Shown: positions 1-64,000 of the stretch, in pieces | How the letters are laid out: each line of letters begins with the position of its first letter | Numbering within the stretch: the first letter of the stretch is position 1 | DNA from: Pelagibacterium sp. 26DY04 | GTDB lineage: Bacteria; Pseudomonadota; Alphaproteobacteria; Rhizobiales; Devosiaceae | Assembly: GCF_031202305.1 (NCBI RefSeq) | Contig: NZ_CP101731.1 | Span: 2,976,001 to 3,040,000, forward strand | Direction: 5' to 3' | Length of the DNA: 64,000 nt | Program-made: the position numbers and the translations under genes | Notes under the pieces: generated by a model | The model's database searches: none | What the model saw: the letters and a program-made list of their open reading frames with translations, nothing else | What the model was told of the DNA's origin: nothing

Positions 1-1008
1 GAGCTTGGCGCTGTTTTCAGGGTTCGACATATAGGCGAGGAATTCCACCGCCATGTCCACATTGTCGCCCATCTGGAAGACGCCGATACCCGCCTGCCCG
101 ATCACGGCGTATTCGCCCGCCGGCCCGGCCGGAAGCGGCACAAGGTCCCAATCGAACGCATCCTCACCCTGCGGCAGAAGAGAGGCGCGGGAGATCTGGG
201 TGATGGTCATCGCAGCATCGCCGGCGAAGAAATCGACGCTTTCGCCCGGCCCAGGCATGGCGCCCTTGTTGAAGATGGCGTCGTGGATGAAGCTCATCGC
301 CTCGACCATTTCCGGTTCGGCGAAGGTGCAGGTGTTTCCGTCCGCGCTCCAGGGCGATGCACCCCAGCCGCGCCAGATCGAAGCAAGGTTTTGCCAGATC
401 TGATAGTTGAAATCGCGTACGATCAGCCCATCGGCACCGTTGGCGCCGACCGCCGCTGCGGTCTCGATCGCGTTCTCCCAGGTCCAATCGCCTGCTTCGA
501 TAAATTCGGCCGGCGTTTGCGCCCCGGCCTCGGCAATGAGATCGTTGTTGACGAACATGGCAAAGGGCGAGGTCGAGAACGGATAGGCATAGAGCTCGCC
601 ATTGGCGCGCCAGAGCGCCGTCGCCTGCTCGGTGACGTCATCGAGATCGTAACCTTCGGCATTGGCGAAGGCTTCGCTCAGGGGTGCCAGCGCACCGGAA
701 TTGACGAAGTCGGCGGCGCTGGTTTCCAAAATCCAGGCCAAGTCGGGCGCGTTGCCGCCGGCGATTTGGGTGGTCAGCGTCGTCGTGTAGTTGTCGAACG
801 GCAGGGAATCGAAAGTCACCGAGACATTGGGGTGAGTTTCGGTAAAGCCGGCGGCGATCTCGTTGAACATCGCCAGATGCGCCTCGTTGGCGCTCCAGAT
901 GGTCATGCGCAGATCGATCTGATCCTGCGCCAGAACCGGGCCGGCGGCCAGCGGCAGAATCAGGCCAGCCAGCGCCGTCGTCGATTTGAGCGTATTCATC
1001 GATGTCAT
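1..1008 (-). CDS. Sugar ABC transporter substrate-binding protein (family 1), C-terminus outside window
   Basis: Periplasmic binding protein of a carbohydrate ABC importer. The N-terminus (MTSMNTLKS...) has a hydrophobic signal peptide ending near residue 28 at VLA/Q, followed by a family-1 solute-binding fold (DLRMTIWSANEAHLAMFNEI, then GGNAPDLAWI). The ATG at 1008 is preceded by AGGAGG at 5-nt spacing; a second ATG lies three codons in. 336 codons are visible and the family is about 410-440 residues, so roughly 80-100 residues are cut off by the window edge. It follows the FAD oxidoreductase by 35 bp on the same strand, so it is probably in the LacI-regulator operon. Its permeases should lie to the left. 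The substrate cannot be read from the sequence. Confidence 0.88.
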   Translation of the reverse strand, partial: MTSMNTLKSTTALAGLILPLAAGPVLAQDQIDLRMTIWSANEAHLAMFNEIAAGFTETHPNVSVTFDSLPFDNYTTTLTTQIAGGNAPDLAWILETSAADFVNSGALAPLSEAFANAEGYDLDDVTEQATALWRANGELYAYPFSTSPFAMFVNNDLIAEAGAQTPAEFIEAGDWTWENAIETAAAVGANGADGLIVRDFNYQIWQNLASIWRGWGASPWSADGNTCTFAEPEMVEAMSFIHDAIFNKGAMPGPGESVDFFAGDAAMTITQISRASLLPQGEDAFDWDLVPLPAGPAGEYAVIGQAGIGVFQMGDNVDMAVEFLAYMSNPENSAKL

Positions 1009-1043
1009 TGTTTCCTCCTCTGGATATCGATGTTCGCGTGGGG

Positions 1044-2654
1044 TCAGTATCCCCGGATTTCGGGCCAGCGGATCTCCACCCCCTCGCGGTGAAGCAGGCC
1101 CTGGAAGTCCTCGAGCTGGCGATCGTCCGCCTGCACGGCATGCGGTGTCGTCTCGGTATCGAGGCAGTAGACGGCAAGCAGGCCGGCGACTTCGCCGATG
1201 TTCCACTCGACCGGATGGAGCCGGTAGCAGCCATTGGTGATGTGGGTGGTCCCGATGGTCTTGCCCGCCGGCAACAGATTCGAGCGCTCGCGCGGCAGCA
1301 GCGCTCCGAGCGGAATTTCGAACGGGCACGAGGGCACGTCGATGTAATTGTCCCCACCGGTCGACGGGTGCAGATCGATCCGGTACATGCCGGTGCCGAC
1401 GCTGTCGCGATAATGGACGGCTCCCGCCTCTCCGCGCACGGCGTAGGAAAGATCCTGCTCGACGATGGTGGTCACCGCCTTGATGCGGCGGCTTTCGCGG
1501 ATATAGGGCGCCATGGCGAGCCCATGTTCGGTGCCGGTCACGTCGCCCCGCAGACGCAGCCCCGGAAAGCCCTGCCCGCCATCGACGCGCGGCGCCTCGG
1601 TCTGCAGCCAGTAGAAGACCGCATAGGAAAGTTCAGCGGCCCGCTTGAGCCGATATTCGTATTCGTCCTCGGTGCAATCGATGATCGGCGCCTCGAAATA
1701 GTCGATCATCGGCCAATTGACGAGGCAGATGTCGGACTCGTAGGCTCCCGGCACGAAGTTGCGCCGCGCAGCGATGCGGCGGAAAGTCCACAGGTTAGCG
1801 TCCCCCGCATTGCGGCGCTGGTCGGCATCGACCAGCAGCGGATCGTCATCGGGATTGGGCGTAAAGCTGCGCTCGGTGATCTCCAGCGTCCGCGGATGCG
1901 GCGCCTTGAACCCGATAAGCGGTCCGCCCCAGAAATCGGGCTGCACCGACCGCCAGTAATCGTAGTTCTCGGGCTTATCGATCGTCTGGTCGCCGTCCAC
2001 GTGATCGATGGCAAAGCAGATGGACACCGCCTGCTGGTTCTGGGGCTGGGCTTCCGAGGGCGCCGATGGTTCTCCCGTCTGCGCCTGGCTTTCAAAGCCG
2101 GTGACGTATTCGGTTCCCGTGAGCGGCAGGAGGTCGCCCAGTTCGGTGGCGTCGATCACATAGCGGGCGGAAACGACGATCTTGTCGCCGCTGTGCTTGT
2201 GCCTGAGCGTCACCGCCCGCACCCGATCGCCATCCATCTCTGCGGCGACGGGTTTATAGGGTTTGAGGAGCTTGAGGCGCCCTGCCCCGATATAGGGCGT
2301 GAGCCAGGCTTCCATCACCGCCAGCGGCACGCGGGGTTCGACGCACATGCGGCTCACCCAGCCGGCACCGGGATTGAGATCGCCCCAATTGCGGGCAGCT
2401 TCGTTGAGCGGATAGTGATCGCGATAGAACTGGCGGATAGCAGTGCGCAGATTTCGGAACGTTCGGCTGCCGCCCATCTGCTCGATCCAGGAATGCTCGT
2501 CCGAGGGCACCGCCTGACTGGTCATCTGCCCGCCGATCCAGTCATATTCCTCGGTGAGCACAACCTTGCGGCCCGAACGCAGCGCGGCGAGCGCCGCAGC
2601 GACACCACCCAATCCACCACCGATGATCGCGATATCTGCTGAATAGTCTTTCAC
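1044..2654 (-). CDS. FAD-dependent oxidoreductase (FAD_oxidored family)
   Basis: Flavoprotein of 536 residues. The N-terminus has a Rossmann FAD-binding motif (IAIIGGGLGGVAAALAALRSG, GxGxxG near residues 10-17). The middle has the ATELGDLLPLTG and GGQGFPGLRLRGDVTGTEHG segments typical of the PF12831-type oxidoreductases found in sugar and uronate operons. No signal peptide, so cytoplasmic. It starts with GTG at 2654, 3 bp after the LacI-regulator stop, so the two are probably translationally coupled. It precedes a sugar-binding protein gene. The substrate is unknown; oxidation of a hydroxyl on the imported sugar is a guess from context. Confidence 0.82.
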   Translation of the reverse strand: MKDYSADIAIIGGGLGGVAAALAALRSGRKVVLTEEYDWIGGQMTSQAVPSDEHSWIEQMGGSRTFRNLRTAIRQFYRDHYPLNEAARNWGDLNPGAGWVSRMCVEPRVPLAVMEAWLTPYIGAGRLKLLKPYKPVAAEMDGDRVRAVTLRHKHSGDKIVVSARYVIDATELGDLLPLTGTEYVTGFESQAQTGEPSAPSEAQPQNQQAVSICFAIDHVDGDQTIDKPENYDYWRSVQPDFWGGPLIGFKAPHPRTLEITERSFTPNPDDDPLLVDADQRRNAGDANLWTFRRIAARRNFVPGAYESDICLVNWPMIDYFEAPIIDCTEDEYEYRLKRAAELSYAVFYWLQTEAPRVDGGQGFPGLRLRGDVTGTEHGLAMAPYIRESRRIKAVTTIVEQDLSYAVRGEAGAVHYRDSVGTGMYRIDLHPSTGGDNYIDVPSCPFEIPLGALLPRERSNLLPAGKTIGTTHITNGCYRLHPVEWNIGEVAGLLAVYCLDTETTPHAVQADDRQLEDFQGLLHREGVEIRWPEIRGY

Positions 2655-2657
2655 AAC

Positions 2658-3692
2658 TCACTCATTGGTCTTTATGGGCCCGAGCGTTTCGCCCTCGACC
2701 CGTTCACAGGAGAGAAGGGTTTGCTCGATGCCGCCATGGCCTTCGAGCTGATCGACCAGCGCGAGCGTCGCGCGCCGGCCCATTTCCTCGCGGGGGATGG
2801 CATAGGCCGTAAAGTTCGTTCCCGTCACACCGGGGCGCAGATGGCTGCCCAGGACGACGACCGACATGTCGCCCGGCACAGATAGACCCTCGGCAATCGC
2901 CGCGCGCCGGAATGGAATGGCGTCGGCCAGTTCGGTGAAAAACGTCACCGTGGCCCCCGCCTCGCGCACCGCCTTGAGCACAGCCTGCGGATCGCTGCCG
3001 ACCTCGGGCCAATGCCGGACCAGTTCCGCCGGGCGTTCCAATGCCCCGGAAAACCCGCGCCAGCGATCGACTGTCGATTCCGCACCCTCGTCCGGGCCGA
3101 CATAGGCAAAGGCGCGATGCCCATGGCCATATGCCAGCGTCACCAGATCCCCCGTCGCAGCGGCATAGTCCGCGCCGACATAGGGTACCGGCCCACCCGC
3201 ATCGTTGCGGCGCCCCACCGCGACGAAGGGAAAATCCCCCGCCACCAGCCGCGTCAACTCCTCTTGATCGAAGCTCCGCCCCAAAACGATGCAGCCATCG
3301 GCCAGACGCAGACGGTTGGTTTCGTCGAAAATCTTCTTGCGACCGTCACGTCCTCGCGCAGCCGCAGTCATCAGCAGCAGGTCGTAGCCGCGCTCCTGCG
3401 CCGCCTCTTCGATGCCGAACAGGAACGGTCCGAAAAAGTCCGCCTGCGCCGAAGGGAAAGCCGGCTCGTAGGTAAAGACGCCAAGGATATTGTTGCGCCC
3501 CTTGACCATGCGGCGCGCCACGGGATCGGCGACATAGCCCGTGCGGGCGATCACCTCCTGAATACGCGCCCGCGTCTGCTCCGGTATGCGCCGGCTGTCC
3601 TCGTCCGTCCCGTTGAGCACCAGCGACACGGTGGCCTGGCTGACCCCGGCCAGCCGCGCGATATCTTTCTGGGTAAGGCGCTTCACCGCCAT
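2658..3692 (-). CDS. LacI-family transcriptional regulator
   Basis: 344-residue regulator. Residues 1-60 carry the LacI helix-turn-helix and hinge (LTQKDIARLAGVSQATVSLVLNG, then RIPEQTRARIQEVIARTGY). The rest is a periplasmic-binding-protein-like effector domain. The ATG at 3692 has GGAGG upstream. It leads an operon with the FAD oxidoreductase and a sugar-binding protein. A palindrome immediately upstream (3715-3728) is a likely autoregulatory operator. The effector is probably a sugar taken up by the adjacent importer; its identity is unknown. Confidence 0.92.
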   Translation of the reverse strand: MAVKRLTQKDIARLAGVSQATVSLVLNGTDEDSRRIPEQTRARIQEVIARTGYVADPVARRMVKGRNNILGVFTYEPAFPSAQADFFGPFLFGIEEAAQERGYDLLLMTAAARGRDGRKKIFDETNRLRLADGCIVLGRSFDQEELTRLVAGDFPFVAVGRRNDAGGPVPYVGADYAAATGDLVTLAYGHGHRAFAYVGPDEGAESTVDRWRGFSGALERPAELVRHWPEVGSDPQAVLKAVREAGATVTFFTELADAIPFRRAAIAEGLSVPGDMSVVVLGSHLRPGVTGTNFTAYAIPREEMGRRATLALVDQLEGHGGIEQTLLSCERVEGETLGPIKTNE

Positions 3693-3714
3693 CAGCGCCC
3701 TCCTCCAACATGCG

Positions 3715-3749
3715 CTAATACGTATTAGTTATGCGTATTAGCAACGCAT
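3715..3749. promoter_or_regulatory. Probable LacI-type operator pair
   Basis: CTAATACGTATTAG (3715-3728) is a perfect 14-bp palindrome. It is followed by a second element whose arms ATGCGT (3731-3736) and ACGCAT (3744-3749) are inverted, and which repeats the GTATTAG core. The pair lies 23-57 bp upstream of the lacI-family start, where an autoregulatory operator would be expected. Assigning it to this regulator is inference. Confidence 0.6.
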
Positions 3750-3807
3750 TTGCGCACTGTCAAGGCTCAGTGTGATGGAGATTGTGGGAGCTATGCGCGC
3801 TTGCGAC

Positions 3808-4752
3808 CTAGGCGAGCGACGAGGTGACCGCCAACACCTCGTTCCAGGCCTGATGCCGCCCTGCCCTAAGCTGCGCCGCCGCCAGCGCGGCATCCGCATT
3901 GGCGCTGCGCACGTCATGGCGGTCGAGGCAGCGGTTGATTTCGCCGAGGATAACAGGATGCAATTGCAGCACGCCGCCGACAAACCGGATGGGACGCTCC
4001 CCGACCCGGCTCCGCATGGCCTTGGCCAATTCCGCAAGCTCGCCACCGGCCTGTCGCAAGATGGCCAGGGCCGTCTCATCGCCCGCCTCCGCCGCCCGCG
4101 CCACGGCAACCGCCAGGCTCCCGATGCGGCCCCGGTCTCCGGCATAGATGAACTGGCGCACATCGTGCCACCTATTGCCGCCGATCTCTGCGAACATCTG
4201 CTCGGCCAGCGCTTCGGCTCCCGCGAAAGAACCTGTGTGATCCAGGATACGATATATCTGGTCGAGGGCCTTGAGCGCGATCCAGCTCCCAGATCCGGCA
4301 TCGTCAATAAGAATGCCCCTTCCGCCAACCCGAACGAAGCTGCCATCCTGCGCGATGTGCAAACCCACCGACCCGGTGCCGGCTGCCACCAGATGACCCT
4401 CTCCCGGAGCGAAATTGGCGACATAGGCGAGAACGATGTCATCCATGATGGTGATGGCATCGGGTTCGATACCGAGCACCTGGCCCGCAAGAACCTTCAC
4501 GTCGACGGCCACCGCGCTGCCATAACCAGTAATGCCGGCGGTCAGACTCTTCGCCGCCAGCCCCGCCTCCGCGAGAGATTTGCCGATCGCGCCAAGCGCC
4601 AAAGACAGGCGCTCCTTCTCGGCGGGATTGAAGATATGCCCTGTCGCGCCGCCCGCCTGGCCGCGCGCCAGCACCTCCCCGCCATCATCGGACGCAACCC
4701 AGCGGCTGGCCGTGCCGCCGACATCAAGCCCGAGATGAACCCGTCGGCTCAT
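3808..4752 (-). CDS. BadF/BadG-family sugar kinase (N-acetylhexosamine kinase-like)
   Basis: ATP-dependent kinase of the ASKHA fold, 314 residues. The N-terminal phosphate-1 motif is GLDVGGTASRWV (residues 8-19). VAAGTGSVGL (around 123-132) and the glycine-rich RFVGGV near the C-terminus complete the ATP site. This family includes GlcNAc, glucosamine and MurNAc/GlcNAc kinases. Its ATG overlaps the NanE stop (ATGA), so it is coupled to an epimerase that needs N-acetylmannosamine-6-phosphate. Phosphorylation of ManNAc or GlcNAc after import is therefore the likeliest role. The exact sugar is not determinable from sequence. Confidence 0.83.
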   Translation of the reverse strand: MSRRVHLGLDVGGTASRWVASDDGGEVLARGQAGGATGHIFNPAEKERLSLALGAIGKSLAEAGLAAKSLTAGITGYGSAVAVDVKVLAGQVLGIEPDAITIMDDIVLAYVANFAPGEGHLVAAGTGSVGLHIAQDGSFVRVGGRGILIDDAGSGSWIALKALDQIYRILDHTGSFAGAEALAEQMFAEIGGNRWHDVRQFIYAGDRGRIGSLAVAVARAAEAGDETALAILRQAGGELAELAKAMRSRVGERPIRFVGGVLQLHPVILGEINRCLDRHDVRSANADAALAAAQLRAGRHQAWNEVLAVTSSLA

Positions 4753-5414
4753 GACGGCACGCCGTCACGCACGAACATGCGCGTGATTTCACGCGGATTG
4801 GTGATCATGGTTCCCACGACTACCGCATGGGCGCCTGCCCCGAATGCCTGGCGCACCAGTTGCGGCGTGTTGTACCGCCCTTCGGCAACGACTGGAACAT
4901 CCAACCTCGCCGCCAGGGCTTCGAGCAGCGCCAGGTCAGGTAATTCCGGCTTGGGCTCGGTGGCCTCGGTATAGCCGGAAAGCGTAGTCGCCACATAGGT
5001 CGCGCCCCAATCGGCAGTCGCAAGCCCCTCTGCCAGCGTGGAGACGTCCGCAAAGACCTCAGCGCCCAGTTCCTCTCGAATGCGCCGGATGAGCATTTGC
5101 GGTGCCTCGCCGTCGCGCGGCCGTTCGGTGCAGTCCAGCCCCACGATTTCCGCCCCTGCCGCAACAATCGCCTCGGCCGCGGCGAAATCGGGCGTGATGT
5201 AGACCGGGTATTGGTCCGAAAAGACCTTGTGTATCCCGATCACCGGCAGCCCGGCAGCTTTGACGGCACGGATGTCGTCCGGGCCGTTGGCCCGGATCGC
5301 CACGGCGCCCCCGTCCCGCGCGGCGAGCGCCATGGCGCCCATGAAGTTCGGGCCGTGCAGGGGATTGTCGGCCCGCGCCTGACACGAAACGATGAGACCC
5401 TTTTCAAGCTTCAC
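4749..5414 (-). CDS. nanE: N-acetylmannosamine-6-phosphate 2-epimerase
   Basis: Converts ManNAc-6-P to GlcNAc-6-P in the cytoplasm. 221 residues from a GTG start at 5414 that overlaps the permease stop (GTGA). The open frame runs further upstream, but that part lies over the permease gene and is a shadow. Family hallmarks are visible: EKGLIVSCQA at the N-terminus, AIRANG, the IVGLDCTERPR segment, and VVAEGRYNTPQ followed by AHAVVVGTMITNPREIT, which is the phosphate-binding end of the TIM barrel. The downstream kinase overlaps by 4 bp. Together they link imported amino sugars to GlcNAc-6-P. Confidence 0.92.
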   Translation of the reverse strand: MKLEKGLIVSCQARADNPLHGPNFMGAMALAARDGGAVAIRANGPDDIRAVKAAGLPVIGIHKVFSDQYPVYITPDFAAAEAIVAAGAEIVGLDCTERPRDGEAPQMLIRRIREELGAEVFADVSTLAEGLATADWGATYVATTLSGYTEATEPKPELPDLALLEALAARLDVPVVAEGRYNTPQLVRQAFGAGAHAVVVGTMITNPREITRMFVRDGVPS

Positions 5415-6280
5415 TTCACGGCACCCGAGGTCATGCCGGCGATGAATTGCCTGGAGAGCACTATATAGATCAGGATGATCGGTGCCGCCGACAGCGTGAG
5501 CCCGGAAAACAGCACCCCCCAATCGGTGGTATATTCGCCCATGAAGGTGGTCAGCCCCTGCGGCAGGGTCTTGAGGTCGTCGTTCTGGATGAAGACCAGC
5601 GGAAAAAAGAAGTCGTTCCAGATCGGCACCACGTTCTGGATGCCCGCGATCACCATCGCCGGGCGCACCAGCGGCAGCATGATCGACCACATGATGCGCG
5701 CCTCGCTCGCCCCATCCATCCGCGCCGCGTCCTCGAGTTCGCTGGGCAGCGTGCGTATGAAACCGGTCATGATGAAGACCGTCGTGGGCAGGCCCATCGC
5801 CGTATAGACGAAGATCAGCGAAAGCTGGTTGTTGAGGATCGAAAGATCCCGCATCAGCATGAACAGCGGAATGATGGCGAGCTTCAATGGCAGCGTCAGC
5901 CCGGCCAGAAAGAACATCAAAATAAAGGTCGAGCCGGTGAACTGGTAGCGCCCGATGGCATAGGCAGCCATGGTGCCCAGCGTCAGGATCAGCACCATCG
6001 AGGCGCCGGTCACGAGGAACGAGTTGAGCAGGTAGCGCAGAAAATTTGTCTGCGTCCAGATTTTCACGAAGTTCTCGATGTTGGTGAAATCGGGGATCGA
6101 GAACGGGGATTGGAAAATCTGCGGTGTGGTCTTGAAGGCCGAAAACACCATGATGACGATCGGCGCCAGCATGATGATGGTGTTGGCGACAAGGATGATC
6201 TGCAACAGCCCGTCGCGTCCGAGCGTCCCCAGCAGCCCGCGGCGCTCGTAATAGCTCGTCGAAGCGGAAGCGACGGTCAT
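5411..6280 (-). CDS. Sugar ABC transporter permease, MalG/UgpE type
   Basis: Inner-membrane permease of 289 residues with six predicted hydrophobic segments. The EAA loop is visible as ELEDAARMDGASEARIMWSIMLPLVRPA (around 190-217), where it docks the ATPase. It starts with ATG overlapping the stop of the other permease (4 bp), and its own stop overlaps the nanE GTG. It is the second half of the membrane channel together with the 6277-7197 product. No substrate information lies in the sequence; NanE and the sugar kinase suggest an amino sugar. Confidence 0.92.
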   Translation of the reverse strand: MTVASASTSYYERRGLLGTLGRDGLLQIILVANTIIMLAPIVIMVFSAFKTTPQIFQSPFSIPDFTNIENFVKIWTQTNFLRYLLNSFLVTGASMVLILTLGTMAAYAIGRYQFTGSTFILMFFLAGLTLPLKLAIIPLFMLMRDLSILNNQLSLIFVYTAMGLPTTVFIMTGFIRTLPSELEDAARMDGASEARIMWSIMLPLVRPAMVIAGIQNVVPIWNDFFFPLVFIQNDDLKTLPQGLTTFMGEYTTDWGVLFSGLTLSAAPIILIYIVLSRQFIAGMTSGAVK

Positions 6281-7197
6281 ACCTGGATCTCCCGAGCCCG
6301 CAGCCGCACGGTGATAACCGTGGCAACGGCGGCAATGAAGATGAAGATCAGCACCGCCAGCGCGCTGCCCAGCCCGAAATCCTGCTGCCCGGAGGAAACG
6401 TTGCCGAATGCCGTGCGATAGAAATAAAGCCCCAGAACGTCGGTTGACCCATAGGGCGATCCGTCAAGTCCGGCCATGATATAGGGCAGTTCGAACCAGT
6501 TGAACGCCCCCACGAACAGCAGCGTGAAGACGATGGTGGCGCTGGGCGCGACAAGCGGCCAGACGATCCTGGAGATCTTCACCCATTCGCTCTCTGTCTC
6601 CATGCGTACGGCATCGAGAATTTCGCCGGGAATGCGCTGCATGCCGGCCAGGAACACCAGCGTGGGAAACCCCACCATGTGCCAGGCCTGCGCGATGATC
6701 AGCGACCAAAGCGCGGTCGAACTCTGCCCCAGCCAGGGCTGGGCGAGCCAATCGAGCCCGATGCCGCGCAGGCTGATGTTCACCACGCCAAACAGCGGGT
6801 GCAGGAACAGCTTGAAGAGATAGGCCACGATGATGGTCGAGAGCACCACGGGCAGGAACACCGCAATCCGGTGAAAGCGGGCACCGGGCAGCTCGCGCCA
6901 GAGCGCGTAGGCCATGATGAACCCCACCCCGTTCTGGAGCACCATCAGCGCGAAGAACACGATGACGTTGTGGCTGAAGGCGTTGATCGTCCAGCTACGG
7001 TAGGGTTCGACGAACAACACCGTATGGAAATTTTCGAACCCCACGAACGCGCCGCGCCGCAGGCCCTGCCAGTCGAAAAACGCGTAAGCGAAGGCCGAGA
7101 TGATCGGGTAGACGATGAATAGCGCCACGAACACCAGGGGCGGCACGATGAGCACGGTGATCCAGAGGCCGCGTCCGGTCATCCTGAGTTGGGGCAT
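6277..7197 (-). CDS. Sugar ABC transporter permease, MalF/UgpA type
   Basis: Inner-membrane permease of 306 residues. The N-terminal transmembrane segment is WITVLIVPPLVFVALFIVYPIISAFAYA. The EAA loop is EILDAVRMETESEWVKISRIVWPLVAPS (around 200-227). It forms a heterodimeric channel with the product of 5411-6280, whose start overlaps this stop by 4 bp. It follows the binding-protein gene after a 75-bp gap that contains a strong hairpin. Confidence 0.92.
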   Translation of the reverse strand: MPQLRMTGRGLWITVLIVPPLVFVALFIVYPIISAFAYAFFDWQGLRRGAFVGFENFHTVLFVEPYRSWTINAFSHNVIVFFALMVLQNGVGFIMAYALWRELPGARFHRIAVFLPVVLSTIIVAYLFKLFLHPLFGVVNISLRGIGLDWLAQPWLGQSSTALWSLIIAQAWHMVGFPTLVFLAGMQRIPGEILDAVRMETESEWVKISRIVWPLVAPSATIVFTLLFVGAFNWFELPYIMAGLDGSPYGSTDVLGLYFYRTAFGNVSSGQQDFGLGSALAVLIFIFIAAVATVITVRLRAREIQV

Positions 7198-7231
7198 TGA
7201 GCGTTTCGCTTCGCGCTTGTGGTTTAGAAGA

Positions 7232-7261
7232 TGGTCCCTCCCCGCACGCGGGAAGGGACCA
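7232..7261 (-). terminator. Intercistronic hairpin between binding-protein and permease genes
   Basis: A 30-nt hairpin: arms TGGTCCCT and AGGGACCA (8 bp) continue through one mismatch into CCCGC/GCGGG with a 2-nt loop. There is no T-tract on the transcribed strand. It lies just after the binding-protein stop (7273) and before the permease start (7197), where such structures stabilise the binding-protein part of the message or partly terminate transcription. Confidence 0.65.
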
Positions 7262-7272
7262 GGCAGACAACC

Positions 7273-8514
7273 TTAGTCCTGGAACGGCTCGTACCAGGCG
7301 GCAAGGCCGGTGGTCAGCGCCTCGCCGATGGCCTCCGGCGTGGTTTCGCCGGCGAACAGCTTCTGCATTTCGCTCTGGATCAGCACCGAGCCCGAGGGCT
7401 CGCCATAGCGGAAGTGCACCAGCATCAAATAGGGGATCGAGCTCTGGTTGAGTTCATTGACCTCGGCCAGCAGCGGATTGTCAAAGCTCACGCCCGGAAC
7501 AGCGGAGATGTTGTTGAGCGTATTGGCAAAGGCTTGCCCGAACTCCTGGCTGGCGAGATAGTTGACGAAAGTGATCGCGGCTTCCTTGTTGGGGCTGGCG
7601 GCGTTGACCGCATAGCCGCCATCAAAATAGAGGCCCACGAGCTTTTCGTCCTCGGCCGTCTCGCCCGGCGCTGCAAATACGCCCATCTCGATTTCGGGGT
7701 TGAGGCCCTCGAAGGTCGCAAGCTCATACGAGCCGCCGATGAACATGCCGGCCATGCCCGAAGCGAACAATTGCTGCGCGGATGGGTAGTCGAGCCCGAT
7801 AAAGCCGTCGGGGAAATACTCCTGGGCGAGATCGTTGACCGCCGCCAGAGCGCTGGTGAAGCGCTCATCGGTGAAGTCGGCTTCACCCGCCATCAGGTCG
7901 TCGTAAAAGTCCGAGCCCATCAGCGAAGAGCCCAGCCCAAAGGTCACCGTTTCGTTCTGCCATGCCGTCGCCGTGCCGTTGGCAAAGGGGATGATCCCGG
8001 CGTCCTTGAGCGTCTGGCTCAACGCCACCAGCTCTTCCCAGGTCTGGGGTTCCTCGAGCCCGTTGGCATCGAAAATCGCCTTGTTGTAGATCACGAGCTG
8101 GGTCTGGCTGGCAAAGGGAACGGCATAGATCTGTCCGTCCTCGCGCACGCTTTCGGCCGCCAGCGCCGGCTCGGCGAAATCGGCCAGCGCCGGGACGTTT
8201 TCTTCCGACAGCGGCTCGAGATAGCCGGCCGTCGCAACGTTTTCGAGCCCGCCATAGGCGCGCACCATCATCACGTCCGGCCCCGTGCCGCCCGCCAGGG
8301 CGGTGGAAAGGATCGTGTTGTAGTTGGTTGCCTCGAACGTCTCGAAAGTGACCGAGATATCGGGATTGGCCGCCTCGAACGCTTCGATGAACTGCTCATA
8401 GGCGGCGCGGTCCTCCTGCCGCCAGCTCCAGAACGTCAAATCCTGGGCCAGTGCCGGGGCAGCCGTGACCATTGCGGCCAGGGCAGCGCCAATACGGATC
8501 GTGTTGGTTGTCAT
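7273..8514 (-). CDS. Sugar ABC transporter substrate-binding protein (family 1)
   Basis: Periplasmic binding protein of 413 residues. The ATG at 8514 (MTTNTIRIGAALAAMVTAAP...) gives a classic signal peptide cleaved at ALA/QD and has AGAGGGA upstream; the frame stays open 34 codons further but lacks a better start. The solute-binding family-1 fold is evident from DLTFWSWRQED, FEAANPDISVTFETFEATNY and GGTGPDVMMVRAYGG. It is downstream of the ATPase gene by 40 bp and upstream of two permeases, so this is a complete CUT1-type importer. Given NanE and the BadF kinase downstream and the RpiR site upstream, an amino sugar is the likely ligand. Confidence 0.92.
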   Translation of the reverse strand: MTTNTIRIGAALAAMVTAAPALAQDLTFWSWRQEDRAAYEQFIEAFEAANPDISVTFETFEATNYNTILSTALAGGTGPDVMMVRAYGGLENVATAGYLEPLSEENVPALADFAEPALAAESVREDGQIYAVPFASQTQLVIYNKAIFDANGLEEPQTWEELVALSQTLKDAGIIPFANGTATAWQNETVTFGLGSSLMGSDFYDDLMAGEADFTDERFTSALAAVNDLAQEYFPDGFIGLDYPSAQQLFASGMAGMFIGGSYELATFEGLNPEIEMGVFAAPGETAEDEKLVGLYFDGGYAVNAASPNKEAAITFVNYLASQEFGQAFANTLNNISAVPGVSFDNPLLAEVNELNQSSIPYLMLVHFRYGEPSGSVLIQSEMQKLFAGETTPEAIGEALTTGLAAWYEPFQD

Positions 8515-8554
8515 GGTGTTCCCTCTCTTTGTTGGCATGGACATGTCTTGAGCC

Positions 8555-9619
8555 CTAAGGGGCCAACCGCCGGCCATCCTCGGCGGAAAAGAAATGCGCG
8601 GCGCCCGGCGCGACATCCATCGTCACTTTCTCGTCGGGCGCGTAGCTTTCATTGGGTGCGGTCCGGGCCGCAAGCAGCGTGCCATCGGCCAGCCGCACAT
8701 AGACATAGGCGTTTTCGCCAAGGTATTCGGTGTAGACCACCTGCCCAGCAAAGCCCTCGCCGCCCTGCCCGCGCGCCAGCCGGACCGCGTCCGAGCGCAC
8801 GCCCAGCTTGATTGCGCCGGCGCCGGGGCGGCTATCGACGATCAAGGCCCCGCCACCCTGCATTCCAAGGCGATTTCCCTCGCCCTCCACATCGATGAGC
8901 GTCATACGCGGCGAACCGATGAAAGTCGCAACGAACGTGTTGGCCGGCGTCTCGTAAAGCTCGCGCGGTGAGCCCACCTGCTCGATGCGCCCCGCATTCA
9001 TTACAACGATCTTGTCGGCCAAAGTCATCGCCTCGACCTGGTCGTGGGTGACATAGATCATGGTGCCGCCGATCTGGCGATGAAGGCGGGCGATCTCCAG
9101 CCGCACTTCGGAGCGCAACGCCGCATCGAGATTGGAGAGCGGCTCGTCGAGCAGAAATACCTGCGGCTTGCGCACCAGGGCGCGCCCGATGGCAACACGC
9201 TGGCGCTGCCCGCCCGAAAGTTCTCGCGGCTTGCGCTGCAGAAGCGGCTCGAGTTGCAGCATGCGCGCTGCCTCGGCGATGCGCGCTTCGACCTCCTCCT
9301 TGGGAAGGCCCATAAGCCGGGCGCCGAACGCCATGTTCTCATAGACGTCCATATGCGGATAAAGCGCATAGGACTGGAATACCATGGCAATCCCGCGCCG
9401 CGAGGGCGGCACTTCGTTCATGCGCTGGCCATTGAGGAAAAACTCACCCTCGGTGATCGGATCGAGTCCCGCGATCAGCCGCAGCAGCGTGGACTTGCCG
9501 CAACCCGATGGGCCGACGAACACCACGAACTCCCGATCCCCGATTTCGAGATCGATGCCATGCAGCACCTCGGTATCCCGGAAGCGCTTCTTGATGCCGC
9601 GGAGCGAGAGCTGAGCCAA
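8555..9619 (-). CDS. Sugar ABC transporter ATP-binding protein, UgpC/MalK type
   Basis: ATPase of a CUT1 importer, 354 residues from a TTG start at 9619 with AAGGAGG just upstream; the frame is open 27 codons further without a ribosome site. Walker A is [11 protein letters not shown], the signature is [17 protein letters not shown], Walker B is [12 protein letters not shown], and the H-loop is [10 protein letters not shown]-terminal TOBE/OB regulatory region follows (from about residue 235). It is the first gene of the importer operon and is preceded by two inverted repeats matching the one at rpiR/murQ. Confidence 0.93.
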
Positions 9620-9667
9620 AATTCCTCCTTTGGTGGTCTTGTCCCGCCCCTCCGAGGCGCGGACGAC

Positions 9668-9714
9668 GGAATACTGAATTCCAAAAACTGCCAGTGTCAA
9701 GAATAGAATATTAC
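9668..9714. promoter_or_regulatory. Tandem RpiR/MurR-type operator candidates upstream of the importer
   Basis: GGAATACTGAATTCC (9668-9682) and AGAATAGAATATTAC (9700-9714) both fit GGAATA-N3-TATTCC, the perfect palindrome found between rpiR and murQ at 10730-10744. They sit 49-95 bp upstream of the ATPase start at 9619, and their centres are 32 bp apart, about three helical turns. Binding by the adjacent RpiR protein is inference. Confidence 0.6.
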
Positions 9715-9770
9715 AAAACCGTCAGGATCGACAGATGCGAAACCTCCGCCCAGGCCAAGCCCCCGCGCCC

Positions 9771-10619
9771 TTAAGTCTTGAGCACGGTCACGGCGGTTTC
9801 GCTGTTGTGGATATAGTCATGGGAATCGGCCTGGCGCCGCAACAGCATGATGAACAGCATGTCCATCAGCATCAGTTGCGCATCGCGCGAGGTGATGGCC
9901 GAAGAGCGCACCCGCTCCTCGTCGGCGACGGTGAACAGGTGGATGTCGGCCATCTCGAGCAATGGGTTGGGCTGCAGCCCGGTCACCGAGATCAGCCGCG
10001 CCCCGCGCCGCTTGGCCAGTTCGGCAATGCGCAGCGTTTCAAGACTCCGTCCCGAATGGGAGAGCGCCAGCAGCACATCGGCACCGTTGAGCCCGGACGC
10101 GTTGGCAATCTGAATATGGCTATCGCTGTCCATCAGCACCGAACGGCCGAGCTTTAAAAGCTTGTAGGAGAAATCCCGCGCCACCAGCGATGACGCCCCA
10201 ACGCCCGCAAGCTGGATCTTTCTCGCGCTACCCAGGGCCTCCAGCGCTGCGTCGATGGTGTGCTCGTTGTTGGCGGCCGACGTTTCGCGCATGGACAAAA
10301 GCTTCGATCCGATCAGCTTTTGCAGGATCGTCATGTAGCTGTCGCTGGCGTCGATCGTGCCATGGATGACCCCGCCCGGCGTCTGCCATTCCAGCGCCTT
10401 GGCCTTGTTCACCGCCAGCTTGAGCTGCTGATATCCGCCATAGCCAAGCTTTTGGCTGAACTTGACAACGCTCGATTGGCTGCGCCCCGTGGCCTGGGCC
10501 AGCGCCGCCGAGGACATGGCCAGCATCTCATTGGGATGATCGATGATGAACTGGGCGATCTGTCGATCGGCCGTCGTCAGGGTATCGAGCTGAGCGCTGA
10601 GAGCTTTGAGTATCGACAT
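9771..10619 (-). CDS. RpiR/MurR-family transcriptional regulator
   Basis: 282-residue regulator. An N-terminal RpiR helix-turn-helix (residues 1-75, with ALAQATGRSQSSVVKFSQKLGYGGYQQLKLAV) is followed by a C-terminal SIS sugar-phosphate-binding domain (AGVGASSLVARDFSYKLLKLG ... LALSHSGRSLETLRIAELAKRRGARLISVTG). The ATG at 10619 is chosen over a much longer open frame that runs over murQ. It is divergent from murQ, the arrangement of murR-murQ in enterobacteria, where MurNAc-6-P is the inducer. That makes a MurR-like role the best inference. Confidence 0.9.
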   Translation of the reverse strand: MSILKALSAQLDTLTTADRQIAQFIIDHPNEMLAMSSAALAQATGRSQSSVVKFSQKLGYGGYQQLKLAVNKAKALEWQTPGGVIHGTIDASDSYMTILQKLIGSKLLSMRETSAANNEHTIDAALEALGSARKIQLAGVGASSLVARDFSYKLLKLGRSVLMDSDSHIQIANASGLNGADVLLALSHSGRSLETLRIAELAKRRGARLISVTGLQPNPLLEMADIHLFTVADEERVRSSAITSRDAQLMLMDMLFIMLLRRQADSHDYIHNSETAVTVLKT

Positions 10620-10729
10620 GCCTTTTCCCTCGCGATGCCGGTAACCGGATTCGCCGCCAACGGCCATCGCGTTGGCACCTCCCCACCGGCACGGTCTTCC
10701 ACCCATTGTGCACCGGCGCGCACCAATTA

Positions 10730-10781
10730 GGAATACAATATTCCGCATTTCGTTGACACTTGGAATAATCGCTCCTAGCAT
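10730..10781 (+). promoter_or_regulatory. murQ promoter region with RpiR-type palindrome
   Basis: GGAATACAATATTCC (10730-10744) is a perfect palindrome around a CAA centre. It is followed by TTGACA (10753-10758), a 17-bp spacer and TAGCAT (10776-10781), a plausible -35/-10 pair pointing at murQ (10809). A further GGAATA half site overlaps the spacer at 10762. A repressor bound here would control both divergent genes. Confidence 0.6.
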
Positions 10782-10808
10782 CCAAGCGCGAAACTGCATG
10801 AGGGAAGC

Positions 10809-11744
10809 ATGGCAAAAAGCGTTCTGATGGCCGAGCTGGGGCAACTGGTTTCGGAGGCCAGGAACCCGGCCACGATGCAGATCGATCTCATGTCGACCAA
10901 CGAGATCCTGGCTGCGATGAATGCCGAGGACGCCAAGGTTTCCCGGGCGGTCGAAACCGAACTCCCCCATATCGGCGCGGCCGTCGACAAGATCGTCGAG
11001 GCCTTCAAGGCCGGCGGCCGCCTCATCTATATGGGCGCCGGCACCAGCGGACGGCTGGGCGTACTCGATGCGTCCGAATGCCCCCCGACCTTCGGCGTTC
11101 CCGAAGGCATGGTCGTTGGTCTGATCGCCGGCGGCGACCGCGCCTTGCGCTACCCGATCGAAGGCGCGGAAGATGATCGTGGCGAAGGCCGCCGCGATCT
11201 CGAACGCGTCGAAGTTTCGGCAAAGGACGTGGTGGTCGGCATCGCCGTCAGCGGACGCACCCCCTACGTCATCGGCGGGCTCGATTACGCCGCCGGCATC
11301 GGTGCCACCACCGTGGCGCTCTCGTGCAATCCTGATTCGGTCATCGCCCGCATGGCCGATATCGCCATATCCCCCGTGGTCGGCCCCGAGGCCCTTACCG
11401 GTTCGACCCGCCTCAAGTCGGGAACGGCCCAGAAGCTGGTGCTCAATATGCTGACCACAGCCAGCATGATCCGCATCGGCAAATCGTACGAAAACCTGAT
11501 GGTCGATCTCTCGGTCAGCAACGAAAAACTTGCTGCCCGCGCCACGCGCATCCTGGTCGAGGCAACCAACTGCACCCCCGAGGAAGCCGAAAACTATCTC
11601 GCCCAGAGCAACAACAACGTGAAACTCGCCATCCTCATGGCCCTCACCGGCCTCGACGCCAAGGCGGGCGAAGCGGCGCTGATCGAGGCCGATGGTTTCC
11701 TCCGCCGGGCCGCCGCTCAACATCAGCCGCGCGCGGCGAGCTAA
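10809..11744 (+). CDS. murQ: N-acetylmuramic acid 6-phosphate etherase
   Basis: Cleaves the D-lactyl ether of MurNAc-6-P to give GlcNAc-6-P and D-lactate. 311 residues, normal for MurQ. The SIS-domain signature is [21 protein letters not shown] (around 77-97), including the catalytic-glutamate region ECPPTFG. A second family block is [26 protein letters not shown]. The start follows GAGGGAAGC. It heads the plus-strand recycling operon (GNAT, nagZ, oligopeptide-type importer) and is divergent from the RpiR regulator. Confidence 0.96.
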
Positions 11745-11755
11745 GGGGGAAGGCC

Positions 11756-12247
11756 ATGGATTTGCTCGTCAATCTCTATGGCCGCAAGCTCAACGAACTG
11801 CGCCAGCGCGCCGAAGCCGTTGAGGCCACCATCCGCACCGCCCTGCCTCCCGAGCAGCACATCATAAAGGACTGGGTGCGCACCCATTTCAGCGAATATT
11901 GGGTCAGCGAAGTCAGTGCCGCCATGGCGCACCAGCCCCCAGGCTGTCTCGTCGCGGTGATCGATGGCGAACTTGTGGGCTTTGCCTGTCACGACGCCAC
12001 TGCGCGCGGTTTTTTCGGCCCCACCGGCGTCTCCGAATCCCAGCGCGGCAAGGGCATAGGGCTGGCGCTTTTCTATCACACGCTGGTGGCCATGAAGGCC
12101 CAGGGCTATGCCTATGCGATAATCGGCTCGGCCGGTCCTGTGGATTTCTACGTCAACGCGGCGGGCGCCATGCCCATCCCGTCAGACAATGAAGATATCT
12201 ATCAGGGCCTTTTGCGCATCAAGCCAAAGCCGGAGGCGGAAAACTGA
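11756..12247 (+). CDS. GNAT-family N-acetyltransferase
   Basis: 163 residues with a GNAT core: CLVAVIDGELVGFACHD (around 63-79), then the acetyl-CoA loop GVSESQRGKGIGLALFYHTL (around 91-110), and a C-terminal VDFYVNAAGAMPIP resembling the family FY-x-x-xG segment. It lies 11 bp after murQ and 2 bp before nagZ, so it is part of the operon. A substrate from cell-wall recycling, such as an amino sugar or muropeptide amine, would fit, but nothing in the sequence proves it. Confidence 0.8.
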   Translation: MDLLVNLYGRKLNELRQRAEAVEATIRTALPPEQHIIKDWVRTHFSEYWVSEVSAAMAHQPPGCLVAVIDGELVGFACHDATARGFFGPTGVSESQRGKGIGLALFYHTLVAMKAQGYAYAIIGSAGPVDFYVNAAGAMPIPSDNEDIYQGLLRIKPKPEAEN

Positions 12248-12249
12248 CC

Positions 12250-13275
12250 ATGGCCTCGCCCCCTCTCGCGCTTTTCGTCGGAATGCCCGGCCTTGAACTC
12301 TCGCCCGATGAAATCGCCTTCTTCCGCGAAACCAACCCCTTCGGGCTGTTCCTTTTCAAGCGCAATCTCGACAATCCCGAGCAGATCAAGCGCCTCTGTG
12401 CCCAATTCCGCGAAGCTGTGGGTCGCGAGGACGCCCCGGTCTATATCGACCAGGAAGGCGGCAGGGTTCAGCGACTCGACAATGGCAACTGGCCGTTGTT
12501 CCGCAGCCTGGGCAGCTTCGGCGCGCTGGCGCGAAAAGATCTGGACCTCGCCCGGCACGCCCTAAGCCTCTCGAGTCTCGCCATGGGCACGATGATGGCC
12601 GAGCTGGGCATTGGCAGCGGCACCACCCCAGTGGTCGATCTGGCGCGCAAAGGCACCCATGACGTGATCGGCCAGCGCGCCTTGGGCGACGATCCCGAAC
12701 TGGTCACGACACTGGGCCGTGTGGTCATCGAAGCCATGCTCGAGGTCGACTCCATGCCCATCATGAAGCACATCCCCGGCTATGGCCGCGTGACCGTCGA
12801 CCCCCATTTCGATTGCCCGGTGGTCGACGCGCCGATCGAGGATATGCGCGAGACCGATTTCCGCCCCTTCGTGGCGCTCAAACACGCCTCGCCCTGGGCC
12901 ATGGTCGCCCATCTCATTTTCACAAGGCTCGATCCGGAGCGCCCAGCTTCGGTTTCCCCCATCGTCTGCGACTTCATCCGCAGCGATCTGGGCTATGATG
13001 GCGTTATCGTCACCGATTGCCTCACCATGGAGGCGCTCAAGGGCACTTGGCCCGAGCGGGTCCGCGCCGCCCTCGACGCCGGCTATGACATCGCCCTCCA
13101 TAGCCAGGGCGATCTGGTCGCCAGCGAGGCTGCCGCGAGGGCCGCGCGCCCGCTTGGCGCCAAAAGCCTCGATCGGATTGCCAGAGCCCAGTCGCGGCTG
13201 GGCAACAAACGGGTGGAGGTTAAGGAACTCCACGCGGAGGTGGAAAAGATCTTTACGGACGCCGGCCTGGCTTGA
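12250..13275 (+). CDS. nagZ: Beta-N-acetylhexosaminidase, GH3 (NagZ-like)
   Basis: Releases GlcNAc from GlcNAc-anhydroMurNAc muropeptides in the cytoplasm. 341 residues, no signal peptide, with the GH3 sequence IDQEGGRVQRL near residue 75. The family KH-PGHG motif reads KHIPGYG here, so the second histidine is a tyrosine. The Asp-x-His dyad of the catalytic loop is kept (TVDPHFDCP), and the nucleophile strand is GVIVTDCLTMEAL, with Asp kept and the usual second Asp replaced by Cys. Activity is likely, though these changes may alter specificity. Co-transcribed with murQ and an importer. Confidence 0.9.
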   Translation: MASPPLALFVGMPGLELSPDEIAFFRETNPFGLFLFKRNLDNPEQIKRLCAQFREAVGREDAPVYIDQEGGRVQRLDNGNWPLFRSLGSFGALARKDLDLARHALSLSSLAMGTMMAELGIGSGTTPVVDLARKGTHDVIGQRALGDDPELVTTLGRVVIEAMLEVDSMPIMKHIPGYGRVTVDPHFDCPVVDAPIEDMRETDFRPFVALKHASPWAMVAHLIFTRLDPERPASVSPIVCDFIRSDLGYDGVIVTDCLTMEALKGTWPERVRAALDAGYDIALHSQGDLVASEAAARAARPLGAKSLDRIARAQSRLGNKRVEVKELHAEVEKIFTDAGLA

Positions 13276-13305
13276 ACCGCCGGCAAGCAAAGGAGGAAAT
13301 GGGAA

Positions 13306-14973
13306 ATGCTTAGGACCTTGTTGACCACAGCGGCCTCTGCCGCGGTTCTCGCACTGGCCGCCCCGGCCCTGGCACAGGACGAAGGGAACGTTCTGACGGT
13401 AAGCGCCGAACAAACCACCACCTGGGTGCAGAACTTCAATCCGTTCAGCCAGACATCGGCCCGCTACACCACCCACGATTTCATCTACGAGCCACTCGTG
13501 GTGTTCAACCGCCTCAAAGGCAACGAGCCGCACTTCCGCCTCGCGGAAAGTTTCGAATTGGCCGATGACCTCAATTCCATCACCTTCACCCTGCGCGAAG
13601 GCCTCAAATGGTCCGATGGCGAAGATCTTACCGCCGACGACGTGGTCTTTACCTACGACTACATCAGGCAGCATCCGGCGCTCGATTTCATCTCGGTGTC
13701 CGCCGAAGTGGAGTCGGTGGAAAAGGTCGATGAGCGCACGGTGCGTTTCAACCTTGTCGAGCCCAATTCGCTGATCGCCAACACCATCGTCGGCATGCCC
13801 ATCGTGCCCGAGCATGTGTGGTCGGAAATCGAAGACCCGGTGACCTTCGCCAATGAAAACCCCGTCGGCTCGGGCCCGCTAACCGAGATCACCCGCTTTA
13901 CCCCGCAAGTCTACGAGCAGTGCCGCAACCCGCACTATTGGGATGCCGACAATCTCGACGTCGATTGCATGCGCCTGCCCCAGCTCGCAGACAATCCCCA
14001 GGTGCTTGCTGCCCTTGCCAATGGCACGCTCGATTGGGCGACGAGCTTTATCCCCGATATCGACAACACCTTCGTTGCCGAGGACCCGGAGCATCACAAA
14101 TACTGGTTCACTCCGTCCAGCCTTGTGTCCTTCCAGCTCTCGATGGTGACGCCGGACGAAAACAACCGCAAAGCCTTCAACGACGTCAATTTCCGTCGCG
14201 CCCTGTCCATGCTGATCGATCGCCAGACCATCGTCGACATCGCCGGTTATGGCTATCCGCTGGTCAATGAAGATCCTTCCATGCTGGGCGAACTCTATGC
14301 CTCGTTCTCCAATCCGGAGGTCGAGACCCAGTTCGGCCAATATGGCCGCTTCGATATGGATGCCGGCTTGGCCCTGTTCGATGAATCCGGCTATGTCGAC
14401 GCCGATGGCGACGGCTTCCGCGACAATCCCGATGGCACCCCCATCGCCATCGACATCATGGTCCCCAATGGCTGGACCGACTGGATCGACGCGGTCCAGA
14501 TCGCCATGGAAACGCTCACCGAAGCGGGCCTCAACGTGCAGATGAGCACGCCCGAGGCCGCGGTCTGGACATCCGAATTGATCTCGGGCGAATACTCGAT
14601 GACCCTCAACGCCCTGGCGTCGGCGGCAAACCCCTACTTCCCCTATATCCGCACCTTTAACCCCGAAGATTTCGGCAGAAGCCGCTTCTCTGCACCCCAT
14701 TGGGAAAATGCCGAGCTGATGGAGCTTTTGGGGCAGTACACCCAGGTCAGCGACGCGGATGAACAGAAGGCGATCATGGACGAAATCCAGATGGTCGTGG
14801 CCGAGGCCATGCCGGTCATCCCGGTCTACAACAGCCCGTCCTTCTACCAGTACAACACCAGCCGCTTCACGGGCTGGGCCAGTGCTGAAGACCCCAAATA
14901 TTCCCCGGTGGTCTCCAACGCCAACCCGTCCCGCCTCCTGCAATTGCTCGATCTCGAGCCGGTGGCCCAGTAA
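13306..14973 (+). CDS. ABC transporter substrate-binding protein, family 5 (oligopeptide/muropeptide type)
   Basis: Periplasmic binding protein of 555 residues with a signal peptide (MLRTLLTTAASAAVLALAAPALA/QD). The family-5 fold is shown by TFTLREGLKWSDGEDLTADDVVFTYDYI and by FRRALSMLIDRQTIVDIA. The ATG at 13306 follows AGGAGGAAATGGGAA. Relatives bind peptides, nickel, or muropeptides. Its place between nagZ and anmK makes anhydro-muropeptides the likeliest ligand, which would replace an AmpG-type permease. A strong hairpin separates it from the permease. Confidence 0.9.
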   Translation: MLRTLLTTAASAAVLALAAPALAQDEGNVLTVSAEQTTTWVQNFNPFSQTSARYTTHDFIYEPLVVFNRLKGNEPHFRLAESFELADDLNSITFTLREGLKWSDGEDLTADDVVFTYDYIRQHPALDFISVSAEVESVEKVDERTVRFNLVEPNSLIANTIVGMPIVPEHVWSEIEDPVTFANENPVGSGPLTEITRFTPQVYEQCRNPHYWDADNLDVDCMRLPQLADNPQVLAALANGTLDWATSFIPDIDNTFVAEDPEHHKYWFTPSSLVSFQLSMVTPDENNRKAFNDVNFRRALSMLIDRQTIVDIAGYGYPLVNEDPSMLGELYASFSNPEVETQFGQYGRFDMDAGLALFDESGYVDADGDGFRDNPDGTPIAIDIMVPNGWTDWIDAVQIAMETLTEAGLNVQMSTPEAAVWTSELISGEYSMTLNALASAANPYFPYIRTFNPEDFGRSRFSAPHWENAELMELLGQYTQVSDADEQKAIMDEIQMVVAEAMPVIPVYNSPSFYQYNTSRFTGWASAEDPKYSPVVSNANPSRLLQLLDLEPVAQ

Positions 14974-14987
14974 CCGGAAATGACATC

Positions 14988-15014
14988 GGAGGATGCGCCA
15001 AGGGCGCACCCTCC
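14988..15014 (+). terminator. Intercistronic hairpin after the binding-protein gene
   Basis: Arms GGAGGATGCGCC (14988-14999) and GGCGCACCCTCC (15003-15014) pair over 12 positions with one mismatch and a 3-nt loop, followed by TTTC. It lies between the binding-protein stop and the permease start (15038). Read-through must occur for the importer to be made, so it is more likely an mRNA-stabilising or partial-termination element than a full terminator. Confidence 0.65.
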
Positions 15015-15037
15015 TTTCAAAAAGAGGAAAGAACGTT

Positions 15038-16015
15038 ATGGCCTTTTTGCTGCGGCGACTGGCGTTCTACCTGGCGGCATTCATCGCCGCCGCCACCATC
15101 AATTTCTTCCTGCCCCGCATGATGCCAGGCGACCCCATCGACATCATGTTCGCCAGCGCTGGCTCGGAACTGTCGCTGGAAAATCTCAACGCTCTTAAGC
15201 TCACCTTCGGCTTCATCGACGCGCCCCTCGGCGAGCAATACATCTCTTATCTCAAAAGCGTCTTCACGGGCGATCTTGGCCGCTCGATCAAATATTTCCC
15301 CCTGCCGGTCACCGAGCTTTTGGGCCGGGCCCTGATCTGGACCGTCGGCCTTATGGGCATCGCAACGCTTTTGAGCTTTGCTCTAGGCACCTTTCTCGGC
15401 GTCATGGCGGCCTGGCGGCGCGGCACCCTTTTCGATTCCGTCGTCTCGCTCTCGGCCATCTTTTCGAGCTCTGTCCCGGCTGTCGTCGTATCGCTGATCG
15501 TGCTGTTCGTTTTCGGCTACACGCTGGAGTGGTTTCCCAACGGCTATGCCGCCGACCCCATGCTCGATCCGGGCTTGAACTGGGGCTACATCTCCAGCGT
15601 CATCTATCATGGCACCTTGCCCATGCTCACGCTGGTCATCGTCTTGACCGGCGGCTTTGCCGTCACCATGCGCAACAACATGATCAACCTCCTGGGCGAG
15701 GATTACATCGTCATGGGCCGCGCCAAAGGCCTGCCCGATGGCAATGTCATGATCTGGTATGCAGCCCGCAACGCACTCCTGCCCACCGTGTCCAGCCTCG
15801 CCATCGCCATCGGCACCGTTCTGGGCGGCTCGCTCGTTACCGAAGTCGTGTTTAACTATCCCGGTCTCGGCAACACGCTCTATCAAGCCATCCTCGCCCG
15901 CGACTATCCGGTCATCCAGGGCCAGCTCCTCATCATGACCGGCGCCATGCTCGTCGCCAATTTCATCGTCGATCTGAGCTATGTCCTGCTCGATCCGCGC
16001 CTCAAGAGAGCCTGA
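15038..16015 (+). CDS. Oligopeptide-type ABC transporter permease (DppB/OppB type)
   Basis: Inner-membrane permease of 325 residues. The N-terminus (MAFLLRRLAFYLAAFIAAATINFFLPRMMPGDP) is diagnostic for the DppB group, and the EAA loop is EDYIVMGRAKGLPDGNVMIWYAARNALLP (around 218-246). The ATG at 15038 has AGAGGAAAG upstream; an ATG 45 bp earlier lies inside the hairpin and is rejected. The second permease gene follows after 3 bp. It pairs with that product to form the channel. Confidence 0.92.
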   Translation: MAFLLRRLAFYLAAFIAAATINFFLPRMMPGDPIDIMFASAGSELSLENLNALKLTFGFIDAPLGEQYISYLKSVFTGDLGRSIKYFPLPVTELLGRALIWTVGLMGIATLLSFALGTFLGVMAAWRRGTLFDSVVSLSAIFSSSVPAVVVSLIVLFVFGYTLEWFPNGYAADPMLDPGLNWGYISSVIYHGTLPMLTLVIVLTGGFAVTMRNNMINLLGEDYIVMGRAKGLPDGNVMIWYAARNALLPTVSSLAIAIGTVLGGSLVTEVVFNYPGLGNTLYQAILARDYPVIQGQLLIMTGAMLVANFIVDLSYVLLDPRLKRA

Positions 16016-16018
16016 GCC

Positions 16019-16906
16019 ATGGCCTTGCTCAACCAGCTCCTGCACAACCGCAAGGCCCTGATCGGCCTTTCGATCCTCCTGATCATCGTCCTTGTCGCCA
16101 TTTTTGCGCCGCTGCTGACCGAATACAGCCCCGTACGGCGCGTCGGCCGACCGCATCAGCCACCCTCATGGGAACATTGGCTGGGCACCACACGGCTCGG
16201 GCATGACGTCTTCTCCCGCCTCGTCCACGGCGCCCGCGTCTCGTTGGCCGTCGGATTCGGTGCGGGCCTGATGATCACGCTGATCGGCACCGTGCTCGGC
16301 ATTATCGCCGGCTATAAGGGTGGCGTGGTCGACGAGGTCATCAACTTCTTCACCAACATGGTGTTGGTCGTCCCCAACCTGCCGCTGCTTTTGGTGCTGG
16401 CCGCCTTTATCGGTCAGGCAAGCCCCCTGGTGATCGCCATCATCCTCGGCCTTACCTCCTGGGCCTGGGGCGTGCGCGTCACCCGCGCCGAAACGCTCTC
16501 GGTCCGCCAGCGCGATTTCGTCAAATCCGCCGAAATGCTGGGCGAACCCTCATGGCGCATCATGGCGCTGGAGATCTTTCCCAACCTCATTTCCATCGTC
16601 GGCATCAATTTCATCGGCAGCGTGATCTTCGCGGTCATCACCGAAGCGACGCTGGAATTTCTCGGCCTGGGCGATCCCAACACCGTTTCCTGGGGCATCA
16701 TGCTTTACAACGCGCAGAACTCCTCGGCCCTTTCGGTCGGCGCCTGGTGGGACCTGCTTTCGCCCTGTATCGCCCTGGCGTTCCTGGGCCTGGGTCTGGC
16801 GCTCATCAACTTCGCCATAGACGAGATCGCCAATCCGCGCCTGCGGACCGGCGGCATGCTCAACCGCTGGACGCGCATGGTCCGGCTCGGGGAGGGCAAG
16901 CTGTGA
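16019..16906 (+). CDS. Oligopeptide-type ABC transporter permease (DppC/OppC type)
   Basis: Inner-membrane permease of 295 residues with the N-terminal segment of the OppC family (ALIGLSILLIIVLVAIFAPLLTEYSP), LGTTRLGHDVFSRLVHGARVSLAVG, and the EAA loop DFVKSAEMLGEPSWRIMALEIFPN. The start is 3 bp after the dppB-like stop, and the stop overlaps the GTG of the first ATPase gene. It completes the membrane channel of the importer located between nagZ and anmK. Confidence 0.92.
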   Translation: MALLNQLLHNRKALIGLSILLIIVLVAIFAPLLTEYSPVRRVGRPHQPPSWEHWLGTTRLGHDVFSRLVHGARVSLAVGFGAGLMITLIGTVLGIIAGYKGGVVDEVINFFTNMVLVVPNLPLLLVLAAFIGQASPLVIAIILGLTSWAWGVRVTRAETLSVRQRDFVKSAEMLGEPSWRIMALEIFPNLISIVGINFIGSVIFAVITEATLEFLGLGDPNTVSWGIMLYNAQNSSALSVGAWWDLLSPCIALAFLGLGLALINFAIDEIANPRLRTGGMLNRWTRMVRLGEGKL

Positions 16907-17721
16907 ACGAGCCGGTCCTTTCCATCCGCAATCTCACCATCGATTATGTCGGTGCCGACAAAACCTTCCATGCCGTCAAGGATGTGAGCTTCGATATCGC
17001 CCCGGGCGAATTCTTCGGCCTTGCCGGTGAATCGGGCTGCGGAAAATCGACAATCGCCTTCGCCGTCAGCCGCCTGCATCGTCCGCCCGCGCTGATCCGC
17101 AAGAGCAGCCGGATTCTTGTCGGCGGCCGCGACGTGCTCGAACTGGACGACAAACAATTGCGCAGTTTCCGCTGGCGCGAGGTGGCGATGGTGTTCCAGA
17201 GCGCCATGAACTCGCTCAACCCGGTCCTTACCATCGAAACGCAGTTCTACGACGTCTTGAGGGCTCATACTGCGATCAGCCGCAAACAGGCCCGCGAACG
17301 CGCCGCCGAGCTTTTAAGGCTTGTCGATATCTCCCCTGATCGCCTTTCGGCCTATCCGCATCAGTGCTCGGGCGGCATGCGCCAGCGCATCGTCATCGCC
17401 ATCTGCCTCGCGCTCAATCCCAAGCTGTTGATCATGGATGAACCCACCACCGCGCTCGACGTGGTCGTCCAGCGCGAAATCCTCCAGCGCATCGACGTGC
17501 TGCGCAAGCAATTGGGTTTTTCCGTGCTGTTCATCACTCACGATCTGGGTCTGATGGTGCAGGTCAGCGACCGCATCGGCATCATGCTCGAGGGCGAGTT
17601 GGTCGAAATCAACGACGCGCGCACGATCTATACCGCTCCCCAGCACCCCTACACCAAACGCCTCTGGGCCTCGATGCCGCGGCTCCATGGCGAACAGATC
17701 CGCCCCGAGGCGAGCGCATGA
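16903..17721 (+). CDS. Oligopeptide-type ABC transporter ATP-binding protein (DppD type)
   Basis: 272-residue ATPase from a GTG start that overlaps the permease stop (GTGA). A longer open frame begins inside the permease gene and is a shadow. Walker A is GESGCGKSTIAFA, the signature is CSGGMRQRIVIAICLALNP, Walker B is LLIMDEPTTALDV, and the H-loop is ITHDLGLM. It forms a heterodimer with the product of 17718-18620, whose ATG overlaps this stop. Confidence 0.93.
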   Translation: MNEPVLSIRNLTIDYVGADKTFHAVKDVSFDIAPGEFFGLAGESGCGKSTIAFAVSRLHRPPALIRKSSRILVGGRDVLELDDKQLRSFRWREVAMVFQSAMNSLNPVLTIETQFYDVLRAHTAISRKQARERAAELLRLVDISPDRLSAYPHQCSGGMRQRIVIAICLALNPKLLIMDEPTTALDVVVQREILQRIDVLRKQLGFSVLFITHDLGLMVQVSDRIGIMLEGELVEINDARTIYTAPQHPYTKRLWASMPRLHGEQIRPEASA

Positions 17722-18620
17722 CCGACCCTGATCCCATTCTCGCTCTCGACGCCGTATCGAAATCCTTTGGCCCCGTTCACGCCGCGCGTTCGGTCTCGCT
17801 CGAGCTGCGCCCGGGCCGGACCCTGGCCCTGGTCGGCGAATCAGGCTCGGGCAAAACCACCGTCGCCCGCCTCATCATGCGCGAATATCAGCCCGACGAC
17901 GGCAGATTGCTCTATCGCGGTCAGCCGCTGGGCTCGGGCGACGCCAAGGCGCTCCAATCCTATCGCTCTGCGGTGCAGATGGTGTTCCAGGATCCTTTCG
18001 CTGCGCTCAACCCTGCCCACACCATCCACTATCATCTCAGCCGCCCCCTGCGGCTGCACCAGCGTGGCCTTGGCCGGATCGAGCGCAAGGGCAGGATCGA
18101 GGAATTGCTGACCCGCGTGAAGCTCGATCCGGCCCTGATCATGGGCAAATACCCGCATGAATTGTCCGGCGGCCAGCGACAGCGCATTTCCATCGCCCGA
18201 GCCCTGGCGGTCAATCCGCAAGTGATCGTCGCGGACGAACCGACCTCGATGCTCGACGTCTCGGTGCGGCTGGGCATCCTCAACCTGCTCAACGACATGA
18301 AGAGCCAGCTCGGGCTCGCGCTGCTTTACATCACCCACGACATCGCCACCGCCCGGTTCGTCGCCGAAGACATCATGGTGATGTATGCTGGTCAGGTGGT
18401 CGAATGGGGCGCCATGGAAAGCGTGCTGGGAAATCCCCAGCATCCCTATACGCGGCTGCTCCTTGCCGCGGTTCCCGACCCGGACCGACGCTTTGCGGAC
18501 TCCCTTGTCGAAAACGAGCTGGAAAGCATCGAAACCATCCGCCGCCAATCCGCCTTGCCCCAACCCGAAATCCGGCAAATGGGCGAAAACCATTTCATCA
18601 GGCCCCTGCCCGCCACGTAA
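17718..18620 (+). CDS. Oligopeptide-type ABC transporter ATP-binding protein (DppF type)
   Basis: 300-residue ATPase with Walker A GESGSGKTTVARL, signature [17 protein letters not shown], Walker B VIVADEPTSMLDVSV, and a C-terminal oligopeptide-transporter extension (QHPYTRLLLAAVPDPD). It is the last gene of the murQ operon. Its stop faces the anmK stop 30 bp away on the other strand, with no obvious terminator between them. Confidence 0.93.
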   Translation: MTDPDPILALDAVSKSFGPVHAARSVSLELRPGRTLALVGESGSGKTTVARLIMREYQPDDGRLLYRGQPLGSGDAKALQSYRSAVQMVFQDPFAALNPAHTIHYHLSRPLRLHQRGLGRIERKGRIEELLTRVKLDPALIMGKYPHELSGGQRQRISIARALAVNPQVIVADEPTSMLDVSVRLGILNLLNDMKSQLGLALLYITHDIATARFVAEDIMVMYAGQVVEWGAMESVLGNPQHPYTRLLLAAVPDPDRRFADSLVENELESIETIRRQSALPQPEIRQMGENHFIRPLPAT

Positions 18621-18649
18621 AGTCGTCGCTTTTGCTGGAAACGCGTCAG

Positions 18650-19765
18650 CTACCGCGCCACTCGCCCGCCCGTCATCGGGCGCGGAGCGCCGGTCGTCGT
18701 CGGAAAGCTGATCGGCAGCCCGGCCAGCGTGCGCGCCGCCAAAAACCCGAAGCATTCGGCCTCGATCGCATCCCCGCGCCAGCCGACGTCATCGGCATTG
18801 AGCACCTCGACGTCCGCGCGCTCTGCGATCATCTCCATCAGCGTTGGATTGTGCCGTCCCCCGCCGCAAACGATTATACGCCCGGGCCGTTCCGGCAGCA
18901 GGTCGAGCCCCTTGCCCACGGCGCTCGCGGTAAACGCCGTCAGCGTCGCCGTACCGTCTGCAAGGCTCAACCCTTCCGCCATGCTGGCGGGAAAATCGAA
19001 GCGGTCGAGCGATTTAGGCCACGGTGCCCCGAGATAGGGATGGCCCAGCAGCCGGGTCAGCCGCGCCTCATCCACAGTCCCGTTGCACGCCAAAACCCCA
19101 TCGCGGTCCATCTCGCCATGCCCATGCGCCTTGACCCAATCATTGATCGGCGCGTTTGCCGGCCCCGTATCGAAGGCGATCAGTCTCTCTGCGCCATCCC
19201 ACCAGGTGATGTTGGCTACCCCACCCAGATTGAGCACGGCGGTCTCGCCCCCGGCACCGACCCCGCGCAGCAGCGCTTGATGATAAACCGGAACCAGCGG
19301 CGCCCCCTGCCCGCCCGCACGCACATCGGCGGAGCGAAAATCATAGACCACCGGCACGCCCAGCATCTCGTGCATAAGTGCTCCGTCCCCGAGTTGCCGC
19401 GTATCTCCGATGCGCCCCGGCGCCGGTGCCCGGTGCAACACCGATTGCCCATGAAACCCGATCGCACCGATCTCGGCCATCGCCATGCCCGAGCTTTCGA
19501 CGAAGCGACGCACGGCCTCTGCCTGAGCACGCGTCAGCGCCTCCTCGGCCCGCGCAAAAATCGCCGGCTCTGGCCCCTCGAAATTCCACCGCCGCGCTTG
19601 CGCCAGCGTTTCCTCCAGCAGCACCCGGACCTCGGTGGAATACGGCGCAAGCGTATAGGGCCCGAACTCTTCGACGCGCTCTCCGTCGGTCCTGAGCAGC
19701 GCAATATCGATATTGCCGTCGAGCACCGTTCCGGTCATCAGCCCGACCGTCCAGATCGCCGCCAT
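18650..19765 (-). CDS. anmK: Anhydro-N-acetylmuramic acid kinase
   Basis: Phosphorylates and opens 1,6-anhydro-MurNAc to MurNAc-6-P, the MurQ substrate. 371 residues, usual for AnmK. Motifs are [16 protein letters not shown] at the N-terminus (canonical GLMSGTSLDG), [34 protein letters not shown] and [14 protein letters not shown]. The ATG at 19765 follows GGAGGG; upstream frame extension overlaps the next gene. It is downstream of the PBP4B-like hydrolase on the same strand, with starts and stops adjacent. Confidence 0.95.
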
Positions 19766-19767
19766 GA

Positions 19768-20874
19768 TCAACCCTCCGCCCGGTTGATCGCATCGCCCAC
19801 CGCGCGGCGCAAAACGAAGATCCCGCTGTCGAAATGGCGGCTCGGGTGCACCCTGTTGGTCAAAAGCGTCCAGGCCCGGCCGCGCGAAAAATCGATCCAC
19901 AGCCCGGTACCGGTAAAGCCCGTATGCCCGATGGTTTCTGGCGAGCAATGCTCCCCGCCCGACCAGCCCTCATAAGGCCGCTCCCACCCATGCGTGCGCC
20001 GCCCCGACAGCGGCGTCCGCATCAGCCGCACCGCTTCGGTTTCCTCCGAGAGCACGCGCTGTGCGAAATCGAGCACCGCTGAGACCGTACCGAACAGCCC
20101 AGCATGCCCAGCGCCCGCGAGCGCCGCGCAGTTCTCGTCATGGACTTCCCCCACCAGCACCCGGCCCCGCCACGGATCGGTCTCGGTCGCGGCGGCCAGG
20201 CTCGGGTCCGCCGACCAGGCAAAACCGGGACCGGGATCCATCTCGCGTATACCTTTGCCCCCGAGCCGCTCAAGCGCGATGCCCAAAAGGATGAAGTTGA
20301 TGTCCGAATAAACAGCCGGCCCCGCGCTCCAGGCATGTTGCAGCACGAAATGCCGCAACAGGTTCGGATCGGTGCCATAGGTATAGAGCGGAAACACCCC
20401 TGGAAACGGCGTCTGGTGCCCCAGGCATTGCCGGAACGTCACTTTGCGCTGCCAGTTGTCGGGGTTGTATTGGGCAAAGTCCGGAATAGCCGTGGTCAGC
20501 GGCGCATCGAGGTCGATCTTCCCTTCTTCCGCCAGCGCCAGGATACGCGGGGTCGTGAACAGCACCTTGGTGAGAGACGCCAGATCGAACCAGGTTTGGG
20601 CGGTCATTGCGCGTTCGATGGGCACCGTCTGCGCCTTCCCCACCGCCCTTACGGCCCGCGCCCCCGCCGCATCCACGACTCCCAGCACCCCGCCCGGAAT
20701 CCGCCCCGCGGCAACGACCTCCGCCAACGGCGCAAAGCCGCGATCCAAAACAGTCTCCAAGCTCACGACATCTCCGGCATTAGGTTTGCCGGCACTGTAG
20801 CGCTCGACGATTTTCCATTCCAGTCGCCCGACCGGATCGCCATCGGTACGCTTGAGCGGGAGCCGCAGCCTCAA
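19768..20874 (-). CDS. Serine hydrolase of the beta-lactamase/PBP4B (YfeW) type
   Basis: Class-C beta-lactamase-fold hydrolase of up to 368 residues. The active-site tetrad SLTK lies in [14 protein letters not shown], the second motif is YSD in [11 protein letters not shown], and the third is HTG (GHTGFTGTG) instead of KTG, as in esterase or carboxypeptidase-like members. No clear signal peptide. The TTG at 20874 gives the longest form with coding-like codons; a GTG at 20766 with GGAG upstream would give 332 residues. In E. coli the PBP4B gene yfeW sits in the murQP operon, which matches this cell-wall-recycling context next to anmK. Confidence 0.8.
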
Positions 20875-20913
20875 TTGTTCTGACCGAACGCCGGGAGATT
20901 GTCCGCGCCCGGC

Positions 20914-21891
20914 CTAGAGCTGCTTTCTGGTCAGCTTTCCCAGCACCCCGATGATGCCCTCGCGGAACAGCATTACGGCAATGACGAAGATCGTCCCCTG
21001 GAGCACGGTGACCCAGGCTCCCAGGCCCGCAAAATAATTCTGCATGGTGACGATGATGGCCGCGCCCAGGATGGGGCCGAAAACCGTGTGCATGCCGCCC
21101 AGGAGCGACATCAGCACCACCTCGCCCGACATGGCCCAGTGCACGTCGGTGAGCGAGGCGAGCTGGAAGACCAGCGCCTTGGTCGCCCCTGCCGTGCCCG
21201 CCAAGGTCGCTGACATCACGAAGATGGCAAGCTTGTAGCGATTGACCTCATAGCCCAGAGAAACCGAGCGCGGCTCGTTCTCCCGGATGGCCTTGAGAAC
21301 CTGCCCGAACGGGGAATGGATGATGCGGTAGATCAGGAACAACCCCGCAAAGACGATCACGAACACGAAGACGTAGAAGGCGCTGTCGCTGGAAATGTCG
21401 AAAAGTCCGAACAGCATGTTGCGCGGCACAGCCTGAATGCCGTCCTCCCCGCCAGTAAACGGCGCCTGTAGGGAGATGAAATAGACCATCTGCGCAAAAG
21501 CCAGGGTCACCATGGCGAAATAGATGCCTTGGCGCCTGATGGCGAGGCTCCCGATCGCCAGCCCGAGCACAGCCGATGCCGCCGTTCCCAGAAGTACGCA
21601 CAATTCCGGCGACAGCCCCCATTGCTTGGCCGCATGGGCCGAAACATAGCTGGCGGCCCCGAAAAACGCCGCATGCCCGAAGCTGAGCAGCCCGCCATAC
21701 CCCAGGAGCAGGTTGAAGGCGCAGGCAAATAGCGCAAAGCACATCACCTTCATGAGGAAGACCGGGTACAAAAAGAACGGCGCGATGGCAAAGAACGCCA
21801 AAAGCCCCGCAAAGATCGCAAGATGAAGCCTGGGAATACCCAGATCCGCCGTATGCCGGGGGCGCGAAAAGGACATCGTCTGCTCGGCCAT
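20914..21891 (-). CDS. livM: Branched-chain-amino-acid-type ABC permease (LivM type)
   Basis: Inner-membrane permease of 325 residues from the ATG at 21891, which overlaps the livH stop by one base; a longer open frame over livH is a shadow. LivM-family segments are FNLLLGYGGLLSFGHAAFFGAASYVSAH, GIYFAMVTLAFAQMVYFI and the cytoplasmic loop SPFGQVLKAIRENEPRSVSLGYEVNRYKL. It ends the operon that starts with the 3-hydroxybutyrate-dehydrogenase-like gene. In this context the cargo could be a hydroxy acid rather than leucine. Confidence 0.92.
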   Translation of the reverse strand: MAEQTMSFSRPRHTADLGIPRLHLAIFAGLLAFFAIAPFFLYPVFLMKVMCFALFACAFNLLLGYGGLLSFGHAAFFGAASYVSAHAAKQWGLSPELCVLLGTAASAVLGLAIGSLAIRRQGIYFAMVTLAFAQMVYFISLQAPFTGGEDGIQAVPRNMLFGLFDISSDSAFYVFVFVIVFAGLFLIYRIIHSPFGQVLKAIRENEPRSVSLGYEVNRYKLAIFVMSATLAGTAGATKALVFQLASLTDVHWAMSGEVVLMSLLGGMHTVFGPILGAAIIVTMQNYFAGLGAWVTVLQGTIFVIAVMLFREGIIGVLGKLTRKQL

Positions 21892-22778
21892 CACACAGCC
21901 CTCCCGAACAGGCCCTGGGGCTTGATCATCAATACGATCGCCATGATGACGAAAATCACCACCGCCGAGGCCTCGGGATAGAACACGCGCGTAAAGCCTT
22001 CGATGATCCCCAGGCCAAAGCCGGTGACGATGGCGCCCAAGATCGATCCCATGCCCCCGATCACCACGACAGCGAACACCACGATGATCAGGTCGGCGCC
22101 CATATTGGGGTTGACCGAATAGATCGGGGCGGCGAGCACCCCCGCCAGCGCCGCCAGTCCCACGCCGAACCCATAGGTGAGCGTCACCAGCCGCGGCACG
22201 TTGATGCCGAAGGCGCCAACCATGGTGGGGTTTTCGGTTGCCGCGCGCAGATAGGCGCCCAGCCGCGTCTTTTCGATGGCAAACCAGGTGCCAAAGCACA
22301 CGACCACCGACGCGACCACCACCCATGCGCGATAGTTGGGCAGGAACATGAATCCAAGATTGGTTCCACCCTGGAGCTGGGACGGTATGGAGTAAGGCAG
22401 TCCCGACACCCCATACTGATTGCGGAACAGGCCCTGGATGATCAGCGCCAGCCCGAAAGTCAAAAGCAGCCCGTAAAGGTGATCGAGGTGATAGAGTCGC
22501 GAGATCATCAGCCGCTCGATCACCACCCCGAACGCCCCGACCACCACCGGCACGATGATGAGCGCCCACCAGTAGTCGATCCCCAGATAGGTCAGCAGCA
22601 TCCAGGCCACGAACGCCCCCATCATGTACTGGGCGCCGTGGGTGAAATTGATGATGTTGAGCAAACCGAAGATCACCGCCAGCCCCAGGCTGAGCAGGGC
22701 GTAGAATGATCCGTTGATCAGCCCGAGCAGCAATTGCCCGAACAGGGCGGCAGCCGGAATGCCGAAGATCTCGAACAT
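21891..22778 (-). CDS. livH: Branched-chain-amino-acid-type ABC permease (LivH type)
   Basis: Inner-membrane permease of 295 residues. Family segments are GLINGSFYALLSLGLAVIFGLLNIINFTHGAQYMMGAF at the N-terminus, then ATENPTMVGAFGINVPRL and VVIGGMGSILGAIVTGFGLGIIEG. It pairs with LivM, whose start overlaps its stop. It follows the binding-protein gene after an 87-bp gap containing a 12-bp hairpin. Confidence 0.93.
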   Translation of the reverse strand: MFEIFGIPAAALFGQLLLGLINGSFYALLSLGLAVIFGLLNIINFTHGAQYMMGAFVAWMLLTYLGIDYWWALIIVPVVVGAFGVVIERLMISRLYHLDHLYGLLLTFGLALIIQGLFRNQYGVSGLPYSIPSQLQGGTNLGFMFLPNYRAWVVVASVVVCFGTWFAIEKTRLGAYLRAATENPTMVGAFGINVPRLVTLTYGFGVGLAALAGVLAAPIYSVNPNMGADLIIVVFAVVVIGGMGSILGAIVTGFGLGIIEGFTRVFYPEASAVVIFVIMAIVLMIKPQGLFGRAV

Positions 22779-22812
22779 GGGCGTATGGCTTTCAAAGGCT
22801 CTTTGAACGGTT

Positions 22813-22846
22813 GGGACGCGCCGGGGAGGAGGAACCGGCGCGTCCC
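22813..22846 (-). terminator. Intercistronic hairpin between livK and livH
   Basis: GGGACGCGCCGG (22813-22824) and CCGGCGCGTCCC (22835-22846) pair perfectly over 12 bp with a 10-nt loop that is G/A-rich on the plus strand. On the transcribed minus strand it follows the livK stop at 22866. No T-run follows on that strand. It is probably a message-stabilising or attenuating structure within the operon. Confidence 0.65.
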
Positions 22847-22865
22847 GTTTTCGCTGCCGGCCGGC

Positions 22866-24062
22866 TTACCCGACCAGTTCGCACCCGCCCTGATCGAGCG
22901 GACGGAAGGCGCTTTCGGCCGGAATGGTGTAGCCGAGCTCGTAATAATCCCAGGGGCCTTCCGACTGGTCTGGCGACTTGACGCGGAACAGGTACATGTT
23001 GTGGATCTTGCGCCCGTCGGCCCGGATTTCACCCTCCCCGAACAGCGGGTCCGAGGTTGGCATGGCCTTCATCGCTTCCATCACCGGCCCGGCTTCCACG
23101 CTCTGGGTTTCCTCGATGGCCTTGAGATAGTGGAGCACGCCCGCATAGACGCCGGCATGGACCATGGTGGGCATATCCCCGCCATTGCGCTCGGCGAAAC
23201 GCTCTGACCATTCCCGCGTCCCCTCGTTGAGGTCCCAATAAAAGCTCTCGGTGAGCACCAGGCCTTGAGCGGTTTCCAGTCCCAGCGCGTGAACGTCGGA
23301 GATAAACATCAGCAGCGCCGCCAGGGACTGGCCCGACTGGGTGATGCCGAATTCGGAAGCCTGCTTGATGGCGTTGATGGTATCGCCACCCGCATTGGCA
23401 AGCCCGATCACCTCTGCGCCCGACGATTGCGCCTGCAGCAGGTAGGACGAGAAATCCTGGCCGGGGAAAGGATGCCGCACGGTGCCCAGCACCTCGCCGC
23501 CCGCCGCCTCGACCACGGCCGCCGTGTCGGTTTCCAGCGCATGGCCGAAAGCATAGTCGGCGGTGAGGAAGAACCAGGTGTCCGATCCCGATTCCACCAT
23601 CGCGGTGCCCGTGCCATTGGCGAGCGCCCAGGTGTCATAAGTCCAGTGAACCGTGTTGGGCGAGCATTGCGCGCCGGTCAGGTCCGCCGATCCGGCCCCC
23701 GAATTGATGAAGATGCGGTCCTTCTCGCGGGTGATCTCGTTGACCGCCAAGGCCGCCGACGAGGTGGGCACGTCGACGATGGCGTGCACGCCCTCCTCGT
23801 CATACCATTGGCGCGCGATGGTCGAGGCCACGTCCGGCTTGTTCTGGTGGTCCGCCGAGATGATCTCGACATTGATGCCCTTGTCGGCGGCCATGAAATC
23901 CTCGACCGCCATCTGCGCGGCAATCACCGAGCCTTCTCCCGAAAGGTCGGCATAGATGCCGGAGCGGTCGTTAAGCACACCGATCTTGACGTCGATTGCG
24001 TAAGCCGAGCCGGCCATGGCGCCTGCCATGGCCAAAGCCAGGATTGGGGTTGAGATTCTCAC
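22866..24062 (-). CDS. ABC transporter substrate-binding protein, LivK/amide type
   Basis: Periplasmic binding protein of 398 residues. The GTG start at 24062 has GGGAGG upstream and gives a signal peptide (MRISTPILALAMAGAMAGSAYA/ID). The type-1 periplasmic fold is shown by VKIGVLNDRSGIYADLSGEGSVIAAQMAVEDF and TADYAFGHALETDTAAVVEAAGGEVLG. Relatives bind amino acids, amides, urea or organic acids. It lies inside the dehydrogenase-livGF-livK-livHM operon; a short hydroxy-acid ligand is a reasonable guess. Confidence 0.9.
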   Translation of the reverse strand: MRISTPILALAMAGAMAGSAYAIDVKIGVLNDRSGIYADLSGEGSVIAAQMAVEDFMAADKGINVEIISADHQNKPDVASTIARQWYDEEGVHAIVDVPTSSAALAVNEITREKDRIFINSGAGSADLTGAQCSPNTVHWTYDTWALANGTGTAMVESGSDTWFFLTADYAFGHALETDTAAVVEAAGGEVLGTVRHPFPGQDFSSYLLQAQSSGAEVIGLANAGGDTINAIKQASEFGITQSGQSLAALLMFISDVHALGLETAQGLVLTESFYWDLNEGTREWSERFAERNGGDMPTMVHAGVYAGVLHYLKAIEETQSVEAGPVMEAMKAMPTSDPLFGEGEIRADGRKIHNMYLFRVKSPDQSEGPWDYYELGYTIPAESAFRPLDQGGCELVG

Positions 24063-24088
24063 GTTGCTATCCTCCCTTGGTGAACGTG

Positions 24089-24109
24089 CCGGGCGTCTCC
24101 GACGCCCGG
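24089..24109 (-). terminator. Intercistronic hairpin between livF and livK
   Basis: CCGGGCGTC (24089-24097) and GACGCCCGG (24101-24109) form a perfect 9-bp stem with a 3-nt loop in the 54-bp gap between the livF stop and the livK start. No T-tract follows. With the hairpin after livK it brackets the binding-protein message on both sides. Confidence 0.6.
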
Positions 24110-24116
24110 ATCGGCG

Positions 24117-24845
24117 CTACACGCCCAGATAGGCGTGCAATTTCTCGGTATTGGCATCGAGCTCGGCGTTGGGGATCATGTCGATCACCCGGCCCTGCTC
24201 GACGACGTAGTGGCGATCGGCCACCGACGCTGCAAAGTGGAAGTTCTGTTCGACCAGCACGATGGTGTAGCCCTCCGCCTTGAGCCGCGAGATGGTGCGG
24301 CCAATCTGCTGGACGATCACTGGTGCAAGCCCCTCTGTCGGTTCGTCCAGCAGCAGCATCATGGCACCAGTGCGCAGAATGCGGGCAATGGCCAACATTT
24401 GCTGTTCGCCGCCCGAAAGCTTGGTGCCCTGGCTCGATAGGCGCTCCTTGAGGTTGGGGAACATTTCGAAGATCGTCTCGACCGCCATGCCACCCGGCTT
24501 GACCACCGGAGGCAGCATCAGGTTCTCTTCGACCGAGAGCGAGGAGAAAATCGCCCGTTCCTCGGGGCAAAGCGCGATCCCCGCCTTGGCGATGGCGCGC
24601 GATGGCGCCCCGATCAGCTCCTGGCCCTCGAAGCGGACCGATCCGCTGCGCTTGGCCAATATCCCCATGATGGCCTTGAGCGTCGTCGTCTTGCCCGCTC
24701 CGTTCCGCCCCAGAAGCGTCACCACCTCCCCCGGCGCGACGTCGAAATCGATGCCGTGGAGCACGTGGCTCTCGCCATACCAGCCCTCCAGTCCGGAAAC
24801 GGCGAGCAGCGGCGCGTTCACAATATGGGTTTGCGCATCAAGCAT
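24117..24845 (-). CDS. livF: Branched-chain-amino-acid-type ABC ATPase (LivF type)
   Basis: 242-residue ATPase. The ATG at 24845 overlaps the livG stop by 8 bp; the longer open frame lies over livG and is a shadow. Walker A is GRNGAGKTTTLKAIMG, the LivF-type signature is LSGGEQQMLAIARIL, Walker B is MMLLLDEPTEGLAP, and VEQNF takes the H-loop position. It forms the ATPase pair with LivG. Confidence 0.93.
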   Translation of the reverse strand: MLDAQTHIVNAPLLAVSGLEGWYGESHVLHGIDFDVAPGEVVTLLGRNGAGKTTTLKAIMGILAKRSGSVRFEGQELIGAPSRAIAKAGIALCPEERAIFSSLSVEENLMLPPVVKPGGMAVETIFEMFPNLKERLSSQGTKLSGGEQQMLAIARILRTGAMMLLLDEPTEGLAPVIVQQIGRTISRLKAEGYTIVLVEQNFHFAASVADRHYVVEQGRVIDMIPNAELDANTEKLHAYLGV

Positions 24846-25596
24846 GGCCGACACCGATATAGGCCTCCACCACCTGCGGGTCCTTGGACACCACCTCATA
24901 TGGCCCCTCGGCCAGAACCTGGCCCCGCGCCAGAACCGTGATCGTGTCGGACAGATCGGCGACCACCGAGAGATTATGCTCCACCATGAGGATCGTGCGG
25001 TCGGCCGAAATGCGCCTGATGAGCGCCGATATCCTGTCGACATCCTCATGAGCCATGCCGGCCATGGGCTCGTCGAGCAGCAGCATTTCGGGATCGAGAG
25101 CGAGCGTCGTCGCAATCTCGAGCGCGCGCTTGCGGCCATAGGAGAGTTCCGCGGCGGTGTGATGGGCGAAATCGGCCAACCCCACCTCTTCAACGCGCCG
25201 CAGGGCTTCGGTGTTGAACTGGCCGAGCACCGTCTGGGCGCGCCAGAAATCGAAATTGGCCCCGCGCCTGCGCTGCAGGGCAACCCGGACATTCTCCAGC
25301 ACCGTTAGCTTGGGAAAAACAGCCGAAATCTGGAACGAGCGCACCATACCCAATTGCGCGATCTCCGAAGCGGCGAGCGTCGTAATGTCCCTGCCATTGA
25401 AGGTGATGGTGCCGGCCGTAGGCTGCAAGAATTTGGTGAGAAGATTGAAACAGGTGGTCTTGCCCGCCCCGTTCGGCCCGATCAGTGCATGGATCGAGCC
25501 GCGCCTGACGTCGAGATCGACATTGTTGACGGCCATGAACCCCGCGAACTGCTTGGTCATGCCCTTGGCCGACAGGATGAGATCGGTGCCCGTCAT
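24838..25596 (-). CDS. livG: Branched-chain-amino-acid-type ABC ATPase (LivG type)
   Basis: 252-residue ATPase from the ATG at 25596, which overlaps the dehydrogenase stop (ATGA); a GTG four codons earlier is possible. Walker A is GPNGAGKTTCFNLLT, the signature is LSYGRKRALEIATTLAL (typical LivG variant), Walker B is MLLLDEPMAGMAHED, and the H-loop is VEHNLSVV. Second gene of the sigma-54-type operon. Confidence 0.93.
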   Translation of the reverse strand: MTGTDLILSAKGMTKQFAGFMAVNNVDLDVRRGSIHALIGPNGAGKTTCFNLLTKFLQPTAGTITFNGRDITTLAASEIAQLGMVRSFQISAVFPKLTVLENVRVALQRRRGANFDFWRAQTVLGQFNTEALRRVEEVGLADFAHHTAAELSYGRKRALEIATTLALDPEMLLLDEPMAGMAHEDVDRISALIRRISADRTILMVEHNLSVVADLSDTITVLARGQVLAEGPYEVVSKDPQVVEAYIGVGHA

Positions 25597-26381
25597 TTCG
25601 CCGTCCACCCCCCGTCGATGGAGATCGTGGCGCCGGTGATCGAGCGCGCCATTTCACCTGTGAGATAGAAGGCCATTTCGGCGATCTCCTCGGGCTGCAC
25701 GAAGCGTTTGGTCGGCTGGGGCGCAAGCATCACTGTCCTGATCACCTCCTCTTCGCTCATCTTGTGCACCCGCGCCTGGTCTGCCACCTGTGCCGCGACG
25801 AGCGGGGTCCACACATAGCCGGGGCAGATCGCATTTACGGTAATCCCCGTTTCGGCCACTTCCAGCGCCACGGTACGGGTAAGCCCCACCACCCCATGCT
25901 TGGTCGCCACATAGGCGGACTTGTATGGGGATGCGCGCAGCCCATGCGCCGACGCCACATTGATGATGCGGCCCCAACCTTTCCGTTTCATTGCCGGAAG
26001 GGCGGCCCTGATGGTGTGATAGGCGCTGTCGAGGCTGACGGCGACGATGCGGCGCCAGTCCTGGGGTGCGAGGTCCTCGACCGCCGCGACCTTCTGGATG
26101 CCCGCATTGTTGACCAGGACATCGAGCGCACCGAACCGGTCGATGACCGCTCTTGCCAGCCCGTAACTCTGCGCATCGTCGGCAAGATCGCCGGGGAAAT
26201 ATTCGGCCCGGCCGACCGCGCCGCCGATCTCGTGCACGATCGCTTGGGCCTCTTCGGCAGTCTCAAGCCCGTTGGCCGCAACCGTAAGGCCGGCCGCCGC
26301 AAGGCGCTTGGCGATCGCCAACCCGATTCCACTCGTCGCGCCGGTCACCAGCGCGACACGATGTTCGACGTCCTCGGACAC
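25593..26381 (-). CDS. Short-chain dehydrogenase, 3-hydroxybutyrate dehydrogenase-like
   Basis: NAD-dependent SDR of 262 residues from the GTG at 26381 with GGAGG upstream. The cofactor motif is TGATSGIGLAIA, NAG is in VLVNNAGIQKV, and the catalytic Ser-Tyr-Lys set is in NVASAHGLRASPYKSAYVATKHG. The C-terminal half (NAICPGYVWTPLV, QPTKRFVQPEEIA, SITGATISIDGGWTAK) matches D-3-hydroxybutyrate dehydrogenases closely. It oxidises 3-hydroxybutyrate to acetoacetate. As first gene of an importer operon it suggests uptake and use of external hydroxybutyrate or a similar acid. Confidence 0.87.
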   Translation of the reverse strand: MSEDVEHRVALVTGATSGIGLAIAKRLAAAGLTVAANGLETAEEAQAIVHEIGGAVGRAEYFPGDLADDAQSYGLARAVIDRFGALDVLVNNAGIQKVAAVEDLAPQDWRRIVAVSLDSAYHTIRAALPAMKRKGWGRIINVASAHGLRASPYKSAYVATKHGVVGLTRTVALEVAETGITVNAICPGYVWTPLVAAQVADQARVHKMSEEEVIRTVMLAPQPTKRFVQPEEIAEMAFYLTGEMARSITGATISIDGGWTAK

Positions 26382-26436
26382 CGCGCCTCCATCCCTTTGT
26401 TCGGACCCTTTGGGCCTTGTTCTTGCCGAACTACGT

Positions 26437-26452
26437 ATCAAGGACCATGCCA
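26437..26452 (-). promoter_or_regulatory. Candidate sigma-54 (-24/-12) promoter for the dehydrogenase-liv operon
   Basis: On the minus strand the sequence reads TGGCATG-GTCC-TTGAT, against the consensus TGGCACG-N4-TTGCW. The -24 GG and the spacing are right; the -12 GC is GA. It lies 56 bp upstream of the dehydrogenase start and between that gene and a divergent sigma-54 activator gene, which raises its credibility. Confidence 0.5.
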
Positions 26453-26537
26453 AACGCTCCCACGCCCTCCCGGCGCCCGATTTTCAGGGGCCTTCCGCAT
26501 ATGACAGTATCGCCGATTGGCGCCTCCAGGCTTGAGG

Positions 26538-26620
26538 TGTCCGGCTTTAGCTACGCTATTGTCCGCTAAACCGGACATTTGACGCCTTCGACTTGCATCT
26601 CTTGCCGGATGAACCGGACA
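26538..26620. promoter_or_regulatory. Repeated TGTCCGG half sites, probable enhancer (UAS) for the sigma-54 activator
   Basis: Four related half sites lie here: TGTCCGG at 26538-26544, the inverted pair TGTCCG (26560-26565) and CGGACA (26572-26577) with a 6-bp spacer, and CCGGACA at 26614-26620. They sit about 85-170 bp upstream of the candidate -24/-12 promoter, the usual distance for an enhancer-binding protein, and just upstream of the activator gene (26653). Confidence 0.55.
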
Positions 26621-26652
26621 GTTCTACGCTTTAGGGCGGAGGAGACCGCACG

Positions 26653-28065
26653 ATGCCCGATACCCAGCTTGCCAATGCCAACACGCCCCCGGCCCTCGTC
26701 TCGGCAGCCATGGGGGCCTTCGACATGCTGCGCGAATATTTCGAGGGCGCCATCATGGTGGATGCCGATGCGCGCATCGTCTGGCTCGACGGCCGCTATC
26801 GCCGTCTGCTCAAGCTGGATGACGATTACGATCCGGTCGGGCGGCCGGTGGAAGACGTTCTGCCGCATTCGCAATTGCGCCGGGTGGTCAAGACGGGGCG
26901 GCCGAGCCTGCTCGACATCATGCAGTTCGACGACCGGCAGTTCGTCGTCTGCCGCATTCCGCTCAAGGATGAAGCGGGCGCGGTCAAGGCCGCCATCGGT
27001 TTTGTGTTCTACGACAATGTCGATTACCTCGCCCCGATCCTCAAGAAGGTCGAGCAGCTTCAAAAACAGCTTTCCCGCGCCCAGGCCGCTCTGACCCGCG
27101 AGCGGCAGACCAAATATTCACTCGCCAGCTTCGTTGGCGCCAGCGAGGTGGTTCAGGAGCTCAAATCCCAAATCCGCCGCTTCGCCCTGCGTGATGGGCC
27201 TACCCTGCTGCTGGGGGAAACCGGCACCGGCAAGGAGCTCCTGGCCCACGCGATCCATCAGGCGTCCGACCGGGCCGAAGGCCCATTCGTTGCCGTCAAC
27301 ATGGCTGCGATCCCCGAAGCTCTGCTGGAATCGGAATTCTTCGGCGTCATGCCGGGCGCCTATACGGGCGCGGAGAAAAAACCGCGCCCCGGCAAGTTCG
27401 AGCTGGCCCATGGCGGCACGCTGTTTCTCGACGAAATCGGCGACATGCCGCTCTCGATCCAGGCCAAGTTCCTGCGCGTTCTCCAGGAGGGCGAGATTGA
27501 GGCTTTGGGCTCGAACGCGGTCAAGAAGGTCGACGTGCGCATCATCGCCGCCACCTCCCAGGATCTCGAACAGCTCATGGCTGAGCGCCGTTTCCGCTCC
27601 GATCTTTACTACCGCATCGCCGTGCTCACGGTGAACGTGCCCCCCTTGCGCGAGCGGCGCGAGGACATCGGGGTGATCTGCGAGCGCCTGCTCGAAACCA
27701 TCCCCCGCGCCGAGGACATGGCCGATTGGGTTATCAGAGACGACGCCGTCGCCTTGCTCCGCCGCCATGATTGGCCCGGCAATGTACGCGAATTGCGCAA
27801 CACGCTCGAGCGCGCCGCCGCGATCGCTCCCACCGAAGTGCTCAGTTCCGAAATCATCGCCCGCGCCATGCCACGCTCGCCTTCACATCCCCCCGCGTCC
27901 GGCATCGATCCATCGGACCTCGCCGACACCCGCGCCCGCGCCGAGCGCGAGGCGATCATCGAAGCGATCGGCCGGGCCGGCGGCAACAAATCCGACGCCG
28001 CCCGCCTCCTCGGCATCTCTCGCAGCCAGTTCTACGAAAAGCTCAAGCGCTACGATTTGAACTGA
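26653..28065 (+). CDS. Sigma-54-dependent enhancer-binding transcriptional activator
   Basis: 470-residue activator with three parts: a PAS-like sensor (about 15-130: AIMVDADARIVWLDGRYRRLLKLDDDYDPVGRPVEDVLP), an AAA+ domain (about 155-390) with Walker A GETGTGKELLAHAIH, the sigma-54 loop GAYTGA (variant of GAFTGA) and Walker B GGTLFLDEIGDM, and a Fis-type C-terminal HTH (NKSDAARLLGISRSQFYEKLKRY). It is divergent from the dehydrogenase-liv operon. Pseudomonas has a comparable pairing of an RpoN activator with 3-hydroxybutyrate catabolism; equivalence is inferred. Confidence 0.93.
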   Translation: MPDTQLANANTPPALVSAAMGAFDMLREYFEGAIMVDADARIVWLDGRYRRLLKLDDDYDPVGRPVEDVLPHSQLRRVVKTGRPSLLDIMQFDDRQFVVCRIPLKDEAGAVKAAIGFVFYDNVDYLAPILKKVEQLQKQLSRAQAALTRERQTKYSLASFVGASEVVQELKSQIRRFALRDGPTLLLGETGTGKELLAHAIHQASDRAEGPFVAVNMAAIPEALLESEFFGVMPGAYTGAEKKPRPGKFELAHGGTLFLDEIGDMPLSIQAKFLRVLQEGEIEALGSNAVKKVDVRIIAATSQDLEQLMAERRFRSDLYYRIAVLTVNVPPLRERREDIGVICERLLETIPRAEDMADWVIRDDAVALLRRHDWPGNVRELRNTLERAAAIAPTEVLSSEIIARAMPRSPSHPPASGIDPSDLADTRARAEREAIIEAIGRAGGNKSDAARLLGISRSQFYEKLKRYDLN

Positions 28066-28170
28066 CTATCCCCGCCGCCACCTGCCAACGACCCTGCTGC
28101 AAGGGCTGAGCCGAGGGGAATTGCGCAGCGCCAGACCTGCACCAACTTAGCTTCAGGCGCTCACGAGGAT

Positions 28171-28189
28171 AACGGGCATCCAGCCCGTT
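28171..28189 (-). terminator. Hairpin downstream of the tRNA-Met 3' end
   Basis: AACGGGC (28171-28177) and GCCCGTT (28183-28189) form a 7-bp stem with a 5-nt loop. It lies 18 bp beyond the CCA end of the tRNA fragment in the tRNA's direction of transcription. It looks like the native terminator of the original tRNA gene, left on the chromosomal side of the insertion. Confidence 0.5.
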
Positions 28190-28206
28190 GATGCAATGGA
28201 TGAGTT

Positions 28207-28252
28207 TGGTAGCGGAGGAGGGACTTGAACCCCCGACACGCGGATTATGATT
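28207..28252 (-). pseudogene. 3' fragment of a tRNA-Met(CAU) gene, probable attachment site
   Basis: Read on the minus strand, these 46 bases run from the anticodon loop (AATCATAATCC, anticodon CAT at 28247-28249) through variable loop, T-arm (GGGGGTTCAAGTCCCTC), acceptor strand CTCCGCT and CCA. The 5' half is missing: sequence beyond 28252 cannot form the anticodon, D or acceptor stems. A tRNA gene cut at its anticodon loop is the classic target scar of a tyrosine-recombinase element. The intact gene should be restored at the other end of the island, which is not in this window. Confidence 0.8.
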
Positions 28253-28321
28253 TGGCATATACCGCGCTGTACATACCGTAATCCTTGGACTTTAACAATA
28301 ACTGTGCTGCGGGTGTGCTAG

Positions 28322-29165
28322 GGTCCAAACCCAATCAGATCATTGAGTAGGCGCTACAAATCAGATTGTCTGGCCTTGAGTTGAGCTGGAGGCGTTGATG
28401 AGCAGACTGTTTTGGTTGAGTGACGAAGCCTGGGCGGCCATCGAACCGCATCTCCCCAAGAACCAGCCTGGAGCACGTCGGGTTGATGACCGGCGGGTGA
28501 TTTCGGGGATCATCCACATGCTCAAATGCGGCGGGCGCTGGGCTGACTGCCCTGCCGAGTATGGCCCTTCGACCACCATCTACAATCGCTGGAACCGCTG
28601 GAGCCGTCGCGGTATCTGGGCACGCATTCTTGCAGCCCTGACCGAACAAGGCTGGATTGCGGAAACCGCTCAGATCGACAGCAGCTATATCAAGGCCCAT
28701 CGCTGTGCAGGTGGGGGAAAAGGGGGGCGCGAGCCAATGCCATTGGCATCTCGCGTGGTGGCCGGACCACCAAGATCCACGCGCTCGTCGACGTTCTCGG
28801 CAGGCCGCTCCGCCTCATCCTGACGCCCGGCAACGCCTCGGACATGAAAGGTGCCGATCTGCTCATCGCCCACACCATGGGCATGAAGCGGGTCATCGCC
28901 GACCGGGGTTACGATGCAAACCGCCTGCGCTCCACTCTGCGCAACCAGAACACCATCCCGGTGATCCCCGGACGCAAGAACCGCAAACGCGCCGTCCGCT
29001 ACGATGAGAAACGTTACAAGGACCGCTGGCGCGTCGAGGCCATGTTCTGCCGCCTCAAGGATTTCCGGCGCATCGCCACACGATACGACAAACTCGCCCG
29101 CAATTACCTCTCCGCCGTCATGCTCGCGGCCGCAGTCGCCTACTGGCTATGAACGAGTCTCGACC
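28322..29165 (+). mobile_element. IS5-family insertion sequence with CTAG target duplication
   Basis: An 844-bp element bounded by imperfect terminal inverted repeats (left GGTCCAAACCCAATCA from 28322; right, read inward, GGTCGAGACTCGTTCA ending at 29165). Both ends are flanked by CTAG (28318-28321 and 29166-29169), a duplication of the YTAR type used by IS5 relatives. It encodes one frameshifted transposase. Both ends and the frame signal are intact, so it may still be active. It landed 66 bp inside the island from the tRNA scar. Confidence 0.85.
28398..29152 (+). CDS. IS5-family transposase made by programmed -1 frameshift
   Basis: DDE transposase in two overlapping frames. The first (from ATG 28398, ribosome site GGAGG) starts MSRLFWLSDEAWAAIEPHLP and holds the first catalytic Asp in AQIDSSYIKAH. 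The second frame, one base back, carries TKIHALVDVLGRPLRLILTPGN, the second Asp in VIADRGYDANRLR and the Glu/K region RWRVEAMFCRLKDFRRIATRYDK. The zero-frame slippery heptamer G-GGA-AAA lies at 28715-28721 and is followed by a G6 run. The fused product would be about 251 residues, normal for the IS427-like group. Confidence 0.87.
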
Positions 29166-29378
29166 CTAGGATTCGTTTCTCCTAAATGCAGATCATCAGT
29201 TCGACTGATCGAGCTACATCCAGTCTAAAAATTTAGCACCCCTGCTCGCTAGGCACGCATTGCAATAAAAAATGTCATCACGGAGGTGTGAATTATAAAC
29301 ATCGCCGAGCTTCACAGGAATTCAATAAACTACTGGTTTATATTGAATTCCGAAGCAACTTCCTTTGTGGGGGACGAG

Positions 29379-30806
29379 ATGGCTATATACTACATGATAC
29401 AGCACAGCGATATCATCGCTACCGAGGCAGCGGGATCACCAGGAACCGGCTGGGCACTCGCCACAGACCTGCAAGCTCTGTTGGACACCGCACGCACCGC
29501 AAACCTTCCATTAATTCTTCAGCCGGGGCTTTATACCACCTCGACAGCGGTTACCATTTCACCTGGAACGGGAGGGGGCAATTCTCTCGAACTGCGCGCT
29601 ATACCCGGTACGGCTATTATTCGCCTCACCACATCGGCTGAGCATTTGCTGGAAGTGAGGGATGTACCCGATGTTTCGGTTGCGGGAATTACATTTGACG
29701 GCGGTGGCCATCCGCTTAGCGGAGGAGCTTCGCCGATCGGTTTGGTTCGGTTTACCGGCCCCGATTCCTACAACTTCACGCTACGAAATTGCCGTATCCT
29801 CAATTCTACGCAGACGGGCATCGTCGTCAATGATCGCTCTCAGGGACGGATCATTGAAAGCATTTTGCTAAACTGCCGAACTGGGATTTTCGCCAACGAC
29901 AGTCTCGCGATTATTGAACAAAACTACCTGCAAGGCATGCTCGATAATGGCGTAGCGGTCTGGACCTCTGCTCACGCGTTCAATGGGTCGCAAGTTTTTG
30001 GAAATCAGATCGAGGGCGTAAACAACGACTCGGGTGGCACGGGGCAGTATGGCAACGCCGTCCTCATATTTCGAGCCGGAGGTGTGAAAGTAATGAACAA
30101 CACTCTGAGGGACACGAAATATTCTGCAGTGCGGGCGAACGGCGCGCTTGATCTACAGGTCATCGGCAACAATTGCAGCGATTTGCGCGAAGTCGCAATA
30201 TTTATCGAGGCTCCCGGCGCCGGGTTGGACCTTATCGGTTGCGTGATTAGCGATAACGTAATTAATCGCGCTGGCATGGGGATTTCGGTTGCCAATGCGG
30301 GGCTTTACAACGATGGTGCCGCGAAGCGTACAATCGTCAGCAACAATATCGTCTCCAATATAACCCGGAACGCGATACCAGACCCTGGCTATTCTCATCC
30401 CGTCACCTCCGGCATTGGCATGGGATCAGAGATCGATAGCAATATAACTGGAAATACGATTGAGAATGTTGCCACTATAGGAATAGGGCTCGGAACAAAC
30501 GATGCTGCCATTAATTTGGCATGCACCGGAAATCTTATTATCAATGCCCCCATGGGGATCGGATATTCGGCGAATCCCGATGCCGAGTCTATTTTAATCA
30601 GCTCGAATTTGATCCGCGGATATAGAGAAATTTCCGATATCGACGAACCAGATTATGCCAACTCGGGCGCGATTGTTTCATACCATTTTAACGGAACCAA
30701 TGATGTTCGCGACAGTTCGGGAGGAGCCGCGAACACCGATTACGGCAATAGCGCACATGCCGTTGCCGGAAGCGTCACCATTGGCATGAACCGTGCCGAC
30801 ACCTAA
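29379..30806 (+). CDS. Right-handed parallel beta-helix repeat protein without signal peptide
   Basis: 475 residues, starting at an ATG with a GGGGG/GAGA-rich upstream run; a TTG 12 codons earlier is possible. The body is a series of parallel beta-helix coils (GITFDGGGHPL, NCRILNSTQTGIVVND, NNTLRDTKYSAVRANG, SNNIVSNITRNAIP, GNTIENVATIGIGLG). The last third resembles the product of 35428-36753 closely in order of motifs (NGVAVWTSAHAFNGSQVFGNQIEGVNN versus GGIRIWRGENAFDGAIVTGNRIAAIDW). It lacks a Tat or Sec signal, unlike that relative. Base composition is visibly more AT-rich than neighbouring genes. A surface or polysaccharide-active role is only a guess. Confidence 0.75.
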   Translation: MAIYYMIQHSDIIATEAAGSPGTGWALATDLQALLDTARTANLPLILQPGLYTTSTAVTISPGTGGGNSLELRAIPGTAIIRLTTSAEHLLEVRDVPDVSVAGITFDGGGHPLSGGASPIGLVRFTGPDSYNFTLRNCRILNSTQTGIVVNDRSQGRIIESILLNCRTGIFANDSLAIIEQNYLQGMLDNGVAVWTSAHAFNGSQVFGNQIEGVNNDSGGTGQYGNAVLIFRAGGVKVMNNTLRDTKYSAVRANGALDLQVIGNNCSDLREVAIFIEAPGAGLDLIGCVISDNVINRAGMGISVANAGLYNDGAAKRTIVSNNIVSNITRNAIPDPGYSHPVTSGIGMGSEIDSNITGNTIENVATIGIGLGTNDAAINLACTGNLIINAPMGIGYSANPDAESILISSNLIRGYREISDIDEPDYANSGAIVSYHFNGTNDVRDSSGGAANTDYGNSAHAVAGSVTIGMNRADT

Positions 30807-30891
30807 TCTCGTGTTGTATCTGGCAATTTTAACTCGCCGTTCCGTCTGAAATTTCGTGGTCGCTGCAGTGGTCCAATCTGCCGATCGTCTT

Positions 30892-31299
30892 TTACGCCAC
30901 GAAATGAGCGCATAGAGCGGCTTCGGTTTCGCTGATGATCCATCCTTCGACGACGACAAATTTGTCGTCGTCGAAGTCCTGGCAGCATTGTGCCTGAAAC
31001 CGCGCCAGTCTTTCCACAGGACATGTGGACTGCATAGCTGCCGCCGTATGGGTCTTGCCGGCCAGCTTAGCGTGAGCGTATTCGGGCAAGCTATATCGCG
31101 GATAGGCCGCGACGACGGCAATGCCGACCGTCCGCAATATTTCGGGATCGACGCCTTCCAGCGGATCAACGGCCGCAAAGAAGTCCGGCACGTTGCGATC
31201 GACAAAACGGCAGCCGACTAGTCCGGTACCGTAAATGGCGGCACCGGCCAAAAGCACGCCCCCGGCACCGATCAAGGCTCTACGGGTCATTTTCGCCAT
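30892..31299 (-). CDS. Small Tat-signal protein, possible small subunit of the GMC dehydrogenase
   Basis: 135 residues. The N-terminus MAKMTRRALIGAGGVLLAGAAIYGTGL has a twin arginine followed by a hydrophobic stretch, typical of Tat substrates. The ATG at 31299 has AGGAG upstream, and the gene begins 11 bp after the GMC oxidoreductase stop. Small Tat-exported partner proteins are common for membrane-bound flavin dehydrogenases (gluconate and sorbitol dehydrogenase types), so a subunit or chaperone role is inferred from context. The mature part (YPRYSLPEYAHAKLAGKTHTAAAM, CQDFDDDKFVVVEGWIISETEAALCA) is otherwise unrecognised. Confidence 0.7.
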   Translation of the reverse strand: MAKMTRRALIGAGGVLLAGAAIYGTGLVGCRFVDRNVPDFFAAVDPLEGVDPEILRTVGIAVVAAYPRYSLPEYAHAKLAGKTHTAAAMQSTCPVERLARFQAQCCQDFDDDKFVVVEGWIISETEAALCAHFVA

Positions 31300-31310
31300 G
31301 AGGAAATCTC

Positions 31311-32912
31311 CTAGGCCAATTGCATGAGGGCATCGTCGGCCAAATGGTCGGCGAGCCGAATGGCGAGTGCGGTTATGGTCAGTGTCGGATTGGCCATGCC
31401 TCCCGTAGTGAATACGGAGCTTCCGGCCACAAAGAGATTATCCACCGAGTGGACCCTGCAGTCGGCATCTACCACGCCTTGACGCGGATCGTCGTGCATG
31501 CGGGTCGTGCCCATGTGATGGTAACCTGTGAAAACGTTATCTAGGCTCGGCGGGGCATCAATCCCCAATTGAAGGCGGCCCAAACCCGCGCTTCCGAAGG
31601 CTTTGCCGATCAATTCATGAGTACGGCGAAGGCTCATCATGTCTTGATCGGACACCCGCCAATCGAGATTGATCCGACGAAGCCCAAGCGCATCCACGTC
31701 GTCATTAAGCGTGACGCGACTGTCAGGATCGGGCGCCTGCTCGGCATCCTGCTTGAAGGCGATCGACGATATCCTGCCTGACCCGGAGAATTGCCGTTGA
31801 ATATGTCTGATGATGCCCGTCATCACTGAACCTGGAGCTTCGGCAACGGTGCATAAGCGCTCCGTGAGACGCTCGGGCGCCTGGCCGCGCGAGAACGACT
31901 TTGCCAGCGTGGAAAATGCGAGCCACGCATGGTCGCGAAAATCGTCGTTGTGGGCCTGGCTTTCCCAGGAAATTGCCATGAAAGCAGTGTTGTTGAGCAA
32001 GTGTTCAGCGCGTTTGACTTCGGCTGGCAAGGTCATGCCGATCAGCAGTTGCGCCGTCTCGGTCGCTTGGTCGTAAAAGCTCAGGTCGGTTTCATCATCC
32101 GACAATACCAATGAGCTGGTAGTGGTGTTGAGATGGTCCATGAAGAACCGCCCTACCAAATCAAGGTCATTGCCCAAGCCAGCCTGGCGCTGCTTGTTGG
32201 CATTGAGCAATATTCTCGGATTTTCGATGCCGCCACAGGCCAGAACATAGGCCTTAGCCATAACTTCGGCTGTCTTGCCCTCTAGGGTGGCGACGGTAAC
32301 ACGCGCGACGCGCGAGGTTCCCTCCTCAAGGACAATGTCAGTCACGCTCGCATGAAGAATGCAGGTGATATTTTCGTCCGACCCCACGTCCTCAAGATAT
32401 TTTTCCCCGAAACGGGTTGGGGCACTCATCTGGAAGACCGCCGGAATCACCTGCGATGGGTCGAGCGGCAGCGGACTGCCGTTCAATTCAAAACCCCATT
32501 CAGCTTGTGAATATTTGTAAGGGCCAAGGTCAAGATAGGGCTGCGCGCGCTCGTAGAACGGATCCAGCGTGGCCCGAGTAATGGGCCAACCACTATGGGG
32601 AACACCCTCCCGCGCTTCGAAATCAATCGGATCGAGCGGCGCACATAATCCTGTCCAATGTCCGGATGTTCCTCCGAACTGCCTCAATCGCGAATAGCTC
32701 ACATCGGTGTTGGCGTGTCCGACAACGTTACCATCGTAGAGCGATTGCACCGCATTCTCGTATTGCATTCCTCCGCTCTCAAGCAGCACGGTCCGGATAC
32801 CGCGACGCGATAGCTCGAGGGCCAGAGTGATGCCGGCCGGTCCGGCGCCTGCTATGCAGACATCGGCCGAAAAGCGATCTCCGTCCGATCGCGACAAAAG
32901 ATCAATAAACAT
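31311..32912 (-). CDS. GMC-family oxidoreductase
   Basis: FAD-dependent alcohol/sugar dehydrogenase of 533 residues. The ADP-binding motif is CIAGAGPAGITLALELSRRG (around 18-37); AYVLACGGIENPRILL and the C-terminal GYHHMGTTRMHDD ... NLFVAGSSVFTTGGMANPTLTITALAIRLADHL are typical of GMC_oxred_C. The ATG at 32912 is used; the frame extends upstream over the next gene without a ribosome site. It lies 17 bp after the FemAB-like gene and before a small Tat protein. Substrate unknown; a sugar or polyol in surface-polymer metabolism is plausible. Confidence 0.88.
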   Translation of the reverse strand: MFIDLLSRSDGDRFSADVCIAGAGPAGITLALELSRRGIRTVLLESGGMQYENAVQSLYDGNVVGHANTDVSYSRLRQFGGTSGHWTGLCAPLDPIDFEAREGVPHSGWPITRATLDPFYERAQPYLDLGPYKYSQAEWGFELNGSPLPLDPSQVIPAVFQMSAPTRFGEKYLEDVGSDENITCILHASVTDIVLEEGTSRVARVTVATLEGKTAEVMAKAYVLACGGIENPRILLNANKQRQAGLGNDLDLVGRFFMDHLNTTTSSLVLSDDETDLSFYDQATETAQLLIGMTLPAEVKRAEHLLNNTAFMAISWESQAHNDDFRDHAWLAFSTLAKSFSRGQAPERLTERLCTVAEAPGSVMTGIIRHIQRQFSGSGRISSIAFKQDAEQAPDPDSRVTLNDDVDALGLRRINLDWRVSDQDMMSLRRTHELIGKAFGSAGLGRLQLGIDAPPSLDNVFTGYHHMGTTRMHDDPRQGVVDADCRVHSVDNLFVAGSSVFTTGGMANPTLTITALAIRLADHLADDALMQLA

Positions 32913-32929
32913 GTGCTCAAATTCCGCTA

Positions 32930-34117
32930 TCAGTCGCGCTTCAACAGGCGCTTGATCATCTGCTTGCCGCGCGCCATGGCCTGGATGCTGGCGAGCAGCC
33001 CCCGCGTGGACGCGCCCTTTGGCCCCATCACCAACGTTCCCATGGTGCGCGTCTCGCCCCATAGTCCGCACACCACATGCCCATCAACCGTGGTCGCAGC
33101 ATCCATGCGCTCGAATGTCTCGTCGGCGAAGAATCGTTCGATAACCTTATATTCGAGCAGCATCCCCGGCCCGAAGCGGCGGTAGGTTTCATCGAAGGCG
33201 CATTTGGGCGTAAACAGCGTCTTTCCGGCAGCAATATTAATGGACAGGGCGATTGGCTTTCCATCGAATAGGAGGCTGTCCACGCTGGCCAGACCCACCC
33301 CGTTCCGCGAGCCGCCATAGGCCGCTCGGGCAAACGCCGCATCTCGTGGGACGGAAAGGAACGCCGTCCGCCGTTTTCCCTTCCAGCCGGATGCTTCGAT
33401 ACGCAGAAAGCCCTCAACCCGCGCGGCCACAGTGTCCGGGTCATCCACTCGCTCGAAGCGCAACTCACCCTCGCGCTCGAGACGGCGCCAGTTACGCTCG
33501 ATGTCCTTGGACCGCTTCTTGCCGATTACCGTTTCGACATGCACGGCGAAATCCTGCGCTCTGCGCGTAAGTATTGGCCGCTCATAGAGCGAAGCCATGC
33601 CCGTCTCGAAGCCCAGCCGCTCGGCCTCTGCGCGCGCCAGCTCCTGAAATGGACCCTGCGCCCCAACATGAGGGAAAATCCAGTGTTGCGGCAACCCACG
33701 CATTGTCGCGATCGCACCAAACAACCCCGCGATGGCGAGTTCGGCATGTTGGGCTGAAATAAGCGGAGTACCCGACACCTGATAGAGATTGAGCGCCGGC
33801 GCGCCCAGCCCAAACGAGCCCAGCCCTTTGACCAAAACGGGCAGGAATCCGATAAGCTCCGCGGTATCGCGCTTGTAGAGCGCCAGGGCCTGAAATTGGC
33901 CTGCATAGGCATCGATCCCGCTCAGCACCATCTGCGGCGTCAGCCACGGATTGTCTTCGAGGGCGCCGCTTGCCAGCGCATTCCAGGCCGCCGCGTCAAT
34001 GCTCCTGATGCCTTCGATGTCGAGCACGTCAACCCTGCACGGCAACCGAACCTCGGCAATGCCCTGCGTGGCCAGGATGCCCGTCAAAGCCATCGCCGCT
34101 TCGGCAAACTCAATCAT
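32930..34117 (-). CDS. GNAT/FemAB-like acyltransferase (CelD/BioF2 type)
   Basis: 395 residues. The C-terminal half is a FemAB/GNAT fold: RSKDIERNWRRLEREGELRFERV, then EGFLRIEASGWKGKRRTAFL and PIALSINIAAGKTLFTPKCAFDETYRRFGPGMLLEYKVIERFF. That KxAYDExxxxxSPGxLL-like string is the hallmark of the Acetyltransf_6 group found in polysaccharide and cellulose clusters. Soluble, no signal peptide. It begins the minus-strand trio with the GMC oxidoreductase and the Tat protein. The acyl acceptor is unknown. Confidence 0.8.
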   Translation of the reverse strand: MIEFAEAAMALTGILATQGIAEVRLPCRVDVLDIEGIRSIDAAAWNALASGALEDNPWLTPQMVLSGIDAYAGQFQALALYKRDTAELIGFLPVLVKGLGSFGLGAPALNLYQVSGTPLISAQHAELAIAGLFGAIATMRGLPQHWIFPHVGAQGPFQELARAEAERLGFETGMASLYERPILTRRAQDFAVHVETVIGKKRSKDIERNWRRLEREGELRFERVDDPDTVAARVEGFLRIEASGWKGKRRTAFLSVPRDAAFARAAYGGSRNGVGLASVDSLLFDGKPIALSINIAAGKTLFTPKCAFDETYRRFGPGMLLEYKVIERFFADETFERMDAATTVDGHVVCGLWGETRTMGTLVMGPKGASTRGLLASIQAMARGKQMIKRLLKRD

Positions 34118-34229
34118 ATGACTACCTTTTCCACCGCTCGCGCCACGCCGCCATTCTGTTGGTGGCCCACGCCCTTAGGCGCCCATGTGGTATGATGGCG
34201 CTGCCGCCGAGATCGTTCGAACCGGAATA

Positions 34230-35159
34230 TCAATTGCCGATCGCCAACGGGACCAAAAGCCCGGGAGCGGAACTGTCGAGGGTGAAACGCATCTGACGCT
34301 TATAGGCCTGGCGTTTTTGCTGCCCTGAAAGCCGCCAGGCTGCGGTCAGGGCGATCTTGGCCCAGGCGCTGGGTCCATAAAGGTCACGCGATTTTGGTGT
34401 CCAGCCGAATTGACGCAAGATGCCGTTCCCATACTGCACTGCAAAATGCCGCCGGATTTCGGGGGTCCAATGCTCGGTGGTGACGGAAATATTGAGACAG
34501 TCGCGGTTCTCCACCCGGTGTGGTCCATTGAGCGGCCAATGCGCCATATCGCCGGGCTTAAGGTCGATCACTTCGGCATATTTGTCGAACCAGGGCTGGT
34601 AGGTGATTTCTTCCTCGGTCGTGCCGCGAATAATCCCTTCAAGTGCCTTGGGCTTGAGGAATGGCTCGGTATTGGGGTAGATCCAGATGCGCTTTTCACC
34701 CCGGATCTGCCAAAGCGCCTGTCCCGGCACGTCGGCATGATAGAAGACTTGCGCGTTCGGTGAAGAGATCAAGAGCCCCATAGACCTCCTGAACACGCCA
34801 AAGTTAGGAACATTGTCATCGATCTCGGCAAACATTTCGTCGAGCAGGTCGGAAAATTCGGGCACAAACTCGGCGATCTTGGTGACGTTGATCCATATCC
34901 GGCCCGACTGGACCGCGTTGATCAACTCGACCCCGGATAGATCGCCCCGCTTGCAGTAACTCCAGGTTCCCGCATCGTGTGTCCCGATCCCCATGGTATT
35001 GATCGCCATCCGGTGCTCAGGGACCTGGTCGAGGATCGCCCCCAACTTCTCGTCGGAAAACAGCACCCGCTCGTGTAGCCCATGCTTGAGCTTGACGATG
35101 TGGTTACCCCACAGCGCTTTGGCCTCGGCGTCGAAATTCTTGAAAATCCTGTACGTCAT
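34230..35159 (-). CDS. Cupin/JmjC-like, probable 2-oxoglutarate/Fe(II) oxygenase-fold protein
   Basis: 309 residues from the ATG at 35159 (a GTG lies one codon earlier). The centre carries an HxD...H set typical of JmjC/cupin_8 hydroxylases: FYHADVPGQALWQIRGEKRIWIYPN supplies His and Asp, and GDMAHWPLNGPHRVEN the distal His, with an arginine downstream. No signal peptide. It is separated from the FemAB-like gene by 112 bp and divergent from the Tat beta-helix gene. A hydroxylase acting on a small molecule or a protein side chain is inferred; the substrate is unknown. Confidence 0.7.
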   Translation of the reverse strand: MTYRIFKNFDAEAKALWGNHIVKLKHGLHERVLFSDEKLGAILDQVPEHRMAINTMGIGTHDAGTWSYCKRGDLSGVELINAVQSGRIWINVTKIAEFVPEFSDLLDEMFAEIDDNVPNFGVFRRSMGLLISSPNAQVFYHADVPGQALWQIRGEKRIWIYPNTEPFLKPKALEGIIRGTTEEEITYQPWFDKYAEVIDLKPGDMAHWPLNGPHRVENRDCLNISVTTEHWTPEIRRHFAVQYGNGILRQFGWTPKSRDLYGPSAWAKIALTAAWRLSGQQKRQAYKRQMRFTLDSSAPGLLVPLAIGN

Positions 35160-35427
35160 CACTGCCCCCGTAAACTTGTACGAAGCACCATGCCAAACGG
35201 ATACGGATAATCAAATAAGGACTTAGCAACATGTTTAACAACAAAGGGATGGCGGCCCTAAGATGCTCCCAAATATGAGTATCTGCGCCGATTTCACCAC
35301 AAGGCGGATGATCGCTCATTGGGAGTGTATGAGGTCACACTATTTACCAAGATGTGCAGCAAACATGGCAATCCGCCTTCAATCCGCTTAGGGACCAATG
35401 CGATCGAACCGACGTCGAGGGTCTCCA

Positions 35428-36753
35428 ATGACGATTTCGCGACGCCTTTTTTTTGCAGCGGCCGGTATGGCAGGACTGTCCATCCCTCTTGCGGCGCGTC
35501 CCGGCCTTGCGCAATCGAATCTTGTATCAGCCTCTGGCATCGACCAAACTGCACAAGTTCAGGCAGCCCTTGACAGGGCCGCGCAGAGTTCAGGACGGGT
35601 TGATCTGCCAGCGGGTCGCATCATGGTCAGCGGGCTGCGCATTCCTTCCGGCACCATGCTTGTCGGCATCCCCGGTGCGAGCGAACTGGTGCAGGCGGGA
35701 GACGGGCCGCTTCTCGAAGTTGCCGAAAGGGCCGATGTCACCATCCGAAATATCGTGCTCGATGGCATGGGACGCGACGGAGATATCTGGCATGGCGGTC
35801 TGGTGCATATTACCGGCTCTCAAGGTGTTACTATCGAAGGCGTCGCCGTTCGCAATACGCAATTGAACGGCATTTCCGCCCTCGACAGCGCCGTGCGCAT
35901 CGTCAATTGCGATGTAGCGGGCAGCGAGCTGACCGGCATATTCATTTACAATGGCGGTAGTACCTACATCGCGGGCAACCGCATCTTGGAATGCGGCAAT
36001 GGAGGCATTCGCATCTGGCGCGGGGAGAATGCCTTCGATGGCGCCATCGTTACCGGCAACCGCATCGCTGCTATCGACTGGACCAATGGCGGCAACGGCC
36101 AGAACGGGAATGGCGTCAATATTTTCCGGGCCGATGGCGTGATTGTATCGGACAATGTGATTACCGATTGCGCCTTTTCGGCGATCCGGCTCAACACTAC
36201 CAACAACACTCAGGTTCGCGGCAACACATGCATGGGCTCGGGTGAGGTCGCCATCTTCTCGGAGTTCACTTTTTCCGGATCGGTAATCTCTGGCAACATC
36301 ATCGATGGTGCGGCCGCTGGAATTTCGATGACCAACTACAATGACGGCGGACGAGTTGCCACTTGCACCGGCAATATCGTGCGCAACATCACCTCGTCCT
36401 CTCCGGTCAATCCTGACACATCGCCATATGGTATCGCTGCGGAAGCCGATGCAGTGGTCACGGGTAATCTCGTCGAAAACAATCCTGGCATCGGCTACCT
36501 TGCCGGCTGGGGTCCCTATCTGCGCGATGTGCTGATCAATGGCAATCTAGCGCGCGATTGTGGGATTGGAATCTCGGTGTCCGTTGCTGATGGTGCGGGC
36601 TCGGCGATCATCACCGACAATGTGATTTCGGATTTTCACAAACACGCCATAACGGCTGACCGCTGGTGGGAAACCGTCAGCACCGATCTTGCAGTCGATG
36701 TCGATCGCTTCCCCAATCTTACCGTACGGAACAACTCGATCATCCCAGGATAG
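35428..36753 (+). CDS. Tat-exported beta-helix repeat protein (TIGR03808-like)
   Basis: 441 residues from the ATG at 35428. The signal MTISRRLFFAAAGMAGLSIPLAARPGLAQ has the twin-arginine motif ISRRLFF and a cleavable AQ site. The rest is a right-handed parallel beta-helix with repeated coils (VTIRNIVLDGMGRDGD, NGISALDSAVRIVNCDV, GNRIAAIDWTNGGNGQNGNGVNIF, GNIIDGAAAGISM, GNLVENNPGIGYLAGWG). This matches the family of Tat-translocated repeat proteins known from rhizobiales. Function unknown; carbohydrate binding or cleavage is the usual role of the fold. It is a divergent paralogue of the 29379-30806 product. Confidence 0.85.
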   Translation: MTISRRLFFAAAGMAGLSIPLAARPGLAQSNLVSASGIDQTAQVQAALDRAAQSSGRVDLPAGRIMVSGLRIPSGTMLVGIPGASELVQAGDGPLLEVAERADVTIRNIVLDGMGRDGDIWHGGLVHITGSQGVTIEGVAVRNTQLNGISALDSAVRIVNCDVAGSELTGIFIYNGGSTYIAGNRILECGNGGIRIWRGENAFDGAIVTGNRIAAIDWTNGGNGQNGNGVNIFRADGVIVSDNVITDCAFSAIRLNTTNNTQVRGNTCMGSGEVAIFSEFTFSGSVISGNIIDGAAAGISMTNYNDGGRVATCTGNIVRNITSSSPVNPDTSPYGIAAEADAVVTGNLVENNPGIGYLAGWGPYLRDVLINGNLARDCGIGISVSVADGAGSAIITDNVISDFHKHAITADRWWETVSTDLAVDVDRFPNLTVRNNSIIPG

Positions 36754-36989
36754 ATACGAGAGTTGATGGACACGCTCGCTGCGTGGTTTTTTGCTACTCA
36801 TGCATTTTCCCGTCGCGTCCATGGCACCTCGTCGAGTCCTTTCGGTCCCAACAAGTCAAGCCGCTTCCTCTGAGCAAACCTCACATAATGTGCATTTCCT
36901 TAGGTTCTCGAAATCGCCAAAGCGCCCGTGAACCTTGGTGTTCTGGGCAATTGAAGTCTTTGGTCGCTTGGGCGGATCAACGGCAACAT

Positions 36990-37020
36990 CATGAAAGGCA
37001 TCCGATCCACGCCTTTCATG
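36990..37020 (+). repeat. 10-bp inverted repeat directly before the recombinase start
   Basis: CATGAAAGGC (36990-36999) and GCCTTTCATG (37011-37020) are perfect inverse copies separated by 11 nt. The right arm ends 7 bp before the recombinase ATG at 37028 and abuts its GAGG ribosome site. In RNA the hairpin could limit translation; in DNA it could be a binding site for the recombinase or a regulator. Confidence 0.6.
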
Positions 37021-37027
37021 AGGTTTC

Positions 37028-37603
37028 ATGCGCCAAGCCCGAGTGCTCACCGATCCCGAGCTTAAACGCCTGCTGGCCGTGGTGGCGCAGCGCAAACATG
37101 CGGCTCGGGATCGTATGGCCCTGATGCTGTCCCACCTCGCGGGTTTGCGGGTTGGTGAAATCGCCGGGCTGGTCATGCGGGACGTATTCGAGCCCAATGG
37201 CGATGTTCGGGAACAGCTTCGGGTTCGTGCTGGCATCGCCAAGGGTGGGCATGAGCGGGTCGTGTTCATGAGTGAGCGCCTGCGTAAAGAGATCGTCCGC
37301 TACCGGGATGCCCTGCCCGATATTGCCCAGCGGGCTGGTGATGCGCCCTTGCTGCTAACGCAGAAGCGCACGGCGTTTTCTCCGAACACCCTCTGTCAGT
37401 TGATGGGGCAGCTTTACCGGGCCGCAGGCCTCGATGGTGCATCATCCCACTCGGGCCGTCGCTGGTTCATCACTCAGCTTGCCCACTCCGGGGTGTCGCC
37501 CAAGGTCATCATGACCCTAGCTGGGCACCGAAATCTGACCACCACCCAGCGCTATATCGATGTGCGCGACGACATGATGCGCGCGGCTGTCGAGCTGCTT
37601 TAG
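37028..37603 (+). CDS. Tyrosine recombinase/integrase, catalytic domain only
   Basis: 191-residue site-specific recombinase. The catalytic set of the family is complete: Arg in HLAGLRVGEIAGL, Lys in IAKGGHERVV, His-x-x-Arg in SHSGRRWFITQL, His in LAGHRNLTT and the Tyr nucleophile in TQRYIDV. It lacks the N-terminal core-binding domain of full-length phage integrases, as many plasmid- and island-borne short recombinases do. The ATG follows GAGG. It lies 8.8 kb from the tRNA scar and is the only recombinase of this type in the window, so it is a candidate for mobilising the island or part of it. Confidence 0.88.
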   Translation: MRQARVLTDPELKRLLAVVAQRKHAARDRMALMLSHLAGLRVGEIAGLVMRDVFEPNGDVREQLRVRAGIAKGGHERVVFMSERLRKEIVRYRDALPDIAQRAGDAPLLLTQKRTAFSPNTLCQLMGQLYRAAGLDGASSHSGRRWFITQLAHSGVSPKVIMTLAGHRNLTTTQRYIDVRDDMMRAAVELL

Positions 37604-37696
37604 CGACGACACATTTCAAATTGCAATGTGTGGGCTGCGTTCACCCAATGTTGTCTTCTGCTTGGGAAGTAGCGGGTATTTTGATTTGGGGGCACT

Positions 37697-38590
37697 ATGG
37701 CCAAGGCATTCACAAAGAACCTACCAGCCAAACTCGTTGATGCGATCATCTACGCTCGCCGTCACCGGGCAAAGATCATCCAGCCTGTCGGCAATGACGT
37801 TATCCCCCAGTATCACGCGCTGTTTGATCGCGTTTACGCCGCGCATGCGACCGAGAAATTTGCAGGAAAGGGTGTCGATCAAATCACGACAGCCGATTGG
37901 CGGGTGCTGTTCTATTACAAGATGACCACCCGACATCACTTCGACATGGAAGCGACCCTAGCGAAAATCGCCGACGCTCGCGAATACGCCAGCAAAAACC
38001 CTGAGGCCAAATTGGAGGACGGCTGGCGCGTTTCAGACGAGCAGCGGCAAGCTGACCGTCAGCGTGCACTCGATGACATGCGTGCCGATATGCGGACATG
38101 GTCAGATGAAGAGCTTCAGGACTTTGCTGGCCTAAGTGAAGAAACCGCCCAGTTCGTTCGCAGCATCAAGCCCCATCATCGAAACGCCATCGTCGAGGAC
38201 TTCCACGCCAAAGAGCCAAGCCTTCTGTCGCCGGTGGCACCTTTCGATCGCCCCTATGACTTTTCTTTTCGCCGTCGCCCCCCGCTAAAAATGGAGGGTC
38301 TGCGCAAACATTATAACGCCGGGACGGGGAAGAAGAAGGGGGCCATGGATGTCGCCCGTATGGCCGCGAAAAACCTGCAATCGGAAATCGCCAAGCTTTC
38401 ACCGCAGATCAAGCTCGACCTCTTTATCCACTATGGCGCAGATGAATTTGATCAAAGGCATGGTCGGACCAGCAATCGCAACCGCAACAAGCTGCTCACT
38501 GCCTGTATCATCGCCGCCGATGGTAGCCAGTTTGGCGACTGCTATACCTGCAACTCGGCCCTGGTTCAACGTGCAATGGCAATTTTGTAG
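37697..38590 (+). CDS. Protein of unknown function upstream of the TGT-like operon
   Basis: 297 residues, soluble, rich in charged residues, no signal peptide. N-terminal part basic (KNLPAKLVDAIIYARRHRAKIIQPVG), middle with long helices (EYASKNPEAKLEDGWRVSDEQRQADRQRALDDMRADMRTWSDEELQDFAGLS), C-terminal region with basic clusters (GRTSNRNRNKLLTACIIA). I recognise no family. The ATG has GGGGGC upstream. It precedes another unknown gene by 119 bp on the same strand. Nucleic-acid binding would fit the composition but is a guess. Confidence 0.65.
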   Translation: MAKAFTKNLPAKLVDAIIYARRHRAKIIQPVGNDVIPQYHALFDRVYAAHATEKFAGKGVDQITTADWRVLFYYKMTTRHHFDMEATLAKIADAREYASKNPEAKLEDGWRVSDEQRQADRQRALDDMRADMRTWSDEELQDFAGLSEETAQFVRSIKPHHRNAIVEDFHAKEPSLLSPVAPFDRPYDFSFRRRPPLKMEGLRKHYNAGTGKKKGAMDVARMAAKNLQSEIAKLSPQIKLDLFIHYGADEFDQRHGRTSNRNRNKLLTACIIAADGSQFGDCYTCNSALVQRAMAIL

Positions 38591-38709
38591 CCACGAGTTC
38601 TCTTCTTAAGTTATTGATATCGAATACCTTTCGCCCCTCCCGTTCTAATCGAGACGGGTCAGCCAAATCCCTATGCTTCTGGACATCAACACTGACCAGG
38701 AGCAAAACA

Positions 38710-39642
38710 TTGACGACCAAACTTCAACACCACACCGCTCAGAACGACATTCTCAGCGAGCACCACGCCGAGTTCAGCAACGCCTATGAGGCACAGCTGC
38801 GCACCGATGGCCTGGCGATCGGCGAACAGGCAGAATCCGACGAGGCACTGGATGCCTATCGTCAGATGCTCAAGACCACCGACGAACAAGTCCAAACCGC
38901 ACTGATCTCTCGCGATCGCCGCCACGATCTAATCTTGACGGCTAGTTTTGTTTGCTGGGTTAAGACTGCTGAACAGTCGCCCGGTTATATCGACGGCCTT
39001 CTTGGAGAGAGCGATGTGAAGGTTGCGGCAAATGCGGCCTCAGTCGAACGCGCCAGGATGAGCGCTCTCATCCGGCTCGTCACCGGACAGGTTGCAGCAC
39101 GGGCCGATACCAATGTGCGTATTTCCCGCCTCTCCAAGACCGCAATTGGTCTGATCATGGAATGCGAATGCCGTGGCATTGCGGTTCACCTGGGCAATGT
39201 CGTCGATGTGATCGACACCGCTCTGGAGCACAACAGGTCCTATTTCCAAAAGCTCGTCGATGCGCATGAGGCAAGCTCGGCCACGAAAGTCGATTTCCAA
39301 TCCACGTCCCCCAGCTCCCCCGCATCGGAGGCGACGCCCCCCAATGGGCAACCGCATACCCCGCAGAAGCCCGAGCTAGGTAACAATAATGGGAACGCCT
39401 CAGACGAGACCAGTGCGGCACCCTCGGCCCCATTGAGGCTGCTCCCCACGCCGAGCACCGCGTCTCAGGTGCTTCCTGCAGTGATCGGCAAGCTTCCCAA
39501 CGACGCAGGGCTCGACCAGGACTACTTCATCATGCTTGGCCACGTTCGCGGCGACACCATCGTGGTGCGCGGTCCCATCGTCTCGACCCAGGCCGACGAA
39601 GTTCTTCGTGCGCTGGAAAAAGCCTACCAGTGCGCTGCTTAG
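38710..39642 (+). CDS. Protein of unknown function, first gene of the TGT-like operon
   Basis: 310 residues from a TTG start with AGGAG at 7-nt spacing; the frame opens 96 bp earlier without a ribosome site. The N-terminal 180 residues look alpha-helical (EHHAEFSNAYEAQLRTDGLAIGEQAESDEALDAYRQML). A low-complexity Pro/Ser/Asn linker follows (about 195-255), then a compact C-terminal domain (DYFIMLGHVRGDTIVVRGPIV). I recognise no family. It ends 17 bp before the TGT-like gene, so the two are very likely co-translated partners. Confidence 0.65.
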   Translation: MTTKLQHHTAQNDILSEHHAEFSNAYEAQLRTDGLAIGEQAESDEALDAYRQMLKTTDEQVQTALISRDRRHDLILTASFVCWVKTAEQSPGYIDGLLGESDVKVAANAASVERARMSALIRLVTGQVAARADTNVRISRLSKTAIGLIMECECRGIAVHLGNVVDVIDTALEHNRSYFQKLVDAHEASSATKVDFQSTSPSSPASEATPPNGQPHTPQKPELGNNNGNASDETSAAPSAPLRLLPTPSTASQVLPAVIGKLPNDAGLDQDYFIMLGHVRGDTIVVRGPIVSTQADEVLRALEKAYQCAA

Positions 39643-39659
39643 GACGGGAGGAACCCATC

Positions 39660-40934
39660 ATGAAAAACCCTCTCGCCCATACCGGCGCTGCCTATCGTCC
39701 TGCGATGCAGGACTGGATGGCTCGCGTCATCAGTGACGGCACCGCCCCGTTGCGAACCGACGGCAAGCTCAGCAGTGCGGATTTGCACCTGCTGAGCGGC
39801 AGTGGCCTTGCTCACGTTACCCATTTCCTTCAGGCCGCACCCGATGGGATTGAAGGCAGCGAGCGATCGATGGTCGCCACCCGCAATCCTGCGATCACCC
39901 ACGGGATGGCCGACAGCGGCGGCTATCAGGCATCCACCGGGGTGCTCAAGCTTACGGAGCGGCGGCAGCACGACATGTTCCGATTTTCAGAAGCGATGAA
40001 CAGTGCAGCCATCCTTGACGGCCCCACTTCCTCGATCACCAATCCCAAGAGCAAGCTGCGCTCTCTGGCCGACTGCATGAGGTTCACCGAGTCGAACGCC
40101 CTTTATGCCATCCAGCATCGCGTACCGGGCAAAACCAAGCTCCTCAACGTCAGTCAGGGGCGCTCCCGCAAGGAGTCCGAAGAGTGGCTGGAGGCTGTTT
40201 CCAAGTTCAGCGACCCCAAAATCTACGGTGAGCGCGCCCTTGACGGGTGGGCCATCGCTGGAGCGGCACGGCTGCATTTTTCGATCCAGCTGCGCAATCT
40301 CATCGTGCTTCGGGAAAATGGCTTGCTCAGAAACGGCGCCCCCATTCACGTGCTGGGCACTGGGCATCCGGAAGTGGCGTGTGCACTTAGTGCCGTGCAA
40401 TCGGGGCTGCAAAAGACGATCGGCGAGGACATCCAGGTCTCCTTCGACAGCGCCACGCCATTCATCATGGCCGGCAAGTACAAGAAGGCCTTGGGTGTGC
40501 CGACCCTCAACCGCAAGGGTTTGCAGATGACGATCGCTCAGATGCCGCATGGCGACATTTACGTCGGCAGCGATCACCCCTGGCCCGTCTCCAGCCCCTT
40601 CGCCAACCGGCTCGACCTGGGCGACCTCAATGTGCGCAAGGGCGATCCTAAGTCGGCTTGGGACACGCTCTCGCACGTGCTCATCGCCGTGCACAATGTC
40701 TGGGTGATGTGTCGGGCGATCGCATTGGTCAATCATCGGCTTAGTCTCCCCTCCCCCAACCGCAATCTGTGGCTGCCGCCGCGGATCGTCGAGTTGGCCG
40801 AAATCATCCAAGAAATCCTCGTGCGTGAGAACTCGCACACGATGATCGACCAGCATCAGGTCCTTTTGGACATGCTCCAGCACAAGAGCCGGAACACAAA
40901 GCTGCTCGAAGACTACGGCGACGCCGACCGCTAA
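39660..40934 (+). CDS. tRNA-guanine transglycosylase-superfamily protein (DpdA-like)
   Basis: 424 residues. The motif order of the TGT barrel is present: MADSGGYQ (85-90, the general-acid Asp loop), an Asp at 120 (ILDGPTS), VSQGR (164-168, matching the base-binding QGG loop), GWAIAGAA (196-203, matching the GGLA loop), LGTGHPE (232-238) and Asp263 in SFDSATP as the predicted nucleophile. The C-terminal CxCxxC-His zinc site of ordinary TGTs is not visible. TGT enzymes exchange guanine for a 7-deazaguanine in tRNA; the DpdA branch does so in DNA. Divergence from housekeeping TGT, a mobile context and a linked precursor transporter favour a DpdA-like role. Start at 39660 follows GGGAGG. Confidence 0.78.
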   Translation: MKNPLAHTGAAYRPAMQDWMARVISDGTAPLRTDGKLSSADLHLLSGSGLAHVTHFLQAAPDGIEGSERSMVATRNPAITHGMADSGGYQASTGVLKLTERRQHDMFRFSEAMNSAAILDGPTSSITNPKSKLRSLADCMRFTESNALYAIQHRVPGKTKLLNVSQGRSRKESEEWLEAVSKFSDPKIYGERALDGWAIAGAARLHFSIQLRNLIVLRENGLLRNGAPIHVLGTGHPEVACALSAVQSGLQKTIGEDIQVSFDSATPFIMAGKYKKALGVPTLNRKGLQMTIAQMPHGDIYVGSDHPWPVSSPFANRLDLGDLNVRKGDPKSAWDTLSHVLIAVHNVWVMCRAIALVNHRLSLPSPNRNLWLPPRIVELAEIIQEILVRENSHTMIDQHQVLLDMLQHKSRNTKLLEDYGDADR

Positions 40935-40951
40935 GCGCCGCCGCATCCTCG

Positions 40952-40967
40952 GCCGCTGATCAGCGGC
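40952..40967. repeat. Perfect 16-bp palindrome after the TGT-like gene
   Basis: GCCGCTGATCAGCGGC lies 17 bp after the TGT-like stop and 77 bp before the transporter start, in a 110-bp gap. It has no T-tract. It could be a regulator site or a partial terminator that separates expression of the two genes. I looked for a preQ1-type riboswitch in this gap and saw none. Confidence 0.5.
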
Positions 40968-41044
40968 TCTCCCAAAACCCCTGCGCCGTTTCACTCTGCT
41001 GTCTCAGCGGACAGGACCGGTGCGTCTCGAAAAAGGAAAATTCA

Positions 41045-41575
41045 ATGACCACCATCACCACTTCTGCCGGTATTCGGTCGCCCAAGCGCCTTCCCATTTG
41101 GACCTTTGGGTATTTCGGTACCATCGTCTTCGCCAACATGATGCTGCTCTGGTTCGATCCGCGGTTCATCGCTGGCTCGGCCATTCCACCGGCGATCTTT
41201 GCCTCGGGCTTCGTGTTTGTTCTGCGCGACTTTGCCCAGCGGGAAATTGGCCATTTCGTGCTGATCGCCATCATCGCTGCGGCCGGAACCACCTTCTGGC
41301 TGGCCGGCCCAGAGGTCGCCATTCCCAGTGCCTCGGCGTTCCTCATCGCCGAGCTGGCCGATTGGGTCATTTACTCGGTGACCAGGCGCCCGATGTCGCA
41401 GCGTGTCGTGATCTCCTCGCTCATCAGCGTTCCCATGGATACGGCCGTGTTCTATGCCCTGCTCGACATCCTTGATCCGCTTTCGCTGATCCTGGGCATC
41501 GTCATCAAGCTCATCGGCACGCTGGTCTTCTGGGTCGGTCTGAAGTGGGTCGAAGCCAAGCAGGGGGACCTGTGA
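41045..41575 (+). CDS. VUT/YhhQ-family transporter, probable queuosine-precursor importer
   Basis: 176 residues with about six hydrophobic segments (WTFGYFGTIVFANMMLLWF, AIPPAIFASGFVFVLRDFAQ, HFVLIAIIAAAGTTFWLAG, SAFLIAELADWVIYS, SLISVPMDTAVFYALL, LILGIVIKLIGTLVFWVGL). Order and motifs (ASGFVFVLRDF, AFLIAELADWV, SVPMDTAVF) match the Vut_1/YhhQ family, whose characterised members import preQ0/preQ1. It follows the TGT-like gene and overlaps the glycosyltransferase start, so it probably salvages the 7-deazaguanine substrate. ATG preceded by AAGGAAA. Confidence 0.8.
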   Translation: MTTITTSAGIRSPKRLPIWTFGYFGTIVFANMMLLWFDPRFIAGSAIPPAIFASGFVFVLRDFAQREIGHFVLIAIIAAAGTTFWLAGPEVAIPSASAFLIAELADWVIYSVTRRPMSQRVVISSLISVPMDTAVFYALLDILDPLSLILGIVIKLIGTLVFWVGLKWVEAKQGDL

Positions 41576-42612
41576 TGACCGTCTATATCATCGGCCTCGA
41601 ACAGCACGAGCAGCGCTATACGAGCGAATGGGCGACCACCTTGCCCAACCTCCTGAAGACGGCCCTTAACGATGCTGGCTCAACCGAAGATCTCCGTGTG
41701 GTGGAAGGCCACCACACGGTTCAAACCACCACCGAAGGGGCGTTCCTCAACTTTGCCGAGACCAACATCTTCAAGGCTGCGCAGATCGGCCAGATCGCTG
41801 AGCTATTCGCCCAGGGGCAGGTCGAGCCCGGCGATAGATTCCTGTTCACCGACGCGTGGCACCCTGGCGTGATCACCACGCGTTATATGAGCGATTTGCT
41901 CGGGGTGCCGGTCAAGCTCTTAGGTCTCTGGCATGCCGGTTCCTATGATCCGCACGACTTCCTCAGGCGCATTCCCGACACCACATGGGCACGGCATTTC
42001 GAACGTTCCCTGTTCCATGCACTCGACGTCAATTGCTTCGCTACCCAGTTCCACATCAACCTTTTCAAGTCGGAAATGGGCATCAAGGACGACGACCGCA
42101 TCCTGCGGACTGGATGGCCGATGGAATACCTCCAGACCACGCTCGCGCCATTCCGGGATCGGCCCAAACGCAATCTTGTGCTGTTCCCCCATCGGCTCGC
42201 CCCAGAAAAGCAGGTCGAGATCTTCCGCGATCTGGCGGCGTCGTTTCCCGACTACGAGTTCCGCGTCTGTCAGGACACCCGACTGTCCAAGGGCGAATAC
42301 CACCGGCTGCTGGGCGAGGCCACAATGGTCTTTTCGGCCAGCCTACAGGAAACCCTCGGTATCGGGCTCTATGAGGGTCTCCTGTGCGGGGCGGTGCCGT
42401 TTGCCCCCAACCGGCTCTCCTACAGCGAGATGTATCCGGACGAGTATCTCTACCCAAGCAAATGGACCGAAAGCTGGGACAGCTACGTCGAGCACAAACC
42501 GCTGCTGGAGAAGGCACTTCGTCAAGCTCTCGACAGCGCACCGAAAGCTTCAGCGGCATTGATCGGTGAGAAATACTTCAACGCGGATGAACTAATGGCG
42601 CATCTGATTTGA
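41575..42612 (+). CDS. GT-B-type glycosyltransferase coupled to the transporter
   Basis: 345 residues from the ATG that overlaps the transporter stop by one base (TGATG), indicating translational coupling. It is soluble. The C-terminal Rossmann half is glycosyltransferase group-1-like: KRNLVLFPHRLAPEKQVEIFRDLAASFPDYEFRVCQDT, then a sugar-nucleotide region VFSASLQETLGIGLYEGLLCGAVPFAPNRLSYSEMYPD, where the second Glu of the E-x7-E pattern and the conserved Gly are visible. Nothing in the sequence gives the acceptor. Its coupling to a TGT-like protein and a precursor transporter suggests glycosylation of a 7-deazaguanine-type base or its precursor. A terminator follows. Confidence 0.75.
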   Translation: MTVYIIGLEQHEQRYTSEWATTLPNLLKTALNDAGSTEDLRVVEGHHTVQTTTEGAFLNFAETNIFKAAQIGQIAELFAQGQVEPGDRFLFTDAWHPGVITTRYMSDLLGVPVKLLGLWHAGSYDPHDFLRRIPDTTWARHFERSLFHALDVNCFATQFHINLFKSEMGIKDDDRILRTGWPMEYLQTTLAPFRDRPKRNLVLFPHRLAPEKQVEIFRDLAASFPDYEFRVCQDTRLSKGEYHRLLGEATMVFSASLQETLGIGLYEGLLCGAVPFAPNRLSYSEMYPDEYLYPSKWTESWDSYVEHKPLLEKALRQALDSAPKASAALIGEKYFNADELMAHLI

Positions 42613-42626
42613 CCAACCCGGACAGG

Positions 42627-42655
42627 CATGCATCGCTCCGGCGATGCATGTTTTG
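42627..42655 (+). terminator. Rho-independent terminator of the TGT-transporter-glycosyltransferase operon
   Basis: CATGCATCGC (42627-42636) and GCGATGCATG (42641-42650) form a perfect 10-bp stem with a TCCG loop, followed by TTTTG. It lies 15 bp after the glycosyltransferase stop, so the operon ends here. Confidence 0.85.
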
Positions 42656-42925
42656 AGCGACCAGTTTGGCTATTCGGTTGTCGCTTTAGATGCCTTTTGA
42701 AGTCTGCTTCTGTGGATGGCTCCCGCATTGCAAGAGATAATTTGACTTTCTGGTGCGTTGACCGGTGCAGTATTCTGTCCGGCCTGTTGATGCAGCCACG
42801 AAAGGCTGCTGGCCCCTGATGGGGTCGGCGAACAAGGTCCCAATCTGGTTCTCAGGCTGTGATACCTCGGACAGTCCATGGTTTGTCCTTGTTCCCGGGC
42901 TCGGGCACTGACACCACTATACGAT
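42656..42925. other. Intergenic stretch with no recognised gene
   Basis: After the terminator at 42627-42655 about 270 bases carry no open frame that looks coding and no repeat that I can identify. The only short frames (about 60-70 codons on both strands) have no ribosome site and no recognisable product. The L,D-transpeptidase gene begins its 3' end at 42926. Confidence 0.5.
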
Positions 42926-43639
42926 CTAAACCAGCAGATGCTCCATCATAGGATCAGCGATCACGACGAGCGGGCTGCCATCGCGGACATTGTCGGCAAG
43001 GTGAATGACGTCCTGATTGAGCATGCGGATACAGCCTGACGAAACTGCCCGACCGATGCTCCAGAACTCCGGATTGCCGTGAATGCGGTAGATTGTGTCG
43101 CGGTTGCCCTCGTGGATGTACAACGCGCGGGCGCCGAGGGGGTTATCAAGCCCTGGGGCCATGCCGCCGTTTGCGATACTGACCGGCTCAAGTTCAGGCT
43201 GGCGTGCCACCATCTCGTTGGGAGGATTCCAGCGCGGCCATTCCCGCTTGTAGGCAATATGCCTGCCCCGGCCCGCCCAGGAGAACCCATCTCTGCCAAC
43301 ACCCACACCATACCGGGTCGCGCGCCCACCCGAGCCCACATGATAGAGATATCGGTTCGGTGTATCGACTACCACCGTGCCGGCCCTCTCGGTTGTCGGA
43401 TAGTCGACTTCGGTGCGCCACCATTTGGGGTCGACCTGCGACACGTCGACTTCCGGGATCGGAAACCGCTCATTAGCCATGGCGTAGTACATCGGAGGCG
43501 TTGGTGGCGCTGGCGGCGGCATAACCGGTTGAGCCATCTGCGGCCGCTGAACGGTCGATGCGCATCCTGCCATAGCCAGCGACGCCGCGCCCGCGAGGAA
43601 TAAGCGACGACTGGGCAAACTTGCTTTGTCTTTCAACAC
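42926..43639 (-). CDS. L,D-transpeptidase, lipoprotein/Tat-type signal
   Basis: YkuD-type enzyme of 237 residues that makes 3-3 peptidoglycan cross-links or anchors proteins. The N-terminus PSRRLFLAGAASLAMAGCAS combines a twin arginine with a lipobox-like AGC. A Pro-rich linker follows (about 35-52). The catalytic motif is IHGNPEFWSIGRAVSSGCIRMLNQDVIHL (HGN ... SxGCIRM, Cys nucleophile). Start is GTG at 43639; ribosome site weak. A CTTATG-N5-CTTAAG box lies 51 bp upstream, linking it to the two-component system at 46.3-48.3 kb. Confidence 0.9.
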   Translation of the reverse strand: MLKDKASLPSRRLFLAGAASLAMAGCASTVQRPQMAQPVMPPPAPPTPPMYYAMANERFPIPEVDVSQVDPKWWRTEVDYPTTERAGTVVVDTPNRYLYHVGSGGRATRYGVGVGRDGFSWAGRGRHIAYKREWPRWNPPNEMVARQPELEPVSIANGGMAPGLDNPLGARALYIHEGNRDTIYRIHGNPEFWSIGRAVSSGCIRMLNQDVIHLADNVRDGSPLVVIADPMMEHLLV

Positions 43640-43689
43640 AGCGGTACTTTCTTGCTGTTGGCGATCTCGCCGACGGTTTGGTTTTCTAC

Positions 43690-43706
43690 CTTATGCCCAG
43701 CTTAAG
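43690..43706 (-). promoter_or_regulatory. PmrA/QseB-type direct-repeat box, L,D-transpeptidase promoter
   Basis: CTTATG (43690-43695), 5 bp, CTTAAG (43701-43706). The 11-bp period and the CTTAA core match boxes used by OmpR-family regulators of the PmrA/QseB kind. Two more boxes of the same form are at 46340-46356 and 48396-48412. Distance to the downstream start is 51 bp, close to the other two. Confidence 0.65.
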
Positions 43707-43734
43707 GCTGCCCGCAGCTTTACAGTTTTTTTGC

Positions 43735-44529
43735 TCACTGCAATGCCGCCAGTTGCTCGTTCATCAGTTCGGGCGACACTTCCCCGGGATAAGTGGCCGA
43801 AATCGTGCCGTCGGCGTCGATGAAGAGCGTTGTCGGCAACCCGCGGGATTCATAGTGTCCAGAGGTCGACCAGTACGGGTCGAGAATGACGTGTTCGAGA
43901 TCGAGGTTCTGGGCGGTCAGGAACTGTTCGATTTCAGATCGCCCCTCCCCCTGATTGACGAAGGCGAATGCAATGTCGGGATTATCTTGTGCTGCCTTGG
44001 CAAACATTGGCATCTCGCGCACGCAGGGCGGGCACCAGGTGGCCCATAGATTGATGACGAGTGGTTCGCCCTGAAACTGGGCAAGATTGATACGTTCGCC
44101 GTCTAAGGTTTCGAGGGCTGTTCGCGGGAGCGGCGCACCGGACGTCTGCTGGGAGAGCAGTAGGATAAATCCCCACAGGCCGAACCCGACAACGCCCGCA
44201 GCCGCAGTGCCGGCAAAGACCGGCAATCGGCGCGCCTTCCAGAGCGCGACACCCAGAAGGCCCAGGATGCTGCCCCAGATATTGAAGCCGCCCTGCCAAA
44301 TGTAGAGAATGCGCAGCGGCTCTGGAGCGAAACTTTCAATGTGGAAGAGGACATGGACCAACCGTGCCCCGACACCTCCGGCCAGGATCATGGTCAGAGC
44401 GAGATCGCCGAGGGGGCGCTTGACGACCCGTCCGGCTGCGACCATGACGATGTAGAACGCCACGATGCCGACAATTGCGGCAAAACGCTCGGCCGAAAAC
44501 AGTAGCGGGCCAAGGGCAATTGCATTCAT
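43735..44529 (-). CDS. TlpA-type thioredoxin with N-terminal Lgt-like membrane domain
   Basis: 264 residues. The N-terminal 120 residues hold several membrane segments and resemble part of prolipoprotein diacylglyceryl transferase (GGVGARLVHVLFHIES, LRILYIWQGGFNIWGSILGLLG), but the Lgt HGG motif reads NIWGSILG, so transferase activity is unlikely. Residues about 130-264 are a periplasmic TlpA/ScsD-like thioredoxin with active site NLWATWCPPCVREMPMF and cis-Pro in RGLPTTLFID. The start overlaps the dsbD stop by one base. Electrons probably come from DsbD. Confidence 0.88.
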   Translation of the reverse strand: MNAIALGPLLFSAERFAAIVGIVAFYIVMVAAGRVVKRPLGDLALTMILAGGVGARLVHVLFHIESFAPEPLRILYIWQGGFNIWGSILGLLGVALWKARRLPVFAGTAAAGVVGFGLWGFILLLSQQTSGAPLPRTALETLDGERINLAQFQGEPLVINLWATWCPPCVREMPMFAKAAQDNPDIAFAFVNQGEGRSEIEQFLTAQNLDLEHVILDPYWSTSGHYESRGLPTTLFIDADGTISATYPGEVSPELMNEQLAALQ

Positions 44530-46292
44530 TACAGCATTCCCGCTTCGAGGGCCTTTTCACGGAAATCAGTTACGCCGATTTCGCCAATCAGGCGTGTGCC
44601 TTCAACCTCAGCAGCATTGGCGTCGACATAAAGCAGTGTGGGTGGCCCATAGACCTGCAGCGCTTGCATGATCCTCTGGTCGCTAGGACTATTCTCTGTG
44701 ACATCGACCTTGATGATTGCGGTATCGTTGAGCCCGGCCAGCGCCTCTGGACTGTCCCAGATCTCGCGTTCGATCACGGCGCAGGAAATACACCAATCGG
44801 CGGTGAAATAGACGATACGATTGTGACCTTGGGTGCTCGCGACCGCGTCGTCGAGCCCATCAAGGCCAGCGACCGTGAGTGTCCGTGTCTCACCCCCCGA
44901 ACGCGCGGGCGCGATCCCTGCAAGCGGTTCGAGAGGGCTGGTGGCGCCCGTCGCTGCACCAAAGCCGAGCACACCGCCATAAGCCAGAGCCAACGCGCCG
45001 AGCGCCCCGCCGGCGAATCGCCACCCTGACCGTAGGGCGGGAATGAGCCAAAAGACATAGATGGCGATGCCGACGGCAAGCGCGGCCCATAAAGCCACCG
45101 CCACAGCTCCGGGAAGCGCTCGCTCGAGCATCCAGACAGCGGCTGCGATGAAGACAAACCCGAAGACATGCTTGACGCGCTCCATCCAGGCGCCAGCCCG
45201 CGGGAGCGCTTTGCCGCCCACGGTCCCGAAAATGATCAGCGGGATGCCCTTGCCCATGCCCAGGGCAAACAGCGCCGCCGCTCCCAGAACCGCATCACCG
45301 GTCTGTGCAATATAGATGAGCGCGGCGGCCAGAGGCGCAGTGACACAAGGGCCCACGATGAGAGCCGAAAGGAACCCCATAATTCCCGCGCCGGTAAAAC
45401 CACCGCCGCCGCCGGAGCGTCGCGTGATTGCGGTCGTCCAGGACGAAGGCAATTGCAATTCAAATGCCCCGAACATCGAGGTTGCGAGAACAACGAACAG
45501 GACCGCAACGCCCCAAACCGCCCAGGGAGACTGCAACGCCATTTGCAGGTTTTGGCCCGACCAGGCGGCGGCGAGGCCGAGAAGGCCGAAAGCGGTGGCC
45601 ATGCCCAGTACATAGGTCAGCGAAATCAGGAGGGCTTGTGTCGTTGAAAGTGTCTGGCCCGCCCGCGTCAGCGTACCCGCCAGAATGGGATACATGGGAA
45701 AGACGCATGGTGTGAAAGCCAGCGCAATACCAAAGAGCAGAAACCCGCCCAGGACGAAGAATGCCCCGCCCTGCTCCGCCAGTTGGGAAAGCAGTGCGCC
45801 GCCGGTATCCTGCGCGATAGTGATCGGCGAAGAAGCGGAGGCCTGGTTCCCGCCTGCGAGCATGCCGAAGCCAAGATCGTCCGAGAGGCTCAACGCCGCG
45901 ACATCGAGGGTGCGGTTGACCGGGGGGTAGCAAATGCTGCCGTCCATACATCCCTGATACCGGATCGAAAGGGTATCAGCGTCATCGACCGGCACGACCG
46001 TGGTAAAGTCATCCCAGAGGGTTTCGGTGGTGCCGAAGGTCGGGTCCTCCGTAACCTCGCCATGCGGGAGGTCCAGCGCGATTGGCTGGTCGTCGGGACC
46101 GATCACTTCGATATGGTCCCGGTAGAGATAATAACCCTCCTCGATCTGCCAGGTCAGCGCGACACCTTCCTGCGCTGCATCTGCTGAGAGTATGAAGGCC
46201 TCGTCGACCCGTAGCGGCATGGCCTCCTGTGCCTGCCCGAGCGTAGCGAGCAAAAGAACTGGCAGGACGAAAAGAAACCGCAGTAGGGCCAT
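44529..46292 (-). CDS. dsbD: Thiol:disulfide interchange protein DsbD (ScsB-like)
   Basis: Transmembrane reductant conduit of 587 residues, ATG at 46292 with GGAG 8 nt upstream (a GTG three codons earlier overlaps the ribosome site). Signal peptide, then the N-terminal DsbD alpha domain (about 25-165, with the redox pair in YQGCMDGSICYPP), an 8-segment CcdA-like membrane core (FTPCVFPMYPILAGTL and GPCVTAPLAAAL carry the cysteines), and a C-terminal thioredoxin domain (FTADWCISCAVIE). All three Cys pairs are present. It is operonic with the TlpA-like gene and has a CTTAAG box in its promoter. Confidence 0.94.
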   Translation of the reverse strand: MALLRFLFVLPVLLLATLGQAQEAMPLRVDEAFILSADAAQEGVALTWQIEEGYYLYRDHIEVIGPDDQPIALDLPHGEVTEDPTFGTTETLWDDFTTVVPVDDADTLSIRYQGCMDGSICYPPVNRTLDVAALSLSDDLGFGMLAGGNQASASSPITIAQDTGGALLSQLAEQGGAFFVLGGFLLFGIALAFTPCVFPMYPILAGTLTRAGQTLSTTQALLISLTYVLGMATAFGLLGLAAAWSGQNLQMALQSPWAVWGVAVLFVVLATSMFGAFELQLPSSWTTAITRRSGGGGGFTGAGIMGFLSALIVGPCVTAPLAAALIYIAQTGDAVLGAAALFALGMGKGIPLIIFGTVGGKALPRAGAWMERVKHVFGFVFIAAAVWMLERALPGAVAVALWAALAVGIAIYVFWLIPALRSGWRFAGGALGALALAYGGVLGFGAATGATSPLEPLAGIAPARSGGETRTLTVAGLDGLDDAVASTQGHNRIVYFTADWCISCAVIEREIWDSPEALAGLNDTAIIKVDVTENSPSDQRIMQALQVYGPPTLLYVDANAAEVEGTRLIGEIGVTDFREKALEAGML

Positions 46293-46339
46293 GAGTTGCA
46301 CTCCAGATGGGATAGGTGCCGGCTCTGTGGGCGGGCGAA

Positions 46340-46356
46340 CTTAAGCGGAGCTTAAA
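46340..46356 (-). promoter_or_regulatory. PmrA/QseB-type direct-repeat box, dsbD promoter
   Basis: CTTAAG (46340-46345), 5 bp, CTTAAA (46351-46356). It lies 48 bp upstream of the dsbD start and overlaps the 3' end of the histidine kinase gene. Same spacing as the boxes at 43690 and 48396. Confidence 0.65.
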
Positions 46357-47693
46357 GGAAGCGTGACGAGCACGCGTAGGCCATTGGGTCGAGCGTTTTC
46401 TATGTCGAGACTGCCATTGGCGCGCCTGACCGCGGCGTCAGCTATGGACAGGCCCAGCCCGCTTCCAAGTGCTGTCTTGTTGCGCCCACGGAAGAAATGG
46501 TCCTTGGCCTGAGCGATGTCGTCGCCGGCCATGCCGGCGCCCTCGTCAAGCACCGAGATGGCGACATGTTCAGCGCTGCGGGTGAGGGAAAAGGTTATCG
46601 TGCCGTCGTGCGGCGAATGGGCGATAGCGTTTTCCACTAGATTGCGAAAGATGAGATCGAAGTCGGTGGCGGCAATGAACAGGCCGACGCCATCAAGCTG
46701 ATCGAGGCCAGTGATCGCGACGGTCTCGGGCAGGCTCATGGTGCTCAAAAGCGTGCGCAGGCTCTGTCCAGCGTCCTCGACGACCGGCGCCGTCGCATCG
46801 GCAGCAGCTTCGACCGCGGCGATAGCGAGAAGCTGGCTCACCATGCGCGACGTCCGGTCGACGCCCGAAACGATCTGTTCAAGTGCCTTTTGCCGAACGG
46901 CAGGGTCTTCGCTTCGAATAGCGATCTGGGCCTGGGTTTTGAGACCGGTGAGGGGCGTGCGCAATTCATGGGCCGCGAAAGCTGTGAAATTGCGCTCGCG
47001 CTCGCGGGCTTGGCGCACGCGGGCGAACAGCGCATTGAGAGCGCCAAGCATAGGCCGCACCTCACGCGGGCCCTCATCCTCGATCGCATCGAGTTCATCA
47101 GCACGTCGCCTCGCGAGATCGCCGGCAACCCTGTCGAGTGGCAGAAGGCCCCGATTGACCGCGACCAGAATGAGGCCCGCCATCAGCGGCAGCGTCAGAC
47201 CGGCAGGGACGATCAAACCCGTGATGACGTCCTCGACAAGCCGTTCGCGCAGAGCGATGCTGTCGCCCACCAGAACACGGATACCGGTCTCGGCATCGGA
47301 GATGGCAAAGACGCGCCAGCGCTCTCCATCGATTTGGGTTTCGGCAAACCCGTCGTCGTGGGTGGACAGCGCCTCTTGCGGGGCTCCGTCCGAGCGCCCC
47401 ACCATGGTGCCATCGAACGACCAGAGCTGGCAGGACAATTGTCGGTCATAGGGGATATGGGATGGCGCAGGCAGCATGTCGTCGACGACACCGGCCGCGT
47501 CAGCAACCATGATCTCGCGACTGGAGACGAGTGAGGATACCATGCGCCCTGCTTCGCTCAACCGCGCGTCGAGAACCCGCTCGACTTCGGCGCGGGTGCT
47601 GAAATAGATCCATCCCACGGCCGAAAGCCAGACCAGGCTCGTTGCGAGCATAAGGATGATAACGAGGCGCCCCCGGATCGAGGTCATGGGCAT
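46341..47693 (-). CDS. Sensor histidine kinase, QseC/PmrB-like
   Basis: 450 residues. TM1 about 8-30 (LVIILMLATSLVWLSAVGWIYF), periplasmic sensor about 31-150, TM2 about 152-172 (VPAGLTLPLMAGLILVAV), linker, H-box FTAFAAHELRTPLTGLKTQAQIA, N-box NLVENAIAHS, G-boxes DEGAGMAGDD and GSGLGLSIADAAVRR. It begins within the last codons of the response regulator (ATG 47693, or 47687 with an ATGA overlap), so they form one transcript. The signal is unknown; in relatives it is a metal, a cationic peptide or a hormone-like cue. Confidence 0.92.
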   Translation of the reverse strand: MPMTSIRGRLVIILMLATSLVWLSAVGWIYFSTRAEVERVLDARLSEAGRMVSSLVSSREIMVADAAGVVDDMLPAPSHIPYDRQLSCQLWSFDGTMVGRSDGAPQEALSTHDDGFAETQIDGERWRVFAISDAETGIRVLVGDSIALRERLVEDVITGLIVPAGLTLPLMAGLILVAVNRGLLPLDRVAGDLARRRADELDAIEDEGPREVRPMLGALNALFARVRQARERERNFTAFAAHELRTPLTGLKTQAQIAIRSEDPAVRQKALEQIVSGVDRTSRMVSQLLAIAAVEAAADATAPVVEDAGQSLRTLLSTMSLPETVAITGLDQLDGVGLFIAATDFDLIFRNLVENAIAHSPHDGTITFSLTRSAEHVAISVLDEGAGMAGDDIAQAKDHFFRGRNKTALGSGLGLSIADAAVRRANGSLDIENARPNGLRVLVTLPLSSA

Positions 47694-48346
47694 CGCCCCA
47701 TACGATACCCCAGCCCTCTGATCGTCTCGACGGCGCATCGGCCAATCTTTTGTCGCAGATAGTGGATGTGCACCTCAATGGTGTTGCTTTCGACGTCCTC
47801 CTGCCAGCCATAGAGCTTTTCTTCGAGCTGGGATTTGGACTGAATGATCTCGGGCGATTGCATGAGCGCATGAAGAACCGAAAACTCGCGACGCGACAGC
47901 GCGACCGGTTGCTCTTTGACCTCGACCTGCATGGTGGCGGGATCGAGCGTGATGGCCTCCCAGACCAGACACGCGCTGGCGCGCCCATTGGAGCGGCGCA
48001 CAAGAGCCCGCAGGCGCGCGGAAAGTTCATCAAGATCGAAGGGTTTGCCCAGATAGTCGTCCGCGCCCGCATCGAGCCCGGAAATTCGATCTGAAACCGT
48101 GTCTCGCGCGGTGAGAAGCAGGACCGCCTGGTTGTCGGCTCGGGCGCGCAACTCCCGCAAAAGGTCGATGCCTGACCCGTCGGGCAACATGATATCGAGC
48201 ACGACTGCCGAAAAACTACCCGCGGTAAGGGCAGCGCGTGCCTCATCCAGTGTGGACGCGCCTTCGACCGAAAAGCCGGCAAGGTTCAGACCAGTCAAGA
48301 GACCGTCGTTGAGGATGGCATCGTCTTCAACCACCAGAATGCGCAC
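47684..48346 (-). CDS. OmpR-family response regulator, QseB/PmrA-like
   Basis: 220 residues from a GTG at 48346 with AGGAG at 7-nt spacing. Receiver domain 1-115 with acidic pair ED(7-8), phospho-acceptor Asp51 in VVLDIMLPDGSG, Thr in LLLTARD and Lys in YLGKPF. Winged-helix DNA-binding domain about 125-218 (LSRREFSVLHALMQSPEIIQSKSQLEEKLYGW, EVHIHYLRQKIG). The divergent dsbA-like gene shares its promoter region, where a CTTAAG-N5-CTTAAG box sits 50 bp upstream of this start, so autoregulation is likely. Confidence 0.93.
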   Translation of the reverse strand: MRILVVEDDAILNDGLLTGLNLAGFSVEGASTLDEARAALTAGSFSAVVLDIMLPDGSGIDLLRELRARADNQAVLLLTARDTVSDRISGLDAGADDYLGKPFDLDELSARLRALVRRSNGRASACLVWEAITLDPATMQVEVKEQPVALSRREFSVLHALMQSPEIIQSKSQLEEKLYGWQEDVESNTIEVHIHYLRQKIGRCAVETIRGLGYRMGRCP

Positions 48347-48395
48347 GGGGTAACTCCTGTTCGGTGCGGTATCGATCTGCTTGCACAATGACAGC

Positions 48396-48412
48396 CTTAA
48401 GGCTGGCTTAAG
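48396..48412. promoter_or_regulatory. PmrA/QseB-type direct-repeat box between regulator and dsbA-like gene
   Basis: CTTAAG (48396-48401), GCTGG, CTTAAG (48407-48412): the best match of three. CTTAAG is its own reverse complement, so it can serve both divergent genes. It is 50 bp from the regulator start (48346) and 46 bp from the dsbA-like start (48458). Confidence 0.7.
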
Positions 48413-48457
48413 GTGGCGCGCCGAGCGTCGTGACACTAGCACATGACAGGATTGCCT

Positions 48458-49105
48458 ATGCCCAAGCAAATGACACGTCGCGACATCTATCGCCTTGCCC
48501 TTCTCGCCCCGGCCGCAGCTTTGGCAGCCTATGCCATTCCAGGCTTCGCGCAGGAAACCCAACTGCCGCCCAATCTCGATGTACTTTTCGGGACACCGGA
48601 CACGCCCACTTTTGGCGGACCGGACACAAACGTTACAATGGTGGCGTTTCTCGACTACAATTGCCCCTTCTGCAAACGTAGCGCCCCCCATCTCAAGGCC
48701 CTGCGCGAGAGCGATCCCAAACTCAAGGTCATGTACAAGGACTGGCCAATCCTAACAGCAGCGTCTGTCTATGGCGGTCAGGCCGCACTTGCCGCGCACC
48801 GCAACGGACAGTATCTCGATGCCCATGACGCCCTGATGGGTATCGAGGGCATGCGTATTCCCGAAGAGCAGATGCGTGAGGCGCTTTTGGCCTCGCCTGT
48901 CGATATGGATGCCGTCGACGCAACGATCGAAAGCGACGGCGAGGCGCTGCTCGACCAATTGCGCCGCAACCTTGCTGAAGCCGAACAGGTCGGGATTACA
49001 GGAACGCCCGCCTATTTCATCGGCCCCTATTTCATCAACGGCGCCCTCGATCTCGACCAGTTCCGCGAAGCCGTGGCAGCGGCCCGCACAGAACTCGGCG
49101 TCTGA
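48458..49105 (+). CDS. DsbA-family thiol:disulfide oxidoreductase (ScsC-like)
   Basis: 215 residues from the ATG at 48458; an ATG 15 bp earlier is also possible. The signal MTRRDIYRLALLAPAAALAAYAIPGFA has a twin arginine, so export may be by Tat. The thioredoxin active site is DYNCPFCKRSAPHL (CPFC), and cis-Pro is in GITGTPAYFIG. It lies divergent from the response regulator and shares its direct-repeat box. With DsbD and TlpA nearby it forms a ScsBCD-like periplasmic thiol system, which in other bacteria protects against copper and redox stress. Confidence 0.9.
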   Translation: MPKQMTRRDIYRLALLAPAAALAAYAIPGFAQETQLPPNLDVLFGTPDTPTFGGPDTNVTMVAFLDYNCPFCKRSAPHLKALRESDPKLKVMYKDWPILTAASVYGGQAALAAHRNGQYLDAHDALMGIEGMRIPEEQMREALLASPVDMDAVDATIESDGEALLDQLRRNLAEAEQVGITGTPAYFIGPYFINGALDLDQFREAVAAARTELGV

Positions 49106-49169
49106 TTGCTACCGCAGGGCCCGATGGGCGACAACATGCTTTGCGCAGGCTGAACGGAAAGAGCCGAAA

Positions 49170-49577
49170 ATGAGTGAGTGGGACCGTCGATACGATCGCG
49201 CAGACTATGTTTTCGGCGAAGCACCGAACGCATTTCTGGCGAGCCACATCGACCGTGTCAAAGGGCACAGGCGCGCGCTCGCCGTGGCCGATGGCGAGGG
49301 ACGGAATGGCGTAGGGCTGGCCGAACAGGGCCTTGCCGTCATGGCCATAGACAGCTCCTCGGTCGCCTTGAGAAAGGCGCAAGACCTCGCCAGTCGCCGC
49401 GGCGTCTCTCTGGAAACCCAGCACGTCGACATCGTCAATTATGAGTGGCCCGCCGAAGCGTTCGACCTCGTTGTGGCCATCTTCATTCAGTTTGCAGGGC
49501 CTGATCTGCGCGATGCGATGTTCAAAGGCATGATCAGGACGCTGACGCCCGGCGGCACACTGCTGATGCAGGGCTAG
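49170..49577 (+). pseudogene. SAM-dependent methyltransferase, 3'-truncated
   Basis: 135 residues of a class-I methyltransferase of the TehB/tellurite-thiopurine type: WDRRYDRADYVFGEAPNAFLA, then the SAM-binding ALAVADGEGRNGVGLAEQGLAVMAIDSS, EAFDLVVAIFIQF and TLTPGGTLLMQG. Full-length relatives are about 200 residues and continue after LLLQG with a region that is absent here; a TAG follows at once. The ATG lies in GAAAATGAG with a weak ribosome site. It is probably a deletion remnant at the junction with the sulfide operon, although a short functional form cannot be excluded. Confidence 0.65.
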
Positions 49578-49780
49578 CCGCGTTCTTTCAGACATTGCGT
49601 GACCGATACATGGCCTTCTGAAGAGAGACCACTAAGGCTGCGATGGGCCGGCCAAGCGCGTGATGTGGTTTTCGCACTCTGGTCGGCACGTTTAGTAGTG
49701 GTCAGTGCCGTCGGGGCTTCTCATAAGCACACTCCTTGTGCCGTAGCAGCGCCCTCAAACAGCTCGACTATTATTATCAA
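49578..49780. other. Non-coding junction between methyltransferase remnant and sulfide operon
   Basis: No gene is recognisable here. Short open frames exist but none has a ribosome site or family resemblance. The stretch leads into an AT-rich segment holding the inverted repeat at 49781-49812 in front of the blh gene. Confidence 0.45.
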
Positions 49781-49812
49781 AATCTCGCTTGCAAAAAAAT
49801 GCAAGCGAGATT
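49781..49812. promoter_or_regulatory. 13-bp inverted repeat, candidate BigR operator/promoter of the sulfide operon
   Basis: AATCTCGCTTGCA (49781-49793) and TGCAAGCGAGATT (49800-49812) are perfect inverse copies around an A6 spacer. The element is AT-rich at its ends and is followed by TATATGCAT. It lies 60 bp upstream of the persulfide dioxygenase start. An ArsR-family repressor (BigR) is encoded two genes on, making it the likely ligand. Confidence 0.55.
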
Positions 49813-49871
49813 ATATGCATGTCAACGGCGGGTTGAACTCGCTCCGAAACTGAATTTGAGGATAATTGTCT

Positions 49872-50750
49872 ATGACTGCCAAACCCGAAGTGACCGGCTT
49901 TTTCGAGCCACGGACATGGTCGATCCAGTATGTGGTCGCCGATCCGGAAACGAAGAAATGCGCGATCGTCGATCCGGTCCTCGACTATGATGAAAAGTCC
50001 GGCGCGACCAATACGATCGAGGCCGACAAGATTTTGAAGTTTGTTTCCGAGAAGGGATACGAGGTCCAGTGGATCCTCGATACGCACCCGCATGCGGATC
50101 ACTTCTCTGCCGCGCAATATCTCAAGGACAAGACCGGCGCTCCGACCGCGATCGGTGAGAAGGTGACCGAGGTCCAAAAGCTTTGGAAGGGCATCTACAA
50201 TTGGCCCGACTTTCGGGCCAATGGCAGCCAGTGGGACAAGTTGTTTGCCGAGGGCGAGACGTTCAAGGTCGGCAATATCGATGCCCATGTGATGTTTTCG
50301 CCCGGCCACACGCTCGCCTCGATCACCTATGTGATTGGCGATGCGGCTTTTGTACACGACACGCTATTCATGCCCGATAGTGGCACAGCTCGCGCCGATT
50401 TCCCCGGCGGCAGCGCCAAGGCTCTTTGGACGTCGATCCAAGACATTCTCGCGCTACCGGACGAGACACGCATTTTCACGGGGCACGATTATCAACCCGG
50501 CGGGCGTGAGCCGAAATGGGAATCGACGGTTGCCGAGCAGAAGGCATCCAATACCCATATGTCGAAATGCAAGTCCGAGGCAGAGTTCGTCGCGGTGCGC
50601 AACGCGCGCGACAAGACGCTGCCAATGCCCAAGCTGATCCTGCACGCATTGCAGGTCAACACCAATGCCGGGCGGCTGCCCGAACCCGAAACCAACGGCA
50701 AGCGTTATCTGAAAATCCCGCTCAATGCGCTCGAAGGCGCATCATGGTGA
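49872..50750 (+). CDS. blh: MBL-fold persulfide dioxygenase (Blh/ETHE1-like)
   Basis: Oxidises glutathione persulfide to sulfite in sulfide detoxification. 292 residues from the ATG at 49872; GAGG lies upstream. Metal-site motifs are DTHPHADHFSAAQYL (HxHxDH), SPGHTLASITYVIG, and HDTLFMPDSGTARADFPGGSAKALW, and the distal HD in FTGHDYQPGGR. Length and C-terminal extension (HMSKCKSEAEFVAVRNARDKTLPMPKLILHALQVNTNAGRLP) match the Blh proteins of bigR operons, without a fused rhodanese. First gene of the operon. Confidence 0.93.
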   Translation: MTAKPEVTGFFEPRTWSIQYVVADPETKKCAIVDPVLDYDEKSGATNTIEADKILKFVSEKGYEVQWILDTHPHADHFSAAQYLKDKTGAPTAIGEKVTEVQKLWKGIYNWPDFRANGSQWDKLFAEGETFKVGNIDAHVMFSPGHTLASITYVIGDAAFVHDTLFMPDSGTARADFPGGSAKALWTSIQDILALPDETRIFTGHDYQPGGREPKWESTVAEQKASNTHMSKCKSEAEFVAVRNARDKTLPMPKLILHALQVNTNAGRLPEPETNGKRYLKIPLNALEGASW

Positions 50751-50754
50751 GACG

Positions 50755-51069
50755 ATGAGCGTTACAGAACTTTCCAAAGAAACCATCGCAATTAAGGAGA
50801 AGGCCGACGACGCGTCGGCCTTCCTGAAAAAGCTGGCCAATCGCGATCGACTATTGATCTGCTGTGCGTTGGTCGAGGGCGAACGCTCTGTGCGCGAGCT
50901 AGAGGATGCCCTCGATCTGCGCCAGCCCGGTCTTTCACAGCAACTTGCCGAACTGCGATCCGCCGACCTGATCGTCGGGCGCAAGGAGGGCAAGCAGGTC
51001 TTTTATTCCCTGGCCGATGCCCGCGTCGAGCGGTTCATCGCCACCATGTACGAGCTTTTCTGCGTCTAG
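50755..51069 (+). CDS. bigR: ArsR-family sulfide/persulfide sensor repressor (BigR-like)
   Basis: 104 residues, winged helix (RDRLLICCALVEGERSVRELEDALDLRQPGLSQQLAELRSADLIVGRKEGKQVFYSL). Cysteines at 36/37 and 103 sit where BigR/SqrR proteins use a Cys pair to form a polysulfide bridge that releases DNA. It starts 4 bp after the dioxygenase stop. It probably represses the operon through the inverted repeat at 49781-49812 and is relieved by persulfide. Confidence 0.92.
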   Translation: MSVTELSKETIAIKEKADDASAFLKKLANRDRLLICCALVEGERSVRELEDALDLRQPGLSQQLAELRSADLIVGRKEGKQVFYSLADARVERFIATMYELFCV

Positions 51070-51132
51070 CGCTTTCCCTCCGGAAAGCGCGATCTCAAGT
51101 CGTTTTGGGCACTTCAGTGAAGGGATCACCTC

Positions 51133-51336
51133 ATGCTCAATGTCGGAACACCTGATCGCATCATCCGCATCGTTCTCGGCCTGGCTCTCATCGCGCTCCC
51201 CCTTGTTTTGGGCTGGGGTCAGGCAGCGATGATCATATCGATCGTCGTGGGCCTTGTCCTCATCGTCACGTCGCTTGTGCGCTTTTGCCCGCTCTATCGC
51301 CTGTTCAATCTCTCCACCTTCAGAAAGCAGTCTTGA
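51133..51336 (+). CDS. DUF2892 (YgaP-type) inner-membrane protein
   Basis: 67 residues with the DUF2892 pattern MLNVGTPDRIIRIVLGLALIALPLVLGWGQ, a second hydrophobic segment, and the terminal VRFCPLYRLFNLSTFRKQ. Two membrane helices are predicted. In YgaP this domain is fused to a rhodanese; here it is free, as is usual in bigR operons. Its stop overlaps the next start by one base (TGATG). It is probably a membrane partner in sulfur trafficking. Confidence 0.9.
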   Translation: MLNVGTPDRIIRIVLGLALIALPLVLGWGQAAMIISIVVGLVLIVTSLVRFCPLYRLFNLSTFRKQS

Positions 51337-51767
51337 TGACGGAATTTACACCTCTGGTTTCCCTGTTCGGCGGCGCGCTGATCGGGCTCGCCGCCGTTAT
51401 GCTCATGGCGTTCCATGGCCGCATCGCGGGCATGACCGGTATTGTCGCAGGCGTAATCCCACCCCTTGGTTCGGACTGGGCATGGCGCGCTGCATTTCTC
51501 GCCGGCGCCATCCTCGCCCCTGCCCTCATCGTGGCGTTTGCCGGTCGTGACGCCATCGGCTTTCATAGCCCCATGCCTGTCGAATGGCTCGTGGCGGGCG
51601 GCCTGATCGTTGGCATCGGCGTCACTTTCGGCGGCGGCTGCACCTCGGGCCACGGGGTATGCGGCATGGCACGCTTTTCCGTCCGCTCGGTCCTCGCCAC
51701 GCTGACCTTCATGGCAACAACCGCCGCAACCGTATTCATCGTCCGTCACGTTCTTGGAGTGCTGTAA
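51336..51767 (+). CDS. YeeE/YedE-family sulfur transporter, first half (PmpA-like)
   Basis: 143 residues, about four membrane helices. The conserved cysteine motif is [25 protein letters not shown]. YeeE/YedE proteins move thiosulfate or sulfur species across the inner membrane, and in bigR operons they are encoded as two half-size proteins. Both neighbours overlap (TGATG before, TAATG after), so the three membrane proteins are translated together. Confidence 0.92.
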
Positions 51768-52210
51768 TGCAGAAAGTTTTAGTCGCCGGCCTCATTGGAC
51801 TGATTTTTGGCACGGGGATCGCTGTGTCCGGCATGGCCAACCCCGCCAAGGTTCTCAACTTCTTCGACTTCGCAGGAACCTGGGATCCATCCTTGGCCTT
51901 CGTGATGGGCGGCGCACTCGCAGTCACTGCAATCGGTTACTTTTTCATCCTCAAGCGCCCGGCACCGGTCTTTGACAAGACCTTTCACTTACCCACGCGC
52001 AAAGACATCGATGCACCGCTGCTTGCCGGCTCGGCCGTCTTCGGCATTGGTTGGGGCATCACCGGTTTCTGTCCGGGTGGTTCGATTCCCGCTCTGGGAC
52101 TGGGCGAGCCAGACGCTCTGATTTTTGTCGCCGCGATGGTCGGCGGTCTCGTTCTGGCCCGCCTGGCCCGCAATACGCTTGGCAATCGCGCCAGTGCGCA
52201 GAAAGCCTGA
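51767..52210 (+). CDS. YeeE/YedE-family sulfur transporter, second half (PmpB-like)
   Basis: 147 residues with about four membrane helices. N-terminal motif GLIFGTGIAVSGMANPAKVLNFFDFAGTWDPSLAFVMGGAL and C-terminal GIGWGITGFCPGGSIPALGLGEPDALIFVAAMVGG (GxCPG cysteine). It pairs with the preceding half. The start overlaps the previous stop by one base; an open frame beginning earlier is a shadow of that gene. Confidence 0.92.
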   Translation: MQKVLVAGLIGLIFGTGIAVSGMANPAKVLNFFDFAGTWDPSLAFVMGGALAVTAIGYFFILKRPAPVFDKTFHLPTRKDIDAPLLAGSAVFGIGWGITGFCPGGSIPALGLGEPDALIFVAAMVGGLVLARLARNTLGNRASAQKA

Positions 52211-52233
52211 TCCGCAACAAGGAAATATCTGCC

Positions 52234-52560
52234 ATGAACATCAAGACAATTAACGACCGCTTCGCAACGACCGGTCAGGTTCACCCCTCCGATATCGAAG
52301 GCATCAAGGCCAAAGGCTTTGTCGGTATCGTCTGTGCCCGTCCCGATAACGAAGAGGCAGGGCAGCCCGCCTATTCGGAAGTGGCTGCGGCCGCTCAAAA
52401 GGCAGGACTGAAAGCTGTCCATATTCCGGTCTCCGGTCCTCTAGGCGAAGGCCAAATCATCCAGTTTGAACAGGCGATGGCCGAGATGGATGGACCGGTC
52501 CTGGGCTACTGCCGCTCCGGTGCCCGTGCCGGCAGCCTTTATGCAACCTTGAACCGTTAG
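52234..52560 (+). CDS. TIGR01244-type sulfur transferase/phosphatase-like protein (DUF442)
   Basis: 108 residues with the Cys-phosphatase-like loop YCRSGARAGSLY (C-x5-R) and the N-terminal INDRFATTGQVHPSDIEGIKAKGFVGIVCARPDNEE. Members occur free or fused to Blh-type dioxygenases and are thought to handle sulfane sulfur as rhodanese-like enzymes. It lies between the YeeE/YedE pair and SulP, 23 bp after the former. The ribosome site AAGGAAATATCTGCC precedes the ATG. Confidence 0.9.
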   Translation: MNIKTINDRFATTGQVHPSDIEGIKAKGFVGIVCARPDNEEAGQPAYSEVAAAAQKAGLKAVHIPVSGPLGEGQIIQFEQAMAEMDGPVLGYCRSGARAGSLYATLNR

Positions 52561-52569
52561 GCCGAAGCC

Positions 52570-54282
52570 ATGATTGCCAAATACGTCCCCATTCTCAATT
52601 GGGGCAGACGCTATTCTCGTGACCGCTTCGGCCGTGACCTCACCGCAGCGGTGATCGTCACGATCATGCTGATCCCACAGTCTCTGGCCTACGCTTTGCT
52701 GGCGGGTCTGCCGCCAGAGGTCGGCCTCTACGCCTCGATCTTGCCGCTGTTGGGTTATGCCATCTTCGGCTCGTCCACGTCGCTGGCGGTAGGACCCGTT
52801 GCCGTTGTCTCGCTGATGACGGCGGCGGCGGTGGGGCGCATTGCAGCGGAGGGCACCACTGATTATGCCAGCGCTGCCATCGTTCTTGCACTGCTCTCCG
52901 GCGGGATCTTGGCCCTGATGGGGCTCTTCCGCCTCGGCTTTGTTGCCAACTTCCTCTCTCACCCCGTGATCGCCGGCTTCATCACAGCCTCCGGGCTGAT
53001 CATCGCCACGAGCCAATTGGGCGGCCTGCTCGGTATCCAGACGCACGGCCACGCCATGCCCGAGCTTGTGGCGTCAATCCTTGAGCATCTGGGACAGATC
53101 AACCTCTATACGCTCGCAGTCGGCATGGCGTCGCTGGCCGTGCTCGCCTGGGTCCGGCTGGACATGAAAAAACGACTCTCGAGTTGGGGTGTGCCGTCAG
53201 CCATTGCAACCTTCCTGGTACGGGCCGCACCAGCAGTGGTTGTGCTCGCCGCCATAGCTGCATCTGCCGTGTTCGATCTGGGCGGCAAGGGTGTGGCGCT
53301 TGTAGGCCAGGTGCCGCAAGGCATTCCATTGCTCACCATTCCAAACGTTTCTATCGACCTCATCACCGTGTTGATCGGCCCGGCCTTCATCATTTCGATC
53401 GTAGGCTTTGTGGAGTCCATCTCCGTTGCTCAGACGCTGGCTGCCAAAAAGCGCGAACGTATTGATCCCGATCAGGAGCTAATGGGCTTGGGCGCCGCCA
53501 ATATCTTTTCCGGACTCGGATCGGGCTATCCGGTCACCGGGGGCTTTGCCCGCTCGGTCGTCAATCATGACGCCGGTGCTGCAACGCCAGCTGCCGGTAT
53601 CTTCACTGCGATCGGCATTGCCGTAGCCACCCTGTTGCTAACACCCTTCCTTGCCCTGCTGCCCAAAGCAACCCTTGCCGCAACGATCGTGGTGGCCGTC
53701 CTGGCGCTGGTGGATTTTTCGATCCTGAAAAAGACCTTCACCTATTCTAAGGCCGATTTCACCGCCGTTGCGACAACCCTCTTCGTCACCCTGATCTTCG
53801 GTGTCGAGATGGGGATCTCCCTCGGCGTCGCAGCCTCGATCCTGATCTTTCTCTATCGTACCTCGAAGCCGCACACCGCAGTCGTCGGTCGGGTGCCGGG
53901 CACCGAACACTTCCGCAATGTCCTACGTCACGATGTGGAAACCCGCCCCGACATCATCTCCTTGCGGGTTGATGAAAGCCTTTATTTCGCCAATGCGCGT
54001 TTTCTTGAAGACGTGATCCTGGAAAAGGTCACTGCCAATCCTGATACCCGTCACGTCATTCTGGTGTGCCCGGCGGTTAATGCCATCGACATGTCGGCTC
54101 TCGAGAGTCTAGAGGCCATCAACGAAAGGCTCAAAGACATGGGCATCGTGTTTCACCTCACCGAAGTGAAGGGGCCGGTCATGGATCGCTTGAAGCGTTC
54201 GGAATTTTTCGCGCATCTGACCGGGCGAGTTTTTCTGTCGCAGCATGAGGCAATCGATACCCTAAACAGTTCCGGCGAATGA
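52570..54282 (+). CDS. SulP-family sulfate/anion permease with STAS domain
   Basis: 570-residue membrane transporter: signature YSRDRFGRDLTAAVIVTIMLIPQSLAYALLAGLPPEVGLYASILPLLGYAIFGSS at the N-terminus, some 12-14 membrane segments, then a cytoplasmic STAS domain (about 440-560, with VNAIDMSALESLEAINERLKDMGI). It begins 9 bp after the preceding gene. As last gene of the operon it probably exports or imports sulfate or sulfite formed from persulfide oxidation. Confidence 0.93.
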   Translation: MIAKYVPILNWGRRYSRDRFGRDLTAAVIVTIMLIPQSLAYALLAGLPPEVGLYASILPLLGYAIFGSSTSLAVGPVAVVSLMTAAAVGRIAAEGTTDYASAAIVLALLSGGILALMGLFRLGFVANFLSHPVIAGFITASGLIIATSQLGGLLGIQTHGHAMPELVASILEHLGQINLYTLAVGMASLAVLAWVRLDMKKRLSSWGVPSAIATFLVRAAPAVVVLAAIAASAVFDLGGKGVALVGQVPQGIPLLTIPNVSIDLITVLIGPAFIISIVGFVESISVAQTLAAKKRERIDPDQELMGLGAANIFSGLGSGYPVTGGFARSVVNHDAGAATPAAGIFTAIGIAVATLLLTPFLALLPKATLAATIVVAVLALVDFSILKKTFTYSKADFTAVATTLFVTLIFGVEMGISLGVAASILIFLYRTSKPHTAVVGRVPGTEHFRNVLRHDVETRPDIISLRVDESLYFANARFLEDVILEKVTANPDTRHVILVCPAVNAIDMSALESLEAINERLKDMGIVFHLTEVKGPVMDRLKRSEFFAHLTGRVFLSQHEAIDTLNSSGE

Positions 54283-55388
54283 AGCCCGGCCGATCAAGAC
54301 GTTTGCGGATCATATCTTCAAAGGTTTAGTGGAGTGCGGACCGCGCTTACCTGCCCTTCGGACAACCTTTGATCCGGAGGCAATTGAACCATCACCTAGT
54401 CCATATTCTCCGAGTCAACGAAGCCGTGGCGCGGACAGAAACCATCACGTGGGTCCGCCACACAACTAACGGCCAATGGATCGACACGATCAATACACTC
54501 GCGCTCGCTCACGGGTGTCGCAGCGCAGGCAGAAGCGGCTCATGCCTTCTGGTCACATCATTCGCATCACTGAGTTGCTATTGGCCACCACCGCTTACAT
54601 CGTCAGGTCGTACGACCACTTTTTGTGAGCTGCCAAATATACTACAAGGACCAGAGTAGGTCGCAAAGCCGACATAGTAGGGCCTGCGTGACTAATCGCA
54701 GCATCGGGATGTCGCCGTCAAACTGTGAATAGCCGGCATGGGGTTCGCCTGCTGACACCAGCTGACCTAGATCCCGCACTGAGTTCGAACGGCGGCTCCA
54801 GTCCACTGCTCGTTCAAGCAACTCCGATTCATCATGAGCAGGTTTGACCACTCAGCTACCCCATATGGGGGCCAGCTATGAGGGTTTCCTAGCGCCTTGA
54901 TTTCCAAGGAAGAAAAACTCGAATTCCACGTTCTTTTGGCTATTGGTGCCTCGGCTCATGTGTTCGTCGTCGCGCGGAACCCTCTCCCTCAATTTCTCAC
55001 GCCTACGGCGTCTCTCCATTGGCTGAAGGCCAATGACACGTGCCAGTGAGCTTCAGCGAACTGGTGCGTGAAGACCTCCGGCTCGTTGGCACGGCCAACA
55101 GCCGAGGGCGAAAGCCATTGCGAGAGCGCCTTTTGGCAAGCGGGTTCTGAGTGAGCTTGCGAGCGAAGAAACGCGCCGCCAAAGGCGCTGTCGTTCGCCT
55201 GATGTTCTTTGGATGGGATGCCTTAGGGAGGGAATATCTATCTATAGATAGATAGTTCTTTCTTAAGCCATTTCTTCCGAAGAAGATCAGTAGATCATAT
55301 AATAAATGCTCTTTCTTACATGAATAGTGACGCCAAGACGTCGTGCCTGCTAAATTTAGACATAGCCAATAAAAACAAGGAGAAAAAT
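54283..55388. other. 1.1-kb gene-poor, mosaic stretch
   Basis: No recognised gene. Several short open frames exist on both strands (for example 54369-54659 on plus and 54642-54851 on minus), but none resembles a known family or has a convincing ribosome site. The second half holds a 20-bp palindrome (55236-55255) and a shorter one, TTCTTC-C-GAAGAA, at 55272-55284. Base composition falls towards 55.2-55.4 kb. It looks like decayed DNA at a junction between the sulfide operon and the next block. Confidence 0.5.
55236..55255. repeat. Perfect 20-bp palindrome of TATC units
   Basis: TATCTATCTATAGATAGATA reads the same on both strands and is built from a tetranucleotide repeat around a central TATA. 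It lies 134 bp upstream of the NUMOD3-like gene in AT-rich DNA. A dimeric regulator or recombinase site is possible; nothing nearby identifies the protein. Confidence 0.6.
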
Positions 55389-55901
55389 ATGGCTGCGTCA
55401 CTACCTGTAGGTATTATCACATGGCTCTGGGGCCAATACAGCCGAGCTGAAGCTTATCAAACGGATCAGGGGATCACGTTTAACCTCACCTTCCTCGAAT
55501 ACCAGGCGCTCTGGAAAAAGGATCAGCTAGAAAAACTGATCTACTGGCATAAGCACAACCGCCTTGTGTCGGCGATGAAGCACAGGGACAGGGGGTTTGT
55601 TCTGTCGTGGCGATCCAAGGCGGATAGAAAGGCTGGCGTCATGGACAAAACGACGGCTCGCATTCTGACACGTGAAAAGAGCCGTCAGCGCTTCTATCTC
55701 CAGCCGGGAGAAACCCATAGCGAGGATGCGAAGAAGCGAATTGGAGATGCACAGCGTGGGCGGAAGCGCTCCGCAGAGCACAAGGCTGCTATCAGCAGAG
55801 CCCGCAAAGGTACAAAACAATCGCAGGAACACATTGATGCTCGCGTAGCGGCGACAAAAGCCACCAAACAACGCAAGCTAGGTTTGGTCCTGACGCCCTA
55901 A
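55389..55901 (+). CDS. NUMOD3-like DNA-binding protein
   Basis: 170 residues from the ATG at 55389 with AGGAGAAA upstream. The C-terminal third carries two NUMOD3-type repeats, HSEDAKKRIGDAQRGRKRS and SAEHKAAISRARKGTKQS, motifs that bind DNA in GIY-YIG and HNH homing endonucleases. The N-terminal part (VGIITWLWGQYSRAEAYQ, FLEYQALWKKDQLEKL) shows no nuclease motif that I recognise. Phage-derived regulatory or endonuclease-remnant proteins have this layout. A strong terminator follows 26 bp later. Confidence 0.7.
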   Translation: MAASLPVGIITWLWGQYSRAEAYQTDQGITFNLTFLEYQALWKKDQLEKLIYWHKHNRLVSAMKHRDRGFVLSWRSKADRKAGVMDKTTARILTREKSRQRFYLQPGETHSEDAKKRIGDAQRGRKRSAEHKAAISRARKGTKQSQEHIDARVAATKATKQRKLGLVLTP

Positions 55902-55927
55902 CCCGATCAACCTTGTGGACATCGCTG

Positions 55928-55960
55928 GGGGACATTGCAATTTGCAATGTCCCCTTCTTT
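55928..55960 (+). terminator. Rho-independent terminator of the NUMOD3-like gene
   Basis: GGGGACATTGCAA (55928-55940) and TTGCAATGTCCCC (55942-55954) are perfect 13-bp inverse arms around a central T, followed by TTCTTT. Loop bases come from the centre of the stem. Good terminator geometry on the plus strand. Confidence 0.8.
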
Positions 55961-56127
55961 GCTATTGCGAAGCTTGATGGGACCTCGATCTTGCGCAGAG
56001 AGTGCCCACTGCCCTGCGCAGCGTTTGTTGCAGACCATTTGTGAGCTGCTGAAGCCGATCGGCTAAATACCGCTACAGCAGCCGTTCACGAGCTGCTGCC
56101 CAGAATCCAACAACAGGACGAACGCGC

Positions 56128-56532
56128 GTGACACAAGGCATTGAATTTCTGGAAAACACTTACCAGCAACTCCACGAGGCCGGAATAATCCGGTCCAAGG
56201 GCGAATTTTCGCAGCGGCTGCTCAAGAAATCCCCGAGCTATCTCACATCAATGCGCAGCAAGCAGCGGGTGGTTTCGTGCGAGGTCATCGTGGGAATGGG
56301 TGATGCGATTTATGCTGAGATCAAAGGCTACGAAGGCAGTGAGACAAACGCGGTATCAGCGCTTCGTCGGGCGTTGGCGCAGGCCAACCTATATCTCGTA
56401 GAACAGGCCGCAGTCAGTTCGCAGACTGCACAGCGCGAGAAATCGTCTAAGATGCCAACTAGTGCTACCGACCCTTTTGATCTTATGGCCGCCATTCGCT
56501 GGCTGGCTGGACGAGATGTTGGCAGCGCCTAG
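56128..56532 (+). CDS. Small unknown protein with helix-turn-helix-like N-terminus
   Basis: 134 residues from a GTG start with ACAGGACG upstream. The N-terminal 60 residues (IRSKGEFSQRLLKKSPSYLTSMRSKQRVVSCEVIVGMGDAIY) resemble a DUF6626/XRE-like DNA-binding segment. The remainder is helical with no recognised domain. It is convergent with the XRE gene at 56534, whose stop lies 1 bp away. Function unknown; a regulator of a mobile element is plausible. Confidence 0.6.
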   Translation: MTQGIEFLENTYQQLHEAGIIRSKGEFSQRLLKKSPSYLTSMRSKQRVVSCEVIVGMGDAIYAEIKGYEGSETNAVSALRRALAQANLYLVEQAAVSSQTAQREKSSKMPTSATDPFDLMAAIRWLAGRDVGSA

Positions 56533-56533
56533 T

Positions 56534-56797
56534 CTACGAATTGGCGCGCCGCCCAGCCTTCAGTGGCTTGGGCGCTTTGTCATCGGGATCAGGCTCGACG
56601 AACATCTCGCCGATATGCACGCCCAGTGCTTCGGAGACTTTTTCGAGAACGCCAATCGATGGGTTTTCCATCTTGCGCTCAAGGCGGCTGACATAGGTGC
56701 GATCAACCCCAGCAGCATTGGCAAGATGCTCCTGTGATAGCCCAGCAGCCACTCGTAAGCGCCGCATATTCCAAGCTACCAGTTCCCGTGCATTCAT
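56534..56797 (-). CDS. XRE-family HTH regulator
   Basis: 87 residues (MNARELVAWNMRRLRVAAGLSQEHLANAAGVDRTYVSRLERKMENPSIGVLEKVSEALGVHIGEMF) with a classical Cro/CI-type HTH over residues 7-63. A GTG nine codons upstream is an alternative start with a better ribosome site. Targets unknown. A second XRE gene follows upstream on the same strand after about 70 bp, as is common in phage or island control regions. Confidence 0.85.
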   Translation of the reverse strand: MNARELVAWNMRRLRVAAGLSQEHLANAAGVDRTYVSRLERKMENPSIGVLEKVSEALGVHIGEMFVEPDPDDKAPKPLKAGRRANS

Positions 56798-56867
56798 GGG
56801 CGCACAATCACCATAAAGCGCCACATTAATCCACGGACACTACGCCTACAATTGCGCAGTAGACCGC

Positions 56868-57074
56868 CTAATCAAATAGATCGCGGTGCTTGATCTGCAG
56901 CACCGTAACGATGCGATCCAGCGTGTCGACATCAATATCCACCTGCCCTGTTTCCCAGAGCCTCACCTGATCGGTGGTGGTGTCCAGTTCGTGGGCCAAT
57001 TGGTCCCGCGAAACGCCCTTGCGTTCCCGAACCCGTCGAATGTTTCGGCCCACGGCCAGCACAGCATTGGTCAT
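56868..57074 (-). CDS. Small XRE-family HTH regulator
   Basis: 68 residues (MTNAVLAVGRNIRRVRERKGVSRDQLAHELDTTTDQVRLWETGQVDIDVDTLDRIVTVLQIKHRDLFD), almost entirely an XRE helix-turn-helix. The ATG at 57074 has GAGAGG upstream, and it is preferred over the longer frame from 57116. It is divergent from the flagellin gene (57204), so it may influence it. Confidence 0.82.
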   Translation of the reverse strand: MTNAVLAVGRNIRRVRERKGVSRDQLAHELDTTTDQVRLWETGQVDIDVDTLDRIVTVLQIKHRDLFD

Positions 57075-57203
57075 TCTGCCTCTCATGCACATTGTGCCTG
57101 TGAGGATTATACGCACGGATTAATGGCTTCTTAATATGATGCTTTTACGCCTCATGATGTTCCGGGGACAGAACTTGCCTCGGCCATTCCAGAAGGAAGT
57201 CAC

Positions 57204-58505
57204 ATGTCTGAAATCTCGCTATCCAAGGCAGTTCGCTCGAACCTGCTTTCCCTCCAAAATACCGCTGAGCTGATGGGTAAGACGCAAGAGCGTCTGTCGT
57301 CAGGCAAGCGGGTGAATTCGGCGCTCGACAATCCGACGAATTTCTTCACCGCCGCATCGCTCAATGCACGGGCTGGCGATCTCAACAATCTCATGGACAG
57401 CATGTCGAACGGCATCAAAACCATTGAGGAGGCCGATAACGGCATCAAGGCGATCACCAAGCTCGTTGAAAGTGCGCAGTCCACGGTGCGTCAGGCGTTG
57501 GGGGACGCTGCCACTGAGACCAAGCCACAGCTCAACAAGACCTTGGCGACCGCTGGCGAAAGCGATGCCACAGGGAAATCCGTTCGCGAGACCGCACTGG
57601 ACAAAACCATTGCGGGCACTGCCGCGCCGTCGGCATCGGGTTCAGATGGTATTGCCGGGCTGATGGGTGCCACCACCGATGGAACCGCGGCTGCTGTTCG
57701 CATCAGCGTGGGAGACACCAGCCACACCTTTGAGGTTGATGGCGACACCACCGTGCGGGACTTTGTTGCATCGATTAACGCTTCGGGGCTGGCTACGGCC
57801 TCGGTTGATGACGCGGGCAAACTGCTGATCTCGGCCAATGACAGCAAGACGCTCAAACTCGACGCCACCGTCGACAACAGCGACCCGGCCTCGGCAGCTT
57901 TCACCGCTATGAGCGTCAACACCGGCAATGACGGCACCACGGCCCTCACCGCCGCAGGCGTTGCTTCCGATGGTGTGTCCAGCGAGGTGCGCACCAAGCT
58001 GGTGTCCCAGTTCAACGAAATCCGCGATCAGATCGGCAAGCTTGCACAGGACGCCTCGTTCAACGGCATCAACTTGTTAAACGGCGACAAACTCAAGGTC
58101 GCGTTCAACGAAAAATCCGGCGATGCGGCTGCCTCACTCAACATCGAGGGCAGCAAGCTCGACGCCGAAAGCCTCGGCATTCTCGCGGGTGGGGCACAGG
58201 CAACAGAGATCGACTTTCAAAGCGACGGCGATCTGGAAAATGCTGCCGATAGCTTGGGTAAGGCACTCGTCTCGCTCCGGTCGATCGCCTCGAACCTGGG
58301 CTCCAATCTTTCCATTGTGCAGACCCGGCAGGACTTCACCAAGTCCACCATCAACACGCTGCAAACTGGCGCTGCCAACTTGACCCTCGCCGATACCAAC
58401 GAGGAAGCCGCCAATATGTTGGCGTTGCAAACCCGCCAGCAGCTCTCGTCTTCGGCGCTGTCGATGGCCTCACAGGCCGATCAGGCCGTATTGCGGCTGT
58501 TCTAA
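57204..58505 (+). CDS. Flagellin
   Basis: 433 residues, filament subunit. Conserved D0/D1 ends are present: N-terminal LSKAVRSNLLSLQNTAELMGKTQERLSSGKRVNSALDNPTNFFTAASLNARAGDLNNLMDSMSNGIKTIEEADNGI, and C-terminal SNLSIVQTRQDFTKSTINTLQTGAANLTLADTNEEAANMLALQTRQQLSSSALSMASQADQAVLRLF. The central 150-330 region is variable, Thr/Ser/Asp-rich and surface-exposed. The ATG has AGAAGGAAG upstream. It is followed by an FlbT-like gene but by no other flagellar gene in the window, so it is an orphan outside a main flagellar cluster. Confidence 0.93.
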   Translation: MSEISLSKAVRSNLLSLQNTAELMGKTQERLSSGKRVNSALDNPTNFFTAASLNARAGDLNNLMDSMSNGIKTIEEADNGIKAITKLVESAQSTVRQALGDAATETKPQLNKTLATAGESDATGKSVRETALDKTIAGTAAPSASGSDGIAGLMGATTDGTAAAVRISVGDTSHTFEVDGDTTVRDFVASINASGLATASVDDAGKLLISANDSKTLKLDATVDNSDPASAAFTAMSVNTGNDGTTALTAAGVASDGVSSEVRTKLVSQFNEIRDQIGKLAQDASFNGINLLNGDKLKVAFNEKSGDAAASLNIEGSKLDAESLGILAGGAQATEIDFQSDGDLENAADSLGKALVSLRSIASNLGSNLSIVQTRQDFTKSTINTLQTGAANLTLADTNEEAANMLALQTRQQLSSSALSMASQADQAVLRLF

Positions 58506-58558
58506 TCACTTGGGGGTGGCGCTTCGGCGTCACCTCTTCTTCTGAGAAGAAAACAACC

Positions 58559-58975
58559 TTGCTCAAACTGGTCATCAAGCCCGGCGAAAAAATCTATATC
58601 GGCAGGTCCACCCTGCTGATCCGGGCCGACACCACCGTCACGGTCTACATCAATGGCGACCAGCCTGTCCTCAAGGACCGCGAGGCGATCGATCCCCAAA
58701 CCGCAGTCACGCCGGTCGATCAGCTGCACCTACTCTTGCAGGACATGTATCTGCATGGGCAAGCGACCCACCACATGGTGCGCTATCGCGAGTTGACCCA
58801 AATCGTTGAGAAGCAGTCGGCAGATAGCGCAAATCTGGTGAAGACCATTGAGCGCTGGCTGATCGAGGACAACCACTACATGGCCATTCGAGCCCTGGCT
58901 CGCTTTACGCAGCACCAAAAGCGAACTGGCTCAATGAACATCATTGCGGAAGAGATCGACCGGAGCGATCTGTAA
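58559..58975 (+). CDS. FlbT-like regulator of flagellin synthesis
   Basis: 138 residues from a TTG start with AGAAGAAA upstream, 53 bp after the flagellin. It matches FlbT proteins in layout: an N-terminal beta segment (LVIKPGEKIYIGRSTLLIRADTTVTVYINGDQPVLKDREAIDPQTA), then helices (VDQLHLLLQDMYLHGQATHHMVRYRELTQIVEKQ). FlbT is known in Caulobacter and rhizobia to bind the flagellin mRNA leader and limit its translation. Similarity is moderate and the last 20 residues are not shared. The 3' end overlaps a convergent XRE gene by 45 bp. Confidence 0.75.
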   Translation: MLKLVIKPGEKIYIGRSTLLIRADTTVTVYINGDQPVLKDREAIDPQTAVTPVDQLHLLLQDMYLHGQATHHMVRYRELTQIVEKQSADSANLVKTIERWLIEDNHYMAIRALARFTQHQKRTGSMNIIAEEIDRSDL

Positions 58976-59152
58976 TGCAATCGCCAGACTGTCTATATCT
59001 TCCAGCGACAGATCGAACTTCTCGGCCCGTTCCACCTGCTCAATCTCGACCACGGACCAATCCACACGCTTGGCCAATTCGCTTGCGCTGATGCGGCGAA
59101 TTTCTCGCCAACGCCAAACGTTGCGCGCCAGCATCTTCTGTCCATCCGTCAT
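58931..59152 (-). CDS. Small XRE-like HTH protein
   Basis: 73 residues (MTDGQKMLARNVWRWREIRRISASELAKRVDWSVVEIEQVERAEKFDLSLEDIDSLAIALQIAPVDLF) with an XRE-type HTH over most of its length. The ATG at 59152 is chosen; the frame opens 4 codons earlier. The gene overlaps the end of the FlbT-like gene on the opposite strand by 45 bp, so one transcript could affect the other. It is the third small HTH gene within 2.6 kb. Confidence 0.72.
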   Translation of the reverse strand: MTDGQKMLARNVWRWREIRRISASELAKRVDWSVVEIEQVERAEKFDLSLEDIDSLAIALQIAPVDLFRNDVH

Positions 59153-59405
59153 CCTTGCCCGCAATGCAGCATCTCCACCACCAATTCCGTTGCCTACATG
59201 CAGCCAAATGGTTCAAAGGCCAAGAAGTCCCGTTTTTCGGGAAAAGAAGTCAGCAGAACCAAGGCGTTAGGACGGCGATTTGCGCGTCCGGGCACTTTGG
59301 GTAACGCCAGAGAGCTATAGCCGATGGCTATAGCTCTCTGGGTGCCACACGCTGATTGCGCGCGTGGTCGGCATCAAAGGTGCCAGTGGTAGCGGAAACT
59401 GCATA
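59153..59405. other. Non-coding stretch with a large perfect hairpin
   Basis: No gene is recognisable between the XRE-like gene and the direct repeat at 59406. The main structure is the 16-bp inverted repeat at 59307-59341. Short frames on both strands lack ribosome sites and family similarity. Confidence 0.5.
59307..59341. repeat. Perfect 16-bp inverted repeat
   Basis: CCAGAGAGCTATAGCC (59307-59322), GAT, GGCTATAGCTCTCTGG (59326-59341). No T-tract on either side, so it is not an obvious terminator. It lies 65 bp outside the left direct repeat of the 59.4-63.4 kb cassette. Confidence 0.65.
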
Positions 59406-59431
59406 CGCTGACGCCCTACGGCGCTCAACGG
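59406..59431 (+). repeat. Left copy of 26-bp direct repeat flanking the 59.4-63.4 kb cassette
   Basis: The 26 bases from 59406 match those at 63345-63370 at 23 positions; the 13-mer CGGCGCTCAACGG is identical. Weaker similarity continues for about 60 bp to the right of both copies (CAAGC, then CTGCACGAC in the same order). Confidence 0.6.
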
Positions 59432-59575
59432 CGGGGCTAGGGCTCTTGGACAAGCCGTGCTGCCCTGCTGCACGACGCTCCATGCGCGTGTGCTGGTGGA
59501 TGATGGGAGGCCGTGGAACCGCCGATGCTAATTGAACAAGTCCAGATCGACCCTTCAACGGGGCCCTTGGAAGCC

Positions 59576-60058
59576 TCATGCCTCAGCCAAGAGACAATCG
59601 ATATCGAGTGGTTCGTTAAGCGGCAGGAGCGATCCGTCTGGTGCTCTGGGCCACTCTTGCTGTGGCCGATCCCAATATATCTCCACTCCATTGCAATCGG
59701 GATCGCGGAAATAAACAGCTTCGCTCGTTCCATGGTCAGCCTGCCCAGTAATTGGGATACCAGCTGCGATCGCCCGCTTGAGTGTTTGAGCCAGAGGCTT
59801 GCGATCCGGGTAAAGAAACGCCGTATGATAGAGCCCAGTATGGCCGGGTGGTGGCGGGCTGCCATCGGCGCTCTCCCAAGTGTTGAGGCCGATATGATGA
59901 TGGTAGCTGCCTGCAGCGAGGAAGGCAGCCCCAGCCCCATATCGGGCCGTCAACGTGAAACCCAAAATTTCTGAGTAGAAGGCAATAGCGCGATCAAGGT
60001 CAGCAACCTTGAGGTGGACATGGCCGATGCATGTTTCAGGTGGAGCGGTGATAGACAT
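59576..60058 (-). CDS. VOC-family dioxygenase-like protein (CatE/glyoxalase fold)
   Basis: 160 residues. A vicinal-oxygen-chelate fold with IGHVHLKVADLDRAIAFYSEILGFTLTARYG at the N-terminus, GSYHHHIGLNTWE supplying a metal His, GLYHTAFLYPDR, and the terminal VYFRDPDCNGVEIYWDRP supplying the metal Glu. These residues fit extradiol dioxygenases or the CatE-like thiol transferases. It lies in a block of small stress/aromatic-handling genes. Substrate unknown. Confidence 0.87.
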   Translation of the reverse strand: MSITAPPETCIGHVHLKVADLDRAIAFYSEILGFTLTARYGAGAAFLAAGSYHHHIGLNTWESADGSPPPPGHTGLYHTAFLYPDRKPLAQTLKRAIAAGIPITGQADHGTSEAVYFRDPDCNGVEIYWDRPQQEWPRAPDGSLLPLNEPLDIDCLLAEA

Positions 60059-60160
60059 GGCACCTCCGTGTGATGCTGCAACACCACGGCCAATAATACT
60101 CGCCTATGCCAGTCAGGGAAAGAAGCTGCTGGTGGTTCCGCCGCAGGATTTGATGCCCCG

Positions 60161-60637
60161 TTATTGGTTCTTGGCTTCAACCAGTTCCGCCAGTTGTGCC
60201 ACTACCGTGCCCCAGCCATCGTGAAACCCGAGCTCTTCATGCTTTTCGCGGTCTGCACGGCTCTTGTGTAGAGCCTGTGCGCGGTAATGTGTGCCATCTG
60301 GGTGGTCGGCAAGGGTGATGATTGCCGTCACAAAGCCATGTGCGGCAGGCCGCCAGCCACCGGTGAGCGCGTTCGTGTAGACGATGCGTTCCTTGGGAAC
60401 AACGTCGAGAAAGCAGGCTGACAGGTGCGGCACGAACGATTTCCCATTCTCGCTCATCTCGGTGACGAACGATCCTCCCGGATGAACGTCCAGACTAACG
60501 ACACGGCAAGTCATGGGGGACGGAATCCACCATTGGGCCAGTCGGTCGGGGTCCACCCATGCATTCCAGACGCGGTCTCGCGGCGCCTTGATAATTCGCG
60601 ATACTTCGAGATCGAGTTCAGCGGTCACGGTCTGCAT
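60161..60637 (-). CDS. SRPBCC-family (AHSA1-like) protein
   Basis: 158 residues of a START/AHSA1 fold: LEVSRIIKAPRDRVWNAWVDPDRLAQWWIP at the N-terminus, GGSFVTEMSENGKSF, LDVVPKERIVYTNALTGGW, and the C-terminal helix HEELGFHDGWGTVVAQLAELV. The ATG at 60637 has GGAGG upstream and overlaps the end of the ArsR gene by 20 bp. ArsR-SRPBCC pairs are a common unit of unknown ligand specificity. Confidence 0.9.
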   Translation of the reverse strand: MQTVTAELDLEVSRIIKAPRDRVWNAWVDPDRLAQWWIPSPMTCRVVSLDVHPGGSFVTEMSENGKSFVPHLSACFLDVVPKERIVYTNALTGGWRPAAHGFVTAIITLADHPDGTHYRAQALHKSRADREKHEELGFHDGWGTVVAQLAELVEAKNQ

Positions 60638-60989
60638 CGTTTGCCTCCACTTTCTGTTCCAGCATTACAAATGCCTCCAGCCGATCGGCCTGCGCTTCCC
60701 AAATTCTCCGCTGCTCGACAAGCCATCGCTCGGCATTGGTAAGACCCGGACCGTCGATCACACACGTGCGGGTCCGCCCGGCCTTTTTGGTCCGGATCAT
60801 CCCGTTATTTTCAAGAAGCCGGATGTGCTTCATGAACGATGGAAGTCCCATGTCGAAGGGACTTGCGAGTTCGCTGACACTGGCCGGCCCTTGCCCGAGC
60901 CGGGCAATGACAGCACGACGGGTCGGATCGGCGAGCGCCAGAAAGATCGCGCTGAGATCGTCGGGCATTTGCTGGGCGGCTGATACCAT
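60618..60989 (-). CDS. ArsR-family regulator paired with SRPBCC protein
   Basis: 123 residues, winged helix (ALADPTRRAVIARLGQGPASVSELASPFDMGLPSFMKHIRLLENNGMIRTKKAGRTRTCVI), with a C-terminal helical tail (ERWLVEQRRIWEAQADRLEAFV) typical of the SRPBCC-linked group. No metal-binding cysteine pair is present, so metals are unlikely inducers. Its stop overlaps the SRPBCC start, and the RibD-like gene ends 10 bp upstream. Confidence 0.9.
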   Translation of the reverse strand: MVSAAQQMPDDLSAIFLALADPTRRAVIARLGQGPASVSELASPFDMGLPSFMKHIRLLENNGMIRTKKAGRTRTCVIDGPGLTNAERWLVEQRRIWEAQADRLEAFVMLEQKVEANDADRDR

Positions 60990-60999
60990 TATCGTGTTC

Positions 61000-61650
61000 T
61001 CAATTCCCTACAGCGCTGGAAACGGACAGATTGGTCTGCCCACGGACATATGTTCCAGCCGCTCCATCGCCGGTGTTCTCAAGACGGCACATAATGAGAC
61101 CGGAAGGCGTCCTCTCCTCGGAAAGCAGGTTGAAACCTGCTGGTGCTTGCGTGTCACCAAACAGTTTTCGTCCCTGGCCCACAATCACCGGAGCGATCGC
61201 GATACGCAGTTCATCGACGAGATTTGCAGCTAGGAGGGACCGGCCCAGTCGGCCGCTGCCGTGCACCTGCAGTTCGCCGCTTCCATCCTGTTTGAGCGCG
61301 GCGACTGCGGCTTCAACGTCATGTTCCAAGACCGTTGCTGGACCCCAGGTTGTATCGACAGGAGAGGAGGCCGCCACATACTTGGGAAGCTTGTTGAGCC
61401 GAGCCGCGTTGCGATCGGCTGGATCGGTTATGGTGGGCCAGACAGCGGCAAATTCCTCGTAGGTCCGTCGTCCGAACAGAAATCCGGTCGCAGTCGCTGC
61501 CCATGCCTCCACCGTTTCCTCCAGAGCCGCATCAACAAAGGGCACAAACCAACCGCCGCGCTCAAAGCCGCCGGACCGGTCTTCATCGGGGGAACCCGGC
61601 CCCTGATAGACACCGTCGAGAGATAAAAAGTTCAAAATGACAACGCGCAC
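61000..61650 (-). CDS. Dihydrofolate reductase-family protein (RibD C-terminal type)
   Basis: 216 residues from a GTG at 61650 with GGAGG at 5-nt spacing; the frame extends 23 codons further upstream without a ribosome site. It starts VILNFLSLDGVYQGPGSPDEDRSGGFERGGW, then ATATGFLFGRRTYEEFAAVWP, ELQVHGSGRLGRSLLAANLVDELRIAIAPVIVGQGRKLFG: the YyaP/YwjB-like branch of the DHFR/RibD reductase fold. Function in vivo is unknown; an NADPH-dependent reduction is expected. First gene of the minus-strand set with ArsR and SRPBCC downstream. Confidence 0.87.
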   Translation of the reverse strand: MRVVILNFLSLDGVYQGPGSPDEDRSGGFERGGWFVPFVDAALEETVEAWAATATGFLFGRRTYEEFAAVWPTITDPADRNAARLNKLPKYVAASSPVDTTWGPATVLEHDVEAAVAALKQDGSGELQVHGSGRLGRSLLAANLVDELRIAIAPVIVGQGRKLFGDTQAPAGFNLLSEERTPSGLIMCRLENTGDGAAGTYVRGQTNLSVSSAVGN

Positions 61651-61664
61651 TTTAGCCTCCACGT

Positions 61665-61694
61665 ATGATAGTTTTCCTTCAGGCCAACTATCAT
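61665..61694. promoter_or_regulatory. 9-bp inverted repeat between divergent genes, probable operator
   Basis: ATGATAGTT (61665-61673) and AACTATCAT (61686-61694) are perfect inverse copies with a 12-bp spacer. They lie 15 bp upstream of the RibD-like start (61650) and 126 bp from the GST start. Either ArsR regulator in this block could bind here. Confidence 0.55.
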
Positions 61695-61819
61695 GCACTG
61701 ATACTTCGCTCAAGAGCAAAGTGACACCCTCGCCGCGTTAGTCGCACGGTTTCCTGAAATGGAAACTTTCATTGAACTCGCATGCGTTATGGTTTAACCG
61801 TTTCCTTGTCTGGAAACTA

Positions 61820-62518
61820 ATGGATGCAACAATGGCCCTCACGCTCTACCTCCACCCGCTCGCTTCCTTCTGCCACAAGGTCCTCATCGGCCTTTATGAG
61901 AACGGCACGACTTTTGAACCCAGTCTTGTCGATTTCTACAACCCCACAGCCGCAGCTGCGCACATTGAACGCTGGCCGGTAGGCAAGATCCCGGTGTTGC
62001 ATGACAGCCTCGGCAACAGGGTGGTCGCCGAAACCAGCATCATTATCGAGTATCTGCAACAGCACTATCCCGGTCCGGTTCAACTGATACCGACCGAAGC
62101 GGAACACCAGCTCGATGTTCGGCTGTGGGATCGCTTCTTCGATCTTTATGTCAGTGTGCCGATGCAAAAGATCGTCGGCGATCGTATTCGCCCCGAAGGC
62201 GCCGCCGATCCACATGGCGTTGCGGAGGCGCATGCGACGCTTGAGACGGCCTATGACATGATCGAGAAGAAGATCGAGGGACGCAGCTGGATCACGGGCG
62301 AGACCTTCACCATGGCGGATTGTTCGGCGCTGCCGGCGTTGTTCTTTAGCTTCATCGTGCATCCGCTGGGCGCCAAGAGACCGAGAACGCGAGAATACTT
62401 CGAGCGCCTGCTGGGGCGGCCATCGGTGCGGCGTGTGCTCAAGGAGGCGCAGCCCTACTTTGAGTTCTTTCCCTATCGTGACGCGATGCCTTCCCGCTTT
62501 TGGGAGCCTGTGGCATGA
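61820..62518 (+). CDS. Glutathione S-transferase family protein
   Basis: 232 residues from the ATG at 61820 (another ATG lies 12 bp later). N-terminal thioredoxin-like domain: LTLYLHPLASFCHKVLIGLYENGTTFE, the glutathione-site IPVLHD and ETSIIIEYLQQHYP; C-terminal helical domain from about residue 90 (LDVRLWDRFFDLYVSVPMQKIV ... WITGETFTMADCSALPALFF, the N-capping box). The stop overlaps the ArsR start (ATGA). Detoxification or dehalogenase-type chemistry is possible; substrate unknown. Confidence 0.92.
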   Translation: MDATMALTLYLHPLASFCHKVLIGLYENGTTFEPSLVDFYNPTAAAAHIERWPVGKIPVLHDSLGNRVVAETSIIIEYLQQHYPGPVQLIPTEAEHQLDVRLWDRFFDLYVSVPMQKIVGDRIRPEGAADPHGVAEAHATLETAYDMIEKKIEGRSWITGETFTMADCSALPALFFSFIVHPLGAKRPRTREYFERLLGRPSVRRVLKEAQPYFEFFPYRDAMPSRFWEPVA

Positions 62519-62853
62519 TCGAGACAGCAAGCATCGATCGCTATTTCCTGGCTATGGCTGACCCTTACCGGCGCGGCTTCATCGAGCAGCTCTCCAGGGG
62601 CCCCGCGTCCGTGAAGCAGTTGGCAGCCCCAACTAACGTTCAATTGCCGGCGGTGCTAAAGCACCTTCGCGTGCTCGAAGACGGGGGCATTGTCGTTAGC
62701 GAGAAAGTCGGGCGCGTGCGCACCTATCGCATGCGGCCAGATGCCTTTGATGTAACGACCAACTGGATAGAGCAGCGCCAGCGCGACATGAATGCTGCCT
62801 TCGACAGATTGGCAGTTGCCATGGCCGAAGTTCCCGAGGAGAAGGATCACTGA
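62515..62853 (+). CDS. ArsR-family regulator paired with second SRPBCC protein
   Basis: 112 residues, winged helix (AMADPYRRGFIEQLSRGPASVKQLAAPTNVQLPAVLKHLRVLEDGGIVVSEKVGRVRTYRM). It resembles the ArsR at 60618-60989 in length and motifs. The start overlaps the GST stop (ATGA), and the stop overlaps the SRPBCC start (TGATG). It probably controls its own operon. Confidence 0.9.
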   Translation: MIETASIDRYFLAMADPYRRGFIEQLSRGPASVKQLAAPTNVQLPAVLKHLRVLEDGGIVVSEKVGRVRTYRMRPDAFDVTTNWIEQRQRDMNAAFDRLAVAMAEVPEEKDH

Positions 62854-63350
62854 TGGGTATCAATGTCGATCACCGCAGTTTCGTCATTGAACGGGAACTG
62901 CCGGGCAGCCCGGCTCATGCTTTTCGCTTCTGGTCCGACCATGAGCTCAAGCGACGCTGGAACAGTTGTCATCCGGATTGGTCGGTCATCGAAGATCGTT
63001 TCGACTTCCGCGTCGACGGGTGTGAAAGCATGATCTGGCGCATGCCGGACGGCACCGAACAAGTGATGCTGGCGCATTTTCTTGAAGTGCACCCCCGCCA
63101 ACGCATCGTTTATGCCTACACGATGCGGACCAATGGCCGCCCTGTTTCGTCCTCGCTCGTCACTGTCGAGTTCGAAGGCCGAGATGACAAAACCATCATG
63201 ACCTTCACCGAACAGGCGGTCTTTGGAAGCGCGAATGACGGAGACGTGCGAGAGGCCGGCACAGGCATCGGTTTTGCTCGTCTCCAAGAGGCGATGAGGG
63301 ATTTTGAGGAGGACACAAGCCCGTTAGCAAGCGATTGTGTGCTTCGCTGA
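62853..63350 (+). CDS. Second SRPBCC-family (AHSA1-like) protein
   Basis: 165 residues: FVIERELPGSPAHAFRFWSDHELKRRWNSCHP, VDGCESMIWRMPDGTEQ, HFLEVHPRQRIVYAYTMRTNGRPVSSSLVTVEF, a ligand-binding START-type fold. It is coupled to the upstream ArsR gene, giving a second ArsR-SRPBCC pair transcribed opposite to the first. It ends at the right direct repeat (63345-63370), whose first bases overlap its last codons. Confidence 0.88.
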   Translation: MGINVDHRSFVIERELPGSPAHAFRFWSDHELKRRWNSCHPDWSVIEDRFDFRVDGCESMIWRMPDGTEQVMLAHFLEVHPRQRIVYAYTMRTNGRPVSSSLVTVEFEGRDDKTIMTFTEQAVFGSANDGDVREAGTGIGFARLQEAMRDFEEDTSPLASDCVLR

Positions 63351-63370
63351 TACCCTGCGGCGCTCAACGG
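63345..63370 (+). repeat. Right copy of 26-bp direct repeat flanking the cassette
   Basis: Matches the copy at 59406-59431 at 23 of 26 positions, same orientation. It overlaps the end of the second SRPBCC gene. The bracketed segment is 3.9 kb and contains exactly the VOC, SRPBCC, ArsR, RibD-like, GST, ArsR and SRPBCC genes. Confidence 0.6.
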
Positions 63371-63403
63371 GAGGGTTGTCGGGTTTCAGGCAAGCTTTGT
63401 GCG

Positions 63404-63802
63404 CTATCGGGCTACTCGCCCCTGCACGACCCTCGCTGGGCGCTTGCCTGTAGCCATGACCTCTTCGATGTAGGTGCTGACCTCCATGCCGAACTGGAAA
63501 GCCAGTTCACGGCAGGCATCGCGGGTCTTCGGCACGGCCTCATAGGCATAGTCGAAATGCATCACCGCGATCTGCACATCCTTGAAGGCAGCGTGCGCGA
63601 CATTGGCATCGAGCCAGCCGTCGCGGTCCATGTCGCGGCTGGCGAACAGCATGTGTTTGGACCAATCACCAACCAGTTCCAGAACTGTCGATCGCAGAGC
63701 CGCGCAATCGCGCTGCCCCTGTTGATCATCAGCATGGGCAGGAACAGCCAGAGACAGAAATGCCGCCAGCAGCACCCATCGGGATTTGCTCGGCGGCATC
63801 AT
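63404..63802 (-). CDS. Small secreted protein of unknown function
   Basis: 132 residues from one of two adjacent ATGs (63802/63799). Signal peptide MPPSKSRWVLLAAFLSLAVPAHA/DD. The mature part (CAALRSTVLELVGDWSKHMLFASRDMDRDGWLDANVAHAAFKDVQIAVMHFDYAYEAVPKTRDACRELAFQFG) has two cysteines that could form a disulfide and a DMDRDG segment resembling a calcium loop. I recognise no family. It is 22 bp after the partial gene at the window edge on the same strand. Confidence 0.65.
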   Translation of the reverse strand: MMPPSKSRWVLLAAFLSLAVPAHADDQQGQRDCAALRSTVLELVGDWSKHMLFASRDMDRDGWLDANVAHAAFKDVQIAVMHFDYAYEAVPKTRDACRELAFQFGMEVSTYIEEVMATGKRPARVVQGRVAR

Positions 63803-63824
63803 CGTTCTCTTCTGAGAAGAACTG

Positions 63825-64000
63825 TCAGCTGGCCTTGCGCAGCATCTGGCCACGTTCAGCAGCAGCCTTGGCCAACTGCTCATCGAGCTCCCCGGCGCGG
63901 ACAGCTTCGGTCAGCGTGTCGAGGATCGCGGGAAGTGCCGATAGCTCGCCAACCGTAATGGCGTTCTTGCCCTTGGCGAACTCGATGGGCTTGCCCGCAT
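63825..64000 (-). CDS. C-terminal end of an unidentified gene cut by the window edge
   Basis: An open minus-strand frame of 57 codons runs in from the window edge to a TGA at 63825-63827: KPIEFAKGKNAITVGELSALP, then ILDTLTEAVRAGELDEQLAKAAAERGQMLRKAS. Codon use looks coding. I cannot name a family; tails of this kind occur in phage or conjugative proteins. The start lies outside the window. Confidence 0.6.
   Translation of the reverse strand, partial: AGKPIEFAKGKNAITVGELSALPAILDTLTEAVRAGELDEQLAKAAAERGQMLRKAS

Follow-up and report, generated by a model that had tools for sequence, protein, structure and literature searches.

What would a base-exchange enzyme, a putative base transporter and a glycosyltransferase (GT) do together on one small bacterial island? 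This question is raised by a locus in the chromosome of Pelagibacterium sp. 26DY04. According to passages of PMC6884629, DpdA inserts preQ0-type bases into phage DNA, the genome of the DpdA2 phage nt-1 contains dPreQ0, and the described 7-deazaguanine DNA bases bear small groups (nitrile, amide or aminomethyl). An earlier note on the locus, made from the sequence alone, read it as a system for the salvage, insertion and sugar decoration of a 7-deazaguanine. Further DpdA subfamilies, with bases including 2'-deoxy-7-carboxy-7-deazaguanine, were reportedly described in a 2023 paper. The analysis presented here supports the overall interpretation through the TGT barrel of the exchange enzyme, its tight linkage to the GT and the presence of a separate tRNA TGT in the host. 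The island probably encodes a 7-deazaguanine hypermodification system, in which a base would be taken up, exchanged into DNA and given a sugar by the GT.

Organization of the island

The window, i.e., the whole stretch of 64,000 nucleotides that was analysed (G000:C1:2976001-3040000), is part of a single-contig genome of 3.89 Mb. Six plus-strand genes lie between a beta-helix gene ending at 36753 and a gene at 42926-43639, in the order recombinase, 297-aa protein, 310-aa protein, TGT-like enzyme, VUT-like transporter and GT (Table 1). Homology of the window to a genome of the same genus (G413) starts at 42926, with 93.9% over at least 5889 columns. The reading frames, order and strand of the genes are as the earlier note had claimed, and so is the overlap between the transporter stop and the GT start, which have one base in common (TGATG). 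Because of this common base, the two proteins would be made together.

Table 1. Features of the island, with positions counted from the first letter of the window
Feature	Position	Strand	Basis
Short tyrosine recombinase, 191 aa, catalytic domain only	37028..37603	+	PF00589 Phage_integrase E=9e-23, phrog_216 E=5e-40
Uncharacterised 297-aa island protein	37697..38590	+	Assigned by position only
Uncharacterised 310-aa protein	38710..39642	+	Relatives at the same place; directly upstream of TGT-like gene
TGT-superfamily base-exchange enzyme, DpdA-like, 424 aa	39660..40934	+	Predicted fold, conserved residues
VUT/COG1738-like transporter, 176 aa, putative 7-deazaguanine uptake	41045..41575	+	phrog_4899, Vut_1 below cut-off
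GT4-type GT-B glycosyltransferase, 345 aa	41575..42612	+	Predicted fold, donor motifs
Right island edge inside this stretch	42613..42925		Homology to G413 begins at 42926

The mobile setting had been argued from a recombinase and a tRNA scar. The recombinase is borne out by its match to Phage_integrase (Table 1). The tRNA scar is not: neither ARAGORN nor Rfam at gathering thresholds found a tRNA in the whole window, no tRNA is among the four matches that Rfam gave for 36500-43100 at E up to 10, and none was found in five related stretches checked. A search for direct repeats flanking the island gave none that was convincing. The short tyrosine recombinase cluster recurs near the TGT-like gene in bacteria, in 13 of 31 distinct loci (L117, L118 and L119 were left out as duplicates). 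A second recombinase cluster, found in 5 others of the 31 loci, was considered as kin of the tyrosine recombinase and rejected, as it is a serine resolvase (three of the five were tested).

The only Pfam match of the 297-aa protein is LPD5 (E=0.026, under the cut-off). The gene for the 310-aa protein lies 17 bases from the TGT-like gene, and its mechanical reading frame begins at 38614 (342 aa). The start at 38710 is favoured by the lengths of the three closest full-length relatives (310, 310 and 311 aa), which uphold the length of 310 residues given earlier; the remaining two of the five relatives found at E up to 1e-3 are a partial sequence of 266 aa and a more distant protein of 318 aa. A relative occupies the same place in the Aurantimonas locus L010, and a distant one occurs in the Devosia locus L011 (hhalign, 94.7%). 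In 17 of the bacterial loci in which no GT was seen, the gene immediately upstream encodes a protein of some 600 aa. That the clusters c654 and c12 join the 297-aa and the 310-aa protein in one chain was considered and mostly rejected: hhalign gave 82% for the 310-aa protein against c654 over only 84 columns, and matched the 297-aa protein to neither cluster.

The TGT-like enzyme

The TGT-like product is predicted to fold into the (beta/alpha)8 barrel of TGTs with a pLDDT of 92.9. Foldseek against the PDB at E up to 0.001 returned three matches, of which DpdA (7ui4) is the second; the structural comparison with DpdA and TGT proposed in the earlier note thus came out in favour of the assignment. 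The 50 fold matches listed by VIA are tRNA TGTs, with 7ui4 not among the matches listed. The suggested search with PF01702 gave the opposite outcome, as the product was not matched by this HMM nor, at E up to 1, by any other in Pfam. Its score with TIGR00432 was 16.7 bits (E=0.0019), the cut-off being 350, and its sequence and profile found 0 matches among PDB sequences at E up to 1. The enzyme is a remote TGT-superfamily relative rather than a member of the Pfam TGT family.

Residue conservation was counted over 181 aligned TGT-like rows, near-copies included. DSGG is found in all 181 rows, so D85 is invariant, as are D120 and D263. Q90 is kept in 179 rows, Q166 in 174 and G167 in 177. Since the R of "QGR" is an R in merely 11 of the 181, it falls outside the conserved motif. 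The base-exchange motif set named earlier therefore holds for DSGG, Q90, Q166, G167 and D263 and fails for this R. By motif order, D85, D120 and D263 would fill the roles of the catalytic and base-recognition aspartates of TGTs (D102, D156 and D280 of the Z. mobilis enzyme). tRNA TGTs carry a Cys3His zinc site; alignment A1 (24 rows) has no Cys in its invariant or nearly invariant columns.

The A1 profile matched the DpdA2 of phage nt-1 weakly, at E 8e-6 in a database of six sequences. In viral contigs, the single TGT-like sequence of the window found no relative and the A1 profile did. No PADLOC model matched the six island proteins, in a library that may or may not hold Dpd models.

The glycosyltransferase and the transporter

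The claim of a GT-B glycosyltransferase was confirmed by a predicted GT4-type fold with R-x4-K and E-x7-E, the donor motifs of GT4 glycosyltransferases. Its close relatives are named Pelagibacterium and Devosia. The nearest folds are BshA, MshA and sucrose-phosphate synthase; BshA uses a small acceptor, malate.

The closest sequence relative tested is the QTMAN family. QTMAN is the tRNA-queuosine mannosyltransferase, which acts on a 7-deazaguanine nucleoside. The GT profile matched QTMAN-family proteins at E 6e-10 to 2e-7 (best six, with the database size set as for the PDB), and it found no GT4 enzyme at E up to 10 among 177,635 PDB sequences, to which the comparison with GT4 enzymes is limited. 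The C-terminal half of the GT matches QTMAN by profile at 97.7%, and the two have an R-L-x-Y-x-E stretch in common; the N-terminal QTMAN domain PF12038 (QTMAN_N) was not listed for the GT at E up to 1. As a control, 13 other window proteins, none of them a GT, gave no value above 1% with either profile.

The transporter matches phrog_4899 at E=8e-28, and some of the phage genes that it matches are annotated as preQ0 transporters. Its score with Vut_1 (PF02592) is 20.9 bits against a cut-off of 27.2 (E=4.8e-4); relatives at the same place score 31.6 (L032) and 23.6 bits (L010). The protein is treated here as VUT-like, with PF02592, the HMM proposed in the earlier note, remaining under its cut-off.

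Coupling in bacteria

The window, Devosia naphthalenivorans and Aurantimonas sp. VKM B-3413 all show the order TGT-VUT-GT, with c47 inserted in the Aurantimonas set; in G413, a TGT-like gene of another clade is divergent from VUT-GT. These make three bacterial islands besides that of the window with the pair and the transporter. The gene c47, of about 131 aa and next to the GT, was considered as a QueD candidate and found no support (hhalign, 1%).

In a survey of 136 genomes of the family (TGT-like at E up to 1e-6, GT at E up to 1e-20), the TGT-like enzyme occurs in seven and the GT in three, all within the seven. When the window's own genome is set aside, both genomes with a GT are within the six of 135 with a TGT-like enzyme, which by hand calculation has a chance of about 1 in 600 if the genomes are independent. 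Eight of the TGT-like relatives P0001-P0015 have a longest contig of at least 6 kb, and for seven of these eight a GT among the best 120 is on a contig of equal size, which we infer to be the same contig. For two GT relatives from Pelagibacterium (90% and 81%), the TGT list holds no TGT-like gene on a contig of equal size; this list is not exhaustive, as it misses the TGT-like gene of Devosia naphthalenivorans (L011). Overall, a GT is seen in 4 of the 31 distinct bacterial loci with a TGT-like gene, some of them truncated.

Coupling in phages and viral contigs

Among 50,697 phage records, 13 have the TGT-like gene, 20 the GT and 12 both. The records with both are 11 from Pseudomonas phages, one phage being entered twice, and Sinorhizobium phage Phosso; the Pseudomonas jumbo phages Paride and PA5oct carry the pair. 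The one record with the TGT-like gene only is the partial genome of Vibrio phage 2.275.O, where QueF, VUT, QueC and FolE adjoin it. The eight records with the GT only are Acidovorax phage ACP17, present twice, and six of 23-24% identity. In ACP17, a DpdA2-like protein of 424 aa overlaps the GT in the order QueD-FolE-c46-DpdA2-like-GT-c47-QueE. In Paride, the TGT-like gene and the GT have one base in common and come after DNA polymerase genes, with QueE following. In Phosso, the two genes are about 170 kb apart, the GT adjoining folE and queE and the TGT-like gene adjoining a DNA primase and a helicase.

Viral contigs were scanned for the best 80 loci each of the TGT-like gene and of the GT, and more exist. 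A GT is present in 57 of the best 80 TGT-like loci, and it is downstream in all 48 that have at least 4 kb of downstream sequence; with the limit lowered to 2 kb, it is downstream in 54 of 56. A TGT-like gene is present in 63 of the best 80 GT loci, being upstream in all 60 with at least 4 kb of upstream sequence and, when 2 kb is taken as the minimum, in 63 of 65. In the GT loci of this set with at least 4 kb downstream, FolE is present in 52 of 57 and QueE in 51 of 57. The two sets overlap in some contigs and in much of their ancestry, and the counts come mostly from related phages with a common gene order.

The TGT tree was reduced on dereplication from 178 rows to 51, of which 16 are viral. 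GT-paired rows fall in a jumbo-phage clade, a Phosso/G413 clade, a clade of the window, Aurantimonas and Devosia, and ACP17, which has a long branch. GT pairing requires five changes on the tree, at least two of them forced by well-supported branches; 19 rows are without a GT despite at least 4 kb of downstream sequence. The linkage in relatives that the earlier note had called for is therefore tight, with preQ0-pathway genes in phages, where FolE and QueE are near the GT, and with a VUT transporter in their place on bacterial islands.

Host genes and the candidate base

The host genome has a separate canonical tRNA TGT and QueA, as well as a canonical VUT elsewhere besides the VUT-like gene of the island. 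Because the host keeps its own tRNA TGT, the second, TGT-like enzyme is freed for another substrate. The absence of preQ0 synthesis genes, noted earlier for the window, extends to the whole genome for QueD and QueF (0 matches each). For QueC, one match over the cut-off spans 60 of the 210 positions and lies in a frame of 559 aa; another is under the cut-off. The host looks like a salvager of preQ1 or queuine.

Thirteen GT-carrying phage records were examined for base genes: 10 viral records, which may be fragments, and Paride, Phosso and ACP17, which are described as complete. QueD is present in 10 of the 13, and QueC is over its cut-off in none, with two matches under it. QueF was found in 0 of 7 records tested, and so was Vut_1, a weak detector that leaves the window's own VUT-like protein under its cut-off. 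Both nt-1 (DpdA2) and 2.275.O (TGT-like), in which the GT found no match, have QueC. The GT-carrying phages seem able to reach 7-carboxy-7-deazaguanine and no further alone, and a host QueC could act. Since QueC is over its cut-off in none of the 13, 7-carboxy-7-deazaguanine is a candidate precursor. The reading of the base as a 7-deazaguanine is kept, and the base of the phages may be 7-carboxy-7-deazaguanine rather than preQ0.

A proposed pathway and its alternatives

In the proposed pathway, the VUT-like protein would take up a 7-deazaguanine base, which the host is seemingly unable to make, and the TGT-like enzyme would swap guanine for that base in DNA through D263 as the presumed nucleophile. 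The GT4-type enzyme may then add a sugar from a nucleotide-sugar donor to the inserted base. Phage versions would produce the base on their own through FolE, QueD and QueE; the lack of QueC in them points to 7-carboxy-7-deazaguanine or a derivative. Shielding of DNA from nucleases is the likely role, and the carrier would be a mobile element with a small recombinase. On balance, we lean towards a so far unknown DNA hypermodification, a glycosylated 7-deazaguanine (with 7-carboxy-7-deazaguanine or preQ1 as possible carriers of the sugar) made by a QTMAN-related GT, that is common in large phages with base genes, as seen in public viral contigs, and was captured by small base-importing bacterial islands.

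The pair could instead act on RNA, with a deazaguanine placed in tRNA or another RNA and then glycosylated in a QTMAN-like manner. The QTMAN family is the closest relative of the GT tested, the 50 fold matches listed by VIA are tRNA TGTs, and the host queuosine pathway is available as a feed. However, the host already has a canonical tRNA TGT, PF12038 was not detected in the GT, and the phage pairs keep company with DNA replication genes, following DNA polymerase genes in Paride and, for the TGT-like gene of Phosso, lying beside a primase and a helicase. Moreover, in ACP17 a GT of this family is paired with a DpdA2-like protein, and passages of PMC6884629 report genomic dPreQ0 for the DpdA2 phage nt-1. 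An RNA target is unlikely.

It is quite unlikely that the GT acts elsewhere, on a surface polysaccharide, a small thiol or a virion protein, and that its nearness to the TGT-like gene reflects the gene order of related phages. The viral contigs are largely related, the nearest GT folds include BshA, MshA and sucrose-phosphate synthase, and phage GTs can modify surfaces or virions (PMC12619734, in part), but the pair recurs in bacteria, in Phosso across about 170 kb and in ACP17 with another TGT subfamily, and GT occurrence is nested within TGT-like occurrence in the 136 family genomes. The least probable alternative reverses the order of the steps: the GT would glycosylate the free base or nucleoside, and the TGT-like enzyme would insert the glycosylated base. 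Co-production of GT and transporter through their common stop/start base would fit such an order, as would the small acceptors of some fold neighbours (malate for BshA), whereas the base pockets of TGTs are small. T4 DNA glucosylation, according to passages of PMC13216743, is also post-replicative.

Relation to known systems

Compared to the DpdA and DpdA2 systems, as described in passages of PMC6884629 and by PDB 7ui4, the island has a similar TGT fold and Asp set, preQ0-pathway genes or a transporter nearby and a mobile or phage setting. In contrast to them, its TGT-like enzyme is a separate sequence family with a dedicated GT, and the phages with the GT are without QueC. In the main text of PMC6884629, "glycosyl" occurs 0 times as the start of a word. 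A deazaguanine synthesis and incorporation system was predicted for PA5oct by Iyer et al. in 2021 (PMC7824862, in passages), and PA5oct itself carries the TGT-like/GT pair; that part is thus not new. In the passages of PMC7824862 found, GTs are tied to outer polysaccharides and not to the deazaguanine system, and the TGT-like/GT coupling is the new part.

The GT resembles QTMAN in its C-terminal donor domain; unlike QTMAN, it has no detected PF12038, and it goes with a second TGT-like enzyme instead of with tRNA queuosine. In T4-type DNA glucosylation, phage GTs decorate hydroxymethylcytosine. The system proposed here would likewise use a phage GT to decorate a modified DNA base, and it would differ in using a purine and base exchange instead of polymerase insertion. 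In titles and the beginnings of abstracts, no paper was found that joins a GT to DpdA or to 7-deazaguanine DNA; this does not prove that none has been published. A review of jumbo phages counts MIJ3 with those that have unusual pathways or hypermodified DNA, its passage leaving unstated which feature belongs to which phage. The MIJ3 paper contains none of "hypermodif", "modified", "restriction" or "queuosine", and the Paride paper none of "modified", "DNA modification", "hypermodif" or "deazaguanine".

Thanks to the conserved pair, the proposed reading can be tested by mass spectrometry on isolated phages (Phosso, ACP17 and Paride). If it is true, a sugar on such a base would unite guanine exchange and glucosylation, two separate strategies of DNA protection, and a DNA-modifying enzyme would be linked to a family named for the mannosylation of queuosine in tRNA. 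The bacterial islands would then be a compact set without a phage, and would give a bacterial chromosome a sugar-coated guanine.

Additional proteins encoded near TGT-like and GT genes

Cluster c47 consists of proteins of about 131 amino acids that belong to phrog_17812, whose function is unannotated. In 113 of the 125 loci containing both c47 and the GT4-type glycosyltransferase (GT), with overlapping loci counted separately, the two genes lie no more than 300 bases apart, and this proximity extends to Aurantimonas. Protein c47 is an additional component alongside GT and the DpdA-like TGT-superfamily protein (TGT-like). Another small protein, c46 (about 175 amino acids), was present in 66 of the 80 best viral TGT-like loci of the scan and likewise in 66/80 of the best viral GT loci; it adjoins the DpdA2-like gene of Acidovorax phage ACP17 and had no Pfam or NCBIfam match.

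Two protein families of about 600 amino acids lack known domains and are related to each other (hhalign, 99.1%). Their genes immediately precede the TGT-like gene in 17 loci of bacteria, in none of which GT was seen. These loci represent a second kind of island.

Positions of accessory genes within their loci
Feature	Locus	Position
c47	L004	9147-9524
c47	L005	7621-8004
c47	L009	7018-7401
c47	L010 (Aurantimonas)	11805-12296
c46	L172	5602-6138
c46	L009	4236-4721
~600-aa family member	L032	8064-9974
~600-aa family member	L033	8082-9860
312-aa protein, G413	L229	3344-4282
Dehydrogenase-like or GFO/IDH/MocA-like gene, viral	L182	2985-3761
Dehydrogenase-like or GFO/IDH/MocA-like gene, viral	L169	6571-7476
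Dehydrogenase-like or GFO/IDH/MocA-like gene, viral	L165	4795-5691

Possible sugar-related functions

In G413, a genome of the same genus as the host, a 312-aa protein follows the pair formed by GT and VUT, the putative 7-deazaguanine transporter. It matched nothing in family searches, and by eye its DDD stretch resembles GT-A glycosyltransferases; perhaps it carries out a second sugar step. In some viral loci, genes resembling those of UDP-glucose dehydrogenase, alcohol dehydrogenase and GFO/IDH/MocA proteins lie close to TGT-like and GT or in the interval between them; such genes would fit the making of an unusual nucleotide sugar.
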